Shown one piece after another: positions 1-64,000 of a stretch of 64,000 nucleotides of DNA. Position numbers and translations under genes: made by a program. The stretch is taken from positions 1 through 64,000 of the forward strand of contig NZ_JASHHX010000015.1 of the NCBI RefSeq assembly GCF_030056575.1. The letters run 5' to 3'. The stretch comes from Rhodoblastus sp. 17X3 (GTDB lineage: Bacteria; Pseudomonadota; Alphaproteobacteria; Rhizobiales; Beijerinckiaceae). The stretch's first letter is position 1. Every line of letters starts with the position of its first letter. Under the pieces are notes generated by a model. That model saw only the letters and a list, made by a program, of their open reading frames with translations, searched no databases and was not told where the DNA came from.

Positions 1-1
1 G

Positions 2-1258
2 ACGGACGGCGGCACGCCGACGCTGACCATTACGGCGAGCCAGCAACTTAACGATGTGGGAGCGCTGGGCGTTATTTCTTCTCCGTATCAACTCTTGGTC
101 GTGCCATCGGCCACTGCCCAGGAATCAAACTCTGGCCTGACAAACAACACCACCGATACGATTACGGTGACCGCGAGCGCCGCTATAGGCAACAGCATCG
201 CCACAGTGGCGATATACGACGGCTCGATCTTCCTCGCCAACGCCACCGCGAGCGGTCTCGGGACCTGGAGCTACACTGCAACCAAGCTCTCCAACGGCGA
301 CCACGCCTTCCATGCGGTCGTGACCGACAGCGCCGGCAATACCACGACGACGGCACCGCTGCCGACGCTGACGGTTGATGCCGCTCCGCCGAATACCACG
401 ATCTCCGAGACGGTGACTTTATCATCCGCGACAACCTCGCCCTCCGTCAAAGTGAGCGGGGTTGCGAGCGATAGCTCGGGCGTCGCGTCCGTTTACATGA
501 ACGGCGGCTCCACGAACCTGCTCGGGGCAGGCGGCATTTGGAGTTATATGCAAAACAACTTAGCGAACGGAGTTCATCAGTACGTTGCGACGATTGCCGA
601 TGCACTCGGCAATACGACAATCGCGACGGGAAGCACCATTCAGGTCAACAACAATAGCAACGTCGCACTCAAGGGAACGGTCGGCGGCGATCAGGTGAAT
701 GTTTCTGCCGGCGGTGTGATTGTCGCAATTACAGATACGACCGGAGGCAACAACAGGGTGGCGTGGATTGCTGGCAACGGCAGCGTTACGATCAACGATG
801 TTACCGGACATAACAACATCAGCCTGACCGGCGGGACGTGCAGCATCACGATTACTGACTCGTCGGGCGGATCAAATACCGTCTCGCTGAACACGAGCAA
901 CGACAAAGTCACCCTCAGTGATAAAGGTTCTGATGTCGTCAATGTCCTCGGCAGCAATGGAAATGAAACCTTGGTGTTCTCGACGCTGCCAAGTCAGGCT
1001 GACACCATCGCGGGTTTCAAGACCAACGACATCATCGGCTTCCTAAATGCTTTAGGCCTAATCGGCGTTGACAACAATTTGAATAACGGGCTTGCCGCAC
1101 ATGACGTTGGCTGGCTCTACAACGCGACGTTGAATGAAACGTTCGTTTATGCCAATCCAAGCGGGTTTAACGAGACGATCATGTCGACAACAATGCCGAC
1201 ATTAGCTCTGGCGGGCAATGTGGCGCTGAGCACAGGCAACTTTAAGTTTCATGTATGA
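2..1258 (+). CDS. C-terminal part of a large Ig-like repeat surface adhesin (5' end outside the window)
   Basis: The reading frame is already open at the first bases, so the gene starts upstream of the window; the GTG at 56 is internal. About 418 residues are visible. Residues roughly 40-200 form two bacterial Ig-like (Big/FN3-type) modules with the recurring pattern G-T-W-S-Y, L-x-N-G-x-H and D-x-x-G-N-T-T. The last ~200 residues are Asn/Thr/Gly-rich and end with a degenerate RTX-like segment (ADTIAGF...NDIIGF). This architecture is typical of giant repeat adhesins exported by type I secretion. No transporter genes adjoin it; an HlyB/HlyD pair lies about 32 kb away. Base composition is visibly less GC-rich than the housekeeping region, which suggests accessory DNA. 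Family assignment is fairly firm; the receptor or ligand is unknown. Confidence 0.75.
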   Translation, partial: TDGGTPTLTITASQQLNDVGALGVISSPYQLLVVPSATAQESNSGLTNNTTDTITVTASAAIGNSIATVAIYDGSIFLANATASGLGTWSYTATKLSNGDHAFHAVVTDSAGNTTTTAPLPTLTVDAAPPNTTISETVTLSSATTSPSVKVSGVASDSSGVASVYMNGGSTNLLGAGGIWSYMQNNLANGVHQYVATIADALGNTTIATGSTIQVNNNSNVALKGTVGGDQVNVSAGGVIVAITDTTGGNNRVAWIAGNGSVTINDVTGHNNISLTGGTCSITITDSSGGSNTVSLNTSNDKVTLSDKGSDVVNVLGSNGNETLVFSTLPSQADTIAGFKTNDIIGFLNALGLIGVDNNLNNGLAAHDVGWLYNATLNETFVYANPSGFNETIMSTTMPTLALAGNVALSTGNFKFHV

Positions 1259-1897
1259 GTTGAAACGCTATCGAGATCGCTAGGGCTTTCTCTAATACGA
1301 TGGCCTGGCCGGTAGAAGCTCTGCTCGAAACGTGCGATGTTGATTGACTCTGGCTGCGGTGTCAATTGTATCTAAAAACTACCGGCCGACAAATTTAACG
1401 TCACTTAAAGTCGTCGCGTCGGTCATGATCTTTTGACGAACAGAATTGGCCGAACATTGCTCATTGTCATATCGCGGTGCAAGAAGGCGCAAGGCGACAA
1501 GTGCCGCTCGTGCTTTTTACGTTTTGCATGTGTTCTGGTATTTTTTCAAGACATCACTGTACCCCTTTTTGTTCTGACCGGGGGTACAGTGTTCTCCGGA
1601 AAAATACCATTTTCAGGCCGGGTCGTGGTTGCGACTTTCGCGATCGGTTCGCAAATCAAACGTTGGTGATGTGTGGCCAGCTATTCTACTCGCCCGCCCC
1701 ATCGGGCTGCGCCGGTCGGTCATGATCCACCTACCGCGGAAAAATGGATGTTGAGGGTTGGGGAATATAGGGAGAAGGATGCCGGTCGAATCGTGGCCGG
1801 TCTGCTATCGGCTCGTTGCGGTCCTACGTCATGAAGGCCCCTCCGGCGGCTAACGCACACTCAGCGGACGTTCCGAATTCGAAATGAACCAGCGCTC
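1259..1897. other. Intergenic region without a convincing gene
   Basis: The short open frames here have no ribosome binding site and no recognisable protein pattern. The stretch is locally AT-richer and holds the nested inverted repeat listed separately (1536-1609). Together with the transposase scrap just downstream it looks like an insertion-sequence scar between two surface-protein genes. Confidence 0.5.
1536..1609. repeat. Nested inverted repeat (cruciform or abutted IS ends)
   Basis: The inner arms are a perfect 11-bp inverted repeat: CACTGTACCCC at 1555-1565 and GGGGTACAGTG at 1581-1591. The outer arms are a perfect 10-bp inverted repeat: TGGTATTTTT at 1536-1545 and AAAAATACCA at 1600-1609. 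Both pairs share the same centre to within a base or two, giving one long interrupted stem. No gene encloses it. It could be a strong RNA hairpin, a MITE-like element, or two transposon ends placed head to head. Confidence 0.6.
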
Positions 1898-2065
1898 GTG
1901 ACCCTGAGGCGCCGGCATTTCGCCTCCGAAGACAAAAACCGCGTCGTGCTGGAGGTGCTTCGCGGCGAGGAAAGCATCACCGACCTTTATCGACGAGTGC
2001 GTGGCGGCGTCCAAAAAATACGAGATCGAGCTTCCATGATCCATAGCCCTCTGATTTCAGGCTAA
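1898..2065 (+). pseudogene. Remnant of an IS3-type transposase OrfA (helix-turn-helix N-terminus)
   Basis: Reading from a GTG at 1898 gives about 55 residues beginning RRRHFASEDKNRVVLEVLRG followed by EESITDLYRR, which resembles the start of IS3-family OrfA proteins (R-R-x-F-S-x-E-D-K-x-x-V-V-L-E). After DLYRR the frame loses similarity. The helix-turn-helix is incomplete and there is no OrfB/DDE domain nearby, so this is a decayed scrap. The assignment rests on N-terminal resemblance only. Confidence 0.4.
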
Positions 2066-2108
2066 GTTATGGTTGCCTCGGACCGCCGGCTTGTCGAGTG
2101 GGGAAATA

Positions 2109-5100
2109 ATGCTTCGAAGCAGCGCATATCGAATGATGGCAACGACAGCGCTGGCGCTCGTTCTACTGACGTGTTGGCTCGATTTGGAGAGCCGAGCTGA
2201 TGGTGGCGCTGGCGGAGGCTTCCTCGGAAGCGGCGGAGCAGGCGGCAGCGGATTTACGGGTAATTCAGGCAACTCCGGCGTCACAGATCCTTTTAACAGG
2301 GGCACCGGCGGGGGTGGCGGAGGCGCAGGTGGCGGGAACGGCGGAAACGGAGGGGCCAGCCCCTTGGGGGGAGCTGGGGGAGCAGGCTCTAGTGGCGGCG
2401 CCGGCGGCGCTGGTGGCGCCGCGACAAGCCCCGATGGAAAAGGCGGAGGCGCAGCCGACCGCGACGGTTTCGGTGGCGGCGGTGGCGGTGGCGGCGGCTA
2501 TAACGGCGCTAACGGCATCTTGACCGGCACCCCGCTTTTTGGCGGCGTCGGCGGCAATGGCGGCGACAGCGGTTTCGGTGGTGGAGGTGGGGGCGGAGCC
2601 GGCGGTTATGGGGCCGTTGTCACCGGAGCGGGCGCGATCGGCAATGCCAGCGCCTTAATCGGCGGTGATGGCGGCAACGGCGGCAACGCCGGCCTTCACG
2701 GTTCTGGCGGCAACGGCGGTGACGGCGGTATAGGCGTGCAGGTCACCATGAATGGGACGATATTAACCAACTCGGGCTCGTTCACCGGTGGGAATGGTGG
2801 CATCGGTGGTTTCGTCTTCTTCGGTGGTGGAGGCAATGGTGGCAACGGCGGAATTGGCGCGTTGATCGAGGGCAACGGGGCGACATTCGTAAATACTGGC
2901 ATCGTAGGCGGTGGAAATGGCGGCAAACAGGGTGCCTCTCCCAAAGGGGGGAACGGGATTGGCGGTAGCGGCGGTGTGGGCGTGCAGTTCTCCGGAAGCC
3001 AAGCAACATTCATCAATTCCGGTACGGTGATCGGCGGCAGCGGCGGCGTAAACATCAGCGGAATGGGACTTTCATCGCCGGGCAGTGACGGCGGCGTTGG
3101 CGTGTCATTCGTCTCGAACGGGGCAACCCTCTCAAATTTCGGAACGATCGTCGGCGGGACTGGCGGAGGCGGAATGTTGCGCAATGGCGATGGCGTCGCT
3201 GGCGTACTGTTCAAGGCCAGCGGCGCGGCATTCGCCAACTTCGGAATGGTCACAGGGGGCAATGGCAGCGGCGGCAACAGCAGCAACACCAGTGGCAGGA
3301 ACGGTGGCGCGGGCGGGATCGCTGCGCAATTCAACGCAAGCGAGGCGACCTTTGCCAATTCAGGTTCGATCGCTGGAGGTAACGGCGGCAGCGGCGGAGG
3401 TAATTTTTTCGCTGGCGTTGGCGATGGAGGCCCTGGTGGCATAGCCGTTCAGTTCGGAACGAGCGGGGCGACATTCACCAATTACGGCAAGGTCACCGGC
3501 GGCACCGGCGGTTCCGCGAGCATCGGCGCTTCGGGTCCGGGCCTGAGCGGCGCGGGCGGCGTCGGAATAGTCGGAAACGGCCTCGCAGTTGTTAACAGCG
3601 GCGCTATAAGTGGCGGACTCTCGGGCGACGGCCTAACGCGTGCGAACGCCATCACATTCACCGGTGGAACAAATGTCTTGGAGCTGTGGAGCAGGTCTAC
3701 AATAGTCGGCAATGTTGCCGCGTTCGGTGCGGGTGATAGTTTGCGATTGGGAGGATCAGGGAACGCGAGCTTCGACGTGAACCAAATCGGCTCGCAATAT
3801 ACTGGCTTCGGTAATTATCAGAAGATCGGCAACGGTGCCTGGACCCTCATCGGCACAAACACTCTTGCCATGCCTTGGAAAGTGCAAGACGGCGTGTTGG
3901 CGATCAATGGATCAATAACGAACGCTGCATTCACTGTGGTGGGCGGGATACTCGGTGGCAATGGAACAGTCTTCGGCATCGTCGTCCAAAGGGGCGGAAC
4001 TGTCGCTCCCGGCGTCCTCGCGCCTTATTCGACTCTCAGCATTGCAGGCGCGGCGAGCTTTGAGCCGGGCTCGATCTTCATCGTCAACGTGAATGCTGCC
4101 GGTCAGAATGACAAACTCGTTTCGGGCGGCGCAACGAATCTATCCGGCGCGAGCCTGCAAGTTGTCGCGGCCGGTGGCTCCTACACGCCTTCGACCCGGT
4201 ACACGCTGATTACCGCCGCCGGCGGGCTGCACGGCGCGTTTGCATCGTTTTCGACCACTGCGAACCTCGCGTTTCTTTCGCCGACCGTTACCTACGACGC
4301 CAATGACGTCTATCTCGGTTTCGTCCCGCGCGTCGGCTTTTCTTCGGTGGCGCTTACGGTCAACCAGTTCAGCACCGCGACCGCGCTGCAGGCGCAGCCC
4401 GCTGGTTCGACCCTGTATGATGCGATGATCGGCCAGACGGCATCCGGCGCCCGTCAAGCCTTCAACGCCTTGTCTGGCGAAATACACGCCAGCGCGATGT
4501 CGGCGGCCGTCGAGGATATGCGCTTGCCGCGCGAGGCCGTCCTCGACCGTCTCACAAGGCCGTATGGCGCGTTTCAGGCCAACGGGTCCACTCCCTTCAT
4601 GGCCAGCGCCGATTTCGGCGCCAAGGACCTCACGCACGTCTGGGCCACTTGGGGGCAGGCCTTCGGATCGAGCGGCCACATTTCCGGCGACGGCAACGCC
4701 GCCTATTTAAATGACAGCCTTGCGGGCTTCATCTTCGGCGCCGACGCCACGATCGACAGCCATTATCGCTTTGGCGTCGCGGCGAGCTACACCCATTCGG
4801 ACTTGAGCGATCCGCAGCGGTACAGTAGCGGCCGCATCGACAGCACGTCGATTGGCTTTTATGGCGGCACGAGCCAGCAGGCGCTTCAATTACGCGGCGG
4901 CGCCTTCTATACGTTCAATCGTTTCAACACGATGAGCAACGTCGCCTTCCCCGGCTTCTATACAAGCGACAGCTCCGGCTACAACGGCAACATCCAGCAA
5001 GCTTTCGGCGAGGCGGGCTGGCGGGTCGCGCTGCCTGACAGTTATAGCCGCTCGAGCTGGGTCGAGCCCTTCGCCGGGATGCTGGGCATGCGGCTTAATA

Positions 5101-5477
5101 CGGATTCCTTCTCGGAATCGGGTTTCGCGGCGGCGCTCAACGGCGCCTCCGGCGGCTATGGATTCGCCGCCTCGACGCTCGGCGTGCGCGCGGAGGGAAA
5201 CTTCCTTGAAAGCGCACCCGTCACGTTCCACTCCATGTTGGGCTGGCGTTATGTCTTTGGCGCGCTAAATCCGGCGGCATCTTTGGCGTTCGCCAGTGCG
5301 CCGACGGTTCCTTTCACCGTCTATGGCGCGCCGATTGCGCGTAACGCCCTCGCGGCGGAAGTCGGCGCGGACTGGCGCGTCGGCCCCACCGCAGTGCTGG
5401 GAATCTATTATTCGGGCCTGATTGGGGGAGGAACCAGCGACAACGCGGTGAAGGGCAAGTTCGAAATGGCGTTCTAG
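2109..5477 (+). CDS. Glycine-rich autotransporter (type V secretion)
   Basis: A 1122-residue protein. I chose the ATG at 2109 over an upstream TTG because it follows a purine-rich GGGGAAATA and opens a plausible signal peptide (hydrophobic TTALALVLLTCW). The passenger is extremely Gly-rich (GGNGG/GGAGG strings) up to about residue 220. It then carries about seven diverged repeats of 34-42 residues with the core A-T-F-x-N-x-G-x-[IV]-x-GG (cores near nt 2757, 2883, 3006, 3126, 3228, 3348, 3471), as in beta-helical passengers. A linker leads to a C-terminal autotransporter beta-barrel (about residues 840-1122) with alternating aromatic strands and a terminal Phe (F-E-M-A-F). Known for the family: the barrel inserts in the outer membrane and exposes the passenger. 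Function is probably adhesion; the substrate is unknown. Confidence 0.85.
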   Translation: MLRSSAYRMMATTALALVLLTCWLDLESRADGGAGGGFLGSGGAGGSGFTGNSGNSGVTDPFNRGTGGGGGGAGGGNGGNGGASPLGGAGGAGSSGGAGGAGGAATSPDGKGGGAADRDGFGGGGGGGGGYNGANGILTGTPLFGGVGGNGGDSGFGGGGGGGAGGYGAVVTGAGAIGNASALIGGDGGNGGNAGLHGSGGNGGDGGIGVQVTMNGTILTNSGSFTGGNGGIGGFVFFGGGGNGGNGGIGALIEGNGATFVNTGIVGGGNGGKQGASPKGGNGIGGSGGVGVQFSGSQATFINSGTVIGGSGGVNISGMGLSSPGSDGGVGVSFVSNGATLSNFGTIVGGTGGGGMLRNGDGVAGVLFKASGAAFANFGMVTGGNGSGGNSSNTSGRNGGAGGIAAQFNASEATFANSGSIAGGNGGSGGGNFFAGVGDGGPGGIAVQFGTSGATFTNYGKVTGGTGGSASIGASGPGLSGAGGVGIVGNGLAVVNSGAISGGLSGDGLTRANAITFTGGTNVLELWSRSTIVGNVAAFGAGDSLRLGGSGNASFDVNQIGSQYTGFGNYQKIGNGAWTLIGTNTLAMPWKVQDGVLAINGSITNAAFTVVGGILGGNGTVFGIVVQRGGTVAPGVLAPYSTLSIAGAASFEPGSIFIVNVNAAGQNDKLVSGGATNLSGASLQVVAAGGSYTPSTRYTLITAAGGLHGAFASFSTTANLAFLSPTVTYDANDVYLGFVPRVGFSSVALTVNQFSTATALQAQPAGSTLYDAMIGQTASGARQAFNALSGEIHASAMSAAVEDMRLPREAVLDRLTRPYGAFQANGSTPFMASADFGAKDLTHVWATWGQAFGSSGHISGDGNAAYLNDSLAGFIFGADATIDSHYRFGVAASYTHSDLSDPQRYSSGRIDSTSIGFYGGTSQQALQLRGGAFYTFNRFNTMSNVAFPGFYTSDSSGYNGNIQQAFGEAGWRVALPDSYSRSSWVEPFAGMLGMRLNTDSFSESGFAAALNGASGGYGFAASTLGVRAEGNFLESAPVTFHSMLGWRYVFGALNPAASLAFASAPTVPFTVYGAPIARNALAAEVGADWRVGPTAVLGIYYSGLIGGGTSDNAVKGKFEMAF

Positions 5478-6206
5478 CGCGGATCCGGGCAAGAAGTGCG
5501 ACGAGCCGCATTGCCCCGCCAAAGGTGGACGGAACGCTTTTTGTCGGCCGGGAGCCGGTCTAGACCGGGCTATAATATGCGGGATCGTCGATCTGGGTCC
5601 GCCTTCGCCAGATTTTCCAAGGCCCGCGGATCACCGATTTCGGCCCGGATCCTTTCACCTTGTAGTAAAAAACGCGGAAGCCTCGCGAGAGATTTTCTGG
5701 GACCACGCCGCGTGAGGTGGCCAATGTCGTATACGATAGACCGATGCAGCCCGTTTTTGAGCAGCCAGCAAAATAGCCATTCTAATATCGGCTACTGATT
5801 TGATTCTGTTTTGCGACCATCCGCATAGCCGGCGTTCATACGCACGTAGAGGTCTGTCCAGGCTGCGGGCGTCGGTGGCGGGATATAGTGCTGCTATTGG
5901 CGCAACCCTGCCGTCGCGTCTCGGTCAGTTCTCGGTCCCAAACCAGACCTTCGGCCTTTGACCGCTCTCCGCCGGTGGCGGCCATTGCCGACTGACGGGA
6001 ACCGGCTCGGAAGCGACATTCCCGGCGTCTGCCACGGATGTCTCATGTCGACCCAAACGAGACTGTCGAGCCCCTGTCGCGATGGTCTCATCATAACTCG
6101 CAATCCGTCATTCTGACGCTTTCCGCCCGAGGCCACCGCCCCATCATCAACCGGCTGCCGATTTGCGTCAGCGGATAAACCATCATGTGGCTTCGACCTC
6201 GAGGTT
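5478..6206. other. Intergenic region of decayed coding fragments
   Basis: No complete gene is supported. Besides the outer-membrane-protein scrap listed separately, a minus-strand frame ending at a stop at 5560-5562 and open back to about 5786 reads like protein (for example GFRVFYYKVKGSGPK and YYSPV at its end). It has no start codon in context and matches nothing I recognise. The region looks like eroded accessory DNA downstream of the autotransporter. Confidence 0.4.
5792..5895 (-). pseudogene. Fragment of an Omp25/Omp31-like outer membrane beta-barrel protein
   Basis: The minus strand encodes about 33 residues reading YIPPPTPAAWTDLYVRMNAG and then YADGRKTES before a stop at 5792-5794; an in-frame stop also precedes it. 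Rhizobial Omp25/31-family porins begin their mature part with P-P-P-x-P-x-x-W-T-G-F-Y-V-G-x-N-A-G-Y, which this matches with substitutions (G-F to D-L, G to R). The rest of the barrel is absent. I read it as a residual piece of a deleted gene; a chance match is possible because the piece is short. Confidence 0.35.
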
Positions 6207-7214
6207 TCATCCGCCGAGAAAAGCTTTTTGCGCCTCCACCGTCAGCAACTCGCCTTGTTCCTTGTAACGGGGCGAATGGTGCAGGGTGACGAGGCGCTTG
6301 GCTCCGGCCTTGCGGCCGAGCCAGCCGGCCTGGCGCGCGGTGAGATGGCGACGGTCTGCGGCGACCGCGCAATCGGCGTCCAGGAACGCCGCCTCGATGA
6401 AGAGGATATCGGCATCGCGGGCGAGGGCGACGATTTTTCCTTCATTTTCCGGCGTGAAGGCGCAATCCACGACATAGGCGATCTTGCGGCCGGGTCCGGC
6501 TTTCAGGATCTCCCGCTTGAGCAGGCCGAGCGGCAGCGTCGCGGGGCGTCCTACGGCGTCGAGCCAGTCGACTTGTATAGGCGAGTCATCGCTGGTTTCG
6601 CCGAGGACGGCGTCCTTGAGCCTGCGCAGCCAGGACCCCACCGCAAGGCCCAGGCTCGCGACCTTGCTGCGCAGGATATTGAGCTCCATCCGTTCCTGTA
6701 GGGTGAAGCCGAGAACGGGTATGCCATGATCCAGCGTGGAAGCTCGGACCAGAAAGTCCGGCTCGCGGATCAAGATGCCGTCGTCATATTGAGGACATTC
6801 GCAGTCGGCCCGGACGAAACGCGATCGCCCCTGAAACTCCGCCGCGGACATAAAACCCGTCTCATCGACATCGATGACGCGAATGACCAGATTGCCGTCA
6901 TAGCCCTCGACAAGATTCCAAGTATAGGCCTTCAGCTTGTGCTCGACCGCCTCGATCATGCCGGGCGGGCCATAGATGCGTAAAGATTTTTCCCTGCCGA
7001 TCAGAAGGCGGAGAAGCGAGTCGAAGCCGGCAAAATGGTCCATGTGGCGATGGGTGACGAAAACCTCGCCGACCCGCAGAAGCTTTCGCGGCGAGACATT
7101 GGCGTGGTCGCCGAGATCGAAAAGCACCGCCCGGCGCTGGAAGACCAGGTCGACATAAAGTCCGGCGTCGCCGAAGCGATCATTGACGAGTTGAGGATCG
7201 AAATGGCGGGGCAT
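6207..7214 (-). CDS. MBL-fold metallohydrolase, ribonuclease Z-like
   Basis: A 335-residue metallo-beta-lactamase-fold protein. The signature T-H-R-H-M-D-H at about residues 54-60 supplies the zinc ligands, Asp and His residues follow (VVDCAFTP and T-L-H-H-S-P-R-Y near the C-terminus), and the overall layout matches the ElaC/RNase Z family (COG1234). RNase Z enzymes trim tRNA 3' trailers, but many bacterial members of this size act on unknown substrates and in a CCA-encoding genome the role is unclear. The gene is monocistronic, with no close partner on the minus strand. The ribosome binding site before the ATG is weak. The family is secure, the substrate is not. Confidence 0.8.
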   Translation of the reverse strand: MPRHFDPQLVNDRFGDAGLYVDLVFQRRAVLFDLGDHANVSPRKLLRVGEVFVTHRHMDHFAGFDSLLRLLIGREKSLRIYGPPGMIEAVEHKLKAYTWNLVEGYDGNLVIRVIDVDETGFMSAAEFQGRSRFVRADCECPQYDDGILIREPDFLVRASTLDHGIPVLGFTLQERMELNILRSKVASLGLAVGSWLRRLKDAVLGETSDDSPIQVDWLDAVGRPATLPLGLLKREILKAGPGRKIAYVVDCAFTPENEGKIVALARDADILFIEAAFLDADCAVAADRRHLTARQAGWLGRKAGAKRLVTLHHSPRYKEQGELLTVEAQKAFLGG

Positions 7215-7756
7215 GGTTTCGGGGCCACGAGCGCAAATGCGTGTCGAAAAGCTTGACGGACAAATCCACTATCAGGCCCGGACACGGCCTCGCGCAATTA
7301 TTTCTCGCCATGTCGCCGCATCGACAGTTTGTAAAACGAAGCCGAACGGCGTGGAGGCCTGCCATTGCCGCGGCGAGGCGATGGATATTTTGCTCGCACA
7401 GATAAGATCGTCCCGCCGCACAACCATCGCCGAGTCCGTTCGCGTGCAGTTGGATAAGGACGGCGGCGCTCCGGGCGCCGCGCCATCCGCCGTCTGATCG
7501 ACGCCGGGCCACATCTTGCCTTCTCAACGGCATAGCAGGCGTCGACTTGCGAGATTGTCCGCCTCCGCCAGCCGCGACCAGCGCCCGATCTCCGCCGCTA
7601 CTTCGTTCTGCGGCGACGTGGTCGCGGGACAGGCGTTTCCACGGGGCGCTGTCTATGTATACGGTTGTGGGCCGCGCGCCTGGCGTGCATGAATGGTGGA
7701 AATCGCGGGAAATGTCCGGTGCCGACGAGCCCGCCACGCCTTTTGGGAGAAATGTC
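7215..7756. other. Divergent intergenic region between the RNase Z-like and stress-protein genes
   Basis: This 540-base stretch separates two divergent genes and must contain both promoters. The open frames through it have no recognisable protein pattern. I see no clear sigma-70 pair, repeat or hairpin worth naming apart from the GGGAGA ribosome binding site at 7745-7750 for the downstream gene. Confidence 0.4.
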
Positions 7757-8623
7757 ATGGGGATCAAAGACATCCTCGTTCACCTCGGCGCCGGCGGAAG
7801 CGCGGAATCCGCGAACGCCCTCGCCTTGACGCTCGCCGAGCGCGCCGGCGCGCGCGTGACGGCGGCGGCGGTCGTCTTCGATTTCCCGTATCCCGCGCCC
7901 GAGCCGACCAGCACGACTCCCGATTGGGGTTTCATCGACTATGAGGCATTCGCGAAAATCCGCGAAACACGTCGGCGCGACGCTGAAAAATCTTATGAAG
8001 CCTTCGCCTCGTCCGCGCCGAACCAAGCGGAGATGGAATTTGTCCTGATCCAGGCTTTTCGGGAAAAGGCGCGCGACGATTTCGCGCGGCTGGCGCGGCA
8101 TTTCGACTTTCTCGTCATCGCGGCGGGCGGCGATTGGAACGCGGCAGAGCCGGATGGGGGCGAGGACCGCGCCGATCTGATATCAAGCGCGCTTTTCGGC
8201 TCCGGCCGGCCGCTTTTCATCGTCCCGCCGGCGCCGGCCGCCGGCGCTCGGCTCGACAAGGCCCTGGTTTGTTGGGACGGCGGGGCGCAGGCGGCCCGCG
8301 CCCTCGCCGAATCGCTGCCGCTGCTCGCCGGCGCCAGGGAGGTCGAGGTGACCTGCGTCACTGGGGAAGGCGAAAGTTCGAAGAAACTGCCGGGCTTCGG
8401 GATCACCCGGCATCTGGCGCGACACGGGATTGCGGCGACCCTGCGGGAAATCGCCGCCTCGAACGACGTTGGATCGACGATCCTCGACCATGCGCGCGAA
8501 ATTGGCGCGGATTTCCTGGTCATGGGCGGCTATGGCCATTGGCGGGTGACCGAACTCATCCTCGGCGGCGCGACACGAACGATACTCGCCGCCTCGCCCA
8601 TTCCGGTCTTCATGGCCCATTGA
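7757..8623 (+). CDS. Universal stress protein (UspA family, tandem-domain)
   Basis: A 288-residue cytoplasmic protein. The ATG at 7757 is preceded by GGGAGA with good spacing, whereas longer upstream starts add a sequence without Usp character. The N-terminal half starts with a Usp first strand (KDILVHLG). The C-terminal half ends in the ATP-binding signature G-G-Y-G-H-x9-G-G-A-T-R-T-I-L and closes with the usual S-P-I-P-V-F-M. Two-domain Usp proteins are known to respond to starvation, oxidative stress or hypoxia, usually by binding ATP. It stands alone, divergent from the RNase Z-like gene. Confidence 0.85.
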   Translation: MGIKDILVHLGAGGSAESANALALTLAERAGARVTAAAVVFDFPYPAPEPTSTTPDWGFIDYEAFAKIRETRRRDAEKSYEAFASSAPNQAEMEFVLIQAFREKARDDFARLARHFDFLVIAAGGDWNAAEPDGGEDRADLISSALFGSGRPLFIVPPAPAAGARLDKALVCWDGGAQAARALAESLPLLAGAREVEVTCVTGEGESSKKLPGFGITRHLARHGIAATLREIAASNDVGSTILDHAREIGADFLVMGGYGHWRVTELILGGATRTILAASPIPVFMAH

Positions 8624-8768
8624 AACCACTCTGCGAATGGGCCCCAGGACTCTCCCCTAAACCCGAGGGACAAGGGATCTCAGGTCAATTGGCTGTTAGA
8701 TTGGCGAAAACCAGCGCGCGGCAATGCCCTGGAGCTCAAGAAACGAAACTCCGAGCAGACCGGGTTGC

Positions 8769-9914
8769 TCAGGCGTAGCAATGCAATTGCGCCGAAAGCA
8801 GATATCGCCGATCGGCGACGCCATCCTGCATATGCCGGAAAACCTGCTTTCGGCCCGGCAAGGTCAACCTTTTTGGCGAAAGCTTCATCCGGCCGGCGTC
8901 GGCATATTCCGTCAGCTTGTAGGAAATATCCAGCGAAGGCGCGTCATCCGGAACGCTCATGTCGGTGCCGACCCCAAAAATATCGATCGGCGCGCCCGCC
9001 TGAACCAAGGCGTCGACTTTCGTTTCGTTCAGGCCGCCGCTGGCGACGATCTTCATGTCGGTGAGGCCCGCCGCATCCAGCAAGACGCGGGACGCGCGCG
9101 ACAAGTCGAGGAGGTCTCCGGAATCGAGGCGGATCCCCACGGGGCCGCGTTCCGGCCCGAGCTTTTGCCTGAGCGCGACGGCGTTGCAGACGCCCCGCAG
9201 CGTGTCATAGGTGTCCACCAGAACAATCGACCGCGGATAAAGTTCGGCGAAGGCCGCGAAGGCTTCCTCCTCGCTGGCGAAGGCTTCGACAAAACTGTGA
9301 GCCATCGTTCCCGCGACAGGAAGATTGTAACGCGCGCCAGCGGCCAACTGCGAAGTGCCTTCGACGCCTGCGATCGCGAAGGCGCGCGCCCCGCGGATCG
9401 CAGCCTCCTCGCCCTGGGCGCGGCGGGCGCCGAAATCCATTACCCTCCGACCGGCGGCGGCCTTGACGACCCGATAGGCCTTGGAGGCTAGAAGGGTCTG
9501 CAAGCCGATGCGGTTGAGGACCAGGGTCTCCAGGACTTGCGCCTGGCCGATCGGCGCGCGGACTTCGAGTATCGGTTCGTTGACGAAAAACGGCGTTCCT
9601 TCGGGCAGACCGAAAATATCGCCCATGAAGCGGAAGCTCCGCAGCTTCTCCAGGAAATCCTCGGGGAAAAGATTGAGCGAGCGAAGATAACGCTGATCTT
9701 CCGACGAAAAATGAAATCGCTCAACATCGTCAAGTAGCTCGTCGAGTCCGCAGGCGATGAAAAAATTACGCTTTTTCGGGAGCTTGCGGATATAGACGCT
9801 GAAGACGGCCTCGCCGTCCATGCCGAGCGCGTCATACGCGCGCAGCATGGTCAGCTCGTAAAGGTCGGCGAAAAGGCCGCCCGCCCCAATCGGCCGCGGT
9901 TCTCGCAAGCGCAT
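8769..9914 (-). CDS. pncB: Nicotinate phosphoribosyltransferase
   Basis: A 381-residue protein of the NAPRTase/QPRTase fold. It makes nicotinate mononucleotide from nicotinate and PRPP (Preiss-Handler salvage to NAD). Visible hallmarks are the N-terminal F-A-D-L-Y-E-L-T-M, the central R-R-A-Q-G, the T-M-A-H-S-F active-site loop with the conserved His, I-R-L-D-S-G-D-L and F-G-V-G-T-D. A ribosome binding site (AGAGG) precedes the ATG. The C-terminus stops soon after the K-L-S-P-x-K motif, earlier than in many bacterial homologues (often above 420 residues), and the last 15 residues look unlike the family, so a late frameshift is possible. It shares its upstream region with the divergent Memo operon; nadD lies at 22.6 kb. 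Confidence 0.8.
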   Translation of the reverse strand: MRLREPRPIGAGGLFADLYELTMLRAYDALGMDGEAVFSVYIRKLPKKRNFFIACGLDELLDDVERFHFSSEDQRYLRSLNLFPEDFLEKLRSFRFMGDIFGLPEGTPFFVNEPILEVRAPIGQAQVLETLVLNRIGLQTLLASKAYRVVKAAAGRRVMDFGARRAQGEEAAIRGARAFAIAGVEGTSQLAAGARYNLPVAGTMAHSFVEAFASEEEAFAAFAELYPRSIVLVDTYDTLRGVCNAVALRQKLGPERGPVGIRLDSGDLLDLSRASRVLLDAAGLTDMKIVASGGLNETKVDALVQAGAPIDIFGVGTDMSVPDDAPSLDISYKLTEYADAGRMKLSPKRLTLPGRKQVFRHMQDGVADRRYLLSAQLHCYA

Positions 9915-10143
9915 GTCCAGGGACCTCTAGGATCTCTGAACAAGATTGGATGTTTTTCGCCTGTCCGGCAATCGCCTCATGCTCTTTCGATTCGAAAAGG
10001 CGCAGCGGGACCTCGTCCGCTGAGCATCCGTTAAACGACGGACAGGACGCAGGGCTCAAAAAAACGCTGGCGCGTTTCTCATTTTGAAGCGCCGCGGCGT
10101 CTCCCGGAACGGCACCGCAGCCTTAAAATCGGCGTTGGCGTTC

Positions 10144-10179
10144 CCATATATGGCGCCAACGGGAAGCAGGAAGCTTCCC
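10144..10179. promoter_or_regulatory. Palindrome and hairpin in the leader of the Memo operon
   Basis: The 285-base region between the divergent pncB and Memo genes contains a perfect 10-bp palindrome CCATATATGG at 10144-10153. Next comes a perfect 7-bp stem, GGGAAGC at 10161-10167 with GCTTCCC at 10173-10179. Both sit just upstream of the GAGGAA ribosome binding site and GTG start of the Memo gene. They are candidate operator and leader hairpin; no regulator is identifiable. Confidence 0.35.
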
Positions 10180-10199
10180 CTTTCGAGGAACAAGGATCC

Positions 10200-10994
10200 G
10201 TGATTCGTCCGCCCGCCGTCGCCGGGATGTTTTATCCCGCCGACGCCGTCATGCTTCGGCAAGCTGTGACGCAGCTGCTTGGACCATCGGGGTCGCCGGA
10301 AGAGGGCGAACGGCCCAAGGCTCTAATCGTTCCGCACGCCGGCTATGTCTATTCGGGCCGGGTCGCCGGGGCGGCCTATGCGAGGGTGCTTCCCTACGCG
10401 GAAAACATTCGGCGCGTGATCTTGCTCGGCCCCGCACACCGGGCGCCGGTCCGTGGATTGGCGCTGCCCGAGGCCGACCGCTTCGCGACGCCCCTCGGCG
10501 AGGTTTCGATTGACCAGGACGCGGTTCGCCGACTTGCTGCGACGCCGCGGGTGGCGGTGAGCGCCGCCGCGCACGCCCTCGAACATTCGCTCGAAGTCCA
10601 ATTGCCCTTTCTGCAGAGCATCCTGCGCGATTTTACCCTGGTCCCGCTGGCCGTCGGCGATGCGACGGCGGAAGAAGTCGCCGAGGCGCTCGATATCCTG
10701 TGGGGCGGGCCCGAAACCCTGATTGTGATCAGTTCCGACCTGTCGCATTACCTACCCTACGCCATGGCCCGGCGAACGGATCAAGACACGATGGAAAGAA
10801 TCCTGCGCGGCGAGTTGCTTCACAGCCATAAGCAGGCCTGCGGCGCCTTGCCGATCAACGGGCTGCTGCTGGCGGCGCGCCGGCGGCGGCTGACGCCGAA
10901 GCTCATATCCCATTGCAATTCCGGCGACACTGCCGGCGACAAGCAAAGGGTCGTCGGTTATGCCGCCATCGAATTTTCGGAACGCCATGACTGA
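10200..10994 (+). CDS. Memo-family protein (AmmeMemoRadiSam system protein B)
   Basis: A 264-residue Memo-family protein (COG1355), homologous to human MEMO1. It starts at GTG 10200 (GAGGAACAAGGATCC upstream) with the family opening I-R-P-P-A-V-A-G-M-F-Y-P. Putative metal-site residues are visible: His46 in P-H-A-G-Y, His80 in G-P-A-H, His129 in L-E-H-S-L, His183 in D-L-S-H-Y and the His238-Cys239 pair before N-S-G-D. MEMO1 is structurally related to non-haem-iron LigB-type dioxygenases, but no enzymatic reaction is established. It overlaps the AMMECR1 gene by 8 bases, and the radical SAM gene overlaps in turn, so the three are translationally coupled. The joint function is unknown. Confidence 0.9.
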   Translation: MIRPPAVAGMFYPADAVMLRQAVTQLLGPSGSPEEGERPKALIVPHAGYVYSGRVAGAAYARVLPYAENIRRVILLGPAHRAPVRGLALPEADRFATPLGEVSIDQDAVRRLAATPRVAVSAAAHALEHSLEVQLPFLQSILRDFTLVPLAVGDATAEEVAEALDILWGGPETLIVISSDLSHYLPYAMARRTDQDTMERILRGELLHSHKQACGALPINGLLLAARRRRLTPKLISHCNSGDTAGDKQRVVGYAAIEFSERHD

Positions 10995-11571
10995 AGCCGC
11001 CGTCACTCTCGAAGATCGCGGCCCCGTTCTGCTCGGCCTCGCCCGGGCGGCCATTGCGAGCGCCCTGGGCCGGGTAGGCCGCGCCGATCGTTCCGCGCCC
11101 TGGCTGCGCGAAAAGGGCGCCTGTTTCGTCACCCTGACCCAAGACGGCAATCTCAGCGGCTGCGTCGGCAGCATCGAGGCGCATCGTTCGCTGCTGGAAG
11201 ATGTGACGGCCAATGCGCGCGCGGCGGCCTTCGCCGATCCACGCTTTCCGCCGCTCGGGGGAGAGGCGCTGGAGCGCGCCCGAATCGAGGTTTCGCTGCT
11301 GTCGCCGACGCAGCAGCTGCACGTATGTTCTGAAGCGGAAGCGTTACAGCAGATCAGGCCGCATCTCGACGGCCTCGTGCTGCAGTGGGGACGCCATTGC
11401 GGCGCCTTTCTGCCGCAGGTCTGGGAAGCTCTTCCCGATCCCAGCGACTTTCTCGCCCATCTGAAGCGCAAAGCGGGATTGCCCCACGATTTCTGGGTGA
11501 ACGACCTCCGCCTTTACCGATATTGCGTCACCAAATGGAGCGAGCCTGAAACCGGCCAGGTAGAGCAATAA
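10987..11571 (+). CDS. AMMECR1-domain protein (AmmeMemoRadiSam system protein A)
   Basis: A 194-residue AMMECR1-family protein. I chose the ATG at 10987, which overlaps the Memo stop, rather than an in-frame ATG at 10960 inside the Memo gene. The diagnostic motif L-S-G-C-V-G-S (the family LRGCIG motif) is at about residues 57-63. D-P-R-F-P-P-L and the C-terminal W-x-L-P-D-P follow as usual. Human AMMECR1 is associated with a contiguous gene deletion syndrome; its biochemistry is unknown. The bacterial protein is found beside Memo and a radical SAM enzyme, exactly as here. The last codons overlap the next gene (TAATG), arguing for one mRNA and probably one complex or pathway. Confidence 0.9.
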   Translation: MTEAAVTLEDRGPVLLGLARAAIASALGRVGRADRSAPWLREKGACFVTLTQDGNLSGCVGSIEAHRSLLEDVTANARAAAFADPRFPPLGGEALERARIEVSLLSPTQQLHVCSEAEALQQIRPHLDGLVLQWGRHCGAFLPQVWEALPDPSDFLAHLKRKAGLPHDFWVNDLRLYRYCVTKWSEPETGQVEQ

Positions 11572-12647
11572 TGTCAGAATTTCACCCCGCCCATTACTGG
11601 CGCAAGACGGAAGACGGCCGCATCCAGTGCGACCTCTGCCCGCGCGACTGCAAATTGCACGAGGGCCAGCGCGGCGCCTGTTTCGTACGGATGCGCGATG
11701 GCGACGAAATGGTTCTGACGACCTATGGACGCTCGTCGGGATTCTGCATCGACCCGATCGAGAAAAAGCCGCTCAATCATTTCTATCCGGGTTCGAGCGT
11801 GCTGTCCTTCGGCACGGCGGGCTGCAACCTCGCATGCAAGTTCTGCCAGAACTCGGACATCAGCAAGGCGCGCGACATGGATCGGCTGATGGACGAGGCC
11901 TCGCCCGAAGCCATTGCCGAAGCCGCCGCCCGCTATGGCTGCCGCAGCGTCGCGTTCACCTATAACGATCCGGTGATCTTCCTCGAATACGCCATGGATG
12001 TGGCCGACGCCTGCCATGCCCGCGGCATCAAAACAGTCGCCGTGTCAGCCGGCTATATGCACGATCAGGCGCGGCGCGATTTTTATGCGAAGATCGACGC
12101 CGCCAATATCGACCTCAAGGGCTTCACCGATGATTTTTATTTCAAGCTGACGAGCGCCCATCTGCAGCCCGTGCTCGAAACGCTGCTTTATCTGAAGCAT
12201 GAGACCGACGTCTGGCTGGAGCTCACTACACTGCTGATTCCTGGAAAGAACGATTCCAACGAGGAGTTGGCAGCATTGTCGCAATGGGTGGCGCGCGAAC
12301 TGGGGCGGGACGTTCCGCTTCATTTCTCGGCGTTCCATCCGGATTACAAGATGCTCGACACGCCGCCGACGCCCCCCGAAACTTTGCGCAGCGCGCGAAA
12401 AATCGCCATGGAGGCGGGCCTCGACCATGTCTATCTCGGCAATGTCCACGACGCCGCCGGCGACACGACCCTCTGCCCTAACTGCCACGAGCCCCTGATC
12501 GTGCGCGACTGGTATCAGATCAAACGTCACGCCTTGGCGCAGGGTGGGTTCTGTCCGCGCTGCGGCGTCGCCATAGCCGGCCATTTCGACGAATCCATCG
12601 GGAATTTCGGTCGCCGACGGATTCCTGTCGCCATCGGAAGGCGTTGA
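11571..12647 (+). CDS. AmmeMemoRadiSam system radical SAM enzyme
   Basis: A 358-residue radical SAM protein of the PflA-activase-like group (COG1180). Cys85, Cys89 and Cys92 form the C-x3-C-x2-C cluster motif (G-C-N-L-A-C-K-F-C). An N-terminal Cys-rich knuckle (Cys20, Cys23, Cys27, Cys37) and a C-terminal zinc-ribbon-like pair (C-P-N-C and C-P-R-C-G) flank the TIM-barrel core. This three-part layout is characteristic of the AmmeMemoRadiSam enzyme. Known for the superfamily: reductive SAM cleavage produces a 5'-deoxyadenosyl radical. The substrate here is not known; the AMMECR1 and Memo partners may be the modified proteins or may act on the product. The start ATG overlaps the AMMECR1 stop codon. 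Confidence 0.9.
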   Translation: MSEFHPAHYWRKTEDGRIQCDLCPRDCKLHEGQRGACFVRMRDGDEMVLTTYGRSSGFCIDPIEKKPLNHFYPGSSVLSFGTAGCNLACKFCQNSDISKARDMDRLMDEASPEAIAEAAARYGCRSVAFTYNDPVIFLEYAMDVADACHARGIKTVAVSAGYMHDQARRDFYAKIDAANIDLKGFTDDFYFKLTSAHLQPVLETLLYLKHETDVWLELTTLLIPGKNDSNEELAALSQWVARELGRDVPLHFSAFHPDYKMLDTPPTPPETLRSARKIAMEAGLDHVYLGNVHDAAGDTTLCPNCHEPLIVRDWYQIKRHALAQGGFCPRCGVAIAGHFDESIGNFGRRRIPVAIGRR

Positions 12648-13202
12648 AATCATAGGCCCGCTGCAAAAGGCGCGCATCCCGGTCGATTGCGCTACGAAAT
12701 GCGTCTAGAAGACGAAACTTCGTTCGCGAGCAGCGCGCGTGCGGCGCCAACGTATAGCGATGAGGAAAAGCCGAAGCCTGACCTCGTGCGCGAAATGTGC
12801 TTTCGAAACAATGTCTGCTTAGCGACCAACAGCAAACCATACGCCTAAAGCCGCTTTCCGCCCGTCAGGGACCGTGCAGCTTGAACTCAACAGGCCGCTG
12901 GCTTGATGTGCTGGATGCAGCACGGTTATTGCGGTTGGACCGCCATTTTGACGGCGATCGAGTAGGGAGGGCTGGTTGCGGAGGGATGACCATGTCCCGG
13001 CTCCGGCCGTATCAGCGCGCGGTTGCCGAAAGCTGATGTCGGCAACGGGTCGACAGCGCGGTATCGAACCTGAGCGAACGCAAGCGGGTGCCAGAACAAT
13101 CAATGGCCGGCGCGGCCGCAGTCAAATAAGGTAACCCTCATTATCCTCATTGCGATCGCCGGCGCGGGATGGCCCGCGAGGCGCCAGACCAAGGAGCAAG
13201 CC
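12648..13202. other. Intergenic region, no gene recognised
   Basis: Open frames on both strands here are short and lack ribosome binding sites or recognisable protein patterns. This marks the left side of the accessory segment that runs to tRNA-Ser. The only clear signal is AAGGAGCAAGCC directly before the next ATG. Confidence 0.4.
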
Positions 13203-13520
13203 ATGATCAAAGTGAGCGTTATGTATCCCAACGCCCCCGGCGCCCGTTTCGATCATGCGTATTATCGCGACAGGCATATGCCGCTCGTGAAAGCTAGGAT
13301 GGGCGACAGCTGCCTCTATTACACAGTCGACAAAGGCCTTGCCGGCGGAGCCCCGGGCGCTCCCGCAACCTATGTCGCGATGTGCCATATCTTCTGCGAC
13401 ACAGTCGAGGCGTTTCAGGCTGGCTTTGGGCCTCACGCCGAAGAGATCATGGCGGACATCCCGAACTACACCGACCTGACCCCGATCATCCAGATCAGCG
13501 AAGCCGTCGTGCGGAAGTAG
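13203..13520 (+). CDS. EthD-family protein
   Basis: A 105-residue ferredoxin-like-fold protein of the EthD family. It has the characteristic start K-V-S-V-M-Y-P-N, the Y-Y-R-D-R-H-M-P-L core with its conserved His, and a C-terminal I-Q-I-S-E strand. The length is normal. EthD was named from an ethyl-tert-butyl-ether degradation cluster and its fold resembles dimeric Dabb proteins; most members have no defined reaction. A strong ribosome binding site (AAGGAG, 7-base spacing) supports the start. No operon partner is visible on either side, and the neighbours downstream are degraded. Confidence 0.8.
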   Translation: MIKVSVMYPNAPGARFDHAYYRDRHMPLVKARMGDSCLYYTVDKGLAGGAPGAPATYVAMCHIFCDTVEAFQAGFGPHAEEIMADIPNYTDLTPIIQISEAVVRK

Positions 13521-13953
13521 GTTTCGCTTATTCCAGCATCGGCCGCATGCGTGCTTTCGGAGTGCTATCCGGCCTTTTTCGTCCGTTCCGCCTTGGGCGG
13601 CTTCCCGCCCGACGGGTACCATCGGGCTGGAGGATCAGGGGAGCTAACCCATTGCGGGCGGGAACACGACTAGGCTGAGATGGGATGCGGCGGCGAGGGC
13701 GGCATGGCCCAACTCGCTCAACCAGCGATCAATAGCCCGAATTGCGCGCCGCTAAGTCAATGCTACGATGTGGATTAATTCAGCTTCTTCCTTGGCTGAA
13801 TGAACGCAGAGAATGCCCGCCACGGATGAACTGGCGGGCGTTTTTTCCTTCTAAGGGAGACTGCGTTGATAATCCGACGTTCACGCCGATCGGCCATTCT
13901 GTGAGTTTGCACCCGTCGGCGACGGACATCCTGTTCAAGGGCTTGTTGGGTAC
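13521..13953. other. Intergenic region with one hairpin terminator
   Basis: Apart from the terminator listed at 13813-13846 nothing convincing is encoded. Frames crossing the region are short and uncharacteristic. No intact gene ends just before the terminator, which suggests that the gene it served has been lost. Confidence 0.4.
13813..13846 (+). terminator. Rho-independent terminator
   Basis: GCCCGCCA at 13815-13822 pairs perfectly with TGGCGGGC at 13832-13839 around a 9-base loop. A run of six T follows at 13841-13846. It is a textbook plus-strand terminator. Confidence 0.75.
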
Positions 13954-14181
13954 ATGAGTGTCGCGAAGAAGTTGGGGCTAATCGCGGCTGGTTACTGCCT
14001 AGCCGTCGTCGGCGGCGTCGGCGCTGTCGCAGTCAATGAATCTTTCATCCCTGATGACATCCAGCAGAGCTCAGTGAGAAACCTGGGTCAGTTCCTTGCG
14101 GACATCAACAGCCGTGGGTTCAGGCGCGTGAGACGGCACCGTCTTCTCGGCCTGATCGGACGAAGGCCGCGCGCGCGGTGA
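13954..14181 (+). pseudogene. N-terminal remnant of a small membrane protein
   Basis: An open frame of 75 residues begins with one clear hydrophobic segment (LGLIAAGYCLAVVGGVGAVA). From about residue 40 it turns Arg-rich and low in protein character (RRVRRHRLLGLIGRRPRAR). The first 35 residues resemble the start of short hydrophobic proteins common in Rhizobiales accessory regions, so the second half looks frameshifted or replaced. No ribosome binding site is obvious. It may be a functional one-helix peptide, but loss of the C-terminal part seems likelier given the truncated gene that follows. Confidence 0.35.
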
Positions 14182-14239
14182 AGAACGCCGCTGTGGCGGC
14201 GAAGGCTCTCGGCTGACCACCTGCCGCCGGCGGCGTGCT

Positions 14240-14971
14240 TTGTCGCGTACCGCGCAATTGTCGGTGGGGTCTGGATTGTGCTTTATGGGCCTGACCGATA
14301 TCGCTGACCACACCGCGCGTATCCGCGACGCCGTGAGCGTGCCGCTGATCGTCGACGCCGACACGGGTTTCGGCAATGCGCTCAATGTCTATCATACGGT
14401 CCGCACGCTGGAGCGCGCGGGCGCCGATTGCATCCAGCTGGAAGATCAGGTTTCGCCGAAACGCTGCGGCCATTTTTCTGGTAAGGACGTGATCCCGACC
14501 GACGAGGCGGTCAAGAAGATCAAGGCGGCGGTCGACGCTCGCCGCGATGAGGACCTTCTGATCATGGCGCGCACCGACGCGGCCGCCGTGCAAGGCTTCG
14601 AAGCCGCCATCGAGCGCGCCGAGAAATTCGCCGAGGCTGGCGCCGACATTCTTTTCGTCGAGGCCGTCACCACCGCCGACGAGATCCGCGCGCTGCCGAA
14701 ACGCCTGTTCAGACCCCAGCTGATAAATATGGTCATCGGCGGCAGGACTCCGATTTTCAATGCAGCCGAACTCGGCGAGCTCGGCTATGGCATCGTGCTC
14801 TACGCCAATGCCGCCCTGCAGGGCGCGGTGGCGGGGATGCAAAAGGCGCTCGCGGTCTTGCGAGACGAAAAGGAAGTCAAAGACTCGAGCGGACTGGTCA
14901 CGCCCTTCGCCGAACGCCAACGCCTCGTCGGCAAACCGGAATGGGACGCGCTTGAAAAGAAATACAGCTGA
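14240..14971 (+). pseudogene. 5'-truncated PEP mutase/isocitrate lyase-family gene
   Basis: From Met16 (14285) onward the sequence is a good member of the isocitrate lyase/PEP phosphonomutase superfamily: V-D-A-D-T-G-F-G-N carries the metal-binding Asp, then Q-L-E-D-Q, K-R-C-G-H with the catalytic Cys region, A-R-T-D-A and the C-terminal helices. Members usually have about 280-290 residues. Here the first 40-50 residues, including the first barrel strand, are missing and are replaced by unrelated sequence. With part of the TIM barrel gone, activity as lyase or mutase is unlikely. The break lies inside the accessory island ending at tRNA-Ser, so a recombination event probably removed the 5' end. 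Confidence 0.6.
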
Positions 14972-15316
14972 ATTGATATTGGGTTCTTAGCACCTCATCT
15001 CAGAGCCATCATGCCCTAGCCAGACGGTCGCTTTCGGGTCGACAGCGGGATTTCGTCTGTCGATGAACAGCTTGAGGGCAGGGGGCGAGACTAGGCTCGA
15101 GCGCCTTGATCGACTGTCGCCAGCTGTGTAACACTCATCTGTCTCCGGCGTCTGCGACGCCAAGGATTCCGGGCGTTTCGACAGCTCCGAATCTCAGCTG
15201 GGTATCCTCCCACCCCAGCCAGATGCGTGAATCCGGCGATCGTTTGATAGGTCGGATCTCGGACGGGGCGAAGCCTATTATTCTGCGTAATCATGCCGTC
15301 AAGGATTCGGACGAGG
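14972..15316. other. Intergenic region downstream of the integrase
   Basis: This lies between the convergent truncated lyase gene and the integrase. I see no gene, terminator or copy of the tRNA 3' end. Short frames on both strands lack recognisable content. Confidence 0.35.
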
Positions 15317-16930
15317 TCAACCCAGGTTGAGTCTTCCCCAATTGAGTCTCGCGACGGTCGGCGCGAGGGTTTCGACCACGAAGCCATCTCCATATTTGCG
15401 CCCTTCGCTTTTTCCCGCGTGGCCGGTGAGGGCGTCATGAACTTCCTCGTTGATCCCCGAATTCCGGCACAGGTCCTTGTACCAATGCCGGAACGAATGA
15501 TTTGGCGAGACGCGCTTGTCCTTGATGCCGAGGTTTACGCGAACGATGCGGCAAACACGCTTGGACGCGGTACCGCCACGATGGCCATAGGTGTCCGGCT
15601 TCATGTCGGGAAACAAAGGCTCGCCAGGCTTCTTGCCGGCGACGAATTTCATGAAGCCCTCCGCGATGAGGAATTCCGGAATCGGCACCGTACGTCGTGA
15701 GGACTCCGTTTTCACGCTCTTGTCCTCGCCGTCGATATTCTCTTCTTCCTCGTCGTCGTCGTCGTCGAAAAGGTCGGTGATCTCGATGCACGCAATGTTT
15801 CGGATCATTTTGACGTCGTCGCGGTTGATCTGCGCGGCCTCGTTGACCCTAACGCCCATGGTCGCTTCGATCCAGGGGATCCAGCGTGCGCCGCCTTTCT
15901 TGGAGCGCGCGGTGAGAAGGATCAGCTTGACCTCCTCATCGGTATAGGACCGTTTTTTCTTCGTGTTTTTCTTCTTGATGAGCAGCCGCACCTTGGCGAA
16001 TGGGTTGACGGCGATCTTATGGTTCTCGAGGGCCCACCCGAACAGGGCCTTCAAGGCATGGATATCGTTGAGGACGGATTTTGGGCTGTTTCCTTCCTCG
16101 AGCCGCTTGGCCTTCCATTTCGAGGCGTCCTCTGGCGTCGCGGAGCCAAGGTCCCGACCATTCAGGTATTTTTCAAATTTGCGCAGCTTCTGGGTGAAGG
16201 TGTCGACCGTCTTTGGGACAGGTTTGCGTTCGTTCTTCCAGCCATTGATCAGTGACTCGAGCGTCAGAGGCTCGTAGGAAATCCCGTTCGGGGACGCGGC
16301 GACCGATGAAGTTGGGTTCTCTGGCTCGCTGGGCGTTTCGACGATCTTGCCGGCGTGGCGGTCCTTCCAAAGCTGGATACATTCCGCCCGCGTGTGCAGG
16401 AAGCCGATCGCAACGCGTTCATAGGCCCTGGAGGAGGGGTCAAGGCGAAGACCGCGCGCTCCCAGATAGGCGTCCATCGTGTCCCGATTGGCTGGGGACA
16501 GGGCGCGGCCGCGCGCTATCCCATCGGCCGCGAATTGTTCGATGTCCTGGAGGACCTCGGTGAGGAGGTCATATTGATGGTCGGGCAAACCATTGTCCTG
16601 GCCGCCAAGCCCGCGAAGCCGGATTTGTTCGTCCGACCAGAGGAGATGCCTGCGATAGCCAGCAAGGATCGCGGCGATCTCGGCCTCGCTGAGTTCGGCG
16701 CGCGTCTGGGGTTGTGGCGATTTGGCCGATAGCTGGGCCTCAGCCTTGGCGAATTCGCGCTCCCAGAACAGGGCGCGTTCGGCGGCCTTGCGCCGCGCGA
16801 TCTTGGGGTCGCGCTCGCCGAGGCTTTCGCGAATGACCTTTTGGCCCAAGATCGCCTGAATCTTGGCTGGCACGCGCCGCCTGAAATAATAGACGGCGCC
16901 ACGGCGCACGATATTGCTCACGAGACTCAT
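15317..16930 (-). CDS. int: Tyrosine recombinase (phage/island integrase)
   Basis: A 537-residue site-specific recombinase. I chose the ATG at 16930 over an upstream GTG at 16954. The N-terminus (YYFRRRVPAKI) matches the DUF6538-type arm domain, then a core-binding domain (about residues 210-300) and the catalytic domain follow. The tyrosine-recombinase residues are visible: Arg in G-V-R-V-N-E-A, His-x-x-Arg in H-S-F-R-H, His in T-G-H-A-G and the Tyr in R-K-Y-G-D-G. It therefore appears intact. An unusual acidic run of Asp and Glu (about residues 390-400, from a GAC/GAG-type tract) interrupts the catalytic domain between strands. It sits 90 bases from the 3' end of tRNA-Ser, the standard place for an island integrase. 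Confidence 0.85.
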   Translation of the reverse strand: MSLVSNIVRRGAVYYFRRRVPAKIQAILGQKVIRESLGERDPKIARRKAAERALFWEREFAKAEAQLSAKSPQPQTRAELSEAEIAAILAGYRRHLLWSDEQIRLRGLGGQDNGLPDHQYDLLTEVLQDIEQFAADGIARGRALSPANRDTMDAYLGARGLRLDPSSRAYERVAIGFLHTRAECIQLWKDRHAGKIVETPSEPENPTSSVAASPNGISYEPLTLESLINGWKNERKPVPKTVDTFTQKLRKFEKYLNGRDLGSATPEDASKWKAKRLEEGNSPKSVLNDIHALKALFGWALENHKIAVNPFAKVRLLIKKKNTKKKRSYTDEEVKLILLTARSKKGGARWIPWIEATMGVRVNEAAQINRDDVKMIRNIACIEITDLFDDDDDEEEENIDGEDKSVKTESSRRTVPIPEFLIAEGFMKFVAGKKPGEPLFPDMKPDTYGHRGGTASKRVCRIVRVNLGIKDKRVSPNHSFRHWYKDLCRNSGINEEVHDALTGHAGKSEGRKYGDGFVVETLAPTVARLNWGRLNLG

Positions 16931-17019
16931 GTCCGAAACACACCACTGGGTCACAGTTGAGGCCGCAAACCAGCTGTCTTTCCAGCAGTTTAAGGAAAAT
17001 CAAAGTCTCGAGGCAAGGG

Positions 17020-17109
17020 TGGCGGAGAGGGAGGGATTCGAACCCCCGATACGGTTGCCCGTATGCCGCATTTCGAGTGCGGTGCATTCGACCACTCTGC
17101 CACCTCTCC
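17020..17109 (-). tRNA. tRNA-Ser(CGA)
   Basis: The minus strand reads as a 90-nucleotide type II tRNA. The 7-bp acceptor GGAGAGG pairs with CCTCTCC, discriminator G and encoded CCA follow. The anticodon stem CCGCA/TGCGG encloses loop CTCGAAA (anticodon CGA), the long variable arm (ATACGGG...CCGTAT) is typical of serine tRNAs, and the T arm has GGTTCGAAT. The adjacent integrase suggests the 3' end serves as an attachment site. Confidence 0.95.
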
Positions 17110-17245
17110 AATCCAAGGTGTGTCGGAGGGCAGGCGCCCATCCGGTGGTGAGGCGGCGCAATAACATGGCCCCGCGCGAACGCGCAAGCGCCTTTGTGCG
17201 GAATGCGCAATTTCATGTCGCGCCCCGCGCGAGCGTAATAGCGGC

Positions 17246-17474
17246 TTGACTTTGCGCCTTGCGCGGCATAGAAAACCCAACGGTTTGTCGTGGCCTCCGC
17301 CGCGGCATTTGCGTTTTTCAGCCCTGCCATTTCCGGCCTGGCCGATCTTCGCCCGCAAGCCGGACCCCGGCTGGCCGTCATCGCGCGGCGCGCAAGGGTC
17401 CATCCCTGCTGGTTCAGCTGCAAAGAAGCCGGTCGCGCGCGAGCGCAGAGCCGGATCGAACACGAGGAAGAACG
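17246..17474 (+). promoter_or_regulatory. Probable sigma-70 promoter and long leader of rplU-rpmA
   Basis: TTGACT at 17246-17251 and TAGAAA at 17269-17274 are separated by exactly 17 bases, a good housekeeping promoter. Transcription would start near 17281, leaving an untranslated leader of roughly 190 bases before the rplU ATG at 17475. Ribosomal-protein leaders are often autoregulatory, but I cannot define a structure. The rest of 17110-17474 contains no gene that I recognise. Confidence 0.5.
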
Positions 17475-17786
17475 ATGTTCGCAGTCATTAAAACCGGCGG
17501 CAAGCAGTATCGCGTCGCCGCCGATGAAAAGATTACCGTCATGTCCCTCGCCGGCGAAGCCGGCTCCGAGGTGATTTTCTCCGACGTTCTCCTGGTGGAG
17601 AAGGACGGCGCCGCTCAGGTTGGCGCGCCTTTCATCGCCGGCGCCTCCGTCAAGGGCGAGATCGTCGAACAGGCTCGCGGCCCGAAGGTCATTTCCTTCA
17701 AGAAGCGCCGCCGCAAGAATTCGAAGCGCAAGCGCGGCCACCGTCAGGACCTGACGGTCGTGCGCATCACCGAAGTGGTCGCCTGA
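17475..17786 (+). CDS. rplU: 50S ribosomal protein L21
   Basis: A 103-residue protein, normal for bL21. It opens with the diagnostic F-A-V-I-K-T-G-G-K-Q-Y-R-V and carries the C-terminal basic K-K-R-R-R-K-N-S-K-R-K-R-G-H-R-Q segment. The ATG at 17475 follows GAGGAAGAACG; longer upstream frames add non-homologous sequence. L21 binds 23S rRNA in the large subunit. It is the first gene of the rplU-rpmA pair, ahead of obgE, the usual order in bacteria. Confidence 0.97.
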   Translation: MFAVIKTGGKQYRVAADEKITVMSLAGEAGSEVIFSDVLLVEKDGAAQVGAPFIAGASVKGEIVEQARGPKVISFKKRRRKNSKRKRGHRQDLTVVRITEVVA

Positions 17787-17857
17787 TCGGCTCGCGCTTC
17801 ACCCATTGACGCAGGGCCGTGTAAAAGTCGGTCGTAGAAAAGTTTCGGAGCGGAAAA

Positions 17858-18130
17858 ATGGCTCACAAAAAGGCTGGCGGTTCATCCCGCAACGGGCGCG
17901 ACTCGGAAGGTCGGCGCCTTGGCGTGAAAAAGTTCGGCGGCGAGAATGTCGTGGCCGGCAACATCATCGTGCGTCAGCGCGGCACCAAGTGGCATCCGGG
18001 CGCCAATGTCGGCATCGGCAAGGATCACACCCTGTTCGCCCTCGTAGCCGGCAAGGTGTTGTTCAAGACCCAAGGGCAGCGTTCCGTCATTACGGTTACG
18101 GAAGCCCCGGCGGCCCAGGCCGCGGAATAA
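17858..18130 (+). CDS. rpmA: 50S ribosomal protein L27
   Basis: A 90-residue bL27 with the invariant start [15 protein letters not shown], which places the N-terminus near the peptidyl transferase centre, and the signature [10 protein letters not shown]-x-N-V-G. No N-terminal propeptide of the Firmicutes type is present. The ribosome binding site GGAGCGGAAAA precedes the ATG. It lies 71 bases after rplU and is followed by a strong terminator at 18295. Confidence 0.97.
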
Positions 18131-18294
18131 CGAGGTCGCGAATTCTCGGGACCTCCAAGGCGAAAGCCCCCAGGATGGTCCCGAAGTCGTGGCCCCGACA
18201 TGCGGTCGGAAGGCAGCGAGACGACAAAAGGACACGTTCCAGCGCGAAGAAGGTCGCATTCTTCCGCCAGGATCGCATCCGGAGCCCAATGCTC

Positions 18295-18323
18295 AAGGGG
18301 GAACGGCGCCGTTTCCCCTTTTT
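18295..18323 (+). terminator. Rho-independent terminator after rpmA
   Basis: AAGGGGGAACGGC at 18295-18307 is nearly perfectly complementary to GCCGTTTCCCCTT at 18308-18320 (one G-T pair). It is followed by more T (to 18323). It would end the rplU-rpmA transcript before the acetyltransferase gene. Confidence 0.75.
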
Positions 18324-18343
18324 GCTTTGACCGGAGCCTTTTC

Positions 18344-18952
18344 ATGTTTCCAGATATCGCACGCGACGACGTTTTCCGTCTCGAAACGCGGCGGCTGTGG
18401 CTGCGCTGGCCGCGCCAGTCCGACGCGCCGGCCCTTTCCGTTCTAGCGAGCGAATGGGATGTGGCGCGGGCGACCGCGATGATCCCGCATCCCTATCGAC
18501 CCGAGGACGCCGACCGCTTCATCTTGGCGGCGCGCGCCGCCAACGCCCGCGGCGCGGCCTTGCGCTTCGGCCTGACGCTCAAGTCCTTTCCGCGCAAGTT
18601 CGTCGGCATGATCGGCGTCGAGCCGGATGAGGCTGGCCCGCGGCTCGGCTTCTGGCTGGGGCGGCCCTTTTGGGGAAGCGGCTTGATGAGTGAAGCCGTC
18701 GAGGCGACGAGCGACGTGTTTTTCCGGTTGACGGAGGGCGACGAACTCGCCGCTTTCATCCTGCCGGAAAACGCCGCCTCGCGCGCCGTGCTGGAAAAAG
18801 CCGGTTTCGTCGACGAGGGCCGGATCGAAGCCGGGCCGGGCCGCCATTCTGACAGCCCGGTCGCGCGGCTGGTTCTGCGACGGCGCGATTGGCAGGGGTT
18901 TGCGGGCCCCGGCTTGCGGCCCGGGCTCGCCTCCGCTAGAGCCTTGTCTTAA
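18344..18952 (+). CDS. GNAT-family N-acetyltransferase
   Basis: A 202-residue RimJ/RimL-like acetyltransferase. It starts at ATG 18344 with CCGGAG upstream. The N-terminal L-E-T-R-R-L-W-L-R opening is typical of the family; G-F-W-L-G-R-P-F-W-G-S-G-L-M-S-E-A carries the acetyl-CoA pyrophosphate-binding loop, and N-x-A-S-R-A-V-L-E-K-A-G-F completes the fold. A GNAT gene between rpmA and obgE is a common arrangement in Rhizobiales, so it may act on a ribosomal or translation-related protein, but the substrate is unknown. Confidence 0.85.
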   Translation: MFPDIARDDVFRLETRRLWLRWPRQSDAPALSVLASEWDVARATAMIPHPYRPEDADRFILAARAANARGAALRFGLTLKSFPRKFVGMIGVEPDEAGPRLGFWLGRPFWGSGLMSEAVEATSDVFFRLTEGDELAAFILPENAASRAVLEKAGFVDEGRIEAGPGRHSDSPVARLVLRRRDWQGFAGPGLRPGLASARALS

Positions 18953-19015
18953 AACGCAGGGCGCGAAAAAGACATTTGCGGCCCGCGCCCTTCCGGCGCG
19001 GGCGAGCCGGATTGA

Positions 19016-21240
<2,225 letters not shown>

Positions 21241-21309
21241 CATTGGCGGCGACGCCGCCCTCTGATAGAAATCGCGATAGAAATCGCGGCTGCGATTGAG
21301 AGAACGGCG

Positions 21310-22602
21310 ATGGAAAATCTGAAAATTGTCGAAGGCGAGGGCGGCGATCTCGACGTCCTGATGAATGCGATAGGCCGGAAGGCGCGCAAGGCCGCGCGGA
21401 TTCTGGCGCTCGCGCCGCCGGAGCAGAAAAGCCTCGCCTTGCGCGCCGCAGCCACGATTTTGCGGGCGCGCGTGAAGGATCTGCTCGACGCCAATGCGCT
21501 CGACATGGCCAATGCGCGGACGAAAAATCTCGCGGCCTCCATGCTCGACCGGCTGATGCTCGACGACAAGCGCATCGCCGGCATGGCGCAGAGCCTCGAC
21601 GACATCGCCGATCTGCCCGATCCGGTCGGCCGCGTGCTGGAGACATTCGAGCGCCCCAACGGGCTGCGCATCGCGCGGGTGGCCACGCCGCTCGGCGTTG
21701 TCGGCGTCATTTTTGAAAGCCGTCCCAATGTCACCGCCGACGCAGGCGCGCTTTGCCTGAAGGCCGGCAACGCCGCCATTCTGCGCGCGGGGTCGGAGAG
21801 CTTCCATTCCTCGCGGCTGATCCACGCCTGCCTTGTCGCGGGCCTGAAGGAAGCGGGCCTGCCGGAGGACGGCGTCGCCCTGATTCCCACGCGCGACCGC
21901 GCCGCAGTGGGCGCTATGCTCACCGGTCTGAATGGCGCCATTGACGTGATCGTGCCGCGCGGCGGCAAGAGCCTGGTGGCGCGGGTGCAGGCCGAGGCGC
22001 GCGTGCCGGTCTTCGCCCATCTCGAAGGCATCGTGCATGTCTATGTCGACGCCGAAGCCGATCTCGCCAAGGCGGAGAAGATCCTGCTCAACGCCAAGAT
22101 GCGCCGCACCGGCATTTGCGGCGCGGCCGAGACCTTGCTGGTGGACTGCGCGGGCGCGGACCGCCTGCTGGCGCCGCTGGTGCGGCTGCTGCTCGACGCC
22201 AATTGCGAGGTGCGCGGCGACGAAGCGACCCGCAAGGTCGACGCGCGCGTAAAACCTGCGGCGGAAGAGGATTGGTCGACCGAATATCTCGAAGCCATCA
22301 TCGCGGCGAAGCTGGTGGACGGCGTGCAGGGCGCCATCGACCATATCGAGACCTATGGCTCGCATCACACCGATTGCATCGTGACCGAGAACAAGGAAAA
22401 GGCCGAGAAATTCCTGCGCGAGGTGGATTCGGCCATCGTGATCCACAACGCCTCGACGCAATTCGCCGATGGCGGCGAATTCGGCTTCGGCGCCGAGATC
22501 GGCATCGCCACCGGGCGGATGCATGCGCGCGGGCCGGTCGGCGTGGCCCAGCTGACCTCGTTCAAATATGTCGTGCATGGCGAGGGGCAGACGCGGGCAT
22601 GA
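21310..22602 (+). CDS. proA: Gamma-glutamyl phosphate reductase
   Basis: A 430-residue aldehyde-dehydrogenase-superfamily enzyme that reduces gamma-glutamyl phosphate to glutamate semialdehyde with NADPH, acting directly after ProB. Typical blocks are visible: [38 protein letters not shown] with the catalytic Cys, and [20 protein letters not shown] near the end. Length is normal. It lies 69 bases behind proB; the nadD frame begins before or just after its stop. Confidence 0.96.
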
Positions 22603-22618
22603 CTCCAGCCAAAATTCC

Positions 22619-23212
22619 GTGAGCGCGCCGCCTTTTGCGCGCGGCATGCGCATTGGACTGTTCGGCGGGTCGTTCAATCCGCCACATGCGGGCCATGCTC
22701 TGGTCTGCGCCATCGCGCTGCGCCGGCTGGGGCTGGATCGCATCTGGCTGATGGTGTCGCCCGGCAATCCGCTGAAATCGCGCGAGGGCCTGCCGCCGCT
22801 TGGCGAGCGAATGGCGCAAGCGCGAAAAATCATGCGTGATCCGCGCATCGTCGTCACGGATTTTGAAGCCGGAATCGGCGCGGCTTTTTCCTATCAGACC
22901 GTCGATTACCTGCGTCGCGCCTGTCCGGGCGTGCATTTCGTCTGGATCATGGGGGCGGATAATCTCGGCGCCTTTTTTCGCTGGCGGCGTTGGCGGGAAA
23001 TCGCGCGAGCCATGCCCATTCTGGTCATTGACCGGCCCGGCTCGACCCATCGCGCCGTGCATGGTCTGGTGGGCGGCTGGTTCGCGCGTTACCGCCTGCC
23101 TGAATCGCAGGCGAAAACGCTCCCGCTGCGCCGCCCTCCGGCGCTGATCGTGCTGCATGGCCCGCGCTCGCCGTTGTCGTCAACGCAATTGCGGGCGAAG
23201 AAGCGCGGCTAG
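22619..23212 (+). CDS. nadD: Nicotinate-nucleotide adenylyltransferase
   Basis: A 197-residue nucleotidyltransferase converting NaMN and ATP to NaAD. It has the G-G-S-F-N-P-P-H-x-G-H motif (T/HxGH-type active site), W-I-M-G-A-D-N-L and the C-terminal S-S-T-Q-L-R. A GTG at 22619 gives a short extension (V-S-A-P-P-F-A-R-G) like those seen in alphaproteobacterial homologues; the alternative ATG at 22646 begins directly at R-I-G-L-F-G-G. The choice is uncertain because neither has a clear ribosome binding site. With pncB at 8.8-9.9 kb, two steps of NAD salvage are in the window. Confidence 0.93.
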   Translation: MSAPPFARGMRIGLFGGSFNPPHAGHALVCAIALRRLGLDRIWLMVSPGNPLKSREGLPPLGERMAQARKIMRDPRIVVTDFEAGIGAAFSYQTVDYLRRACPGVHFVWIMGADNLGAFFRWRRWREIARAMPILVIDRPGSTHRAVHGLVGGWFARYRLPESQAKTLPLRRPPALIVLHGPRSPLSSTQLRAKKRG

Positions 23213-23309
23213 CTGATCCCGCGTCGTCATGGCGACATGTTTGTCGCCCCGATTTGGCCCGAGAGATGCTTGGGCGGCCAACGCAACCGCAATCGCAATG
23301 GGAGCGACA

Positions 23310-23714
23310 ATGGCGCGCGTTTTGACTGCCTATCTCACGAAAGCCGACGTCCCGTCGCGCAAGGCGCTGCAAGGCGCGCTCGATCCGCTCGGCTTCAGGG
23401 TCGTCGTCGACGACGATTATGCGCCTTTGAAAAGCAAGGGCTATGTCCCCTGTGCGCTGGACGGCGAGGACGCCGGCTTCGACCTGCGCTTTCAGGAGGT
23501 CGAGGCCGAAACGCGTGCGAGATTCGCGCTTGGCGAGGATTCGGTCGCGATGGCCTTCCGCTGGGGCGGCGATCCGCGCGAGGAACTGGCCGCTCTGGCT
23601 GTGGCCGTGGCGCTCGCGCAGCAGTTCGGGGCGGTCGTCGAGGAGCCCACGGGGGCGGCGCTGTCCGTGGATGAATTGCTGGCGAAAGCACGCAAGGCCG
23701 CCAGTTCGCTTTAG
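23310..23714 (+). CDS. Conserved-looking hypothetical protein
   Basis: A 134-residue soluble, acidic protein that I do not recognise. The ATG at 23310 is preceded by GGGAGCGA; an upstream TTG/ATG frame would add unlikely sequence. It shows alternating beta and alpha character: L-T-A-Y-L-T-K start, F-D-L-R-F-Q-E-V strand, then an Ala-rich helix (LAALAVAVALAQQFGAV) followed by E-E-P-T-G. No signal peptide, transmembrane segment or cysteine pair is seen. It is inserted between nadD and rsfS, which are normally adjacent, and is convergent with the serine protease gene. Function unknown. Confidence 0.65.
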   Translation: MARVLTAYLTKADVPSRKALQGALDPLGFRVVVDDDYAPLKSKGYVPCALDGEDAGFDLRFQEVEAETRARFALGEDSVAMAFRWGGDPREELAALAVAVALAQQFGAVVEEPTGAALSVDELLAKARKAASSL

Positions 23715-23739
23715 CCCGGCTCGAGGCGCGCGAGGAAAC

Positions 23740-24519
23740 TCATTTTGCGTTTGACAGTTCGGCCACGCGCGCCGCGAATTGCTTCGATGCGCAAGCGATT
23801 CCGAAGCGCTCGCTCGTGTCGATCCGCGTCGCCAACAAGGACATGATGCCGATGACGACCGGCGCGCCCGAGATTTCGGCGAGGATGGGCGAGCCGGAAT
23901 AGCCGAGATTCAGCAGGCACTGGAACGTGAACGTCCCATCTTTCGGTCCGGCGGCGATGGCGCAGTTGCGATGGACGGAAGGGAGATAGGGGCGGTCCTT
24001 GCCATAGCCCGCCTGCAACGCCGTATTGGCCTTGGCGACCTCTTGAAACGCCTCGGCGCTCAACGCCTGAACGGCGACGGGCTTGATATCGAGCGGCTCC
24101 TGCAAAATGATCAACGCCCAGTCGTTGACCGCGGATTTTTCCGCCCGGACATAATCCGGCGAAACCTCGATCCGCGCGGCCGGGGAATGGGAGCCGGGGA
24201 CGCCTCTGTTGAGCCCGGCCAGGAAATGCACATTGGCCGGCGGCGCCTGCTTGTCGTCGACATGGACGCAATGCGCGGCGGTCAGGACCAGTCGCGGTCC
24301 GACGAGAGTTCCGGTGCATTGCTGGAGACGGGCGATCCCCCAGGTGGTCATGACCGTTCCGATTGCCGAAAGCGGCCATTTCGACGGGTCGCCGATGTCG
24401 CCGTAGTGAGCCGGGCCGCCCGGATTCGGCGCCGGGGCGACTTGCGCCCGTCCGGGCGGGGCAAGGGCGAACAGCCAGGCCGCAAAAACGAGCATTTCAA
24501 ACCGACGCCTGGCGATCAT
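23740..24519 (-). CDS. Secreted trypsin-like serine protease (S1 family)
   Basis: A 259-residue exported protease. I chose the ATG at 24519 because GGGAG lies 7 bases upstream; it opens a basic N-region and hydrophobic core ending in A-R-A (signal peptide). The catalytic triad is recognisable: His in L-T-A-A-H-C-V, Asp in V-N-D-W-A-L-I and Ser in G-Y-S-G-S-P-I. The Ser motif is G-x-S-G-S-P rather than G-D-S-G-G-P, as in V8/glutamyl-endopeptidase-like bacterial enzymes. It should act in the periplasm or outside. It is on the opposite strand to the surrounding conserved cluster and so probably an insertion. Substrate unknown. Confidence 0.8.
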   Translation of the reverse strand: MIARRRFEMLVFAAWLFALAPPGRAQVAPAPNPGGPAHYGDIGDPSKWPLSAIGTVMTTWGIARLQQCTGTLVGPRLVLTAAHCVHVDDKQAPPANVHFLAGLNRGVPGSHSPAARIEVSPDYVRAEKSAVNDWALIILQEPLDIKPVAVQALSAEAFQEVAKANTALQAGYGKDRPYLPSVHRNCAIAAGPKDGTFTFQCLLNLGYSGSPILAEISGAPVVIGIMSLLATRIDTSERFGIACASKQFAARVAELSNAK

Positions 24520-24725
24520 TACCGGCTCCCGCGCAACAGCCTGTCTCATCCTGCGCGGAAAACCGGGTTCACGCAGCCTGAATCGCGCCAAAGGTTGATT
24601 CTTCGCGCGCGCGGCTCCATTTTAAGCGTATGTAGCAAGCTCAGCGCAGCGAAGCGCAAGAAGCGAGGATTTTTCAACTGACCCGCAAAGAAATTTCAGG
24701 AGCTGAGCCGCAGCCGACAACCGGA

Positions 24726-25085
24726 TTGGACCCGGCGGCTCTGGATCCGCAGATGCGCGCCGTTCTCACGGCGCTGGACGATCTCAAGGCCGAGGAGATC
24801 GTCTCGATCGACCTTGCCGGAAAGACCTCGATCGCCGACTGGATGATCGTCGCCACCGGGCGCTCGACCACGCAGGTCAGCGCTCTGGCCGACCGGGTCG
24901 TCAGGGCGCTCAAGGACGCCGGCGCGCCGACGCCTGCGGTCGAGGGCCTTCCCGCCTGCGACTGGGTGCTGATCGACGCCGGCGACCTCATCGTCCATCT
25001 GTTCCGCCCCGAGGTGCGCCAGTTCTACAATCTGGAAAAGATGTGGGGCGTCGACCGGCCGGGCGAGAAGCGGGCCGAGGCGTGA
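24726..25085 (+). CDS. rsfS: Ribosomal silencing factor RsfS
   Basis: A 119-residue RsfS/Iojap protein. It binds L14 and blocks subunit joining in starvation. Diagnostic segments are the [10 protein letters not shown] opening, [13 protein letters not shown], and the C-terminal [17 protein letters not shown] with F-Y-N-L-E-K-M-W. The start is uncertain: TTG at 24726 is used here, and no ATG or GTG lies in frame just upstream although the frame is open with plausible residues back past 24680. The rlmH gene follows after 13 bases, as in most bacteria. Confidence 0.93.
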
Positions 25086-25098
25086 GCGTCTTTTCGCA

Positions 25099-25581
25099 AT
25101 GAAATTGCTGCTGCTCGCAATCGGGCGCCTGAAGGCGGGCCCCGAGCGCGAACTCGTGGCGCGCTATGCCGACCGCTGCGTTGCGGGCGGCCGCAAGATC
25201 GGCTTCACCGGCTTTGAAATGCGCGAGATCGACGAGTCGCGCGCGCGCCGGCCGGAGGACCGCAAGGCGGAGGAGGCGGCCGCGCTCGCCGCCTCGCTGC
25301 CGCAGGGCGCGCGAAAAATCTGCCTCGACGAGCGCGGCAGGACCATGACCAGCGAGGAGTTTTCCCGCAAATTGGGCGAGTGGCGCGACGCGGGCGCGCC
25401 GGCTTGCGCCCTCGTCATCGGCGGGCCGGATGGGCTCGATCCCGCCTTTCGGGACAAGGCCGATCTGACCCTTGCCTTCGGCGCGATGACCTGGCCTCAC
25501 CAAATCGTGCGCGCATTGGCGGCCGAACAGCTGTTTCGCGCATTGACCATTCTCTCCGGCCATCCCTATCATCGCGTGTAA
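25099..25581 (+). CDS. rlmH: 23S rRNA pseudouridine-1915 N3-methyltransferase RlmH
   Basis: A 160-residue SPOUT methyltransferase. The trefoil-knot SAM site is seen as V-I-G-G-P-D-G-L and the C-terminal signature as [17 protein letters not shown], followed by the closing H-P-Y-H-R that contributes to catalysis. It methylates the pseudouridine at position 1915 of helix 69 on 70S ribosomes. It is directly behind rsfS and is probably cotranscribed. Length is normal. Confidence 0.95.
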
Positions 25582-25666
25582 GCCGTTCACGCGAAAGGCG
25601 TTACGAAAGCCAGCGGCCCTGTGCGAAGGGGCCTCCGAAAGAACTGGTCCGGAGCGAACCCGCTGC

Positions 25667-27013
25667 ATGATGATGGATGACAGTTTTGAACTTGCCCCCT
25701 GCGGGCTGGCCGTGCTCGCGCCCGACGGGTCCTTCACGCGCGTCAATCGCGCCTTTCGCGATTGGACCGGCTATTCCGAAGCCGAATTGCTCGGCGGCAA
25801 GCGGTTCGCCGATCTGATCGACGGGGATGGAAAGTCCTTTTTTTCTGATCTCTCCGCCGCCCTGGCCCAATGCGAGGAAATCGCGGATGTTTTCCTGCTC
25901 TGGCGCGGCGCTTCGGGGCAGGCGCTCCCGGCCTATGTCCATTTCGCCTTGCGGCGCGGCGGCGTCGACGCGCCCGCGGCGATCCATCTCGCGGCGGCCC
26001 GCGGCGAGCGTCGCGCCCTTCAGGAGGCCGAACTTGAACGCGGCAAGCACGCGGCTGAACAATTGGCGGCGATTGTCGCCAATTCCGGCGACGCCATCGT
26101 CAGCGTCGACACGCGCGGCGCGGTGCTCAACGCCAATCGCGCCTTCAGCGAGATATTCCAATATGAGCCAGCGGAGATCGCCGGGGCGAACCTGGCCAAT
26201 CTGATCGTGCCGGAGGAAGACCGCGCGCAATATGAAGAGAAGCTGCATGAGTCCTTTTCGGGACCGTCCAGGGCGCGAATCGTGCGGCGGCGGCGCAAGG
26301 ACGGCGTCGGAATGGATTTCTCCCTTTCCACCGCGCCGATCCGCGATGAGAGCGGCGATGTGGCGGCCATTTCAATGATCTATCGCGACATCGCGCCGCT
26401 GACCCGCGCCGCGGAACATATCGAATTCCTGTTGCGCGAGGTCAATCACCGTTCCAAGAACCTGCTCGCCGTGGTGCAGGCCGTGGCCCGCCAGACGGCG
26501 CGGCTGTCGCCTTCGCCCGACGAATTCATCGAGAGCTTCATGGCGCGCCTCTCGGCGATCGGCTGCAGCCATGATCTTCTTGTTTCGCGCGACTGGCGCG
26601 GGGTCCAGATCGCCGACCTGACCCGCAACCAGTTTGGCCAACTCGACGACGAGGCGCGCGAGCGGATCGCAGTGTCCGGCGATTTCGTGGAAATCAATCC
26701 GCGCGCGGCGGAATCCTACGGCCTCGCGCTGCATGAGCTTTCGACCAACGCCGTCAAGCATGGCGCGCTTTCGGCGCCCGGCGGCAGCGTCGAACTTCGC
26801 TTCAGCCTCGATCGCGACGGCAAGTTCTATACGCTGACCTGGCGCGAGCGCGGCGGACCCGCCGTGCGGGCGCCGGCGCGCTCCGGCTTTGGCGGAACCG
26901 TGCTCACCCGCATGGCGCCGCTGGCGATCCAGGGCGAAAGCGTGCTGGACTTCACGCCGGAGGGCCTGAGATATCGTCTTTCCGCGCCTCTTGCGGAAAT
27001 TGTGATGGGCTGA
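25667..27013 (+). CDS. PAS-domain HWE-family sensor histidine kinase
   Basis: A 448-residue cytoplasmic kinase without transmembrane segments. Two PAS domains (about residues 6-110 and 130-240; G-D-A-I-V-S-V-D...A-N-R-A-F-S marks the second) precede an HWE kinase core. The H box is F-L-L-R-E-V-N-H-R-S-K-N-L-L, the N box N-A-V-K-H-G-A-L, and the diagnostic W-R-E is in L-T-W-R-E-R-G-G-P. HWE kinases are enriched in Rhizobiales and often control the general stress response or light/redox responses; the ligand of these PAS domains cannot be told. No response regulator adjoins it, so it is an orphan inserted between rlmH and the envC-like gene. Confidence 0.88.
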   Translation: MMMDDSFELAPCGLAVLAPDGSFTRVNRAFRDWTGYSEAELLGGKRFADLIDGDGKSFFSDLSAALAQCEEIADVFLLWRGASGQALPAYVHFALRRGGVDAPAAIHLAAARGERRALQEAELERGKHAAEQLAAIVANSGDAIVSVDTRGAVLNANRAFSEIFQYEPAEIAGANLANLIVPEEDRAQYEEKLHESFSGPSRARIVRRRRKDGVGMDFSLSTAPIRDESGDVAAISMIYRDIAPLTRAAEHIEFLLREVNHRSKNLLAVVQAVARQTARLSPSPDEFIESFMARLSAIGCSHDLLVSRDWRGVQIADLTRNQFGQLDDEARERIAVSGDFVEINPRAAESYGLALHELSTNAVKHGALSAPGGSVELRFSLDRDGKFYTLTWRERGGPAVRAPARSGFGGTVLTRMAPLAIQGESVLDFTPEGLRYRLSAPLAEIVMG

Positions 27014-27105
27014 AGCCTCAGGCGGCTGGAAGTCGCGCGCCGATCTCCCCCTGCGGGGGAATTCCGGGTTAAACTCGCCGGAATGATTCGGCCGAAAGCG
27101 GGGCG

Positions 27106-28476
27106 ATGGCGGGAGCAAATGGCAGGCGGCGCGCGCGGGCGGCGGGACGGATCTCATCCGCCCTTGCTTTTGCCTGCGTCTGGCTGAGCCTGGCCGCGCC
27201 CGCGCGCGCGGAGACTCCGACGCCGCCCGATCCCAAGGCCGCCGATCTCGAAGCGCGGCGCCAAGCCTATCAGGGCGTGCAGGACGTCCTCGCGCAATCC
27301 GAGGAGCAGCGCAAAAAAATCGAAACCGAGATCGCCTCCTTTCAGAACGACCGCGCCGCGCTCGCGGCGGCTCTGATGGACGCCCGCAAGAAGATCGACC
27401 TGTCCGAAGCCCGGGCGGCCGAGGCGCAGAGCCGCCTCGACACCCTCACCGGCAGCGAAGCCGCGATCCAGCGCTCGCTGACGAGCCGGCGCGAAGTGTT
27501 GATCGCGGTGCTCGCCGCCCTGCAGCGCATGGGCCGAAAGCCGCCGCCGGCCTTGCTCGCCCAGCCGGAAGACGTGCTGCGCGCGATCCGCGCCTCGATC
27601 ATGCTCGGCGCCGTGCTGCCGCAATTGCGCTCGGAGACCGAGGCGCTCGCCAGCGATCTGCAGGACCTCATCGCCCTGCGCGCCTCAATCGCGGGCGAAA
27701 GGGCCGATCTCGCCCACGAGTTGGAGACGCGCCGCAATGAGCGGGCGCGGCTGGAGGCCCTGATCGACGCGCGGCAGAAGTCGATCGGCGCCGCGCAGGA
27801 GGCCCTGACCGCCGAGCGCGCCCGGTCCCAGGCGCTGGCGAGCCAGGCGGCCAGCCTCAAGGATCTGATCGCGCGCATGGAAGGCGAGCTGGAGTCCGCC
27901 CGCAACGCGGCGGATCAGGCCCGCAAGGCCGAGGAGGAGCGCGCCAGGCTGACCGAGGCGCAGGCCGCCGAGGCGAAGGCGCGCTTCGCCAACGCCCCCC
28001 AGCGCGATCCGGCGCGGCTGGCCCCGGCCATCGCCTTCTCAGACGCCAAGGGCATGCTGGCGCTGCCGGCGGCGGGCAGCGTCATCAAATATTTCGGAGC
28101 CCCGAGCGAATTTGGCGGCGTGGAGAGAGGACTTTCGCTTGCGACCCGTCCGCGCGCCATTGTTTCGGCGCCAAGCGATGGCTATATCGCCTTCAGCGGT
28201 CCGTGGCGGACCTATGGACAACTCTTGATCGTGAACGCCGGCGGCGGCTACTATGTGGTGCTGGCGGGATTGGCGCGAGTTGACGTGGCTGTCGGGCAGT
28301 TCGTTCTCGCGGGCGAACCCGTAGGGGTCATGGGCGACGGAACCGCAAAAACGGCGGCGTCGGTCGCAATTGGCGCCACGCAGCCGGTTCTTTATGTTGA
28401 GTTTCGCAAGGACGGGGCGGCGATCGACCCAGGTCCGTGGTGGTCGAAGTCGGATATGCAAAGGGTTCGCGGATAA
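27106..28476 (+). CDS. EnvC-like murein hydrolase activator with degenerate LytM domain
   Basis: A 456-residue periplasmic protein. The signal peptide (basic start, hydrophobic S-S-A-L-A-F-A-C-V-W-L-S-L-A-A, cleavage after A-R-A) is followed by a long coiled coil (about residues 45-290) rich in Glu/Arg/Ala and a C-terminal M23/LytM-like domain (about 330-430). Active LytM enzymes need H-x3-D and H-x-H; here the corresponding stretch reads G-L-S-L-A-T-R and G-G-G-Y-Y-V-V-L, so the zinc ligands are lost. That fits EnvC-type factors, which activate cell-wall amidases during division instead of cutting murein. The stop codon overlaps the ctpA start (TAATG), implying tight coupling with the protease. 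Confidence 0.85.
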   Translation: MAGANGRRRARAAGRISSALAFACVWLSLAAPARAETPTPPDPKAADLEARRQAYQGVQDVLAQSEEQRKKIETEIASFQNDRAALAAALMDARKKIDLSEARAAEAQSRLDTLTGSEAAIQRSLTSRREVLIAVLAALQRMGRKPPPALLAQPEDVLRAIRASIMLGAVLPQLRSETEALASDLQDLIALRASIAGERADLAHELETRRNERARLEALIDARQKSIGAAQEALTAERARSQALASQAASLKDLIARMEGELESARNAADQARKAEEERARLTEAQAAEAKARFANAPQRDPARLAPAIAFSDAKGMLALPAAGSVIKYFGAPSEFGGVERGLSLATRPRAIVSAPSDGYIAFSGPWRTYGQLLIVNAGGGYYVVLAGLARVDVAVGQFVLAGEPVGVMGDGTAKTAASVAIGATQPVLYVEFRKDGAAIDPGPWWSKSDMQRVRG

Positions 28477-29969
28477 TGCGCAAAACATCGCTGGTACTGC
28501 TGGGCGTCGCCATTGGCGCTTCGGCCGTTGTCGTCGGGTCTCGCACCAATATTCCTGTCGGCGGCTCGGCGGTGGCTGCCGCGTCGGACGTCTATCGCAA
28601 TCTCAACCTGTTCGGCGACGTCTTCGAAAAAGTCCGCAATGATTATGTCGAGAAGCCGGACGACAAGAAAATGGTCGAGGCGGCCGTCTCTGGCATGCTG
28701 ACCTCGCTCGATCCGCATTCCAGCTATATGGACGCCAAGAGCTTCACCGACATGCAGGTGCAGACGCGCGGCGCCTTCGGCGGCCTCGGCATAGAGGTCA
28801 TGCAGGAAGACGGCCTGGTCAAGGTCGTGGCGCCGATCGACGACACCCCGGCGGCCCGCGCCGGCGTCCTCTCGGGCGACCTCATCACCGCGATCGACGG
28901 CGAGAACGTTCAGGGCATGACCCTGAACCAGGCCGTGGACAAGATGCGCGGCGACGTCAACACCAATGTCAAGCTGACGGTGCTGCGCGGCCCCAAGAAG
29001 GAAAAACTCGACATCAACCTGACCCGCGCGGTCATCCAGATCAAGTCGGTGCGTTCGCATGTCGACCAGCCCGACATCGGCTATATCCGCATCACCCAGT
29101 TCACGGAACAGACCTTTGACGGCCTGAAGGACGCCATCGCGAAGATCCAGAAGGACATTCCAGCGGACAAGTTCAAGGGCTACGTGCTCGATCTGCGCAA
29201 CAATCCGGGCGGCCTGCTCGACCAGTCCGTGGCGGTGGTCAACGCCTTCATCGATCATGGCGAGATCGTCTCGACGCGTGGCCGCAACGCCGACGAAACC
29301 CAGCGCTACAACGCGCGTCCGATGGATCTCTCCAAGGGCAAGCCGGTGGTCGTGCTGATCAATGGCGGCTCGGCCTCGGCCTCGGAAATCGTCGCCGGCG
29401 CCCTGCAGGACCACAAGCGCGCGACCCTGATCGGCACGCGCTCCTTCGGCAAGGGGTCGGTCCAGACCATCATTCCGCTCGGCCAGAACAATGGCGCGCT
29501 GCGCCTGACCACCGCGCGCTATTACACCCCCTCCGGCCGTTCGATCCAGGCCAAGGGCATCGAGCCCGACATCATCGTGCTCGAGGATGTGCCGGACGAG
29601 CTGAAGGGCAGGGACAAGACCGAGGGCGAAGCCTCGCTCAAGGGCCATCTCAAGAATGGCGAAGATGAGCAGCATGGCTCGCAGGCCTATGTCCCGGCCG
29701 ACGAAACCAAGGACAAGGCGCTGCACGCGGCTTACGACCTGCTGCGCGGCGTGAAGACCGCCGATGCGCTGAAGGCCGAGACGGCCAAGGCCGAAGCCGA
29801 CGCCAAGGCGGCCGCGGCGGACAAGAAGGAAGCCTCCAAGGCTGACACCGTGAAGTCCGACGCCGTCAAGATCGCGCCCAAGACAGACGCCAAGCCGGAC
29901 GCGGACAAGCCCGACGCCGCACCGAAATCCGAGCCGGTTCTCAAGCCAGGCCCCGCCGACAGCAAGTGA
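28476..29969 (+). CDS. ctpA: C-terminal processing peptidase (S41 family)
   Basis: A 497-residue periplasmic serine protease. The ATG at 28476 overlaps the previous stop codon. The N-terminal signal/anchor is V-L-L-G-V-A-I-G-A-S-A-V-V-V. A PDZ domain (about 95-180, with G-G-L-G-I-E) and the S41 catalytic core follow. The Ser/Lys dyad is seen in G-G-S-A-S-A-S-E-I near residue 300 and in F-G-K-G-S-V-Q about 25 residues later. The C-terminal 70 residues are an Ala/Lys/Asp-rich low-complexity tail. CtpA proteases trim peptidoglycan hydrolases and other periplasmic proteins. Coupling to an EnvC-like factor fits a role in wall remodelling. Confidence 0.93.
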   Translation: MRKTSLVLLGVAIGASAVVVGSRTNIPVGGSAVAAASDVYRNLNLFGDVFEKVRNDYVEKPDDKKMVEAAVSGMLTSLDPHSSYMDAKSFTDMQVQTRGAFGGLGIEVMQEDGLVKVVAPIDDTPAARAGVLSGDLITAIDGENVQGMTLNQAVDKMRGDVNTNVKLTVLRGPKKEKLDINLTRAVIQIKSVRSHVDQPDIGYIRITQFTEQTFDGLKDAIAKIQKDIPADKFKGYVLDLRNNPGGLLDQSVAVVNAFIDHGEIVSTRGRNADETQRYNARPMDLSKGKPVVVLINGGSASASEIVAGALQDHKRATLIGTRSFGKGSVQTIIPLGQNNGALRLTTARYYTPSGRSIQAKGIEPDIIVLEDVPDELKGRDKTEGEASLKGHLKNGEDEQHGSQAYVPADETKDKALHAAYDLLRGVKTADALKAETAKAEADAKAAAADKKEASKADTVKSDAVKIAPKTDAKPDADKPDAAPKSEPVLKPGPADSK

Positions 29970-30008
29970 TGATCTGCCGGTAAGGGCGTTCGACTGGGGC
30001 AATTGCAA

Positions 30009-30046
30009 AGGGCCCGGACCGCGAACATGCGGCTCCGGGCCTTCTT
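30009..30046 (+). terminator. Hairpin terminator after ctpA
   Basis: GGCCCGGA at 30011-30018 pairs with TCCGGGCC at 30034-30041. An inner CCGC/GCGG pair lies inside, and TTCTT follows. The U tract is short, so efficiency is uncertain. Confidence 0.55.
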
Positions 30047-30178
30047 GCGTCCGCCCTGGCCTGAAAATGTCGAAACAGGCGCGCGCCCCGCCGCGCGTTC
30101 CCGTGGTTGCAGCCATGCGAACTGGTGTAGTTTATGAGGCGGGGCTTTGGCGATTCGCGGCCCCTTTGCGAAAGCGCC

Positions 30179-31372
30179 ATGCTCGACGATCTTGATCGCC
30201 CACTCGGACAGGACCGCGAACCGCCGCCTGAAAAAGGCGGGGGCAAGGTGTGGCTTGGCTTGCTCGCGGTCGCGCTGATCGCGGCGGGCGCCGGAGCGGC
30301 GCTGTTCGTCGGCAAGAGCCGGGCGCCGGGCGGGGAGCCGGAGGCCGTCGCGCCGATCCAGCCCGCGCCGCCCGCTCCACCCGTTCCCCCGCCGGCGCCG
30401 TCCGCGCCGCCGCCAGAGGCCAGGAACGACGGCGTCACCACCGCGCAGCAGGTGGAAATCGAAAGCGGCGTGAAGATTTTCCGCGGCAATAGCGGCGCGC
30501 CGGGCTCCCTCATCATTCAGGTGCCGGACGTCGCCGGTTCGTCGCCGCTGCCCCCCGCGCCCGATCGCCGCCTGGTCGAGAAGAGCCGGTTCGGCCTGTT
30601 GCCGCGACGCGGCAAGGATGGCGCGACGCCCGCCCAGGTCTATGCGCGTCCGCTGTCGCTGCAGCCGCCGATCAAGCAGGGCGCGCCGCGAGTCGCCATT
30701 TTGGTGGGCGGCATGGGCTTGAACGCGCCCGCCACCGACGAAGCCATCGGGCGCCTGCCCCCCGGCGTCAGCCTCGCCTTCGCGCCTTATGGCGATCAAC
30801 TGGAGCGCCAGACGGCCGCCGCGCGCGACGCGGGACATGAGATTTTGCTGCAGACGCCGATGGAGCCCTTCGACGCCGCGGACTCGCCCGGGCCGCACGT
30901 TCTTCCGGCAAATGATGGCGTCCGCGCGCTGGACGACCTGCGCTGGCAAATGGGCCGCTTCGTCGGCTATATCGGTTTGGTCAATTTCCTCGGCGGAAAA
31001 TTTACCGCCGATCGCGCCGCAACCCAGCTCCTGATGCGCGAACTCGCCGATCGCGGGCTCGATTTTGTCGATGACGGCTCGTCGCCGCAAAGCATCGCGG
31101 GCGAGGTCGCCGGCGCCAATGGCGTCGGCTTCGCCAAGGCCGATTTGCGTATTGACGCGTCAAAAAATCCGGAAGCCATTGACGCGGCCCTGTTCCGTCT
31201 GGAATCACTCGCGCGGCAACAGGGCGTCGCCATTGGATTCGCCGCCGGTCTGCCCGAGGCGAACGAGCGCATCGCGCGTTTCGCTTCGGATCTCGCGCGT
31301 CGCGGCGTCGCGCTGGTTCCTGTTTCCGCCGTTCTGGGCGCCGATGCGACGGCGCGTGCCGAAAAGAGGTGA
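30179..31372 (+). CDS. Divergent polysaccharide deacetylase family protein (DUF610/YibQ-like)
   Basis: A 397-residue protein, anchored by one N-terminal transmembrane helix ([17 protein letters not shown]). A Pro/Ala-rich linker and a C-terminal divergent polysaccharide deacetylase domain (COG2861, about residues 165-390) follow: [32 protein letters not shown] and F-V-D-D-G-S-S. The start at 30179 (M-L-D-D-L) is preferred over an ATG 45 bases upstream on homology grounds. In Rhizobiales this gene regularly lies behind ctpA and before rppH, as here. The substrate is unknown; a role with CtpA in the envelope is likely. Confidence 0.85.
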
Positions 31373-31379
31373 TTCGTTC

Positions 31380-31877
31380 ATGGAGGCTTTCGCCTACCGG
31401 CCTTGCGTCGGCATCATGCTGCTCAATTCAGAAGGCCTGGTCTTCGTCGGGCGCCGCAAATCCAGGCGTTCGCCGGACGTCATCGACGCCGAACATGAGT
31501 GGCAAATGCCGCAGGGCGGCATTGACGAAGGCGAGGCGCCTTATCGCGCCGCCCTGCGCGAATTGCGTGAGGAAACCGGCGTGCGTAGCGTGAGCTTTCT
31601 GGCCGAGTCGCCCGACTGGCTGAGCTATGACCTGCCTGGGGACATCACCAAGAAGACCTGGAAGGGACGATTCCGCGGGCAGACCCAGAAATGGTTCGCC
31701 TTGCGCTTCACCGGCCAGGAATCCGAAATCAACATCCTGTCGCCCGAGGGCCACAAGCCAGAATTCGACGCCTGGCGCTGGGAGCGGATGGAGCGGCTGC
31801 CGGAACTGATCGTGCCGTTCAAGCGCAAGGTCTATGAGAGCGTTTGCACGCGTTTTTCGTCTTACGCAGGCGCCTGA
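31380..31877 (+). CDS. rppH: RNA 5'-pyrophosphohydrolase (Nudix)
   Basis: A 165-residue Nudix enzyme that removes pyrophosphate from mRNA 5' ends to start decay and also cleaves dinucleoside polyphosphates. The N-terminus [11 protein letters not shown] and W-Q-M-P-Q-G-G-I-D are typical of RppH. The Nudix box is G-G-I-D-E-G-E-x7-R-E-L-R-E-E-T-G-V, complete with the metal-binding glutamates. The ATG at 31380 lies 7 bases after the preceding stop, indicating one transcript with the deacetylase-like gene. Confidence 0.93.
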
Positions 31878-31907
31878 GGCGACCGCCCGAGGGCTTGCGG
31901 CGGCTGC

Positions 31908-32747
31908 TCAGCCCTGAACGCGGCCGGTGCCGGACCGGGCGACCGCATCATCGGGATTGAGCGACAGGGCGCGCTGGTAATTTTCGTAGGCTTTCTTGCG
32001 GTCGCCCTGTTTTTCATAGGCGAGGCCGAGGCCGGACCAGGCCGCCGCGTTGCGGTTGTCCACATTCAGCGCGGCGTTGAAGTCCTCGATCGCCTTGTCC
32101 GGCTTGTTGAGCGCCAGCAGGCTTTGGCCGCGCGCCTGATAGGGCGCCGCCGCGAACGGGTCGCGGTCGATGGCGTTGTCGAAATCGGTGACCGCGCGCT
32201 GGTTGTTGCCCTGCTTCTGATAGATCAGGCCGCGCGCGTGGAAGGCCTGCGCGTTTTCCGGATTGAGGCGGATCGCCTGGTCGAGATCGCGCAGCGCGGG
32301 ATCGAGCTGGCCCTGGGCGCGCTCTAGATTGGCGCGGCCCAGATAGGCCGGAGCGTGATTTGGGTTGGATTCGATGGCGTGGGTGAAATCCTGCATCGCC
32401 GCGTCATTGGCGCCGACCTGGCGTTCGGCGAGGGCCCGGTTGGTATAGGCCGAGGCATGGCGCGGATCGAGCTTGATCGCCTGCGAGAAATCCGCGATCG
32501 CGTCGTTGTAGCGCCCGATCTTCGCGAAAGCCACGCCGCGGGTGTTATAGGCTTCCGGATCGCCGGGATGCGCAGCGACGACGCCGTTGAGCGAGGCTAT
32601 ATTGGCTTCGAGCGCCTTCGGATCGGCTGACGAGATCTCGGCATATCCGGGGCCGCGCGCGCCGCCGGGAACCGATTCGCAGCCGGCCAGAGGCGCGGCG
32701 AGAATCCCGAGCGCCGCGAAAATCAGATAATTGCGATGGCCCGCCAT
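31908..32747 (-). CDS. TPR-repeat lipoprotein
   Basis: A 279-residue protein. The N-terminus has a lipoprotein signal peptide with the lipobox L-A-G-C (Cys23), so it is likely attached to the envelope. From about residue 60 it consists of about six 34-residue tetratricopeptide repeats (A-Y-N-T-R-G-V-A-F-A-K-I-G-R-Y-N-D-A-I-A-D-F and relatives), ending with a short G-T-G-R-V-Q-G tail. It resembles NlpI-like adaptor lipoproteins, which in E. coli bring Prc protease to murein hydrolases. With ctpA only 2 kb away that parallel is attractive but is inference. It is convergent with rppH. Confidence 0.82.
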   Translation of the reverse strand: MAGHRNYLIFAALGILAAPLAGCESVPGGARGPGYAEISSADPKALEANIASLNGVVAAHPGDPEAYNTRGVAFAKIGRYNDAIADFSQAIKLDPRHASAYTNRALAERQVGANDAAMQDFTHAIESNPNHAPAYLGRANLERAQGQLDPALRDLDQAIRLNPENAQAFHARGLIYQKQGNNQRAVTDFDNAIDRDPFAAAPYQARGQSLLALNKPDKAIEDFNAALNVDNRNAAAWSGLGLAYEKQGDRKKAYENYQRALSLNPDDAVARSGTGRVQG

Positions 32748-33020
32748 GTCGATCCCAATCGGCTTTGCGTCTTTGGTCCAGTCGGTCCCCCCGACGAGGC
32801 GTCCAGGCTGGCGAAAGCCGCGGCGCGGGAACGGGCGAGGCGCAAACTAGCCTCGCGTGGTGTATAAATTGTTACCCCAATCCGGCATGGCCGGCGAGGG
32901 GACGACGCGTTTCGGAAAAACCCTCATCGCCCTTCGCGGGGAGGCGAAGAGCGTCAAATCACGGGGTCCGAACTGCGCGGATGGCCGGAGACCCGGCGAA
33001 TCGGCGCGCGGCCGGCTTCT
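32748..33020. other. Intergenic region upstream of the TPR lipoprotein gene
   Basis: It must hold the minus-strand promoter for the TPR gene. I see no additional gene, and the frames here are short and uncharacteristic. The rpsU tail repeats begin at 33021. Confidence 0.35.
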
Positions 33021-33086
33021 TGTCAGCGCGCGGCGGGCTTTTTATCAGCGAGCCGCGGGCTTTCTATCAGCGAGCCGCGGGCTTGG
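33021..33086. repeat. Three tandem 22-bp copies of the rpsU 3' end
   Basis: Units start at 33021, 33043 and 33065. The last two are identical over at least 20 bases (TATCAGCGAGCCGCGGGCTT) and the first is diverged (TGTCAGCG...GGCGGGCTT). On the minus strand each unit encodes A-A-R followed by TGA, so the final codons and stop of rpsU have been tandemly copied downstream of the gene. Confidence 0.75.
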
Positions 33087-33300
33087 CCTTCATCGGAAGC
33101 AAGCCTTCGCGCTGCATCTTCTTGCGGGCCAGCTTGCGGGCGCGGCGCACGGCCTCGGCCTGCTCGCGGGCGCGCTTTTCGGAGGGCTTTTCGTAATGAC
33201 CGCGCAGCTTCATTTCGCGGAAAATACCCTCGCGCTGCATCTTCTTCTTGAGCGCCTTGAGGGCCTGATCGACATTGTTGTCGCGAACGAGAACTTGCAC
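33067..33300 (-). CDS. rpsU: 30S ribosomal protein S21
   Basis: A 77-residue bS21 with the conserved start [19 protein letters not shown], the H-Y-E-K-P-S-E-K-R segment and a very basic C-terminal helix. The C-terminal tail (K-P-A-A-R) and stop lie in the 22-bp tandem repeat described above. S21 helps 16S rRNA pair with mRNA Shine-Dalgarno sequences. The gene is monocistronic here. Confidence 0.95.
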
Positions 33301-33648
33301 GCTTGCTTCCTGTTTTCGAAAGGCCGCCCGTCGCCGCGCCTTGGGCGCCAGGACAGAATAGCCGCTTGGGAAAAGTCTTCCATGCGCTGACGGAGCGCCG
33401 GACCGTTGGGGTTGCGATAACAGAAACGCCCCCCCCTGTCCAGACGCTTCGCGCCGTCAGAGCCAAAGCGGGGGCGCGGACCGGCCGCGCTCTGGAAAAT
33501 TCGGCCGCCTCGACTGGCGGTCGAAAAGCTCTCGTCGCGCCCGCGGGAAAAGCAAAAGGGAATATCGCCGTTTCACGCTTGTAGCGGCCGGACTTGTGGT
33601 AGAATGCGTTACGCTGGTAAGCATTGCGCGTATTTTTTAGAGAACCCC
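33301..33648. other. Divergent intergenic region between rpsU and the type I secretion operon
   Basis: No gene is supported; a 93-codon plus-strand frame is Ala/Arg-rich and lacks protein character. TTGTAG and TAGAAT near 33582-33608 resemble promoter elements for the ABC transporter gene but are only 15 bases apart, so I do not call a promoter. Confidence 0.35.
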
Positions 33649-35883
33649 ATGACTCAGTTGAAAGCGCCCGCCATCGCCGCGTCGAAGCCCGCCGACGCCT
33701 CCGCTTTGGAGTGCCTGACGATCGTCGGCGCCATGCATGGCCTGCAGTTGACGGTTCCGCAACTCGTCCAGGACAGCGCTCTGCCCAGTACGGACGTCGA
33801 TTATGCGAAACTGGTTCACTGCGCGCGCCATGCCGGCCTGAAAGCCAAGGCGCTCAAGCTTGACTGGGAGGGCTTGACCCACCTGGGTTCTGCGCTGCCC
33901 GCTATCGTTCGCCTCAAGGGCGGCAACAGCCTCGTGCTGCTTTCTGTCAATTCCGAAGACGAGCGGACGCCTCTGAGCGTGACCTTGCGCGACCCGAACG
34001 CCGCCGCCGACGCGCTGCTCGTGATCGACTGGCTGCAATTCCAGGAAGCCTGGTCGGGCGATATCGTGCTCGCGCGCCGGAGTTACGAACTTGCGGACGA
34101 AGAGCAGCCATTCGGCCTCGGCCTGATCGGAACCTTGATCTTCCGCGAGAGGCGGTTGGTCCGGGATATCGTGATTTGCGCGCTGATCCTGAGCCTCTTC
34201 GCCCTCGCGCCGATCGTGTTCTGGCGGCTGCTGACGGACAAGGTATTGTTCTACAAGGGCTTCAGCACTTTTGCGGTTCTCTGTATCGGCATGGGCGTCA
34301 TCGTCGTCTTCGAGACGATATTCGCCTATCTGCGAAGCTATCTCATGCTTTACCTGACATCGCGCGTAGACGTGCGCTTGTCGGAATATATCTTCGACAA
34401 TCTGCTGAAACTGCCGATCGACTATTTCGAGCGCACCCAGATTGGCCAGACCATGCACGACGTGCAGGAGCTCTGGAAGATCCGCGATTTCATGGCGGGC
34501 CAATTGTTTGGAACCGTGCTGGACTCGCTCGTCCTGCTGTTCTTCCTGCCCGTCATGTTCGCCTTCAGCCCGCTGATGACCTTTATCGTGCTGGGATTCT
34601 GCGGCCTGATCGTTCTCTGGCTGCTCGCCATGCTGCCCTCGATCCGGCGCGCGAGCAATGACGTCGTCCGCGAGCAGACGGCCCGCGGCGCCTTCATGTA
34701 TCAAAGCCTCGCCGGCATCCGCACGGTGAAATCGCTCTCGCTCGAAAGCCGCCAGCGGCAAATGTGGGATGTGCATGTCGGGCGCGTGGCCAAGGTTCAG
34801 GACCGCGCCGGATGGCTGGTGTCCGTGGTTCAGACCGGCGTGCGTCCGCTGGAGCGCCTCGCCGTGACGGGGTCCTTCGCCGTCGGCGTCTATGTGGCGC
34901 TGACCAGCACCGACGCCTATTTCGCTGGCGCGCTGTTCGCCTTTCTGATGCTGTCGCAGCGCGTGTCCGGCCCGCTGATGGAATTGGCGAAGCTCATCAA
35001 TCAATATGACGATGTCCGCATCGCCGTCGAAGTCGTCCGCCAGCTTGTGAATCAGCCCAAGGAAGAGGGACACGGCGAACGCGGCGTCCGCAAGCAGCTG
35101 GAGGGCAAGGTCGAATTCAGCAATGTGCGGTTCACCTATCAGGGCGCCATCACGCCGGCGCTGGACGGCGTTTCCTTCGAGGTTCCCGTTGGCGCGACGA
35201 TTGGCGTCGTCGGGCGAAGCGGCTCCGGCAAGACGACAGTGACGCGCCTGCTGCAGCGGCTGCATTCCGATTACGAAGGACTCATCAAGGTCGATGGCGT
35301 CGATGTTCGCGAATATAATATCGCCCATCTGCGCCGCAGCCTCGGCGTGGTGCTGCAGGAAAACTTCCTGTTCAGCGGGACGATTCGCGAGAATATCTCG
35401 GCCGCCAAGGCCAACGCGACCTTTGATGAGGTCGTCCGCGCGGCGCGTCTGGCGGGCGCCGAGGAATTCATCGATCGCCTGCCGCGCGGCTATGACACCT
35501 ATATTTATGAAGGCTCGCCGAACCTCTCGGGCGGCCAGAAACAGCGGCTGGCCATCGCCCGTGCGCTGATTCTCGATCCGCGCATCCTGATTCTCGACGA
35601 GGCGACCAGCGCGCTCGATCCGGACAGCGAGGCGATCGTGACCGCCAATATCAAGAAGATTGCGAAGGGCCGCACGGTGATCGCCATTTCCCATCGGCTT
35701 TCCTCGCTGGTCAATTCGGACGCGATCCTGGTGCTGGAGCGTGGCAAGTTCCTCGACATGGGAACCCACCGCGAACTGCTCAATCGATGCGAAATCTATG
35801 CCGGGCTGTGGCGTCAGCAGAACGGCCATATCGAGGCCGCGCATTCGATGACTTCCGTGAAGGGAACGCGCGGTGTCAGCTAA
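33649..35883 (+). CDS. Type I secretion ABC transporter with C39-like domain (HlyB/PrtD type)
   Basis: A 744-residue inner-membrane exporter. The ATG at 33649 gives a normal N-terminus. Residues 15-140 form a peptidase-C39-like domain that lacks the catalytic Cys-Gly-Pro motif, as in HlyB, where it docks unfolded substrate. Six transmembrane helices follow (about 170-460). The nucleotide-binding domain has Walker A G-R-S-G-S-G-K-T-T (about 525), signature L-S-G-G-Q-K-Q-R (about 628), Walker B I-L-I-L-D-E-A-T-S-A-L-D and the H-loop A-I-S-H-R. Its stop overlaps the HlyD-like gene by 11 bases. The outer-membrane TolC partner is not in the window. The substrate could be an RTX-type protein or an adhesin. 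Confidence 0.9.
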   Translation: MTQLKAPAIAASKPADASALECLTIVGAMHGLQLTVPQLVQDSALPSTDVDYAKLVHCARHAGLKAKALKLDWEGLTHLGSALPAIVRLKGGNSLVLLSVNSEDERTPLSVTLRDPNAAADALLVIDWLQFQEAWSGDIVLARRSYELADEEQPFGLGLIGTLIFRERRLVRDIVICALILSLFALAPIVFWRLLTDKVLFYKGFSTFAVLCIGMGVIVVFETIFAYLRSYLMLYLTSRVDVRLSEYIFDNLLKLPIDYFERTQIGQTMHDVQELWKIRDFMAGQLFGTVLDSLVLLFFLPVMFAFSPLMTFIVLGFCGLIVLWLLAMLPSIRRASNDVVREQTARGAFMYQSLAGIRTVKSLSLESRQRQMWDVHVGRVAKVQDRAGWLVSVVQTGVRPLERLAVTGSFAVGVYVALTSTDAYFAGALFAFLMLSQRVSGPLMELAKLINQYDDVRIAVEVVRQLVNQPKEEGHGERGVRKQLEGKVEFSNVRFTYQGAITPALDGVSFEVPVGATIGVVGRSGSGKTTVTRLLQRLHSDYEGLIKVDGVDVREYNIAHLRRSLGVVLQENFLFSGTIRENISAAKANATFDEVVRAARLAGAEEFIDRLPRGYDTYIYEGSPNLSGGQKQRLAIARALILDPRILILDEATSALDPDSEAIVTANIKKIAKGRTVIAISHRLSSLVNSDAILVLERGKFLDMGTHRELLNRCEIYAGLWRQQNGHIEAAHSMTSVKGTRGVS

Positions 35884-37222
35884 ATCCTCCAGCCAGTCCG
35901 TCATCCGCAGCTTCCAGTCGGACATTGCCGCGATCCGGGAGGCGCCGGAACCGCGTTCGACCCAGATCACGGTGCAGGCCCTGACGGCGCTCGTGCTCAT
36001 CGCCTGCCTGCTGCTCTGGGTCTGCAAGGTCGATCGCGTCATCGCCAGCATGGGTGGCGAAATCCAGCTGACGAGTCCGGCGCAGGTGTATCAGGCGCTC
36101 GATCAATCCATCATCAAGAGCATCGACGTCCGTGAGGGCATGCGCGTCTCCAAGGGGCAGGTCCTGGCGACGCTCGATTCGACTTTCGCCGCCGCCGACG
36201 CCACGCAGCTTCGGCAGCAGGTCGCCAGCCTCAACGCCCAGATCCAGCGCGAGGACGCGGAACTCTCCGGCCGCGCGCCGGCGTTCGCGGATACGGGCGA
36301 TGTGGATCAGCGCCATTACAACGAGTTGCAGCGCAAGCTCTATCTGGATCGCGACGCCCAGTACAAGGCGCAAATCAAGAGCTTCGACGAGCAGATCAAG
36401 CAGACCGAGGCGGCGATCGTCAAGACGCGGAACGATATCGCCCGCTATGGCGAGCGCTCCAAGATCGCTGGGAAAGTCGAGGACATGCGGTCGCAATTGC
36501 TGGCCAAGGGCGCTGGCTCGCTGCTCAACCAGCTGTCCTCGAAAGACCAGAACATCGAAATGCAGCGCACCGTGGAGAACCTCCAGAACGGCCTGAACGA
36601 AGCGATCGCCCAGGTCGCGGCGCTCAAGGCCAATCGGGACGCCTTCGCGCAGCAATGGCGGGCGACGATCAGTCAGGATCTGGTGACGTCGCAGAATACG
36701 CGCGACACGGCGCTGGCCCAGCTCGACAAGGCGCAGAAACGTCAGGACCTGGTCCAGATTGCCGCGCTCGACGATTCGATCATTCTGTCGCTCGCCAAAT
36801 TATCGGTCGGCTCAGTTCTGCAGCCGAGCGAGAAGCTCATCACCGCCATGCCGATCAATGGCAAGATCGTCGCGGAGGTGAAAATTTCGACGCGCGATAT
36901 CGGCTTCGTGCGCGTGGGCGATCCGACGGTGCTCAAGGTCGACGCCTTCGGGTTCGTCGAGCACGGCACGGCGACGGGCACGGTCAAGTGGATCAGCGAG
37001 AACGCCTTCTGGGTCAATGAGCAGACGAGCCAGCCGCAGGAACCCTTCTACAAGGTCGGAATCAGCATCGATTCCCTGAATTTCGTCGGCGTTCCGGAAA
37101 ACTTCCGCCTCGTTCCGGGCATGACTCTCACCGCAGACATCAAGGTCGGCCGCCGCTCTGCGGGCGCCTATCTGATGGAGGGTCTGATCCGGGGCTGGAG
37201 CGAATCGATGCGCGAGCCATGA
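35873..37222 (+). CDS. HlyD-family type I secretion membrane fusion protein
   Basis: A 449-residue periplasmic adaptor starting at GTG 35873 with AAGGGA upstream, inside the end of the ABC gene. One transmembrane helix (A-L-V-L-I-A-C-L-L-L-W-V) sits near residues 37-50. A lipoyl half-motif (I-K-S-I-D-V-R-E-G-M-R-V-S-K-G-Q-V-L-A-T-L-D), a long coiled-coil hairpin (about 100-290) and a beta-barrel C-terminus (V-P-G-M-T-L-T-A-D-I-K-V-G-R-R) follow. It would bridge the ABC transporter and a TolC-type pore. Its stop overlaps the ATG of the Sel1 gene (ATGA), so the three genes form one coupled operon. Confidence 0.92.
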   Translation: MSAKSSSQSVIRSFQSDIAAIREAPEPRSTQITVQALTALVLIACLLLWVCKVDRVIASMGGEIQLTSPAQVYQALDQSIIKSIDVREGMRVSKGQVLATLDSTFAAADATQLRQQVASLNAQIQREDAELSGRAPAFADTGDVDQRHYNELQRKLYLDRDAQYKAQIKSFDEQIKQTEAAIVKTRNDIARYGERSKIAGKVEDMRSQLLAKGAGSLLNQLSSKDQNIEMQRTVENLQNGLNEAIAQVAALKANRDAFAQQWRATISQDLVTSQNTRDTALAQLDKAQKRQDLVQIAALDDSIILSLAKLSVGSVLQPSEKLITAMPINGKIVAEVKISTRDIGFVRVGDPTVLKVDAFGFVEHGTATGTVKWISENAFWVNEQTSQPQEPFYKVGISIDSLNFVGVPENFRLVPGMTLTADIKVGRRSAGAYLMEGLIRGWSESMREP

Positions 37223-39114
37223 TCCAGCCGTCGCGCCTCATTCCCGAACGCGCGCGTACAGCCGTCGTCGCGCTCTCGCTTCCCTGGCTCAAGTCGCGCG
37301 CGACGCGGGCTTTCGACAACAAATCCTTCCACAAGGCGCTCCGCATCTGGCTGATGGGCGCGCGCGCGGGGGACCGCGAAAGCGCTTTCCGGATCGGCTA
37401 TATTTACGAGAATGCGCTGGGCGTGCACTGGAACGCGGTCGAAGCGGCGTCCTGGTACCTTCGCGCCGCCGAGGCGGGGCATGTCGAGTCGCAATTCCGG
37501 CTGGGCCGCATCCTGTTGAACGGCGCCTCCAATGACATGGCCGAAAAATGGAAGCGCACCTTTCGCGATCCGGCCGCCGCGGCGGCGGTGTCGCGCGATC
37601 TCCTGGCGCGCGCCTCGCACCTTGAAGCCGATCCCGCCGCAGCAGTCGCCTGGCTGGAGCGGGCGGCGTCGGGCGGGGCCACGGAGGCTTTCGAGGTTCT
37701 GGGCGTCGTTTTCCTGGAAGGCCACGGCGTCGAAAAGGACCTCGACCGTGCGCGCGACTGGTTCGAGCGCGCAGCCGCCGAGGGTTCGGCCACTGCGCAG
37801 TTCAATCTGGGCGACATCTATTACCGCGGGCTCGGCGTCCCGACGGACCTTTCGCTTGGCGCCGATTTTTATGAGCACGCGGCTCTGGCGGGCCATGTCG
37901 CCGCCCAGATCGCCGTGGCGACCATTTACACCTCCGGCCAGGGCCGCAACGTCGATCCCGAATATGCCGCCTATTACATGGGCCGCGCGGCGGATGCAGG
38001 CGATCCCTACGCCTCGCTGATGTTCGGGCGCATGTGCCTCAATGGCGAGGGCCTTCCGGTCGATCTCGATCGCGCCGAGACGCATCTGCGCCGCGCGGCA
38101 AAGGCGGACAGCCTGCCCGCCATTCTCGCCCTTGCGGCATTTTACAGCCAGGGCGGGGCGGTCGTTCCCGATTTGCGCGAGGCGGCGACATGGTTCCGCC
38201 GCGCCGCGGAGCTTGGCGACGTCCAGGCTCAATTCACCATCGGCCGTTTCGCCGCGGAAGGAATCGGCATGCCCGCCAGCCTCGCCGAGGCGGCGCGCTG
38301 GTTCCTGCTGGCCGCCGAACAGGGCCATCCGATCGCCGCGCATAATATCGCAAGTTTCCTGAGCGGCGGCGCCGGCGTCGGGGCGGATCTGGGCGAGGCG
38401 CAGCGCTGGTATCGGTTCGCGGCGGAGAATGGCGTTCAGGAGGCCAAGGTCAGACTTGCGGGCCTGCATCTGAGCGGCGCCATGGGCGAGCCGGACGTCG
38501 GGCAGGCTGTGGATCTGTTGCGCGAGGCGTCCGACGCCGGCGATCGCAATGCGAAAACCCAGCTGGCGCTGATCTATCTGTCCGGCAACCACGGCAAGCG
38601 CGATCCGGCCAGGGCGGAGAAGCTGTTGCTCGACGCCGCGCGCGCCGGCAATGCGGATGCGGCGCTGCAGCTTGGACATTATTATTCGGGGCGGTTGGAG
38701 CCCGGCGTGACGCGACCGGCGGATGCGGTGAAATATTATCTGATGGCGGCGGAAGGCGGAAATTCCATGGCCCAGCATCAGGTCGGCGTCCTCATGTCCG
38801 GTGAAACCGCGTCCGACGCCCAGTTGGCGGAAGCGGTGAAATGGTTCCGCCGCGCCGCCGAAGCCGGCTATGCGCCCGCCCAGTTCCAGCTTGGGGTCAT
38901 GTTGTGCACGGGCCGGGGCGCGGCCAAAGATCTTGAGGAAGCGGCGCGCTGGTATGAGCGCGCCGCCGAAAGCCGCCACCAGCTCGCGATGTATAATCTC
39001 GGCGTCATGCTGTTCAAGGGCATGGGCGTCGAGGCCGATCCGGCCCGCGGCAACGAGCTGATCAAGGATTCCGGCATCGGCGCCGCCGCAGAAGGAAAAG
39101 GCCCCGCCGCCTGA
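37219..39114 (+). CDS. Large Sel1-repeat (SLR) protein coupled to the type I secretion genes
   Basis: A 631-residue protein made almost entirely of Sel1-like repeats of about 36 residues (for example A-x-x-W-Y-L-R-A-A-E-A-G-H-V-E-S-Q-F-R-L-G and A-V-K-W-F-R-R-A-A-E-A-G-Y-A-P-A-Q), perhaps 14-15 of them. No signal peptide or transmembrane segment is apparent, so it is probably cytoplasmic and works as an interaction scaffold. Its ATG overlaps the HlyD stop. Sel1 proteins mediate protein-protein contacts; coupling to an ABC exporter suggests a chaperone, substrate-presenting or regulatory role for secretion, which is inference. A terminator hairpin overlaps its stop codon. Confidence 0.85.
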   Translation: MIQPSRLIPERARTAVVALSLPWLKSRATRAFDNKSFHKALRIWLMGARAGDRESAFRIGYIYENALGVHWNAVEAASWYLRAAEAGHVESQFRLGRILLNGASNDMAEKWKRTFRDPAAAAAVSRDLLARASHLEADPAAAVAWLERAASGGATEAFEVLGVVFLEGHGVEKDLDRARDWFERAAAEGSATAQFNLGDIYYRGLGVPTDLSLGADFYEHAALAGHVAAQIAVATIYTSGQGRNVDPEYAAYYMGRAADAGDPYASLMFGRMCLNGEGLPVDLDRAETHLRRAAKADSLPAILALAAFYSQGGAVVPDLREAATWFRRAAELGDVQAQFTIGRFAAEGIGMPASLAEAARWFLLAAEQGHPIAAHNIASFLSGGAGVGADLGEAQRWYRFAAENGVQEAKVRLAGLHLSGAMGEPDVGQAVDLLREASDAGDRNAKTQLALIYLSGNHGKRDPARAEKLLLDAARAGNADAALQLGHYYSGRLEPGVTRPADAVKYYLMAAEGGNSMAQHQVGVLMSGETASDAQLAEAVKWFRRAAEAGYAPAQFQLGVMLCTGRGAAKDLEEAARWYERAAESRHQLAMYNLGVMLFKGMGVEADPARGNELIKDSGIGAAAEGKGPAA

Positions 39115-39127
39115 AGGCGCCGGGGCC
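39096..39127 (-). terminator. Terminator hairpin between the Sel1 gene and rfbA
   Basis: GGCCCCG at 39100-39106 pairs with CGGGGCC at 39121-39127, and CGCCT (39108-39112) with AGGCG (39115-39119) inside. Read on the minus strand the stem is followed by TTTTCC, so it best serves the rfb operon. It also covers the end and stop codon of the convergent Sel1 gene. Confidence 0.6.
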
Positions 39128-39162
39128 ATGAAAACAATTTGCGTGAGCGCGTTTTCGGCGCC

Positions 39163-40032
39163 TCAACGGCCTTTGAGAAGCTGCAAGAGATAGGCGCCAT
39201 AGCCGCTTTTCTTGAGCGGTTCGGCGAGCGTCCGCAGCTGTCGCTCTGAAATCCAGCCGGAAATATAGGCGATTTCCTCCGGGCACGCGACGCGGTAGCC
39301 CGTGCGCTTTTCCAGCGTCCGCATGAATTCGGCGGCTTCCAACAGCGAATCCGGGGTGCCGGTGTCGAGCCAGGCGAAGCCGCGGCCCATCTTCTCGACC
39401 CGCAATTCCCCGCGCTTCATATATTCGATATTGAGATCGGTGATCTCCAGCTCGCCGCGCGGGGAGGGCTTGAGATTGGCGGCCAGCTCGGTCGCCCGCT
39501 CGTCATAGAAATAGAGACCGGTCACCGCCCAGTTGGAGCGGGGATGTTTCGGCTTTTCCTCAATGGAGGTGGCGCGGCCGCTGACGTCGAACTCCACCAC
39601 GCCATAGCGGTCGGGATCGTGGACGTGATAGGCGAACACGCTGGCGCCGCGCGACACGGCGGCGGCGTTGCGCAGGATTCCCGGCAGCCCGTGCCCATAG
39701 AACAGATTATCGCCGAGAATGAGCGCCGACTTCTGGCCGGCGACGAAATCCGCGCCGATATGATAGGCCTGCGCCAGCCCCTCGGGGCGCGGCTGCTCGG
39801 CATAGGAGAGCTGGATGCCCCATTGCGTTCCGTCGCCGAGGAGGCGCTGGAACAGCGGCAAATCCTGCGGCGTGGAGATGAGGAGGATCTCCTGAATGCC
39901 GGCGAGCATCAGCGTGGTCAGCGGATAATAGACCATCGGCTTGTCGTAGATCGGCAGCAATTGCTTCGAGATGACCTGCGTCATCGGATGCAGACGCGTG
40001 CCGCTGCCGCCGGCGAGGATAATGCCCTTCAT
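39163..40032 (-). CDS. rfbA: Glucose-1-phosphate thymidylyltransferase
   Basis: A 289-residue enzyme making dTDP-glucose from dTTP and glucose-1-phosphate, first step of dTDP-L-rhamnose synthesis. The ATG at 40032 begins directly with [15 protein letters not shown], the nucleotide-binding loop, followed by [12 protein letters not shown] and Y-A-E-Q-P-x-P-x-G-L-A-Q-A. The earlier in-frame start would overlap rfbD. It is the last gene of the rfbBCDA operon, 13 bases behind rfbD. Also called rmlA. Confidence 0.95.
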
Positions 40033-40045
40033 CAATTGATCCGTT

Positions 40046-40957
40046 TCATGCAGGATTTTGCAATAATCGCGCGACACAGGCGCGGGTGGAGACGCGCCAG
40101 TCCGGCAGAGCGACGCCGAAGACGCGGGCGAGCTTGCTGTTGTCGAGGCGGGAATTGGCCGGGCGACGCGCGGGCGTGGGATAATCCGCTGTCGTTATGC
40201 GGCGCACGCGAACTGGCTTGCGGCCATGTTTTTCGGCCTCGGCGAAGATTTCCTCGGCGAAATCCGCCCAGACGGCTTCGCCGGAGCCCGTCATGTGGAA
40301 AACGCCGGACATGGCGGAATCGTCAGGATGGGCGAGGCGCTTGCGCGCGATGGCGATCAGGGCGTCGGCGATGTCGAGCGCCGAGGTCGGGGAGCCGTGC
40401 TGGTCGGCGACGACGGAGAGTTCGTCGCGGGTTTCGCCGAGTCGCAGCATGGTCTTGACGAAATTGGCCCCGAACGGCGCATAGACCCAGGCGGTGCGCA
40501 AAATGGTCGCGCCGGGGTTTTCACGCAGGACCGCCTGCTCGCCGGCCAGCTTGGAGCGGCCATAGGCTCCGATCGGGCCGGTCGGGTCGTCCTCGCGCCA
40601 GGGCCGATCGAGTGAACCGTCGAAAACATAGTCGGTCGAGAGATGCAGCAGCGGCAGGCCGCGTTTGGCGGCGACGCGAGCGACGGCGCCGGCGCCCTCG
40701 CCATTGATCCGCGTCGCGAGCTCTTCTTCGGATTCGGCCTTGTCCACAGCTGTATAGGCGGCGGCGTTGATGATGACGTCGCCCTCGACCGAACCGAGAA
40801 CGCTGGCGACTGCCGCCGGATCGGCCAGATCGAGGCCGGGACGCCAGCTGCGCCCGATGGCGGTGACGCTGACGTTCTGCGCGGCGCCGCGCTCGATCAG
40901 GGCGAGGGCGACCTGCCCATTGGTTCCGGTGACGATCATTCGCATCGCGCGGCTCAC
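40046..40957 (-). CDS. rfbD: dTDP-4-dehydrorhamnose reductase
   Basis: A 303-residue short-chain dehydrogenase that performs the final reduction to dTDP-L-rhamnose. The start GTG at 40957 overlaps the rfbC stop (GTGA). The N-terminal NAD(P) loop is T-G-T-N-G-Q-V, the D-L segment follows, and the Y-x3-K catalytic pair is in [16 protein letters not shown] is a typical RmlD motif. Overlap shows translational coupling with rfbC. Rhamnose would be used for lipopolysaccharide O-antigen or exopolysaccharide; no glycosyltransferase is in the window. Confidence 0.94.
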
Positions 40958-41517
40958 GGGAAGATCTCGGGGAGGTCGCGCAGGCGCGGATGCTTCTTGT
41001 CCTTGTCGGACAGGGTCACGCCGCCGGGCGGGACCGGCCAGGCGATGCCGAGGTCGGGATCATCCCACGCGAGGCCGAGATCATTGGCCGCCGAATAATA
41101 ATTGGTGACCTTGTAGATGACTTCGGTGTCCGGCTCGAGTGTGACAAAGCCATGGGCGAAGCCGATCGGGATCAGCAACTGGCGCCAGTTTTCCGCCGAA
41201 AGCTCGACCGCGACATGCTGGCCATAGGTCGGCGAGCTTTTACGCAGGTCCACCGCCACGTCGAGAATACGGCCGCGGGTGACGCGCACCAGCTTGTCCT
41301 GGGCGAAGGGCGCGGACTGGAAATGCAGTCCGCGCAGGGTGCCGACCTGGGCCGAGAGCGAATGATTGTCCTGGATGAATTCAAGCGCGATGCCGGCCTC
41401 GGTGAAGGCCTTGCGGTTGTACACCTCGGAGAAGAAGCCGCGATGATCGCCGAATTTCTTCGGGGTGATGATCTTGACGTCGGAGATTGCGGTCGCTTCG
41501 ACCAATAACGTACTCAT
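40954..41517 (-). CDS. rfbC: dTDP-4-dehydrorhamnose 3,5-epimerase
   Basis: A 187-residue cupin-fold epimerase. The ATG at 41517 (AAAGGCGCCC upstream) gives the expected length; an upstream frame would extend into the rfbB gene. Family hallmarks are D-H-R-G-F-F-S-E-V-Y, Q-D-N-H-S-L-S, G-T-L-R-G-L-H-F-Q with the catalytic His, and G-F-A-H-G-F near the middle. It acts between RfbB and RfbD. It sits 14 bases after rfbB and overlaps rfbD. Confidence 0.95.
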   Translation of the reverse strand: MSTLLVEATAISDVKIITPKKFGDHRGFFSEVYNRKAFTEAGIALEFIQDNHSLSAQVGTLRGLHFQSAPFAQDKLVRVTRGRILDVAVDLRKSSPTYGQHVAVELSAENWRQLLIPIGFAHGFVTLEPDTEVIYKVTNYYSAANDLGLAWDDPDLGIAWPVPPGGVTLSDKDKKHPRLRDLPEIFP

Positions 41518-41531
41518 TGGGCGCCTTTCGC

Positions 41532-42599
41532 TTAGCTGGCCAGCGTGCCGAGCCTTTCGCCGCGATAGCGGCCGGAGCGGATGTCGCCCCACCACGAGCG
41601 GTTGTCGAGATACCATTGCACTGTCTTGCGCAGCCCGGTCTCGAAGGTTTCGCTCGGCCGCCAGCCCAGTTCGCGGTCGATTTTAGAGCAATCGATGGCG
41701 TAGCGCAGGTCGTGGCCGGGACGGTCGGTGACGAAGGTGATGAGATCGCGACGCGGGCCGATGGCGGAATCTGGCGCGAGTTCGTCCATCAGGTCGCAAA
41801 TGGCGTGGACGACGTCGATGTTTTTCCGCTCGTTGACTCCGCCGATATTGTAGCTCTCGCCGATCCGGCCCCTTTCGACCACGGTGAGCAGGGCGTCGGC
41901 GTGATCCTCGACGTACAGCCAGTCGCGGATGTTCTCGCCCGCCCCATAGACGGGAAGGGGCTTGCCTTCCAGCGCGTTGAGGATGATCAGCGGGATGAGC
42001 TTCTCGGGGAAATGATAGGGCCCGTAATTATTCGAGCAATTGGTCGCCACCGTCGGCAGGCCATAAGTGTGGGTCCAGGCGCGCACCAGATGGTCCGAGC
42101 CCGCCTTCGAGGCTGAATAGGGCGAATTCGGGGCATAGGGCGTGTCTTCACGGAACAGGCCGTCCTCGCCGAGCGAGCCGAACACTTCATCGGTGGAAAT
42201 ATGGTGGAAGCGGAAGGCCTCGGCCTCGTCCGCCGTCAGGCTACGCCAATAATGCAGCGCCTCCTGCAGCATGACATAGGTGCCGACGACATTGGTCTGG
42301 ATAAATTCGCCGGGGCCATCGATCGAGCGGTCGACATGGCTTTCAGCGGCGAGATGCATCACCCAGTCGGGGCGGAAGGATTCGAAGGCTTCGCGAACCG
42401 CCTTGGCGTCGCAAATATCGCCGCGCAGAAACTGATAGCGGGGATCGTTCGAAATCGGTGCGAGCGATGCGAGATTTCCGGCATAGGTCAATTTGTCGAA
42501 GACCAGAAGCGAATGCGGGGTCTCGCGAATGATGCGCCGCGCCACGGCGGAGCCGATGAAACCTGCGGCGCCAGTCACCAAAATACGTTTTGAAGCCAC
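41532..42599 (-). CDS. rfbB: dTDP-glucose 4,6-dehydratase
   Basis: A 355-residue extended SDR enzyme, first gene of the operon. It starts at GTG 42599 behind AGAGGCG. The NAD-binding loop is [18 protein letters not shown] is the dehydratase motif with the catalytic Asp-Glu pair, and Y-S-A-S-K-A-G-S-D carries Y-x3-K. It forms dTDP-4-keto-6-deoxyglucose. Order B-C-D-A on the minus strand with overlaps indicates a single transcript, ending at the hairpin near 39.1 kb. Confidence 0.95.
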
Positions 42600-42672
42600 G
42601 AAAACGCCTCTTTGTCAAAAACCGCCTCTTCCTATAGCGCAATGCAGCAAAGGGGAAGCCTTTTTTGCCGGG

Positions 42673-43293
42673 TCAGGCCTCCGGGCTGAAGGGCTTGCGG
42701 CCGGAAGTCAAGGCGTCGTCGAGCAGGTCGAGCCGGTCCTGCCCCCAGAAAACCTCGCCGTCCAGCACATAGGAGGGCGAACCGAACACGCCGGATTCCA
42801 GCGCCAGGGCGAGGTTGCGTTGATAGCTCGTCTCGGCCTCGCCGCTCTCGCCGCGTTGCAGCCAATGCGGATCGTAGCCGGCTTCATCGAGGATTTCCGC
42901 CAGAACTTTCGGATCGGCGAGATCGCGCTGGCGCTGGAAGGTCGCGGCGAAGGCGGCGGCGATGAATTTCTGCGGATCGGCGCCCGCGAGAGTCATGGCG
43001 CAGACGATTCGGTCGCCAGGGGCGGGATCGAAGGGCCAGAATTGCGGATGCAGGTGGAAGTCGAGGCCGCGCTTGTCCCGCCAGCGTTGCAATTCGAGAA
43101 TGCGATAGCGCTGGCGCGCGGGGTGTCGCTTGGCCAGTGGCAGGCCGCCGGATTCCGGAAAGACCTGCGAGAGCGCCACCGGACGATAATCCACCCGAAG
43201 CTCATGCTTGGCTGCGATGCCATGCAATTCGGCGTGGCCGATATATGCCCAGGGGCTGAGCAGGGAGAAATAGACGGTCAGATGACGGGCCAT
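42673..43293 (-). CDS. 2-hydroxychromene-2-carboxylate isomerase-like (DsbA/GST-kappa fold) protein
   Basis: A 206-residue thioredoxin-fold protein. The N-terminal V-Y-F-S-L-L-S-P-W-A-Y-I-G has Ser in place of a CxxC motif, as in the HCCA isomerase/GST kappa group, and the C-terminal G-V-F-G-S-P-S-Y-V-L-D-G-E-x-F-W-G-Q-D-R-L is diagnostic. Members isomerise aromatic breakdown intermediates with glutathione, but many have unknown substrates. It lies between the rfb operon and the beta-oxidation genes and is separated from the latter by a hairpin, so it is probably its own transcription unit. Confidence 0.82.
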   Translation of the reverse strand: MARHLTVYFSLLSPWAYIGHAELHGIAAKHELRVDYRPVALSQVFPESGGLPLAKRHPARQRYRILELQRWRDKRGLDFHLHPQFWPFDPAPGDRIVCAMTLAGADPQKFIAAAFAATFQRQRDLADPKVLAEILDEAGYDPHWLQRGESGEAETSYQRNLALALESGVFGSPSYVLDGEVFWGQDRLDLLDDALTSGRKPFSPEA

Positions 43294-43306
43294 CGGGGTT
43301 CTCGCC

Positions 43307-43335
43307 GAAAGAGGCGGCCCAAGGCCGCCTCTTTC
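43307..43335 (-). terminator. Hairpin downstream of the beta-oxidation operon
   Basis: GAAAGAGGCGGCC at 43307-43319 and GGCCGCCTCTTTC at 43323-43335 are perfect 13-bp complements around a 3-base loop. It begins 25 bases beyond the fadJ-like stop (minus strand) and lies just upstream of the next gene. There is no long U tract outside the stem. Confidence 0.6.
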
Positions 43336-43359
43336 CTTATCACAATTGAAGCGCTGCCG

Positions 43360-45567
43360 TCAGGCTGCGTCTTTTTTTGCCGAGAACCTGCCGTAGAAGG
43401 TCTCGCCCTTGGCCGCCATGTCGCGCAGTAGGGCTGGCGGGGCGAAACGCGGGCCGTATTTGGCGGCCAGCTTGTCACACAGGGCGACGAAAGCCTTGGT
43501 TCCCATGAAGTCGATATAGCTTAGCGCGCCGCCGGTGAAAGGCGCGAAGCCGAAACCGATGATTGAGCCGACATCCGCCTCGCGCGGATCGACCACCACG
43601 CCGTCCTCGACCGTGCGCGCGGCCTCGACGGCCTGCGTCACCAGCAAGCGCTGCTTCAGCTCGGCGACGTCGAGGCTGTCGGGGTCGAGCTTCCGAGGCT
43701 GGAGATCGGCGAGGCCCGGCCAAAGCACCTTCGGCCCGCTGGCGGGATAATCATAGAATCCCTTGCCGTTCTTGCGCCCGAACCGGCCAAGCTTGACGAC
43801 CATTTCCTCCAGCAACTTCTCCTGCGCCGGATCGACGGCCTCCGGCCCCAGATCCTTCTTGGCGGCCTGCAGGATTTTCCAGCCGAGGTCGAGCGCCACT
43901 TCGTCGTTGAGCGACAAAGGGCCGACCGGCATGCCCGCCATGCGCGCAACATTCTCGATCATGGCGGCGGGGACGCCCTCCATGAACATCAGGTGCCCTT
44001 CGCGGATATAGTTCAGCACGCAGCGATTGGCGAAGAAGCCGCGCGAGTCGTTGACGACGATCGGCGTCTTCTTGATGGCGCGGATGAAGTCCAGAGCCGT
44101 GGCCAAGGCGCGGTCGCCTGTCCTGGCGCCCAGGATCGTCTCGACCAGCAGCATCTTGTCGACTGGCGAAAAGAAATGCACGCCGACGAAATTTTCGGGC
44201 TTCGGCCAATTTTCCGCGAGAGAGGTGATGGGCAGTGTCGATGTGTTGGAGGCGAAGATCGCGTCCGGCCCCACCACGGCCAGCGCCTTGCCAATGGCCT
44301 CGGCCTTGACGGCGCGATCCTCGAACACCGCCTCGACGATCAGGTCGACGCCCTTGAGCGCGGAATAATCGGCGGTCGGCGCAATGCGCGCCAGCACTTC
44401 GGCCTTCTTGGCTTCGGTGCTGCGGCCCTTGGCGACGGCGGTCGAGAGCAGCTTGTCGGCATGCCCCTTGCCCTTATCGGCGGATTCCTGGTCGCGGTCG
44501 ATCAGCACGACCTCGATGCCCGCGAGCGCGGAGACATAGGCGATGCCGGCGCCCATGAAGCCGGCGCCGAGCACGCCAATTTTCTCGATGGCGACAGGCG
44601 GAACATTCCTGGGGCGGCGCGCACCCTTGTTCAGCTCGCCCATCGACACGAACAGCGTGCGGATCATCGCTTGCGCTTCCGGCGAGCGGATGATCTTGGT
44701 GAACCAGCGCGCCTCGACGCGCAGGGCGAGGTCCATCGGCAGTTGCAGCCCGTCATAGACGCTTTGCAGGATGGCGCGCGCAGCCGGGTAATTGTCGAAG
44801 GTTTCGCGGCGGTAGATGGCGTTGGCCGGCGGCCAGATCATCATGCCGCCCGGCGAGAAGATCTTCCCGGAAGGCGCCTTCCATCCTTGCACGTCCCAGG
44901 GCGCGACGCCCTTGCCGCCGGCCTTGATCCAGTCCTTGGCCTTCTGCACGATTTCCGCGCGCGGCGCCAAGGCGTGAACGAGATTCTTGGCCTTGGCGGC
45001 GGCGGGCTTGATCTGGTCGCCCTTGAGCAGCATCTGCAGCGCGTCGGGCGTCGGCATCAGGCGGGAGACGCGGGTGGTGCCGCCGGCGCCGGGGAACAGG
45101 CCGATCTTGATTTCCGGCAGGCCGACGCGGGTCTTGTCGTCATCGGCCATGACGCGATGATGGCAGGCGAGCGCAAGCTCGAAGCCGCCGCCAAGGCAGG
45201 TTCCGTTGATCGCCGCCGCCCACGGCTTTCCGCAGGTTTCGATCCTGCGATAGATGCGCGAGAGGTTGGAAATGGCGGCGAAAAAGGCCAGCATCGCCTT
45301 GTCGGCTCCGTCCCGCTTCGCGGCGTCGCGAAAAGCGCGGCCCGAGGCTTCGAGCATGGTCAGGTCGGCCCCGCCGGAAAAGCTGTCCTTGCCCGAGGCG
45401 ATCACGACGCCCTTCACTTCGGCGTCCGCCGTGGTGGCGTCGAGCGCGGCTTCCAGCTCGCTCATCATCGTGGCGTCGATGAGGTTCATGCTCTTGCCAG
45501 GCGCGTCCCAGGTCAGGAGGGCGATGCCGTCGGCGTCTTTCTCAAGGCGGAATTGGGTCAGGTTCAT
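43360..45567 (-). CDS. Bifunctional enoyl-CoA hydratase/3-hydroxyacyl-CoA dehydrogenase (FadB/FadJ-like)
   Basis: A 735-residue multifunctional beta-oxidation enzyme. The ATG at 45567 begins M-N-L-T-Q-F; a longer frame adds unrelated residues. The N-terminal hydratase/isomerase domain (1-190) has S-G-G-A-D-L and N-G-T-C-L-G-G-G-F-E-L-A. The NAD-binding dehydrogenase domain (about 310-490) shows G-V-L-G-A-G-F-M-G-A-G-I-A and H-F-F-S-P-V with the catalytic His. Two C-terminal helical domains complete it. It is the last gene of the acyl-CoA dehydrogenase-thiolase-FadJ set; hairpins separate it from the thiolase gene. Confidence 0.92.
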   Translation of the reverse strand: MNLTQFRLEKDADGIALLTWDAPGKSMNLIDATMMSELEAALDATTADAEVKGVVIASGKDSFSGGADLTMLEASGRAFRDAAKRDGADKAMLAFFAAISNLSRIYRRIETCGKPWAAAINGTCLGGGFELALACHHRVMADDDKTRVGLPEIKIGLFPGAGGTTRVSRLMPTPDALQMLLKGDQIKPAAAKAKNLVHALAPRAEIVQKAKDWIKAGGKGVAPWDVQGWKAPSGKIFSPGGMMIWPPANAIYRRETFDNYPAARAILQSVYDGLQLPMDLALRVEARWFTKIIRSPEAQAMIRTLFVSMGELNKGARRPRNVPPVAIEKIGVLGAGFMGAGIAYVSALAGIEVVLIDRDQESADKGKGHADKLLSTAVAKGRSTEAKKAEVLARIAPTADYSALKGVDLIVEAVFEDRAVKAEAIGKALAVVGPDAIFASNTSTLPITSLAENWPKPENFVGVHFFSPVDKMLLVETILGARTGDRALATALDFIRAIKKTPIVVNDSRGFFANRCVLNYIREGHLMFMEGVPAAMIENVARMAGMPVGPLSLNDEVALDLGWKILQAAKKDLGPEAVDPAQEKLLEEMVVKLGRFGRKNGKGFYDYPASGPKVLWPGLADLQPRKLDPDSLDVAELKQRLLVTQAVEAARTVEDGVVVDPREADVGSIIGFGFAPFTGGALSYIDFMGTKAFVALCDKLAAKYGPRFAPPALLRDMAAKGETFYGRFSAKKDAA

Positions 45568-45593
45568 CGTTCTATCCCCGAAATCTAGATGTT

Positions 45594-45618
45594 TTTTTGA
45601 CCGCATGGCGGTCAAAAA
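45594..45618. repeat. Perfect inverted repeat in the thiolase-fadJ spacer
   Basis: TTTTTGACCGC at 45594-45604 and GCGGTCAAAAA at 45608-45618 are perfect 11-bp complements around ATG. Both arms end in A/T tracts, so it could act as a bidirectional terminator, an attenuator or an RNA-processing site between fadA- and fadJ-like genes. Confidence 0.5.
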
Positions 45619-45654
45619 GTCCCGCGCATCAGCTCGGCGTCGCATTCGCTCCTA

Positions 45655-45679
45655 ACCGGCCCTCATGGAGAGGGCCGGT
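45655..45679 (-). terminator. Hairpin directly behind the thiolase gene
   Basis: ACCGGCCCTC at 45655-45664 pairs perfectly with GAGGGCCGGT at 45670-45679 across a 5-base loop. It begins 9 bases beyond the thiolase stop on the minus strand. No U tract follows, so it may partly attenuate or stabilise the upstream mRNA rather than stop transcription fully. Confidence 0.5.
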
Positions 45680-45687
45680 CGCTCGCG

Positions 45688-46896
45688 TCAAACGCGTTCG
45701 ATGACGGTCGCCGTGCCCATGCCGGCGCCGATGCAGAGTGTGACAAGGGCGAGCGTCTTGTCGGTGCGCTCCAGTTCGTCGAGCGCGGCGCCGAGGATCA
45801 TCGCGCCTGTCGCGCCGAGCGGATGGCCCATCGCGATGGCGCCGCCGTTCGGATTGACCTTTTCGGGGTCGAGGTCGAAGGCCTGCAGATAGCGCAGCAC
45901 GACAGCGGCGAAGGCCTCGTTGATCTCGATGAGGTCGATGTCCTTGAAGGACAAGCCGCTGCGGGCGAACAATTTGTGCGTGACGTCCACCGGGCCGGTC
46001 AGCATCAGCGCCGGCTCCGAGCCGATATTGGCGAAGGCCCGGATCTTGCCGCGCGGCTTGCAGCCGAGCATGGCGGCGGCGTCCTTGTTGCCGATCAGCA
46101 CGGCCGAGGCGCCGTCGACGACGCCGGAGGAATTGCCGGCGTGGTGGACATGGTTGACGCGCTCGATCTCGGGATGGGCCTGGATCGCCACGGCGTCGAA
46201 ACCGCCCTGTTCGCCCATCATCTGGAAGGAGGGCTTGAGCGCGCCGAGCGACTGCATGTCCGCGCTGGGCCGCATGTGCTCGTCGCGGTCGAGCAGCGCT
46301 ATGCCATTGCAATCCTTCACCGGCGCGATCGATTTGTTGAAGCGTCCCTCGTCCCAGGCGCGCGCCGCGCGCTTCTGGCTCTCGACGGCGTAGGCGTCGC
46401 AGGCCTCGCGCGAAAAGCCATATTTGGTGGCGATGAGATCGGCCGAGACCCCCTGCGGCATGAAATAGCTCGGCACAGCGATGGACGGATCGACCGGCCA
46501 GGCGCCGCCCGAGGCGCCGATCCCGAGACGGCTCATGGCCTCGACGCCGCCGGCCACGGCGACGTGCTGCTGGCCCGAGATGACCTGGGCGGCGGCGAAA
46601 TTCACGGCGTCGAGGCCCGAGGCGCAGAAACGGTTGATCTGCAGGCCGGGAACCTTGTCGCCATAGCCCGCCGCGAGCGCCGCGGCGCGGCCGATATTGC
46701 CGCCGGCCTCGCCGACCGGATCAACGCAGCCGAGGATGACGTCCTCGACGACGGAGGGGTCGGGCAGGGAGCGTTCGCGCAGGGAAGTCAGCGCGCTGAC
46801 CGCGAGGCCCAGGGTCGAGACCTCATGCAGCGCGCCGTCAGGCTTTCCGCGCCCGCGCGGCGTGCGAACAGCGTCATAAATGAAAGCTTCCGTCAT
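45688..46896 (-). CDS. Acetyl-CoA acyltransferase (thiolase, FadA-like)
   Basis: A 402-residue thiolase cleaving 3-ketoacyl-CoA to acetyl-CoA and a shortened acyl-CoA. The nucleophilic Cys is in [11 protein letters not shown], the His in [15 protein letters not shown] and the second Cys in [10 protein letters not shown]. The N-terminus A-V-R-T-P-R-G is typical. A good ribosome binding site (GAGGAAA) precedes the ATG. It lies between the acyl-CoA dehydrogenase and the FadJ-like gene in one direction, forming a complete core beta-oxidation cycle. Confidence 0.93.
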
Positions 46897-46950
46897 GACG
46901 TTTCCTCGTTGGAATGATCTTTTCTTCTGCGCCTGAACTGGCGGACCGCC

Positions 46951-48738
46951 TCAGAACAGGTCGGCCGGCAGGCTCATCACATTGGCGGCGCCGCTGGTGA
47001 TGCGGGCGAGGCGCAGGGCCGTCTCCGGCAGGATGCGCTGGACATAGAACGCCGCGCAAGCCTTCTTCGCATTCATGAAATCGGCCCGGCCGGGGTCGGC
47101 GTCGGCATGGGCGGCCTGCGCCATCTGCGCCCACATGTAGCCGAACATCACCAGACCCATCAGATGCATGTAATCGGTCGCGGCGGCGCCGGCGTTGTCG
47201 GGCGCGGCCATGGCGTTCTGCATCAGCCAGAGCGTCGCCTGCTGCAAATGGCCGAGGCTGGCGCTCAGGGGGGCGAGCAAGGGCTTGAGGTTTTCATCCG
47301 TGTCATGCGCCTTGGCGTAGGCGCCGATCTCGCCGAGCAGGGCCATGATCGCGCGGCCGCCATTGGCCGGCAGCTTGCGGCCGACGAGATCGAGCGCCTG
47401 GATGCCATTGGCGCCTTCGTAGATCATGGCGATGCGGGCGTCGCGGACGAACTGCTCCATGCCCCATTCGACGATATAGCCATGGCCGCCAAACACCTGC
47501 TGGGCCTTGACGCAATTGTCGAAGCCGCGGTCGGTCAGCACGCCCTTGATCACCGGGGTGAGCAAAGCGAGCATGTCGGAAGCCTTTTCCCGCGCCTTGG
47601 CGTCCGGACTGCGATGGGCGATGTCGCTCTGCAACGCGGCCCAATAGGCGAGCGCGCGGCCGGCTTCGTTGAAGGCGCGGATTTCCAGAAGGGTGCGGCG
47701 GATGTCGGGATGAACCATCAACGGATCGGCGGGCTTTTCAGGATTTTTTGCGCCGGTGAGGGCCCGGCCCTGCAGGCGGTCGCGGGCGTAGGCGAGGGCG
47801 TTCTGATAGGCGACTTCCGATTGCGCCTGACCTTGCAGGCCGACCATCAGGCGCGCCTCGTTCATCATCACGAACATGGCGTTGAGGCCGCGATTCTCCT
47901 CGCCGACCAGCCAGCCGACCGCGCCGTCATAATTCATCACGCAGGTCGAATTGGCGTGGATGCCCATCTTGTGCTCGATCGAGCCGCAGGAAACGGCGTT
48001 TTTCGCGCCGGGATTTCCGTCGGCGTCGGGCAGGAATTTCGGCACGACGAAGAGCGAGATGCCCTTCACGCCGGCGGGGGCGCCCTCGATGCGGGCGAGC
48101 ACCAGATGGACGATGTTTTCGGCAAGGTCGTGCTCGCCGGCGGAAATGAAGATTTTCTGGCCAGTGAGGGCGAAGCTGCCGTCCTCGCGCCGCGCCGCCT
48201 TGGTCTTGAGCAGGCCGAGATCCGTGCCGCAATGCGGCTCGGTCAGATTCATGGTGCCGGTCCAGCGGCCTTCGAGCATTTTCGGAGCGTAAAGCTGCTT
48301 CTGCTCTTCCGAGCCATGGGTCAGAAGGGCGGCGACGGCGCCCGCGGTCAGGCCGGGATACATCGAGAAAGCCATGTTGGCGGCGATGAAATATTCGCCG
48401 ACCGCCGCAGAGAGCGCATAGGGCAGGCCCTGGCCGCCATATTCGGGATCAAAGGCGAGGCCGATCCAGCCGCCGCCGGCATAGGCGTCGAAAGCCGCCT
48501 TGAAGCCCTTGGGCGCCGTCACGGAGCCGTCGTCGTTGCGGCGGCAGCCTTCCTGGTCGCCGGACAGGTTGAGCGGCTGCAATTGCTCTTCGGCGAGCTT
48601 GGCGGCTTCTTCCAGCACCGCCGCGACAATGTCGGGCGAGGACTCTGCAAATCCGGCGAGGTTGCCGTGTTCGTGCATGCGGAACACGTCGTTGAGCAGG
48701 AAAAGCGAATCGGCGACGGGAGCCTTGAAGCTCGGCAT
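46951..48738 (-). CDS. Acyl-CoA dehydrogenase (long, DmdC/FadE-like form)
   Basis: A 595-residue flavoprotein. The ATG at 48738 follows GGGAGAAC; a longer frame has no support. The core has E-Y-G-G-Q-G-L-P, L-T-E-P-H-C-G-T-D-L-G (FAD/substrate loop), V-H-P-D-I-R-R and the C-terminal Y-E-G-A-N-G-I-Q-A-L-D-L segment carrying the likely catalytic Glu. A further C-terminal helical extension of about 120 residues is typical of this longer group, which includes 3-methylmercaptopropionyl-CoA dehydrogenases as well as medium/long-chain enzymes. As the first gene behind merR it probably feeds the thiolase and FadJ-like enzymes; chain-length preference is unknown. Confidence 0.9.
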   Translation of the reverse strand: MPSFKAPVADSLFLLNDVFRMHEHGNLAGFAESSPDIVAAVLEEAAKLAEEQLQPLNLSGDQEGCRRNDDGSVTAPKGFKAAFDAYAGGGWIGLAFDPEYGGQGLPYALSAAVGEYFIAANMAFSMYPGLTAGAVAALLTHGSEEQKQLYAPKMLEGRWTGTMNLTEPHCGTDLGLLKTKAARREDGSFALTGQKIFISAGEHDLAENIVHLVLARIEGAPAGVKGISLFVVPKFLPDADGNPGAKNAVSCGSIEHKMGIHANSTCVMNYDGAVGWLVGEENRGLNAMFVMMNEARLMVGLQGQAQSEVAYQNALAYARDRLQGRALTGAKNPEKPADPLMVHPDIRRTLLEIRAFNEAGRALAYWAALQSDIAHRSPDAKAREKASDMLALLTPVIKGVLTDRGFDNCVKAQQVFGGHGYIVEWGMEQFVRDARIAMIYEGANGIQALDLVGRKLPANGGRAIMALLGEIGAYAKAHDTDENLKPLLAPLSASLGHLQQATLWLMQNAMAAPDNAGAAATDYMHLMGLVMFGYMWAQMAQAAHADADPGRADFMNAKKACAAFYVQRILPETALRLARITSGAANVMSLPADLF

Positions 48739-48787
48739 GGCGTTCTCCCAGGAAAAAATGGTGGCGCGACTTGATTGCCGCATCCAT

Positions 48788-48805
48788 TAGTTCACATATA
48801 AACTA
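48788..48805. promoter_or_regulatory. Inverted repeat upstream of the acyl-CoA dehydrogenase gene
   Basis: TAGTT at 48788-48792 and AACTA at 48801-48805 form a small dyad with an 8-base AT-rich centre, 50 bases upstream of the start codon. The minus strand reads TAATAGTT here, an octamer that also occurs upstream of the neighbouring merR gene at 49458-49465. It is a candidate MerR operator/promoter. Confidence 0.35.
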
Positions 48806-48908
48806 TTATGCAGGACGAGGCAAGAGGGCGCGACGCTTTTTCGCCCGGGCGCGCCGGAAGCGTCTTGCGGCCAACCAATCCGGGCCGCGCGATCTTGCCA
48901 GAATAGCC

Positions 48909-48935
48909 AAAAAAAAGGCCCGCGCGCGGCGGGCC
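48909..48935 (-). terminator. Rho-independent terminator of the merR gene
   Basis: On the minus strand the stem GGCCCGC/GCGGGCC (48917-48923 with 48929-48935) around CGCGC is followed by eight T. It separates merR from the downstream acyl-CoA dehydrogenase gene, so that operon needs its own promoter. Confidence 0.75.
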
Positions 48936-48999
48936 GAGACGATTTTTTGAACTATTCGGCTGGCGCCGAAAATGGCGGCCGCCCGTGAAGGCGGGGCGC

Positions 49000-49416
49000 T
49001 CAGCTCGCGGCGCCGGTCAGGCGCTGATGCGTGGCGCGCAATTCGCAGATCGCCTGTTCGAGGTCCGCGCGGCGCTCTTCCAGATGGCGCAGTTGCGAGA
49101 TCACCATTTTCTCGTCCAGGGCGAATTCGTCCGCCTTGGGCCGGCCTGGCTCGGCGTCCAGCAGATCGGAGATTTCCGTGAGGGTGAAGCCGAGATGCTT
49201 GCCCTTCAGGATCATCTGAAGGCGGTCCTTCTGGGTGGAATCATAGAAGCGGGCCGCGCCCCTGCGGACCGGAGCCAGCAGACCGCGCTGTTCATAGAAG
49301 CGCAAGGCGCGCAGCGTGACGCCATATATCCGCGAAAGCTCGCCAATGGTGAACAATTCGGCTGTAGCGGCTTTGGGTTGCGGGAGTGTTTGCTGGCGTT
49401 GGGCGGAGGCGTTCAT
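49000..49416 (-). CDS. MerR-family transcriptional regulator
   Basis: A 138-residue regulator. The N-terminal winged helix begins F-T-I-G-E-L-S-R-I-Y-G-V-T-L-R-A-L-R-F-Y-E-Q-R-G-L-L (residues 22-46), and a dimerisation coiled coil (about 95-130) follows. No Cys-containing metal loop is present, so it is not of the mercury/copper type. MerR proteins without metal sites control amino-acid or fatty-acid catabolism in several proteobacteria (LiuR is an example), which fits its place upstream of the beta-oxidation genes. The ribosome binding site AGGACTCTCCC is visible. A 9-bp-periodic GTAAY array and a shared octamer lie in its promoter region. The effector is unknown. Confidence 0.88.
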   Translation of the reverse strand: MNASAQRQQTLPQPKAATAELFTIGELSRIYGVTLRALRFYEQRGLLAPVRRGAARFYDSTQKDRLQMILKGKHLGFTLTEISDLLDAEPGRPKADEFALDEKMVISQLRHLEERRADLEQAICELRATHQRLTGAAS

Positions 49417-49447
49417 GGGAGAGTCCTGAAATAGCGCGAATCACGAC

Positions 49448-49479
49448 GTAACACACGTAATAGTTGTAACCTTGGTAAT
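49448..49479. repeat. Four-copy GTAAY array with exact 9-bp period
   Basis: GTAAC (49448), GTAAT (49457), GTAAC (49466) and GTAAT (49475) are spaced exactly 9 bases apart, in the intergenic region between merR (minus) and the polar-protein gene (plus). Such regular iterons suggest a cooperative protein-binding site on one face of the helix, possibly the MerR autoregulatory operator. No matching published motif is known to me. Confidence 0.5.
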
Positions 49480-49539
49480 CTCAGGTTGCAATCGGGGTTG
49501 GCGGCCGCGCCGCGAGATTGTTTCAAAATTGGGCAGAAT

Positions 49540-49554
49540 TAACCGGTTGTTTAC
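49540..49554 (+). promoter_or_regulatory. Possible CtrA box
   Basis: TTAA, seven bases, then TTTA matches the alphaproteobacterial CtrA consensus TTAA-N7-TTAA with one mismatch, and another half site TTAA lies at 49569-49572. A GANTC site (CcrM methylation target) occurs near 49438. The downstream gene encodes a polar-localization type protein, the kind of gene CtrA commonly controls. Confidence 0.35.
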
Positions 49555-49671
49555 CGAGAGAAACGAAAGTTAACGCGAAGGCCGCCGCGCTTCGCCGCAT
49601 CCGATTCGCGCCTCGGCCGGGCCGACCGTCGCATGAAGCCGTTCATCCGGCGGATCAACCGGGACTTGAAG

Positions 49672-52600
49672 ATGAGCAAAGCGGTTCCCTGGAGCATCAA
49701 AGGCGTTGATTTCGACGTGCGGGAAGCCGCCAAGGAGGCCGCGCGCCGCGACGGGGTCACGCTGGGGGAATGGATGAACAGGGCGATCGCCGACCGCGCC
49801 GCCGAGATCGGCGTCAGCGCGCAGGAATTTGACGCCGACGAGCGACTGGAGGCGGTCGCCGCCCAGCTCGCCCGCCTGAGCCGCGAAGCCGAGGGCGATG
49901 CGCCGCCGCGCCGCCGCGCCGAACCCGCCCGTCGCCAAGATCGCGAACGGGTGGAGCGCGAACGGATGGAGCGCGAGCGCGCGGCCGTCGCGCGAAACGA
50001 AGAAACCGATTGGGACGACGACCTGCTGCGCGACCGCGCCGCGCGCCGCCGCGCTTCGACGGAACGCACGCCCCCGCGCCCGGCGCCGCGCGACTTTTTC
50101 GCCCGCACCGAGGCCGAAGACGTCCGCCCGTCGCGCTCTTCCGCCGCCGCCGCGCCCGCTCCGGACGATGAAGACGCCGAAGAATACAGCAGCGGCTCCC
50201 TGGCCCGGCCCGCGCGCGCGGGCGCTCCGTCGAAAGCCGACGACCGTCTGCACATGCGGCTCGACGAGCGGCTGGCCGAGATCGAGCGCAGGCTGAAGCG
50301 TGACGAGAAGCAGGAAATCAAGCCGCTGCACGGGATGATCGCCTCGGTTCAGGACCGGCTTGGAGAAATCGAGACGCGGCTGACGAAGAGGGACCGCTTC
50401 GCCGACGATCGCCCCCTGCGGGGGGCGCTTGAGCGGCTTGAGGGGCGGATCGAGGCCATGTCCCGCCGCAGCGAGGAAATGTCCCGCCGCAACGAGGAAA
50501 CCGCCGACGAGGCTCCGCTGCGCCAGCTCGACGCGCGGCTCGCCGCCATTCTGTCTCAGCTCGAAAGGGTCGAGGCCAGCCCGCCCAGCGCCGCGCGCGA
50601 GGAACAATTCTCCCGTCTGGAAAAGCGTTTCGACGCTCTGCTGACGCGCCTCGACCGTCCCGCGCCCGCTGTCGCCGCGCCGCCGCGCCGGGGTCTCGAT
50701 GACGCCGTCGCCGAAATCGCCGCGCGCCAGCGCGACCTCGATTCCGCCGTTTCGCGCGCGCCGCGCCCGCCGTCGCCGCAGCTCACCGCCATGCTCGACG
50801 AGCGTTTCGAAGCCCTCGCGCGCAAATTCGACCTCGCCGCCGCCAAGACCACGCCGCCTGTTCCGGCGGTGGCGGAGAAAGCGCGGATCGACCTGCTGCA
50901 GAATGGCATTCAGGCTTTGTCCGGCCGCATCGAGGACATGCGCAAGGATTTCACCGCCGCCGGCGCCCATTCGCGCGCCGCCCTGGAGACCTTGGCCCGC
51001 GATCTTTCGGGCCGCGTCGAAGCGGCGCTGGCCGCGCCCTCCGACGCCGGCGTCAAGGGCCTGGCGGAACTGCGCCGCGACATTTCCGTCCTGAGCCGCA
51101 GCCTCGGCGACGTCGCGCCGCGCGCCGCCGTCTCCGGTCTCGAAAACGCGATGCGCGACCTCGCCAACCGCGTGGACGCCACGCGCGAGGCGATGCTTCG
51201 CGCCGCGAGCGCCCGTCCCGAGCCGACCTCGTCCGCCGAACTCGAAGCGCTCGGCAAGCAGGTGGCGGCGATGGGCCGGACCCTCGCCGATCTCGCGCCG
51301 CGCAGCCAGGTCAGCTCCCTTGAGAGCGCCGTTCGCGCCCTTTCCGCGCGCATAGAACGCTCGCGCGACGAAGGCATGCGCGAGGTCGTGCTCGCCCCGA
51401 TCGAATCCCTCGCCAGCGATGTGCGGCGCGCGCTCGCAGAAGCCGGGGCCTCCGCCAATTTCGAGGGCGTCTCGCATCAATTGCAGGAGGTCGAGAGCAA
51501 GATCGAGCAATTGCGGCAGACCGGCGGCGCCGACCGCGCCGATTTCCTTCAGGTTTTCGACCAGTCCGAGCAGATCCGCGCCATGATCGCGCAGGCCATG
51601 GAGAAAATGGCCCCGATCGAGCGTCTGGAGCGTCAGGTCGCCGGTCTGGGCGAGCGGCTCGAAGACGTCGCGCGCCAGACCCGCGAAGCCAATGCGGCGC
51701 AAATCGCCTTACCCTGGGGCGAGATTGAATCGCGTCTGAACGATCTCGCCACGCGGATCGACCGCGCGGCTTTCGAACGCGCCCCGCAGCCCGCCGTCGA
51801 CGACGCGCGTTTCGACGACATCTCGCGGCGGCTTGAGGTGATGCACGAGGCGCTGGCCTCGCGCATCGACCGCGTGGCGCAGGATCGCGCGCCGGCGCCC
51901 ATCGCCGACGACGGGCGTTTCGACGATATTGCCCGCCGGCTTGACGTCGTCCACGAGGCGCTGGCCTCGCGGATCGACCGAGCGGCGCTCGATCATGCGC
52001 CCGCGCCGGGGATCATCGACGATTCACGTCTGGATGATTTTTCGCGGCGGCTCGATTTCGTCCATCACGCGCTGGCCTCGCGGATCGACGACGCCGAAGC
52101 CGAAACGCGCGCCCACGCGCCGGAACTGGAATCGCTGCTGCGGGCGCTGTCCGAAAAGCTCGACGCCGGGCCCGCGCCGATGATCGGCGCGGAGGCGCTC
52201 GAATCGGTCGAGCGCCGCATGGCCGAGATTTCCAAGCGGCTTGAACATGGCGACACCGAAGCCGACCGCCGGCTGCAGCGCGCCATCGAGCAGATCACCG
52301 AGCGGCTCGACCTCGCCCGCGATCCCGAGAGCGAGGATCGCAACGCCCGCGAAATCGCGGACCTGCGGGAAAAGACCGAATCCTCGGACCGACGCGCCCA
52401 GCAAACCCTTTCCGCGGTGCATGAGACGCTTGAAAAGGTCGTCGATCGTCTGGCGATGATCGAGGAAGACGTCATCGAGGCGCGCGGCGCCGCCGAAGCG
52501 GCCGCGCGGGCGCCCGCCACGCCGACGCAGGACGGACGGCCGCAACTGGACGTCCATGACAATGATTTCCTGATGGAGCCGGGCGCCGGGCGTCCGGGCG

Positions 52601-54039
52601 AGCGTCAGGTCCATTCCCGCGCCTTCGCCTTGCGCGAACGGGATAAAATGGAGCCAGAAGACGCGGTTCTAGGATTGGGCGCGCGCGCCGAGGCCGCCGA
52701 GCAGGCCGAGGCCAAGCCGACACAGAGCAATTACATCGACGTCGCCCGCCGCGCGCTCGCCGCGCGCGTCGCGGCCGAGGCGGCGGAAAAATTCGACGCC
52801 GACAAGCAGCAGCGTCCGGGCGCGCCCACTCCCGCTCCCGCTTCCGCTTCCGTCGCGGAGGAAGCCTCCGCCCGTTTCGTCCGTCCGCTGAAGGTCAGCG
52901 GCAAGGGCGGCAGCCGCCGGATGCCGGCGCTGCTGTTCACGGCGGTTTCGGTGCTGTCCATTGGCGCCTATCAGGCCTATCGGCTTTTTGACAATTCCAC
53001 GCCGCCGATGCAGGCCGTCCCCGAGCCGCACGTCGATAAGGTGCAGCCGGCTGCGCAGCCTCCGGCCCAGGCGCCTGCGCCCGCCGCTGACGCGTCGCCG
53101 GCCAAGCCTGCCGAATCCGCGGCGCCGCCCGCCACCGCCTTCCCGGCCGCGCCCGCGCCCGCCGCGCCCGGACCGCAGTCCTCGGCCGCGCCTGTCGCCA
53201 TGCCGACCGCGACGCTCAACTCCGCGCCCATCATGCCGAGTTCGGTTCTGGCGCCCAAGAGCGCCAAGGGTTCCGACATCGGCAAGAGCGCGGGCCTGCC
53301 GGATCCGCTCGCGACCGGCGCCATTGGCGCGCGTCCCAATAGCTTGTCGTCAATTCAGGCCGGCGCCCAGGCGGTGGCCATCAAGGACATGGCCGAAAAG
53401 GGCGACCCGGCCGCGCAATTCGATTACGGCGCCCGGCTTGCCGAGGGCCGCGGCGTCAATCAGGACAAGGGCGCCGCAGTCGGCTGGTTCGAAAGGGCGG
53501 CGGCCCAGGGTCTGCCGCAGGCGCAATATCGCCTGGGCGCGATTTATGAAAAGGGCGTGGGCGCGCCGCGCGACCCGGCCAAGGCCCGCGATTATTATGA
53601 AAAAGCCGCCAACCAGGGCAATGTCCGCGCGATGCACAATCTGGCCGTGATCCTGGCCGAAGGCGTGGATGGCAAGCCCGATTACGCCGCCGCCGCCAAC
53701 TGGTTCCGCCGCGCCGCAGAATATGGCGTGCGCGACAGCCAGTTCAATCTCGCCATTCTCTATGCGCGGGGCATGGGCGTGCCGCAAAACCTCGGACAGA
53801 GCTATCTCTGGTTCGCCGTCGCGGCCCAGCAGGGCGACGAGGACGCCGCCAGGAAGCGCGACGAGGTCGGCGCGCAGCTCGACGCCGCCGCTCTGGGCGC
53901 GGCGAAAAAGCAGGTCGCGGATTTCCACGCCAAGGCCCCGGCGCCGGCGGTCAACGAGCCGCCGTCCGCCACGGTCAGCCCGGGAGCGGCCGCCTCGGCC
54001 GTATCGGCCGCCGTCGGCAAGGCGCTCTCCAAGATCTGA
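49672..54039 (+). CDS. Giant coiled-coil/Sel1 polar localization protein (PodJ-like)
   Basis: A 1455-residue protein. The ATG at 49672 begins S-K-A-V-P-W-S-I-K-G-V-D-F-D-V-R-E-A-A and then G-V-T-L-G-E-W-M-N, a start typical of rhizobial PodJ-like proteins; an ATG 39 bases upstream is less likely. Residues about 50-1050 are Arg/Glu/Ala-rich coiled coil, including tandem 36-37-residue repeats (A-L-A-S-R-I-D cores at nt 51850, 51958, 52069). A single transmembrane helix (A-L-L-F-T-A-V-S-V-L-S-I-G-A-Y) lies near 1083-1100. A Pro/Ala-rich linker and four to five Sel1 repeats (about 1235-1430) would be periplasmic. The peptidoglycan-binding domain of Caulobacter PodJ is missing. Role: probably cell-pole organisation. 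Confidence 0.8.
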   Translation: MSKAVPWSIKGVDFDVREAAKEAARRDGVTLGEWMNRAIADRAAEIGVSAQEFDADERLEAVAAQLARLSREAEGDAPPRRRAEPARRQDRERVERERMERERAAVARNEETDWDDDLLRDRAARRRASTERTPPRPAPRDFFARTEAEDVRPSRSSAAAAPAPDDEDAEEYSSGSLARPARAGAPSKADDRLHMRLDERLAEIERRLKRDEKQEIKPLHGMIASVQDRLGEIETRLTKRDRFADDRPLRGALERLEGRIEAMSRRSEEMSRRNEETADEAPLRQLDARLAAILSQLERVEASPPSAAREEQFSRLEKRFDALLTRLDRPAPAVAAPPRRGLDDAVAEIAARQRDLDSAVSRAPRPPSPQLTAMLDERFEALARKFDLAAAKTTPPVPAVAEKARIDLLQNGIQALSGRIEDMRKDFTAAGAHSRAALETLARDLSGRVEAALAAPSDAGVKGLAELRRDISVLSRSLGDVAPRAAVSGLENAMRDLANRVDATREAMLRAASARPEPTSSAELEALGKQVAAMGRTLADLAPRSQVSSLESAVRALSARIERSRDEGMREVVLAPIESLASDVRRALAEAGASANFEGVSHQLQEVESKIEQLRQTGGADRADFLQVFDQSEQIRAMIAQAMEKMAPIERLERQVAGLGERLEDVARQTREANAAQIALPWGEIESRLNDLATRIDRAAFERAPQPAVDDARFDDISRRLEVMHEALASRIDRVAQDRAPAPIADDGRFDDIARRLDVVHEALASRIDRAALDHAPAPGIIDDSRLDDFSRRLDFVHHALASRIDDAEAETRAHAPELESLLRALSEKLDAGPAPMIGAEALESVERRMAEISKRLEHGDTEADRRLQRAIEQITERLDLARDPESEDRNAREIADLREKTESSDRRAQQTLSAVHETLEKVVDRLAMIEEDVIEARGAAEAAARAPATPTQDGRPQLDVHDNDFLMEPGAGRPGERQVHSRAFALRERDKMEPEDAVLGLGARAEAAEQAEAKPTQSNYIDVARRALAARVAAEAAEKFDADKQQRPGAPTPAPASASVAEEASARFVRPLKVSGKGGSRRMPALLFTAVSVLSIGAYQAYRLFDNSTPPMQAVPEPHVDKVQPAAQPPAQAPAPAADASPAKPAESAAPPATAFPAAPAPAAPGPQSSAAPVAMPTATLNSAPIMPSSVLAPKSAKGSDIGKSAGLPDPLATGAIGARPNSLSSIQAGAQAVAIKDMAEKGDPAAQFDYGARLAEGRGVNQDKGAAVGWFERAAAQGLPQAQYRLGAIYEKGVGAPRDPAKARDYYEKAANQGNVRAMHNLAVILAEGVDGKPDYAAAANWFRRAAEYGVRDSQFNLAILYARGMGVPQNLGQSYLWFAVAAQQGDEDAARKRDEVGAQLDAAALGAAKKQVADFHAKAPAPAVNEPPSATVSPGAAASAVSAAVGKALSKI

Positions 54040-54082
54040 CGGCGGTTCTCATTGATGAGAGCCGGTCAGGAGCATAAGGATC

Positions 54083-54100
54083 GGGCGGCGTCAGCCGCCC
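54083..54100. terminator. Small hairpin spanning the murA stop codon
   Basis: GGGCGGC at 54083-54089 pairs with GCCGCCC at 54094-54100 around a 4-base loop. The loop contains three bases of the murA stop codon (minus strand, 54091-54093). There is no U tract; it may protect the 3' end of the mRNA. Confidence 0.4.
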
Positions 54101-55386
54101 ACGGAAATGCGGGTGATGTCCGCGCCGCAGCGGCTCAGCTTGCGCTCCAGCGCCTCGAAGCCGCGATCCAGATGATAGACGCGCTGGATCATGCTCTCGC
54201 CCTCGGCGACCAGAGCCGCGATCACCAGCGACACCGAGGCGCGCAGGTCCGTCGCCATCACGGGCGCGCCTTTGAGCAGTGGCACGCCGTCAATGATCGC
54301 GCTGTCGCCTTCGAGCCGGATATGGGCGCCGAAGCGCGCCAGCTCCTGCACATGCATGAAGCGATTTTCGAAAATCTTCTCGGTGATGCGCGACGCGCCT
54401 TCCGCGCGGGTCATCAGCGCCATGAACTGCGCCTGAAGATCGGTCGGGAAGCCGGGGAAGGGGGCGGTTTCGACGTCGACCGGGCGGATTCCATTGCCAT
54501 TGCGCCAGACGCGTATGCCTTCGGGGCTGGACTCGACATGGGCGCCGGCCAGTTCAAGCGCGTCGAGCGCGGCCTGGAGATGTTCGGGTTGCGCGCCTTG
54601 AAGGAAGACGTCGCCGCCGGTCATCGCCGCCGCCATGGCGTAGGTGCCGGTCTCGATGCGGTCCGGCAGCACACGATGCTTGGCGCCATTGAGGCGCGCC
54701 ACGCCGTCGATCTCGATGGTCGAGGTCCCCGCGCCCCGGATTTTCGCGCCCATTTTCGTCAGCAGATCGGCGAGATCGCCGACTTCCGGCTCGCGCGCGG
54801 CATTGTGGATCACGGTCGTTCCGTGGGCCAGCGCGGCGGCCATCAGCGCGACATGGGTGCCGCCGACCGTGACTTTCGGGAAGTCGATCTCCCCGCCGCG
54901 CAGGCCCTTGGGCGCCTTGGCGACGACATAGCCGGCGTCGATCTCGATCGAGGCGCCGAGACGCTCCAGCGCCATGAGCAGCAGATCGACCGGGCGCGTG
55001 CCGATGGCGCAGCCGCCGGGCAGGGACACCCGCGCCTCGCCGCATCGCGCCAGCAGCGGCGCCACCACCCAGAAGCTCGCGCGCATGCGCGACACGAGAT
55101 CATAGGGCGCGGTGGTGTCGACGATCTCTCGCGCGGTCATATGAACGGTCTGGCCGGAATCCGGGTCCTCGCCCTGCCTGCGGCCGTCGATGGAATAATC
55201 CACGCCGTGATTGGAAAGGATGCGGACGAGCAGGCTGACGTCCGCGAGTCGCGGCAGGTTCTCCAGCGTGACCGTGCGATCCGTCAGCAGCGAGGCGATC
55301 ATCAGCGGCAGCGCCGCGTTCTTGGCTCCCGAAATCGGGATGATTCCGTTCAGCGTCTTGCCGCCGACAATGCGAATGCGATCCAT
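54091..55386 (-). CDS. murA: UDP-N-acetylglucosamine 1-carboxyvinyltransferase
   Basis: A 431-residue EPSP-synthase-fold enzyme for the first committed step of peptidoglycan synthesis, adding enolpyruvate to UDP-GlcNAc. The ATG at 55386 opens D-R-I-R-I-V-G-G. The active-site Lys is in S-G-A-K-N-A-A-L, and the catalytic, fosfomycin-sensitive Cys is retained in L-P-G-G-C-A-I-G. The K-x-x-K/R-rich C-terminal part and G-T-Y-A-M-A-A-A block are normal. The upstream small Lys/Arg-rich gene may be cotranscribed. Convergent with the polar-protein gene. Confidence 0.96.
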
Positions 55387-55504
55387 TACACCTCGCTCTG
55401 GCGCGGCGATAAGGCCGCGCAATGTTTGTCCAGCGCGAATCGCGCGTCTTCCGCGTCCACGCCTATGGCCGGAGATTGCGGCGGCGGCGCGGCGGCGGAC
55501 GGCG

Positions 55505-55693
55505 CTAGGCCTCCTGAGGCCCGGAATCCTCGCTCGTTTCGGCCCGGCGTCCGCGCACCTGCGCCTTGCGCCGTCGTAAATTCGCGCGCAAGGCGTCGGC
55601 GAGCCGCCGCTTCTCGGCCAGTTTCGCGGGCGAAAGAGCGGGCCGCGCCTCGGCGGGACCGTCAACCGGCGCGGGCTTTTCTTCCTGATCCAT
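55505..55693 (-). CDS. Small basic hypothetical protein upstream of murA
   Basis: A 62-residue protein starting at ATG 55693 behind AAGGGACGTTC, a good ribosome binding site. It contains a charged helix [20 protein letters not shown] and is otherwise low in complexity. Similar short Arg-rich proteins ending R[11 protein letters not shown] occur upstream of murA in other alphaproteobacteria to my recollection, but no function is known. It is 118 bases ahead of murA on the same strand. Confidence 0.6.
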
Positions 55694-55868
55694 GAACGTC
55701 CCTTGCATGCGGGCCGGTTCTAAGCGCGAATGACGCTGCGAACAAGCTTTCTCGACCGAATTGCGACAATTTGCGATTGCGCGCCGAAACTGCCGCTTGC
55801 CATGTCCGCAACGCTGTGGCAGAAACCGCGCGCCCCACCAGACGGTCTCGTCGGTTCCGGGGGCGTCA

Positions 55869-55943
<75 letters not shown>

Positions 55944-56125
55944 TCTAGACACCTGATATTATTGAAAATCCGGACGTTCACGCAGCGCGGTCCGGTCACG
56001 CGCGGCTCATCCGGAATCGCCCGGGGCGGGAGCCCTCGCCAAGCTTGCGTTTCGACGCTATGAAAAAGGCTCTCAGCATCAGCGAAACTTTGTTTGCGCC
56101 GTGCTTTCAATGGGAGGGTCCGTCT

Positions 56126-56218
56126 ATGATCATGCACAACTGGACCGCAAGGCATTGGGTCATCGCGGTCTTGATCATCGGGCTCGCCGCGGGCGCCTTT
56201 GTCCTGAGCTGGGCTTGA
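56126..56218 (+). CDS. Single-helix membrane microprotein (30 residues)
   Basis: The ATG at 56126 is preceded at 8 bases by the strong ribosome binding site GGGAGG (56112-56117). It encodes 30 residues: a short polar start with two His and a Trp, then a clear hydrophobic helix (W-V-I-A-V-L-I-I-G-L-A-A-G-A-F-V-L-S-W-A). Such one-helix proteins often act as modulators of membrane complexes or transporters. It is alone downstream of tRNA-Thr, with no operon partner. A shorter start at ATG 56132 is possible. Coding status is inferred from the ribosome binding site and helix only. Confidence 0.55.
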   Translation: MIMHNWTARHWVIAVLIIGLAAGAFVLSWA

Positions 56219-56267
56219 TCCGCGCGGAAGGCAAGGCCGGTCAGGCCTCGTCCGGCTTCGATGGCGG

Positions 56268-56740
56268 TCAGGACGTGCGCGGTTGCGGCAATTCGTCGGT
56301 CACCACGTCGAAGCGCACGAGCTTGGCGACGCCGAAGGCCGTCGAGATCGGCACGTCCGCCGCGTCGCGGCCGCGCCCCATGACGATGTGGCCAATGCGC
56401 GGCTGGTTGTGGCGCGCGTCCATCGTGTGCCAGCGCCCGTCGAGATAGACCTCGAACCGGCCGCCTCCATCATCAGGACCCCGAAATCGCGGCAGGCGCC
56501 GCGTCCCGAGGCAAGCGTCTGCAGCGGGCTTCGCGCGCCCTTCGCGGTGCGGCGCTCATAGGACAGGCCTTCCTTGATCGCATAGGTCAAGGTCATCAGC
56601 AGGGCGCCGGTCTCCGTCGGGCGTCCTTGATGGAGGAGCGGCGCACCCAGTGATCGAGTTCGCGGGCGGGATCGGGATAATGCCGCTCGGTCAGGCGGGC
56701 GGGATCCTGAATTTCATCGGAATCATAGAGGATCGAAATT
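56268..56740 (-). pseudogene. Degraded transglutaminase-like cysteine peptidase gene
   Basis: Three pieces of one protein occur in different frames on the minus strand. The first is L-Y-D-S-D-E-I-Q-D-P-A-R-L...L-D-H-W-V-R-R-S. The second is T-Y-A-I-K-E-G-L-S-Y-E-R-R through S-G-R-G-A-C-R-D-F-G-V-L-M-M, with the catalytic Cys motif. The third is F-E-V-Y-L-D-G-R-W-H-T-M-D-A-R-H-N-Q-P-R-I-G, ending at the stop 56268-56270. This is the layout of bacterial transglutaminase-like proteins (COG1305). The stretch between the Cys and the H-T-M-D-A block is shortened and the N-terminal half is missing, so the gene is non-functional. Confidence 0.7.
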
Positions 56741-56799
56741 CACTTCCGCCGGCGGGCGACATGGCCTAAGGACGCCGAAACTTTTACAGGCTTCCCGGC

Positions 56800-58422
56800 A
56801 TGATTCGTCTCGAGAACATCAGCAAGCAGAATGGCAACCATCTCATCTTCATCGAGGCCTCCGCGGCGCTCCTGAAAGGCGAGAAGGTCGGGCTCGTCGG
56901 CCCCAACGGCGCCGGCAAGACGACGCTGTTCCGGCTGATCACAGGTCAGGAAGACCCTGACGAGGGGCAGGTCAATGTCGATCGCGGCGTGACCATCGGC
57001 TATTTCAATCAGGATGTCGGCGAAATGGCCGGGCGCAGCGCGGTCGCCGAGGTGATGGACGGCGCCGGTCCCGTGAGCGAGGTCGCCGCCGAATTGAGCG
57101 CGCTCGAAGCCGCCATGGCCGATCCCGATCGCGCCGACGACATGGACGAGATCATCGAGCGCTATGGCGAGGTCCAGGGGCGCTTCGAGGAACTGGACGG
57201 CTATGCGCTGGAAGGCCGCGCGCGTGAAATTCTGGCCGGCCTGAGCTTTACGCAGGAAATGATGGACGGCGACGTCGGCAAGCTGTCCGGCGGCTGGAAG
57301 ATGCGCGTGGCGCTGGCGCGAATCCTCCTGATGCGTCCCGACGCCATGCTGCTCGACGAGCCGAGCAACCATCTGGACCTCGAAAGCCTGATCTGGCTGG
57401 AGGAATTCCTCAAGAATTACGACGGCGCCGTGCTGATGACCTCGCATGACCGCGAGTTCATGAACCGCATCGTGAAAAAGATCGTCGAGATCGACGGCGG
57501 CGGGCTGGCGACCTTCTCTGGCGATTATGAATTCTACGAGCAGCAGCGCGCGCTGAACGAGAAGCAGCAGCAGGCCCAGTTCGAACGCCAGCAGGCCATG
57601 CTCGCCAAGGAGATCAAATTCATCGAGCGCTTCAAGGCCCGCGCCTCGCACGCCTCGCAGGTGCAGAGCCGGGTGAAGAAGCTGGAGAAGATCGACAAGG
57701 TGGAGCCGCCGCGCCGCCGCCAGACGATCCTGTTCGAGTTTCCGCCCGCGCCGCGCTCCGGCGAGGACGTCGTCAGCCTGAAGGGCGTGGACAAGTCCTA
57801 TGGCGCCCGCAGCATTTATTCCGGGCTGGATTTTCAGGTGCGCCGCAAGGAGCGCTGGTGCGTGATGGGCGTCAATGGCGCGGGCAAATCGACCCTGCTC
57901 AAGCTGGTGGCGGGCGCCGCGCGGCCGGACGGCGGCTCGGTCACGGTCGGCGGCACCGTGAAAATGGCGTATTTCGCGCAGCATGCGATGGATCTGCTGG
58001 ACGGCGAGGAGACGGTGTTCGAGTCGCTGGAGAATTCCTTCCCGCAGGCGGGGCAGGGGTCCTTGCGCTCCTTGGCCGGCTGTTTCGGCTTTTCCGGCGA
58101 TGATGTGGAAAAGAGATGCCGGGTGCTGTCGGGCGGCGAAAAGGCTCGTCTGGTGATGGCGAAAATGCTTTATGACCCGCCGAATTTCCTTGTGCTCGAC
58201 GAGCCGACCAACCATCTGGACCTTCTGACCAAGGAAATGCTTATCGCGGCGCTGTCGCAATATGAGGGCGCCATGCTGTTCGTCTCGCATGACCGCCATT
58301 TCCTCGCCGCCCTGTCCAATCGCGTGCTGGAGCTGACGGACGAGGGCATTCACCAATATGGCGGCGGCTATACGGAATATGTGGCGCGCACCGGCCAGGA
58401 GGCGCCCGGCCTGCGCAGTTGA
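56800..58422 (+). CDS. ABC-F family ATP-binding protein
   Basis: A 540-residue soluble protein with two ABC cassettes. The first has G-P-N-G-A-G-K-T-T-L (Walker A), L-S-G-G-W-K-M-R and L-L-D-E-P-S-N-H-L-D. The linker (about 240-310) is a charged helical pair of ABC-F type. The second has G-V-N-G-A-G-K-S-T-L, L-S-G-G-E-K-A-R and L-D-E-P-T-N-H-L-D. No transmembrane segments exist. ABC-F proteins bind the ribosomal E site and relieve stalling (EttA, Uup, YbiT groups); the subgroup cannot be fixed by eye, though the Uup C-terminal coiled coil is absent. Monocistronic. Confidence 0.88.
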   Translation: MIRLENISKQNGNHLIFIEASAALLKGEKVGLVGPNGAGKTTLFRLITGQEDPDEGQVNVDRGVTIGYFNQDVGEMAGRSAVAEVMDGAGPVSEVAAELSALEAAMADPDRADDMDEIIERYGEVQGRFEELDGYALEGRAREILAGLSFTQEMMDGDVGKLSGGWKMRVALARILLMRPDAMLLDEPSNHLDLESLIWLEEFLKNYDGAVLMTSHDREFMNRIVKKIVEIDGGGLATFSGDYEFYEQQRALNEKQQQAQFERQQAMLAKEIKFIERFKARASHASQVQSRVKKLEKIDKVEPPRRRQTILFEFPPAPRSGEDVVSLKGVDKSYGARSIYSGLDFQVRRKERWCVMGVNGAGKSTLLKLVAGAARPDGGSVTVGGTVKMAYFAQHAMDLLDGEETVFESLENSFPQAGQGSLRSLAGCFGFSGDDVEKRCRVLSGGEKARLVMAKMLYDPPNFLVLDEPTNHLDLLTKEMLIAALSQYEGAMLFVSHDRHFLAALSNRVLELTDEGIHQYGGGYTEYVARTGQEAPGLRS

Positions 58423-58808
58423 GCGGCGCCCGGTATGTAGTGTTGATCCGGCGGGAGGGACCGCGAGAGGGGAATAGTTTTCCACGCGGGACGCTCCCCG
58501 GAGCAGATTCGCCTTATTTGACAAGGGGTCGAGAATCGACATTGCCAATCCGGCCGGGCCGTTATAGGAAACGGGCCTTATGGGCTGGCTTGGCGCCTTT
58601 CTTGCCGGGCCGGACGCGCGTCGACGCTCGGCTTGATGGCGGTTTCGCCTCGCGATTTGAGCCCCCGGCGCGAATGGATCCCGGCGGAGCGCGGTCGCTC
58701 CCGCGGATCGGTTTGAAATCGAGGGCCAGCGCCTCTTTCCTGCCCCAATGGCGTTTCCTGCCTCAAGGGCGTGTTTTCGGCGCTGGACTTGCACGGAGAT
58801 TGGTCAAG
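58423..58808. other. Intergenic region upstream of ferredoxin-NADP reductase
   Basis: No gene is recognised; a frame open through the region lacks protein character. TTGACA occurs near 58518 but I see no matching -10 element at the right distance. The region must include the promoter of the reductase gene. Confidence 0.35.
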
Positions 58809-59648
58809 ATGAGCAATGCCGCCGAGAATGACACCGTGATGGCTCCGCCCGCGGAAGCCCCGGCCAAGAAAAAGGGCGGCGCCTTCAACCGCGAAACCGT
58901 GCTTGAAGTTCAGCACTATACCGACCGCCTTTTCCGCTTCCGCACCACGCGCGATCCGCATTTCCGCTTCGTCAACGGCCAGTTCGCCATGATCGGCCTC
59001 GAAGTCGAGGGCAAGCCGCTGCTGCGCGCCTATTCCATGGCCAGCGCCAATTACGAGGACGATCTCGAGTTCTTCTCGATCAAGGTGCCGGACGGCCCGC
59101 TGACCTCGCGCCTCCAGCATCTCGAGGTCGGCGACACGGTTCTGGTCGGCCGCAAGCCGACCGGCACGCTGGTCCAGCCGAGCCTGCTGCCCGGCAAGCG
59201 CCTCTACATGTTCTCGACCGGCACCGGCATCGCGCCCTTCTCCAGCATCATCAAGGACCCGGAGGTCTATGACCTCTATGACCATCTGATCCTGATCCAT
59301 GGCTGCCGCGAGGTCGCCGAGCTGAAATATGGCCTCGATATCGTCGAGGCGGCCCGCGACAACGAGTTCTTCGGCGAGATCGTGCGGGAAAAGCTCATCC
59401 ATTATCCGACCGTGACCCGCGAGCCCTATCAATATCAGGGCCGCGCGACCGATCTGATCGAAAACGGCAAGCTGTTCGCCGACATTGGCCAGCCCCCGCT
59501 CGATCCGGCCGAAGACCGCGTCATGATCTGCGGCAGCCCCGGCCTGCTGCGCGATCTGGTCCGCATGCTCGAAGAGCGCGGCTTCCGCGAAGGCTCCGGC
59601 GGCGATCCGGCTTCCTATGTCATCGAAAAGGCTTTCGTCGAGTCCTGA
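58809..59648 (+). CDS. fpr: Ferredoxin-NADP(+) reductase
   Basis: A 279-residue flavoenzyme transferring electrons between NADPH and ferredoxin or flavodoxin. The ATG at 58809 gives the usual N-terminus. The FAD-binding motif R-A-Y-S-M-A-S is followed by the isoalloxazine-side V-G-R-K-P-T-G-T-L segment. The NADP-binding part has F-S-T-G-T-G-I-A-P-F-S-S and M-I-C-G-S-P. The C-terminus V-E-K-A-F-V-E-S type ending (here I-E-K-A-F-V-E-S) is typical of bacterial subclass I/II Fpr of alphaproteobacteria. In such bacteria it supports Fe-S and oxidative-stress metabolism. A 13-bp hairpin holds its stop codon. Confidence 0.92.
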   Translation: MSNAAENDTVMAPPAEAPAKKKGGAFNRETVLEVQHYTDRLFRFRTTRDPHFRFVNGQFAMIGLEVEGKPLLRAYSMASANYEDDLEFFSIKVPDGPLTSRLQHLEVGDTVLVGRKPTGTLVQPSLLPGKRLYMFSTGTGIAPFSSIIKDPEVYDLYDHLILIHGCREVAELKYGLDIVEAARDNEFFGEIVREKLIHYPTVTREPYQYQGRATDLIENGKLFADIGQPPLDPAEDRVMICGSPGLLRDLVRMLEERGFREGSGGDPASYVIEKAFVES

Positions 59649-59661
59649 GACTCGACGAAAG
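59632..59661 (+). terminator. Perfect 13-bp hairpin with the fpr stop codon in the loop
   Basis: CTTTCGTCGAGTC at 59632-59644 pairs with GACTCGACGAAAG at 59649-59661, and the four-base loop contains TGA (59646-59648). GGGTTT follows, so there is no U tract. It could be a weak terminator or a 3' stabilising structure unwound by terminating ribosomes. Confidence 0.55.
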
Positions 59662-59687
59662 GGTTTCGGGCTGGCGCGATCTTGGGT

Positions 59688-60107
59688 TCAGGCGTTCATT
59701 GTCTGGCTCCAGGTCGAGGGCAGGTGCTTGACGATGGCGGGCTTGCCGCCGCGGGCGTGAACGTCGAGGAAATAACGCAGTTCCTTTGTGTCAAGTCCCG
59801 AAGCGCAGCGCCCGTTGCATTTGATCAGCGGGCCATTGATGAGGCTCGGGTCGACCGAGAGCATCACCAGCGCCTGCTGGGGATTGGCGCTCAATGGGTC
59901 GATCTCGCCTGACAGCACCTGCGGCGCCTTGGGGTCGAACCATTCGGACACCGGCTTTTCCGCAAAAAACGCGCGAAGTCCGGCCGAAGTCCAGTTTTCC
60001 GCAGTCAAGTCACGCGTCTCGACTTCATATCCGGCTGCGGCGAGCATGTCTTTCTGCTCGCGATCCTTTTTAGAACCAGACTTTTGGTAAAGAACTACCT
60101 TTTTCAT
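59688..60107 (-). CDS. ArsC/Spx-family protein, nitrogenase-associated type
   Basis: A 139-residue thioredoxin-fold protein. The ATG at 60107 has AAGGGATGGC upstream; the longer frame adds an unrelated Lys-rich start. The start V-V-L-Y-Q-K-S-G-S-K-K and R-Q/E-Q-K-x-x-L-A-A-A-G-Y-E-V-E-x-R-x-L resemble the nitrogenase-associated ArsC group (sometimes NifO-like), as do the R-A-F-F-A-E-K-P-V-S-E-W-F-D and L-I-N-G-P-L-I blocks. Related proteins usually have Cys where this one has Ser in K-S-G-S, so arsenate-reductase chemistry is unlikely. No nif gene is in the window. Cellular role uncertain. Confidence 0.7.
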   Translation of the reverse strand: MKKVVLYQKSGSKKDREQKDMLAAAGYEVETRDLTAENWTSAGLRAFFAEKPVSEWFDPKAPQVLSGEIDPLSANPQQALVMLSVDPSLINGPLIKCNGRCASGLDTKELRYFLDVHARGGKPAIVKHLPSTWSQTMNA

Positions 60108-60319
60108 GGCGCCATCCCTTGCGGTCAGAAGAAAGCTAAGCAAGTCGTAAGCTGTCAAGTCGACGGCGCCATGAAGGCCGGAATGCGACGCCCCTGCGTT
60201 GGTAAAGGTTTTTTTTTTGGATTTTTTCGGCATCGGCAAGAATTTGGTCGAGCAACACCGCTATCAAACAGAAATAATTTGCTTTAAACTGATTGAACTC
60301 ATTTGATTCGTATTTTCCT

Positions 60320-60904
60320 ATGTATGGAGATAGACGGGTGCGCCGTCCGCAGAAGCCTTTTACTGTCGAAGTCAAAAAAGTCCGCAAAGGCGGCTTCGCC
60401 AGATTTTTGGGCGCCGGACGGCAATGGAGCGAATCCGATCTAGCGGAAGAGGCGCGGAAAAACCAGCCGGCGCCGCCGCAGTCCGTGCCGCCCCGCGCCG
60501 AACCCGCGCCGCCCCGCCGTATTCTCGAGGCCATAGTGCCTGCATCGGAGTCGGGCGCGGTCGACGAGCCGGGTTCGGACGCCAGCGCTGAAGCGTCGCC
60601 GGAGGTTGCTGGCGAGACCGAGACAAAGCCGCGCCGGCGTGGCCGTCCCCCGAAAGTCGTGATCGTTGCGGAGGGCGCGGAACCCGCCGCAGCGCCGAAG
60701 GTCCGCGCTGTCCCGGCGCCGCGCAAGAAATCCCCGGCGATAAAAAGCCGCCCCGCGATCGAGCTTGTCCCGCCAGTGGTCGCGGCGCCCGTTTCGGCGC
60801 CAGAGCCGAACGCCCGCGTTGCGCAGTCCGGTCGCACGGAAGCCGCAAGCAGCCTGCCGCGCGGCGAGCGCTGGAAACGCCGACTCCCCAGGGTCTTGTG
60901 GTAA
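60320..60904 (+). CDS. Basic low-complexity protein with AT-hook motif
   Basis: About 194 residues. A start at ATG 60320 (M-Y-G-D-R-R-V-R-R-P-Q-K-P-F-T-V-E-V) is preferred to a TTG at 60293, though neither has a clear ribosome binding site. The N-terminal 45 residues are ordered and basic; the rest is Pro/Ala/Glu-rich, with the AT-hook R-R-R-G-R-P-P-K near residue 105. The layout recalls short rhizobial SyrB-like proteins with basic repeats. It may bind AT-rich DNA, but the evidence is only the motif. It is divergent from the ArsC-like gene and convergent with the phosphoesterase. Confidence 0.55.
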   Translation: MYGDRRVRRPQKPFTVEVKKVRKGGFARFLGAGRQWSESDLAEEARKNQPAPPQSVPPRAEPAPPRRILEAIVPASESGAVDEPGSDASAEASPEVAGETETKPRRRGRPPKVVIVAEGAEPAAAPKVRAVPAPRKKSPAIKSRPAIELVPPVVAAPVSAPEPNARVAQSGRTEAASSLPRGERWKRRLPRVLW

Positions 60905-60921
60905 GCTGAACCTCTGGGCCT

Positions 60922-61776
60922 TCAGGCCGGGATCGAATGGAATTGCCCGGCGGCGTCGAGTTGACGCGTTGTGACCGCAATGCGTTGCTTTTCCAGATCG
61001 AAGTCGATCAGAAAATAGGCAGAGCGGCGGCGCGGATTGCGGCCGATCGAAGACGCGGAGCAAATGCCGAGCACCGGAATCGGTCCGTCCGGCCCGGGCA
61101 GGCTTTTTCGTGAAATCATATGGCTGTGCCCGTGCAGCACCAGATCCGCTCCCTCGCGCGCCAGCACCTCGGCCAAAGCGCGATGATCCGCCAGATTGCG
61201 GATGCGGCCGCCGCCGTCGACCGGCGGGTGATGCAGCAGAACGACTCGAGCCACGTCACGTGTCTCGCGGAGGAGTTCGGCCAGCCGCGTCAATTGCGCG
61301 CGGCCGAGCTTCCCCGAGGCGACAAAGGGCAGCGTCGGGACGCCGCTGCACAGGCCGATAATCGCAACCCCGTCGCGCCGGCGCAGGAAAGGAAAGCCGT
61401 TCGCGCCATCGTCGCCGCGCATCCACGGACTCAGGTCGCGCGTCATATAGGGCAGGCTGGAACGTAAGTAGGCGTCGTGATTGCCGGGCGCGAGGCTGAC
61501 GTCCGCTGGCGCGCCGATGGTGTGCAGCCATTGCGCGGCGAGCTGAAATTCCGCCGGCAAGCCGATGTTGCAGACGTCGCCCGTGATCGCGACATGGTCG
61601 GGACGATGGGCGCGCAGATCGGCGACGAGCGCGCCCAGCGCCTCCATGTCGTGGGCGCGATAGCGGCCGCGCCGCCAGTTGATGTAGCCGGTCGCGCGCT
61701 TGCCCAACAGCTCGCGCCATCGGGGATTGGGCAGCGGGCCGATGTGGGCGTCGGAAAGATGGGCGAGACGGAACAT
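60922..61776 (-). CDS. Metallophosphoesterase (cyclic-nucleotide phosphodiesterase-like)
   Basis: A 284-residue calcineurin-like phosphoesterase. The ATG at 61776 is chosen because it opens directly on the first metal motif, L-S-D-A-H-I-G. The others are I-T-G-D-V-C-N, A-P-G-N-H-D-A-Y, L-L-H-H-P-P-V and L-H-G-H-S-H. Layout and spacing suit the CpdA/3',5'-cAMP phosphodiesterase-like group (COG1409), but substrates of this family vary widely. It follows mbfA on the same strand with 11 bases between stop and start, so the two are probably cotranscribed, though a functional link is not evident. Confidence 0.85.
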   Translation of the reverse strand: MFRLAHLSDAHIGPLPNPRWRELLGKRATGYINWRRGRYRAHDMEALGALVADLRAHRPDHVAITGDVCNIGLPAEFQLAAQWLHTIGAPADVSLAPGNHDAYLRSSLPYMTRDLSPWMRGDDGANGFPFLRRRDGVAIIGLCSGVPTLPFVASGKLGRAQLTRLAELLRETRDVARVVLLHHPPVDGGGRIRNLADHRALAEVLAREGADLVLHGHSHMISRKSLPGPDGPIPVLGICSASSIGRNPRRRSAYFLIDFDLEKQRIAVTTRQLDAAGQFHSIPA

Positions 61777-61787
61777 GCGGCGGGCCC

Positions 61788-62765
61788 TCAGGCGCCGCCG
61801 ATGAGAATGCCGACGGCGAGCACGACAGCGCCGCCGACGACGATCTGGGCCACGGCCTTGAGGAAAGGCGTGTCCATATAGCGCGCCCTGATATAGGCGA
61901 TGGCCCACAGCTCTATGAAAACCACGATTCCGGCGATGCTTGTCGCAGTCCAGAAAGCGTGGGGCCAGGAATCCGGCACCAGAAACGGCAGGCTGTGGCC
62001 GAGGCCGCCCGCGGTGGTCATCAGCCCGCAGACCGCGCCGCGAATGAAGGGCGCACCGCGTCCGGTGATCGAGCCGTCGTCCGACAAGGCCTCGGCGATG
62101 GCCATGCTGATGCCGGCGCCAAGCGAGGCGGCGAGGCCAACCAGGAAAGTGCTCCAGTTGTTCTGCGTCGCGAAGGCGGCGGCGAACAGCGGCGCGAGCG
62201 TCGAGACCGAGCCGTCCATCAGGCCGGCGAGGCCAGGCTGGACATATTGCAGCACGAAGAATTTATGCGCGGTCCGGCCTTCCTCCGCGCGGGCGCTTTC
62301 GGTCAGAATCGCTTCCGAAAGCGCGTTCGCCTTCTCGCCGTGGGTTTTCTCGACCGCGGCGAGATCGCCGAGCAATTTGCGCACGCCTACGTCCTGCGAT
62401 GCGGCGGCGGCCTGGATGTAAAAACGCTGCGAATCCACCTCCATCGCCTCGGCCTGGTTGCGGATCGTCTCCAGCGGCAGGTTCTTGACCAGCCAGGTCG
62501 GGCGGCGGCTGTAGAAGCCCTTGACGTCTTCGCGGCGAATGGCCGGGAGATTGGAGCCAAAGCGGGCCTGATAGATCTCCAGCAGCTGGCGGCGATGGCC
62601 GTCTTCCTCAGCCGCCATTTCATGAAACACTTTCGCGGTTGCGGGATAGCGATCCGCCAGCTCTTCTGCGAAAGTAGAATAGATTCGGTTGTCTTCTTCT
62701 TCGGAAGCAATGGCGATGGCGAGGATTTCGCGTTGGGTCAGTTCGGAAAAGCTCTTCAAACTCAT
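61788..62765 (-). CDS. mbfA: Membrane-bound ferritin/VIT1 iron exporter (MbfA)
   Basis: A 325-residue fusion. The N-terminal ferritin-like domain (about residues 10-160) contains S-E-E-E-D-N-R-I-Y, E-E-D-G-H-R and E-K-T-H-G-E-K, the carboxylate and His ligands of a di-iron site. The C-terminal domain is VIT1/CCC1-like, with five predicted helices and the G-L-x-D-G-S-V-S-T-L-A-P motif. In Bradyrhizobium and Agrobacterium MbfA exports iron and protects against peroxide, under Irr control. The ATG at 62765 follows GGAGAAG. I do not see a clear Irr (ICE) box, but a perfect dyad lies at 62849-62867. Confidence 0.92.
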   Translation of the reverse strand: MSLKSFSELTQREILAIAIASEEEDNRIYSTFAEELADRYPATAKVFHEMAAEEDGHRRQLLEIYQARFGSNLPAIRREDVKGFYSRRPTWLVKNLPLETIRNQAEAMEVDSQRFYIQAAAASQDVGVRKLLGDLAAVEKTHGEKANALSEAILTESARAEEGRTAHKFFVLQYVQPGLAGLMDGSVSTLAPLFAAAFATQNNWSTFLVGLAASLGAGISMAIAEALSDDGSITGRGAPFIRGAVCGLMTTAGGLGHSLPFLVPDSWPHAFWTATSIAGIVVFIELWAIAYIRARYMDTPFLKAVAQIVVGGAVVLAVGILIGGA

Positions 62766-62848
62766 GATCTTCTCCGAGAGAGCGACGGCGTCGGGAGCCT
62801 TGCGCGACAGGCGTTTCGCTTGCCGCCCGTTTTCCATTTCGCAAGCGC

Positions 62849-62867
62849 ATCAAAGCTATAATTTGAT
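62849..62867. promoter_or_regulatory. Perfect inverted repeat between mbfA and the Nudix gene
   Basis: ATCAAA at 62849-62854 and TTTGAT at 62862-62867 are perfect 6-bp complements separated by 7 bases. The dyad sits 84 bases upstream of mbfA and 31 bases upstream of the divergent Nudix gene. It may be an operator for one or both; it does not match the ICE consensus that I know. Confidence 0.4.
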
Positions 62868-62897
62868 TTCAAGACTGAATCCAGTCGCGGAGCTTTC

Positions 62898-63371
62898 ATG
62901 TCGGAAATGACGTTATGGCAAAAATTCATCCGGCAGGGGCAGCGGGTTGTCGGCCTGTTGCTGCGTCCGATGACGCTCGGCGTGCGCGTGATCGCGCTCG
63001 ATGAGAAGGGCAGGGTTTTCCTCGTGCGCCACACTTATATCCCGGGATTTCATTTGCCCGGCGGCGGCGTTGAGCGCGGGGAGACGGCGGTGGCGTCGCT
63101 GCGTCGGGAAATGGAGGAGGAGGGCGGCCTCGTCTCGCAGGAAACGCCCCGCCTGATCGGACTCTACCATAATCCCCGCCATTCGCGGCGCGATCACGTC
63201 GCGCTTTATCTCGTGCGCGGCGCGCGCCAGGTCAAACCCCGCGCGCCCGATTGGGAAATCGCCGAAAGCGGCTTTTTCCCCCTCGACGCGCTCCCCGCCG
63301 AAGCTACGGCTTCGACGCGGGCGCGCATCGCCGAATATTTGCAGCAGGCCGCGCCCTCGCCGATCTGGTGA
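62898..63371 (+). CDS. Nudix hydrolase
   Basis: A 157-residue cytoplasmic Nudix protein with GGAGCTTTC before the ATG. The Nudix box G-G-V-E-R-G-E-x7-R-E-M-E-E-E-G-G-L is complete except that the canonical E-x-G-U ends G-G-L. The N-terminal hydrophobic part (V-V-G-L-L-L-R-P-M-T-L-G-V-R-V) is typical of a subgroup seen near iron or envelope genes. The substrate (nucleotide sugars, dinucleotides or oxidised nucleotides) cannot be inferred. It is divergent from mbfA and 24 bases upstream of ppc. Confidence 0.85.
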   Translation: MSEMTLWQKFIRQGQRVVGLLLRPMTLGVRVIALDEKGRVFLVRHTYIPGFHLPGGGVERGETAVASLRREMEEEGGLVSQETPRLIGLYHNPRHSRRDHVALYLVRGARQVKPRAPDWEIAESGFFPLDALPAEATASTRARIAEYLQQAAPSPIW

Positions 63372-63395
63372 CGCGCCGGCCGAACAGCGGAGAAT

Positions 63396-64000
63396 ATGAT
63401 GACGGAAGCAACGGCGACGCAGGACGAGACGGACAAGCAGCGGCCGCTTTTTGAAGACATTCGCCTGCTCGGCCAGATCCTCGGCGATGCGGTGCGCGAG
63501 CAGGAGGGCGAGGCGGTCTTCGAGCAGATCGAAAAGATCCGCCGGCTCTCGGTCGCCGGCCAGCGCAAGGCCGATCCGGCCGCCGGGCGCGAGCTCGACG
63601 CCCTGCTGCAGTCCCTGACGCCGGCGGAAACCGTCTCCGTTATTCGCGCTTTCGCCTATTTTTCCCATCTCGCCAATATCGCCGAGGACCGCCACTTCCT
63701 GCGCCGCCGCGCCGCCCACGAGCCGCAGACCCAACCCGGCGGCCTCGGCCATTGCTTCGAGCGGCTTTCGGCCGTGGGCGTCGCCCCGGAAAAGATCGAG
63801 GACATGCTGCGCCATTCCTATGTCTCGCCGGTGCTGACCGCGCATCCGACCGAGGTGCAGCGCCGCAGCACGCTCGACGCCGAGCGCGGAATCGCCGATC
63901 TGCTCACGGCGCGCGAGACGTGCCGGACCGAAGCGGACCGGCGAGAGAACGAGGCGCAATTGCACGCCCGGGTGGTCCAACTCTGGCAGACGCGCATCCT
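63396..64000 (+). CDS. ppc: Phosphoenolpyruvate carboxylase, 5' part (continues beyond the window)
   Basis: From ATG 63396 (or the adjacent ATG 63399, better spaced from GGAG) about 200 residues are visible to the window edge without a stop. They match the N-terminus of PEP carboxylase: R-L-L-G-Q-I-L-G-D, A-F-A-Y-F-S-H-L-A-N-I-A-E-D-R and the first active-site motif V-L-T-A-H-P-T-E-V-Q-R-R-S with the essential His. The enzyme carboxylates PEP to oxaloacetate, anaplerotic for the TCA cycle and used in the serine cycle of some methylotrophs. The remaining three quarters lie outside the window. Confidence 0.93.
   Translation, partial: MMTEATATQDETDKQRPLFEDIRLLGQILGDAVREQEGEAVFEQIEKIRRLSVAGQRKADPAAGRELDALLQSLTPAETVSVIRAFAYFSHLANIAEDRHFLRRRAAHEPQTQPGGLGHCFERLSAVGVAPEKIEDMLRHSYVSPVLTAHPTEVQRRSTLDAERGIADLLTARETCRTEADRRENEAQLHARVVQLWQTRI

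Follow-up and report, generated by a model that had tools for sequence, protein, structure and literature searches.

An apparently maintained AmmeMemoRadiSam operon in Rhodoblastus sp. 17X3, its probable betaproteobacterial origin and a possible maturation role for its radical SAM enzyme

The amr operon and its conserved residues

The analysed DNA (the window) is a stretch of 64,000 nucleotides of Rhodoblastus sp. 17X3, contig NZ_JASHHX010000015.1, in which three plus-strand genes follow each other closely behind a candidate leader element:

10161 to 10179, plus strand: candidate hairpin GGGAAGC-AGGAA-GCTTCCC in the leader of amrB, proposed from its likeness to elements in the related loci L135, L136 and L032
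10200 to 10994, plus strand: amrB, Memo protein of 264 aa, starting with GTG (TIGR04336, PF01875, MEMO1 fold)
10987 to 11571, plus strand: amrA, AMMECR1 protein, 194 aa (TIGR04335, PF01871)
11571 to 12647, plus strand: amrS, radical SAM enzyme, 358 aa (TIGR04337, PF04055, PFL-activase fold match)

These coordinates agree with the single operon described in an earlier, sequence-only reading of this DNA: amrB and amrA overlap by 8 bases, with the ATG of amrA at 10987 standing before the Memo stop, and amrA and amrS overlap by 1 base, with the ATG of amrS at 11571 inside TAATG. The AMMECR1 start is most likely the ATG at 10987; a longer frame opens at 10960. All three proteins score above the curated NCBIfam cut-offs, which bears out their identification as AmmeMemoRadiSam: Memo with 275.4 bits (TIGR04336, cut-off 26), AMMECR1 with 186.4 bits when scanned from 10960 (TIGR04335, cut-off 99), and AmrS, encoded directly downstream of amrA, with 630.6 bits (TIGR04337, cut-off 220). 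Pfam agrees for all three (PF01875 for Memo, PF01871 for AMMECR1 and PF04055 for radical SAM), and the genome (99.86% complete, 68 contigs) contains a single match each for Memo, AMMECR1 and AmrS. We are nearly certain that the operon represents the known AmmeMemoRadiSam system, in a complete and apparently maintained copy. The proposal that it is an undescribed system has to be given up, as NCBI already names its parts (amrB, amrA and amrS) and a passage of PMC7159879 cites the “Memo-Ammecr1 systems” of Burroughs et al. 2019. Among the literature matches listed, none gave a biochemical reaction for AmmeMemoRadiSam, and the three proteins had no match among PADLOC defence systems at E 0.001.

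Elements like that at 10161 to 10179 stand equally far upstream in L135, L136 and L032, and none was found in L033 or L034. In L135 an A-T pair replaces a G-C pair in a compensating change, and the loop is shorter by one base. The element may be a hairpin, or equally a DNA palindrome or a product of chance. As a general feature of such operons the leader hairpin was rejected, since hairpins are not enriched there: 11 of the 99 upstream regions had one, while the share was 6.1% in shuffled sequences and 10.1% further upstream. The FNR-like pattern TT[GA]-N8-[TC]AA, sought upstream of the operons, matched in L032 only.

Before residues were counted, rows shorter than 85% of the query length and the window duplicates L001 and L022 were dropped. 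In Memo, H46, H80, H129, D180 and H183 are conserved in 106/106 rows, as is Cys214, the sole strongly conserved cysteine of the protein, while position 239 is Arg in 64 and Cys in 35 of the 106 rows. According to an excerpt of PMC11081632, the iron or copper ligands of human MEMO1 are H49, H81 and C244, whereas H192 and D189 do not coordinate the metal, with H192 lying near it. When the window protein was aligned by phmmer with the MEMO1 PDB chain (chain index equal to the published number minus 3, counted from H49, so that chain C241 is C244), C244 paired with Cys214, in a local stretch that is weak and marked “?”, and His183 aligned with H192. We therefore predict from the alignment that H46, H80 and Cys214 are the counterparts of the MEMO1 ligands. 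Of the four metal residues suggested in the sequence-only reading (His46, His80, His183 and Cys239), the first two stand, and the last two fall: His183 matches a residue that does not coordinate metal in the MEMO1 work excerpted above, and the place of Cys239 is taken by Cys214.

The Memo model (mean pLDDT 92.5) superimposes on MEMO1 with Z 33.5 (rmsd 1.9, 255 aligned residues, 29% identity). The window protein thus shares with human MEMO1 (PDB 7kq8, 3bcz) its fold and, as predicted, its set of His, His and Cys ligands, although the metal has been shown in MEMO1 and its site in the window protein is derived from alignment. The next fold matches were LigB-type extradiol dioxygenases (Z 13-18), and this related fold would suit a Memo that is a true O2-dependent extradiol dioxygenase, for which AmrS prepares an aromatic substrate. 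However, the LigB-type iron ligand set of His, His and Glu (or Asp) was not found here, because Cys214 occupies the third position in the alignment with C244; LigB-type enzymes have Glu where MEMO1 (PMC11081632) and the window Memo have Cys. The same paper states that MEMO1 had no dioxygenase activity on the substrates tried by its authors. Furthermore, in PMC13386939 AMMECR1 is the most important of seven anaerobe-indicating Pfams, with a share of 50.66% among 1,293 anaerobic bacteria and of 3.38% among 4,227 aerobic ones, which argues against an enzyme that uses O2, and Memo was present in our three control genomes of known anaerobes (Thermotoga maritima, Methanocaldococcus jannaschii and Methanosarcina acetivorans). 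We consider the dioxygenase explanation quite improbable.

The AMMECR1 family motif is LRGC[IV]G, and the window copy reads LSGCVG. L56, G58, C59 and G61 are invariant in 112/112 rows, so the motif reported earlier as retained is present in its Leu, Gly, Cys and Gly positions, but not in Arg57, which is Arg in 111/112 rows and Ser only in the window copy. The two added genus relatives do not deviate at this position. The human disease mutation p.G177D falls in the corresponding LRGCIG, as stated in an extract of PMC5502304.

These changes raise the question of a window copy that is losing function, AMMECR1 first. Near-invariant AMMECR1 columns carry two changes, R57S and E94A, the former in no other row, while Memo and AmrS show no change at their near-invariant columns. 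Pairwise dN/dS between the window and five alphaproteobacterial relatives, with dS of 0.7-1.2 that is partly saturated and a ratio that averages both lineages, was 0.15-0.25 for Memo, 0.25-0.36 for AMMECR1 and 0.09-0.15 for AmrS, which suggests that the operon is under constraint, although a recent loss would still be compatible with pairwise ratios. As R57S is also possibly a wrong assembly base, we hold loss of function to be unlikely.

Co-occurrence, gene neighbours and origin

In a sample of 150 genomes of the phylum, in which contig breaks lower the adjacency counts, all three families occurred together in 59 of the 62 genomes with any member. Memo was found in 60 genomes, AMMECR1 in the same 60 and AmrS over its cut-off in 61, with Memo and AMMECR1 adjacent or fused in 56/60. 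The exceptions were two genomes with AmrS alone (G022 and G127, the latter with a divergent protein of 295.8 bits) and one fragmented bin (G109) with Memo and AMMECR1 and no AmrS over the cut-off. The association of AmrS with Memo had a Fisher's p of 3.5e-38, with kinship ignored. The three genes are therefore not separable in most genomes of the phylum, and the co-occurrence expected of one system was found. Outside the phylum, two controls had broken sets, namely Haloferax volcanii (AMMECR1 without Memo) and Thermus composti (Memo without AMMECR1). The earlier statement that the proteins are made in fixed order and ratio goes beyond the data, as a one-strand tandem triple was seen in 28/60 carrier genomes.

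The arrangement was more regular among 80 loci taken from genome contigs and chosen for likeness to the window AmrS: the gene order of the window operon recurred in 71 of the 74 loci with at least 1700 bases upstream (not in L040, L058 and L106). No fourth gene was common to all 74, ORFs shorter than 70 aa being uncalled. In 31/73 betaproteobacterial-type loci (L035-L111; e.g., L067:9086-9748) amrS is immediately followed, on its own strand, by an alpha/beta-hydrolase (DLH-like) gene, and in 17/65 loci a phosphoribosyltransferase gene lies within 3 kb. Such neighbours would suit a sequential small-molecule pathway, in which one metabolite, e.g., a nucleotide base or isoprenoid, would be worked on by each of AmrS, Memo and AMMECR1; Burroughs et al. 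are said to have proposed nucleotide base or isoprenoid contexts in 2019. The window operon differs from these relatives, as the operons of the window and of L032-L034 were found to have neither neighbour gene close by, which weakens a pathway that we nevertheless regard as possible. Conversely, the NAPRTase and Usp neighbours in the window were not found beside related operons. A search for a conserved fourth neighbour in the lineage of the window found none: window ORFs of at least 90 aa from positions 1 to 40000, outside the operon, had no match in the 14-15 kb around the L135 and L136 operons, and in L034 the two matches were to window genes far from the operon.

For the history of the operon, an AmrS tree of 126 rows was built by a quick method with midpoint root and without L120-L122. 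In it the window falls together with two genus relatives and L032-L034 (99*), and this group nests in a clade of 84 rows (98*), mostly betaproteobacterial where named, with the intervening forks unstarred; mislabelled bins are possible in the tree, e.g., the Chitinophaga-labelled L063. AmrS of other family members (L126-L130) lies outside the 109-row clade (98*) that holds the window. AmrS over the cut-off was present in 9/149 family genomes and in 3/6 genus genomes of that sample, and the surroundings of the operon differ among three genus members. Taken together, the tree, the patchy presence in the family and the differing surroundings point to horizontal acquisition, and we believe that the operon was very probably acquired from Betaproteobacteria.

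Several minor observations concern mobility. A minus-strand tyrosine-integrase-like gene (PF02899, DUF6538) adjoins tRNA-Ser at 17020-17109, in a region spanning 15317-17109. G+C per kb is 0.53-0.65 to the left of this region and 0.65-0.69 over 18001 to 26000. A genomic island containing the amr operon may end at this region; no direct repeat of at least 12 bases to the tRNA-Ser region was found elsewhere in the window. Six plasmid records in all had an AmrS match, and on one of them, the 709-kb Ideonella plasmid NZ_CP088082.1 (L146), amrB and amrS have an arsenic resistance cluster a few genes away. A Memo homologue with 47% identity is present in the phage record MT836786.1, an unannotated 8.8-kb sequence labelled Bacteriophage sp., which may be a bacterial contig.

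AmrS, its fused partners and a possible mechanism

The cysteines C85, C89 and C92 of AmrS (CX3CX2C), named in the sequence-only reading as cluster ligands, are Cys in 122/122 rows, and the two further Cys-rich clusters are likewise real: C20/C23/C27/C37 (C20, C27 and C37 in 122/122 rows, C23 in 119/122) and C302/C305/C328/C331 (C302, C328 and C331 in 122/122, C305 in 114/122). The AmrS model has a mean pLDDT of 72.8, with residues 1-10, 20-56, 82-89 and 93-101 below 50, and it therefore lends no support to the N-terminal cysteines or the first of the radical SAM cysteines. The closest solved structure is pyruvate formate-lyase (PFL) activating enzyme (PDB 3cb8, 3c8f; E 8.9e-13), one entry of which contains a peptide substrate, and AmrS also matches this enzyme in sequence.

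A radical SAM barrel and CX3CX2C motif in common with PFL-activating enzyme are what would be seen if AmrS were a glycyl radical enzyme activase. Unlike that enzyme, AmrS has the extra N- and C-terminal Cys motifs, and it reaches 61.6 bits with the PFLA model, below the cut-off of 231.75. The glycyl-radical domain PF01228 was not found in the window's genome and was present in just 11/61 AmrS-positive genomes of the phylum sample, which makes activase function very hard to credit.

Some genomes contain a second AmrS (L112-L119) that is 41-45% identical to that of the window. Seven Memo-AMMECR1 fusions (L112-L118) share a contig with the second-class AmrS; six adjoin it directly, the seventh (L114) lies about 10 kb off, and all seven have a hydrophobic signal-like N-terminal segment (KD14 2.09-2.66), as judged by plain hydropathy and not by a signal-peptide predictor. 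The low-identity fusions L143, L167, L169 and L172 also have a hydrophobic N-terminus (KD14 2.06-2.75), three of them in genomes without second-class AmrS over the cut-off (G061, G057 and G002). Of the other 24 scored rows, 23 were at or below 1.29, including the low-identity fusion L170, and L148 was at 2.09; 29 of the 64 rows, among them L171 and L144, were unscorable. Selenocysteine in the second-class radical SAM genes was considered and rejected, because the apparently internal TGA is best read as an ordinary stop, the sequences diverging immediately behind it. In addition, L120-L122 encode divergent AmrS-like proteins, 34-36% identical and with a C-terminal extension, and no Memo or AMMECR1 match was found in the fetched stretch.

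To hypothesize, Memo and AMMECR1 would form one working unit, and AmrS, with its PFL-activase-like barrel, would act on a polypeptide of this unit and mature it in the cytoplasm, the most plausible site being the invariant GC in the LRGC[IV]G loop of AMMECR1 or its vicinity. Once matured, the unit would carry out a reaction independent of O2, with a metal (iron in MEMO1) probably bound by Memo through two His and a Cys. We put forward this maturation mechanism tentatively; the data are compatible with the earlier suggestion of a radical SAM modification of, or with, the two partners. The pairing of second-class AmrS with signal-like fusions (7/7) favours partner maturation by the radical SAM enzyme, and the co-occurrence of the three families, the adjacency or fusion of Memo and AMMECR1 and the invariance of four AMMECR1 loop residues speak for it as well. 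It is already known that anaerobic sulfatase maturases, which are radical SAM enzymes, modify their substrates in the cytoplasm before export, and by analogy a cytoplasmic AmrS could modify the fusions with hydrophobic N-termini before they are exported. The PFL-activase fold and published peptide-related contexts also led us to this view: as described in passages of the respective papers, peptide-processing systems include related radical SAM proteins (PMC7159879), and Memo-like proteins are fused to RiPP recognition elements (PMC12710340). A bolder version, which we consider rather doubtful, is that AmrS matures the LRGC loop into a protein-derived cofactor or radical, with the second branch working outside the cytoplasm after export of the fusion.

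The same excerpted contexts would fit AmrS modifying a separate small peptide or protein, whose product Memo and AMMECR1 process or use. The lack of a fourth gene common to the 74 loci argues against this, although a short precursor of less than 70 aa could escape ORF calling, and we find it fairly unlikely.

Several results argue against maturation of the Memo-AMMECR1 unit. To our knowledge, humans and yeast have Memo and AMMECR1 and no AmrS; the sets are broken in Haloferax volcanii, Thermus composti and G109; and the hydrophobic fusions of G061, G057 and G002 lack a second-class AmrS, while L170 lacks the segment. The small-molecule pathway is nearly as likely as the maturation mechanism, and the hydrolase and phosphoribosyltransferase neighbours fit it. 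The fold neighbours of AmrS include QueE, MoaA, TYW1 and viperin, enzymes that act on small molecules or RNA; on the other hand, signal-like fusions would put a membrane between the steps of such a pathway.

The O2-independent part of the maturation mechanism is favoured by the prevalence of AMMECR1 in anaerobes and by the Memo of the three anaerobic controls, and is weakened by the scarcity of the anaerobe marker NRDD in AmrS-positive genomes. It occurred in 13/150 phylum genomes, of which one was among the 61 AmrS-positive genomes (G027) and 12 among the other 89, so NRDD does not support a link of the system with anaerobes within the phylum. In the family, NRDD was present in 3/149 genomes, only one of them (G238) AmrS-positive, and it was not found in the window's genome; a search of that genome for photosynthesis genes gave no Photo_RC match.

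As noted earlier, two of the three proteins have human homologues, MEMO1 and AMMECR1; MEMO1 acts in cancer-cell iron handling (PMC11081632), and AMMECR1 is involved in a developmental disorder (p.G177D; PMC5502304). Bacteria may be the place to find the original reaction of Memo and AMMECR1, with the signal-like N-termini of the fusions and the invariant LRGC loop as concrete places to seek a modification. What is new here is modest: the residue corrections, the probable transfer, the exceptional residue at AMMECR1 position 57 and the clue from the fusions. Elsewhere in the window, positions 2073-5477 encode a glycine-rich autotransporter of 1134 aa with a C-terminal beta-domain.
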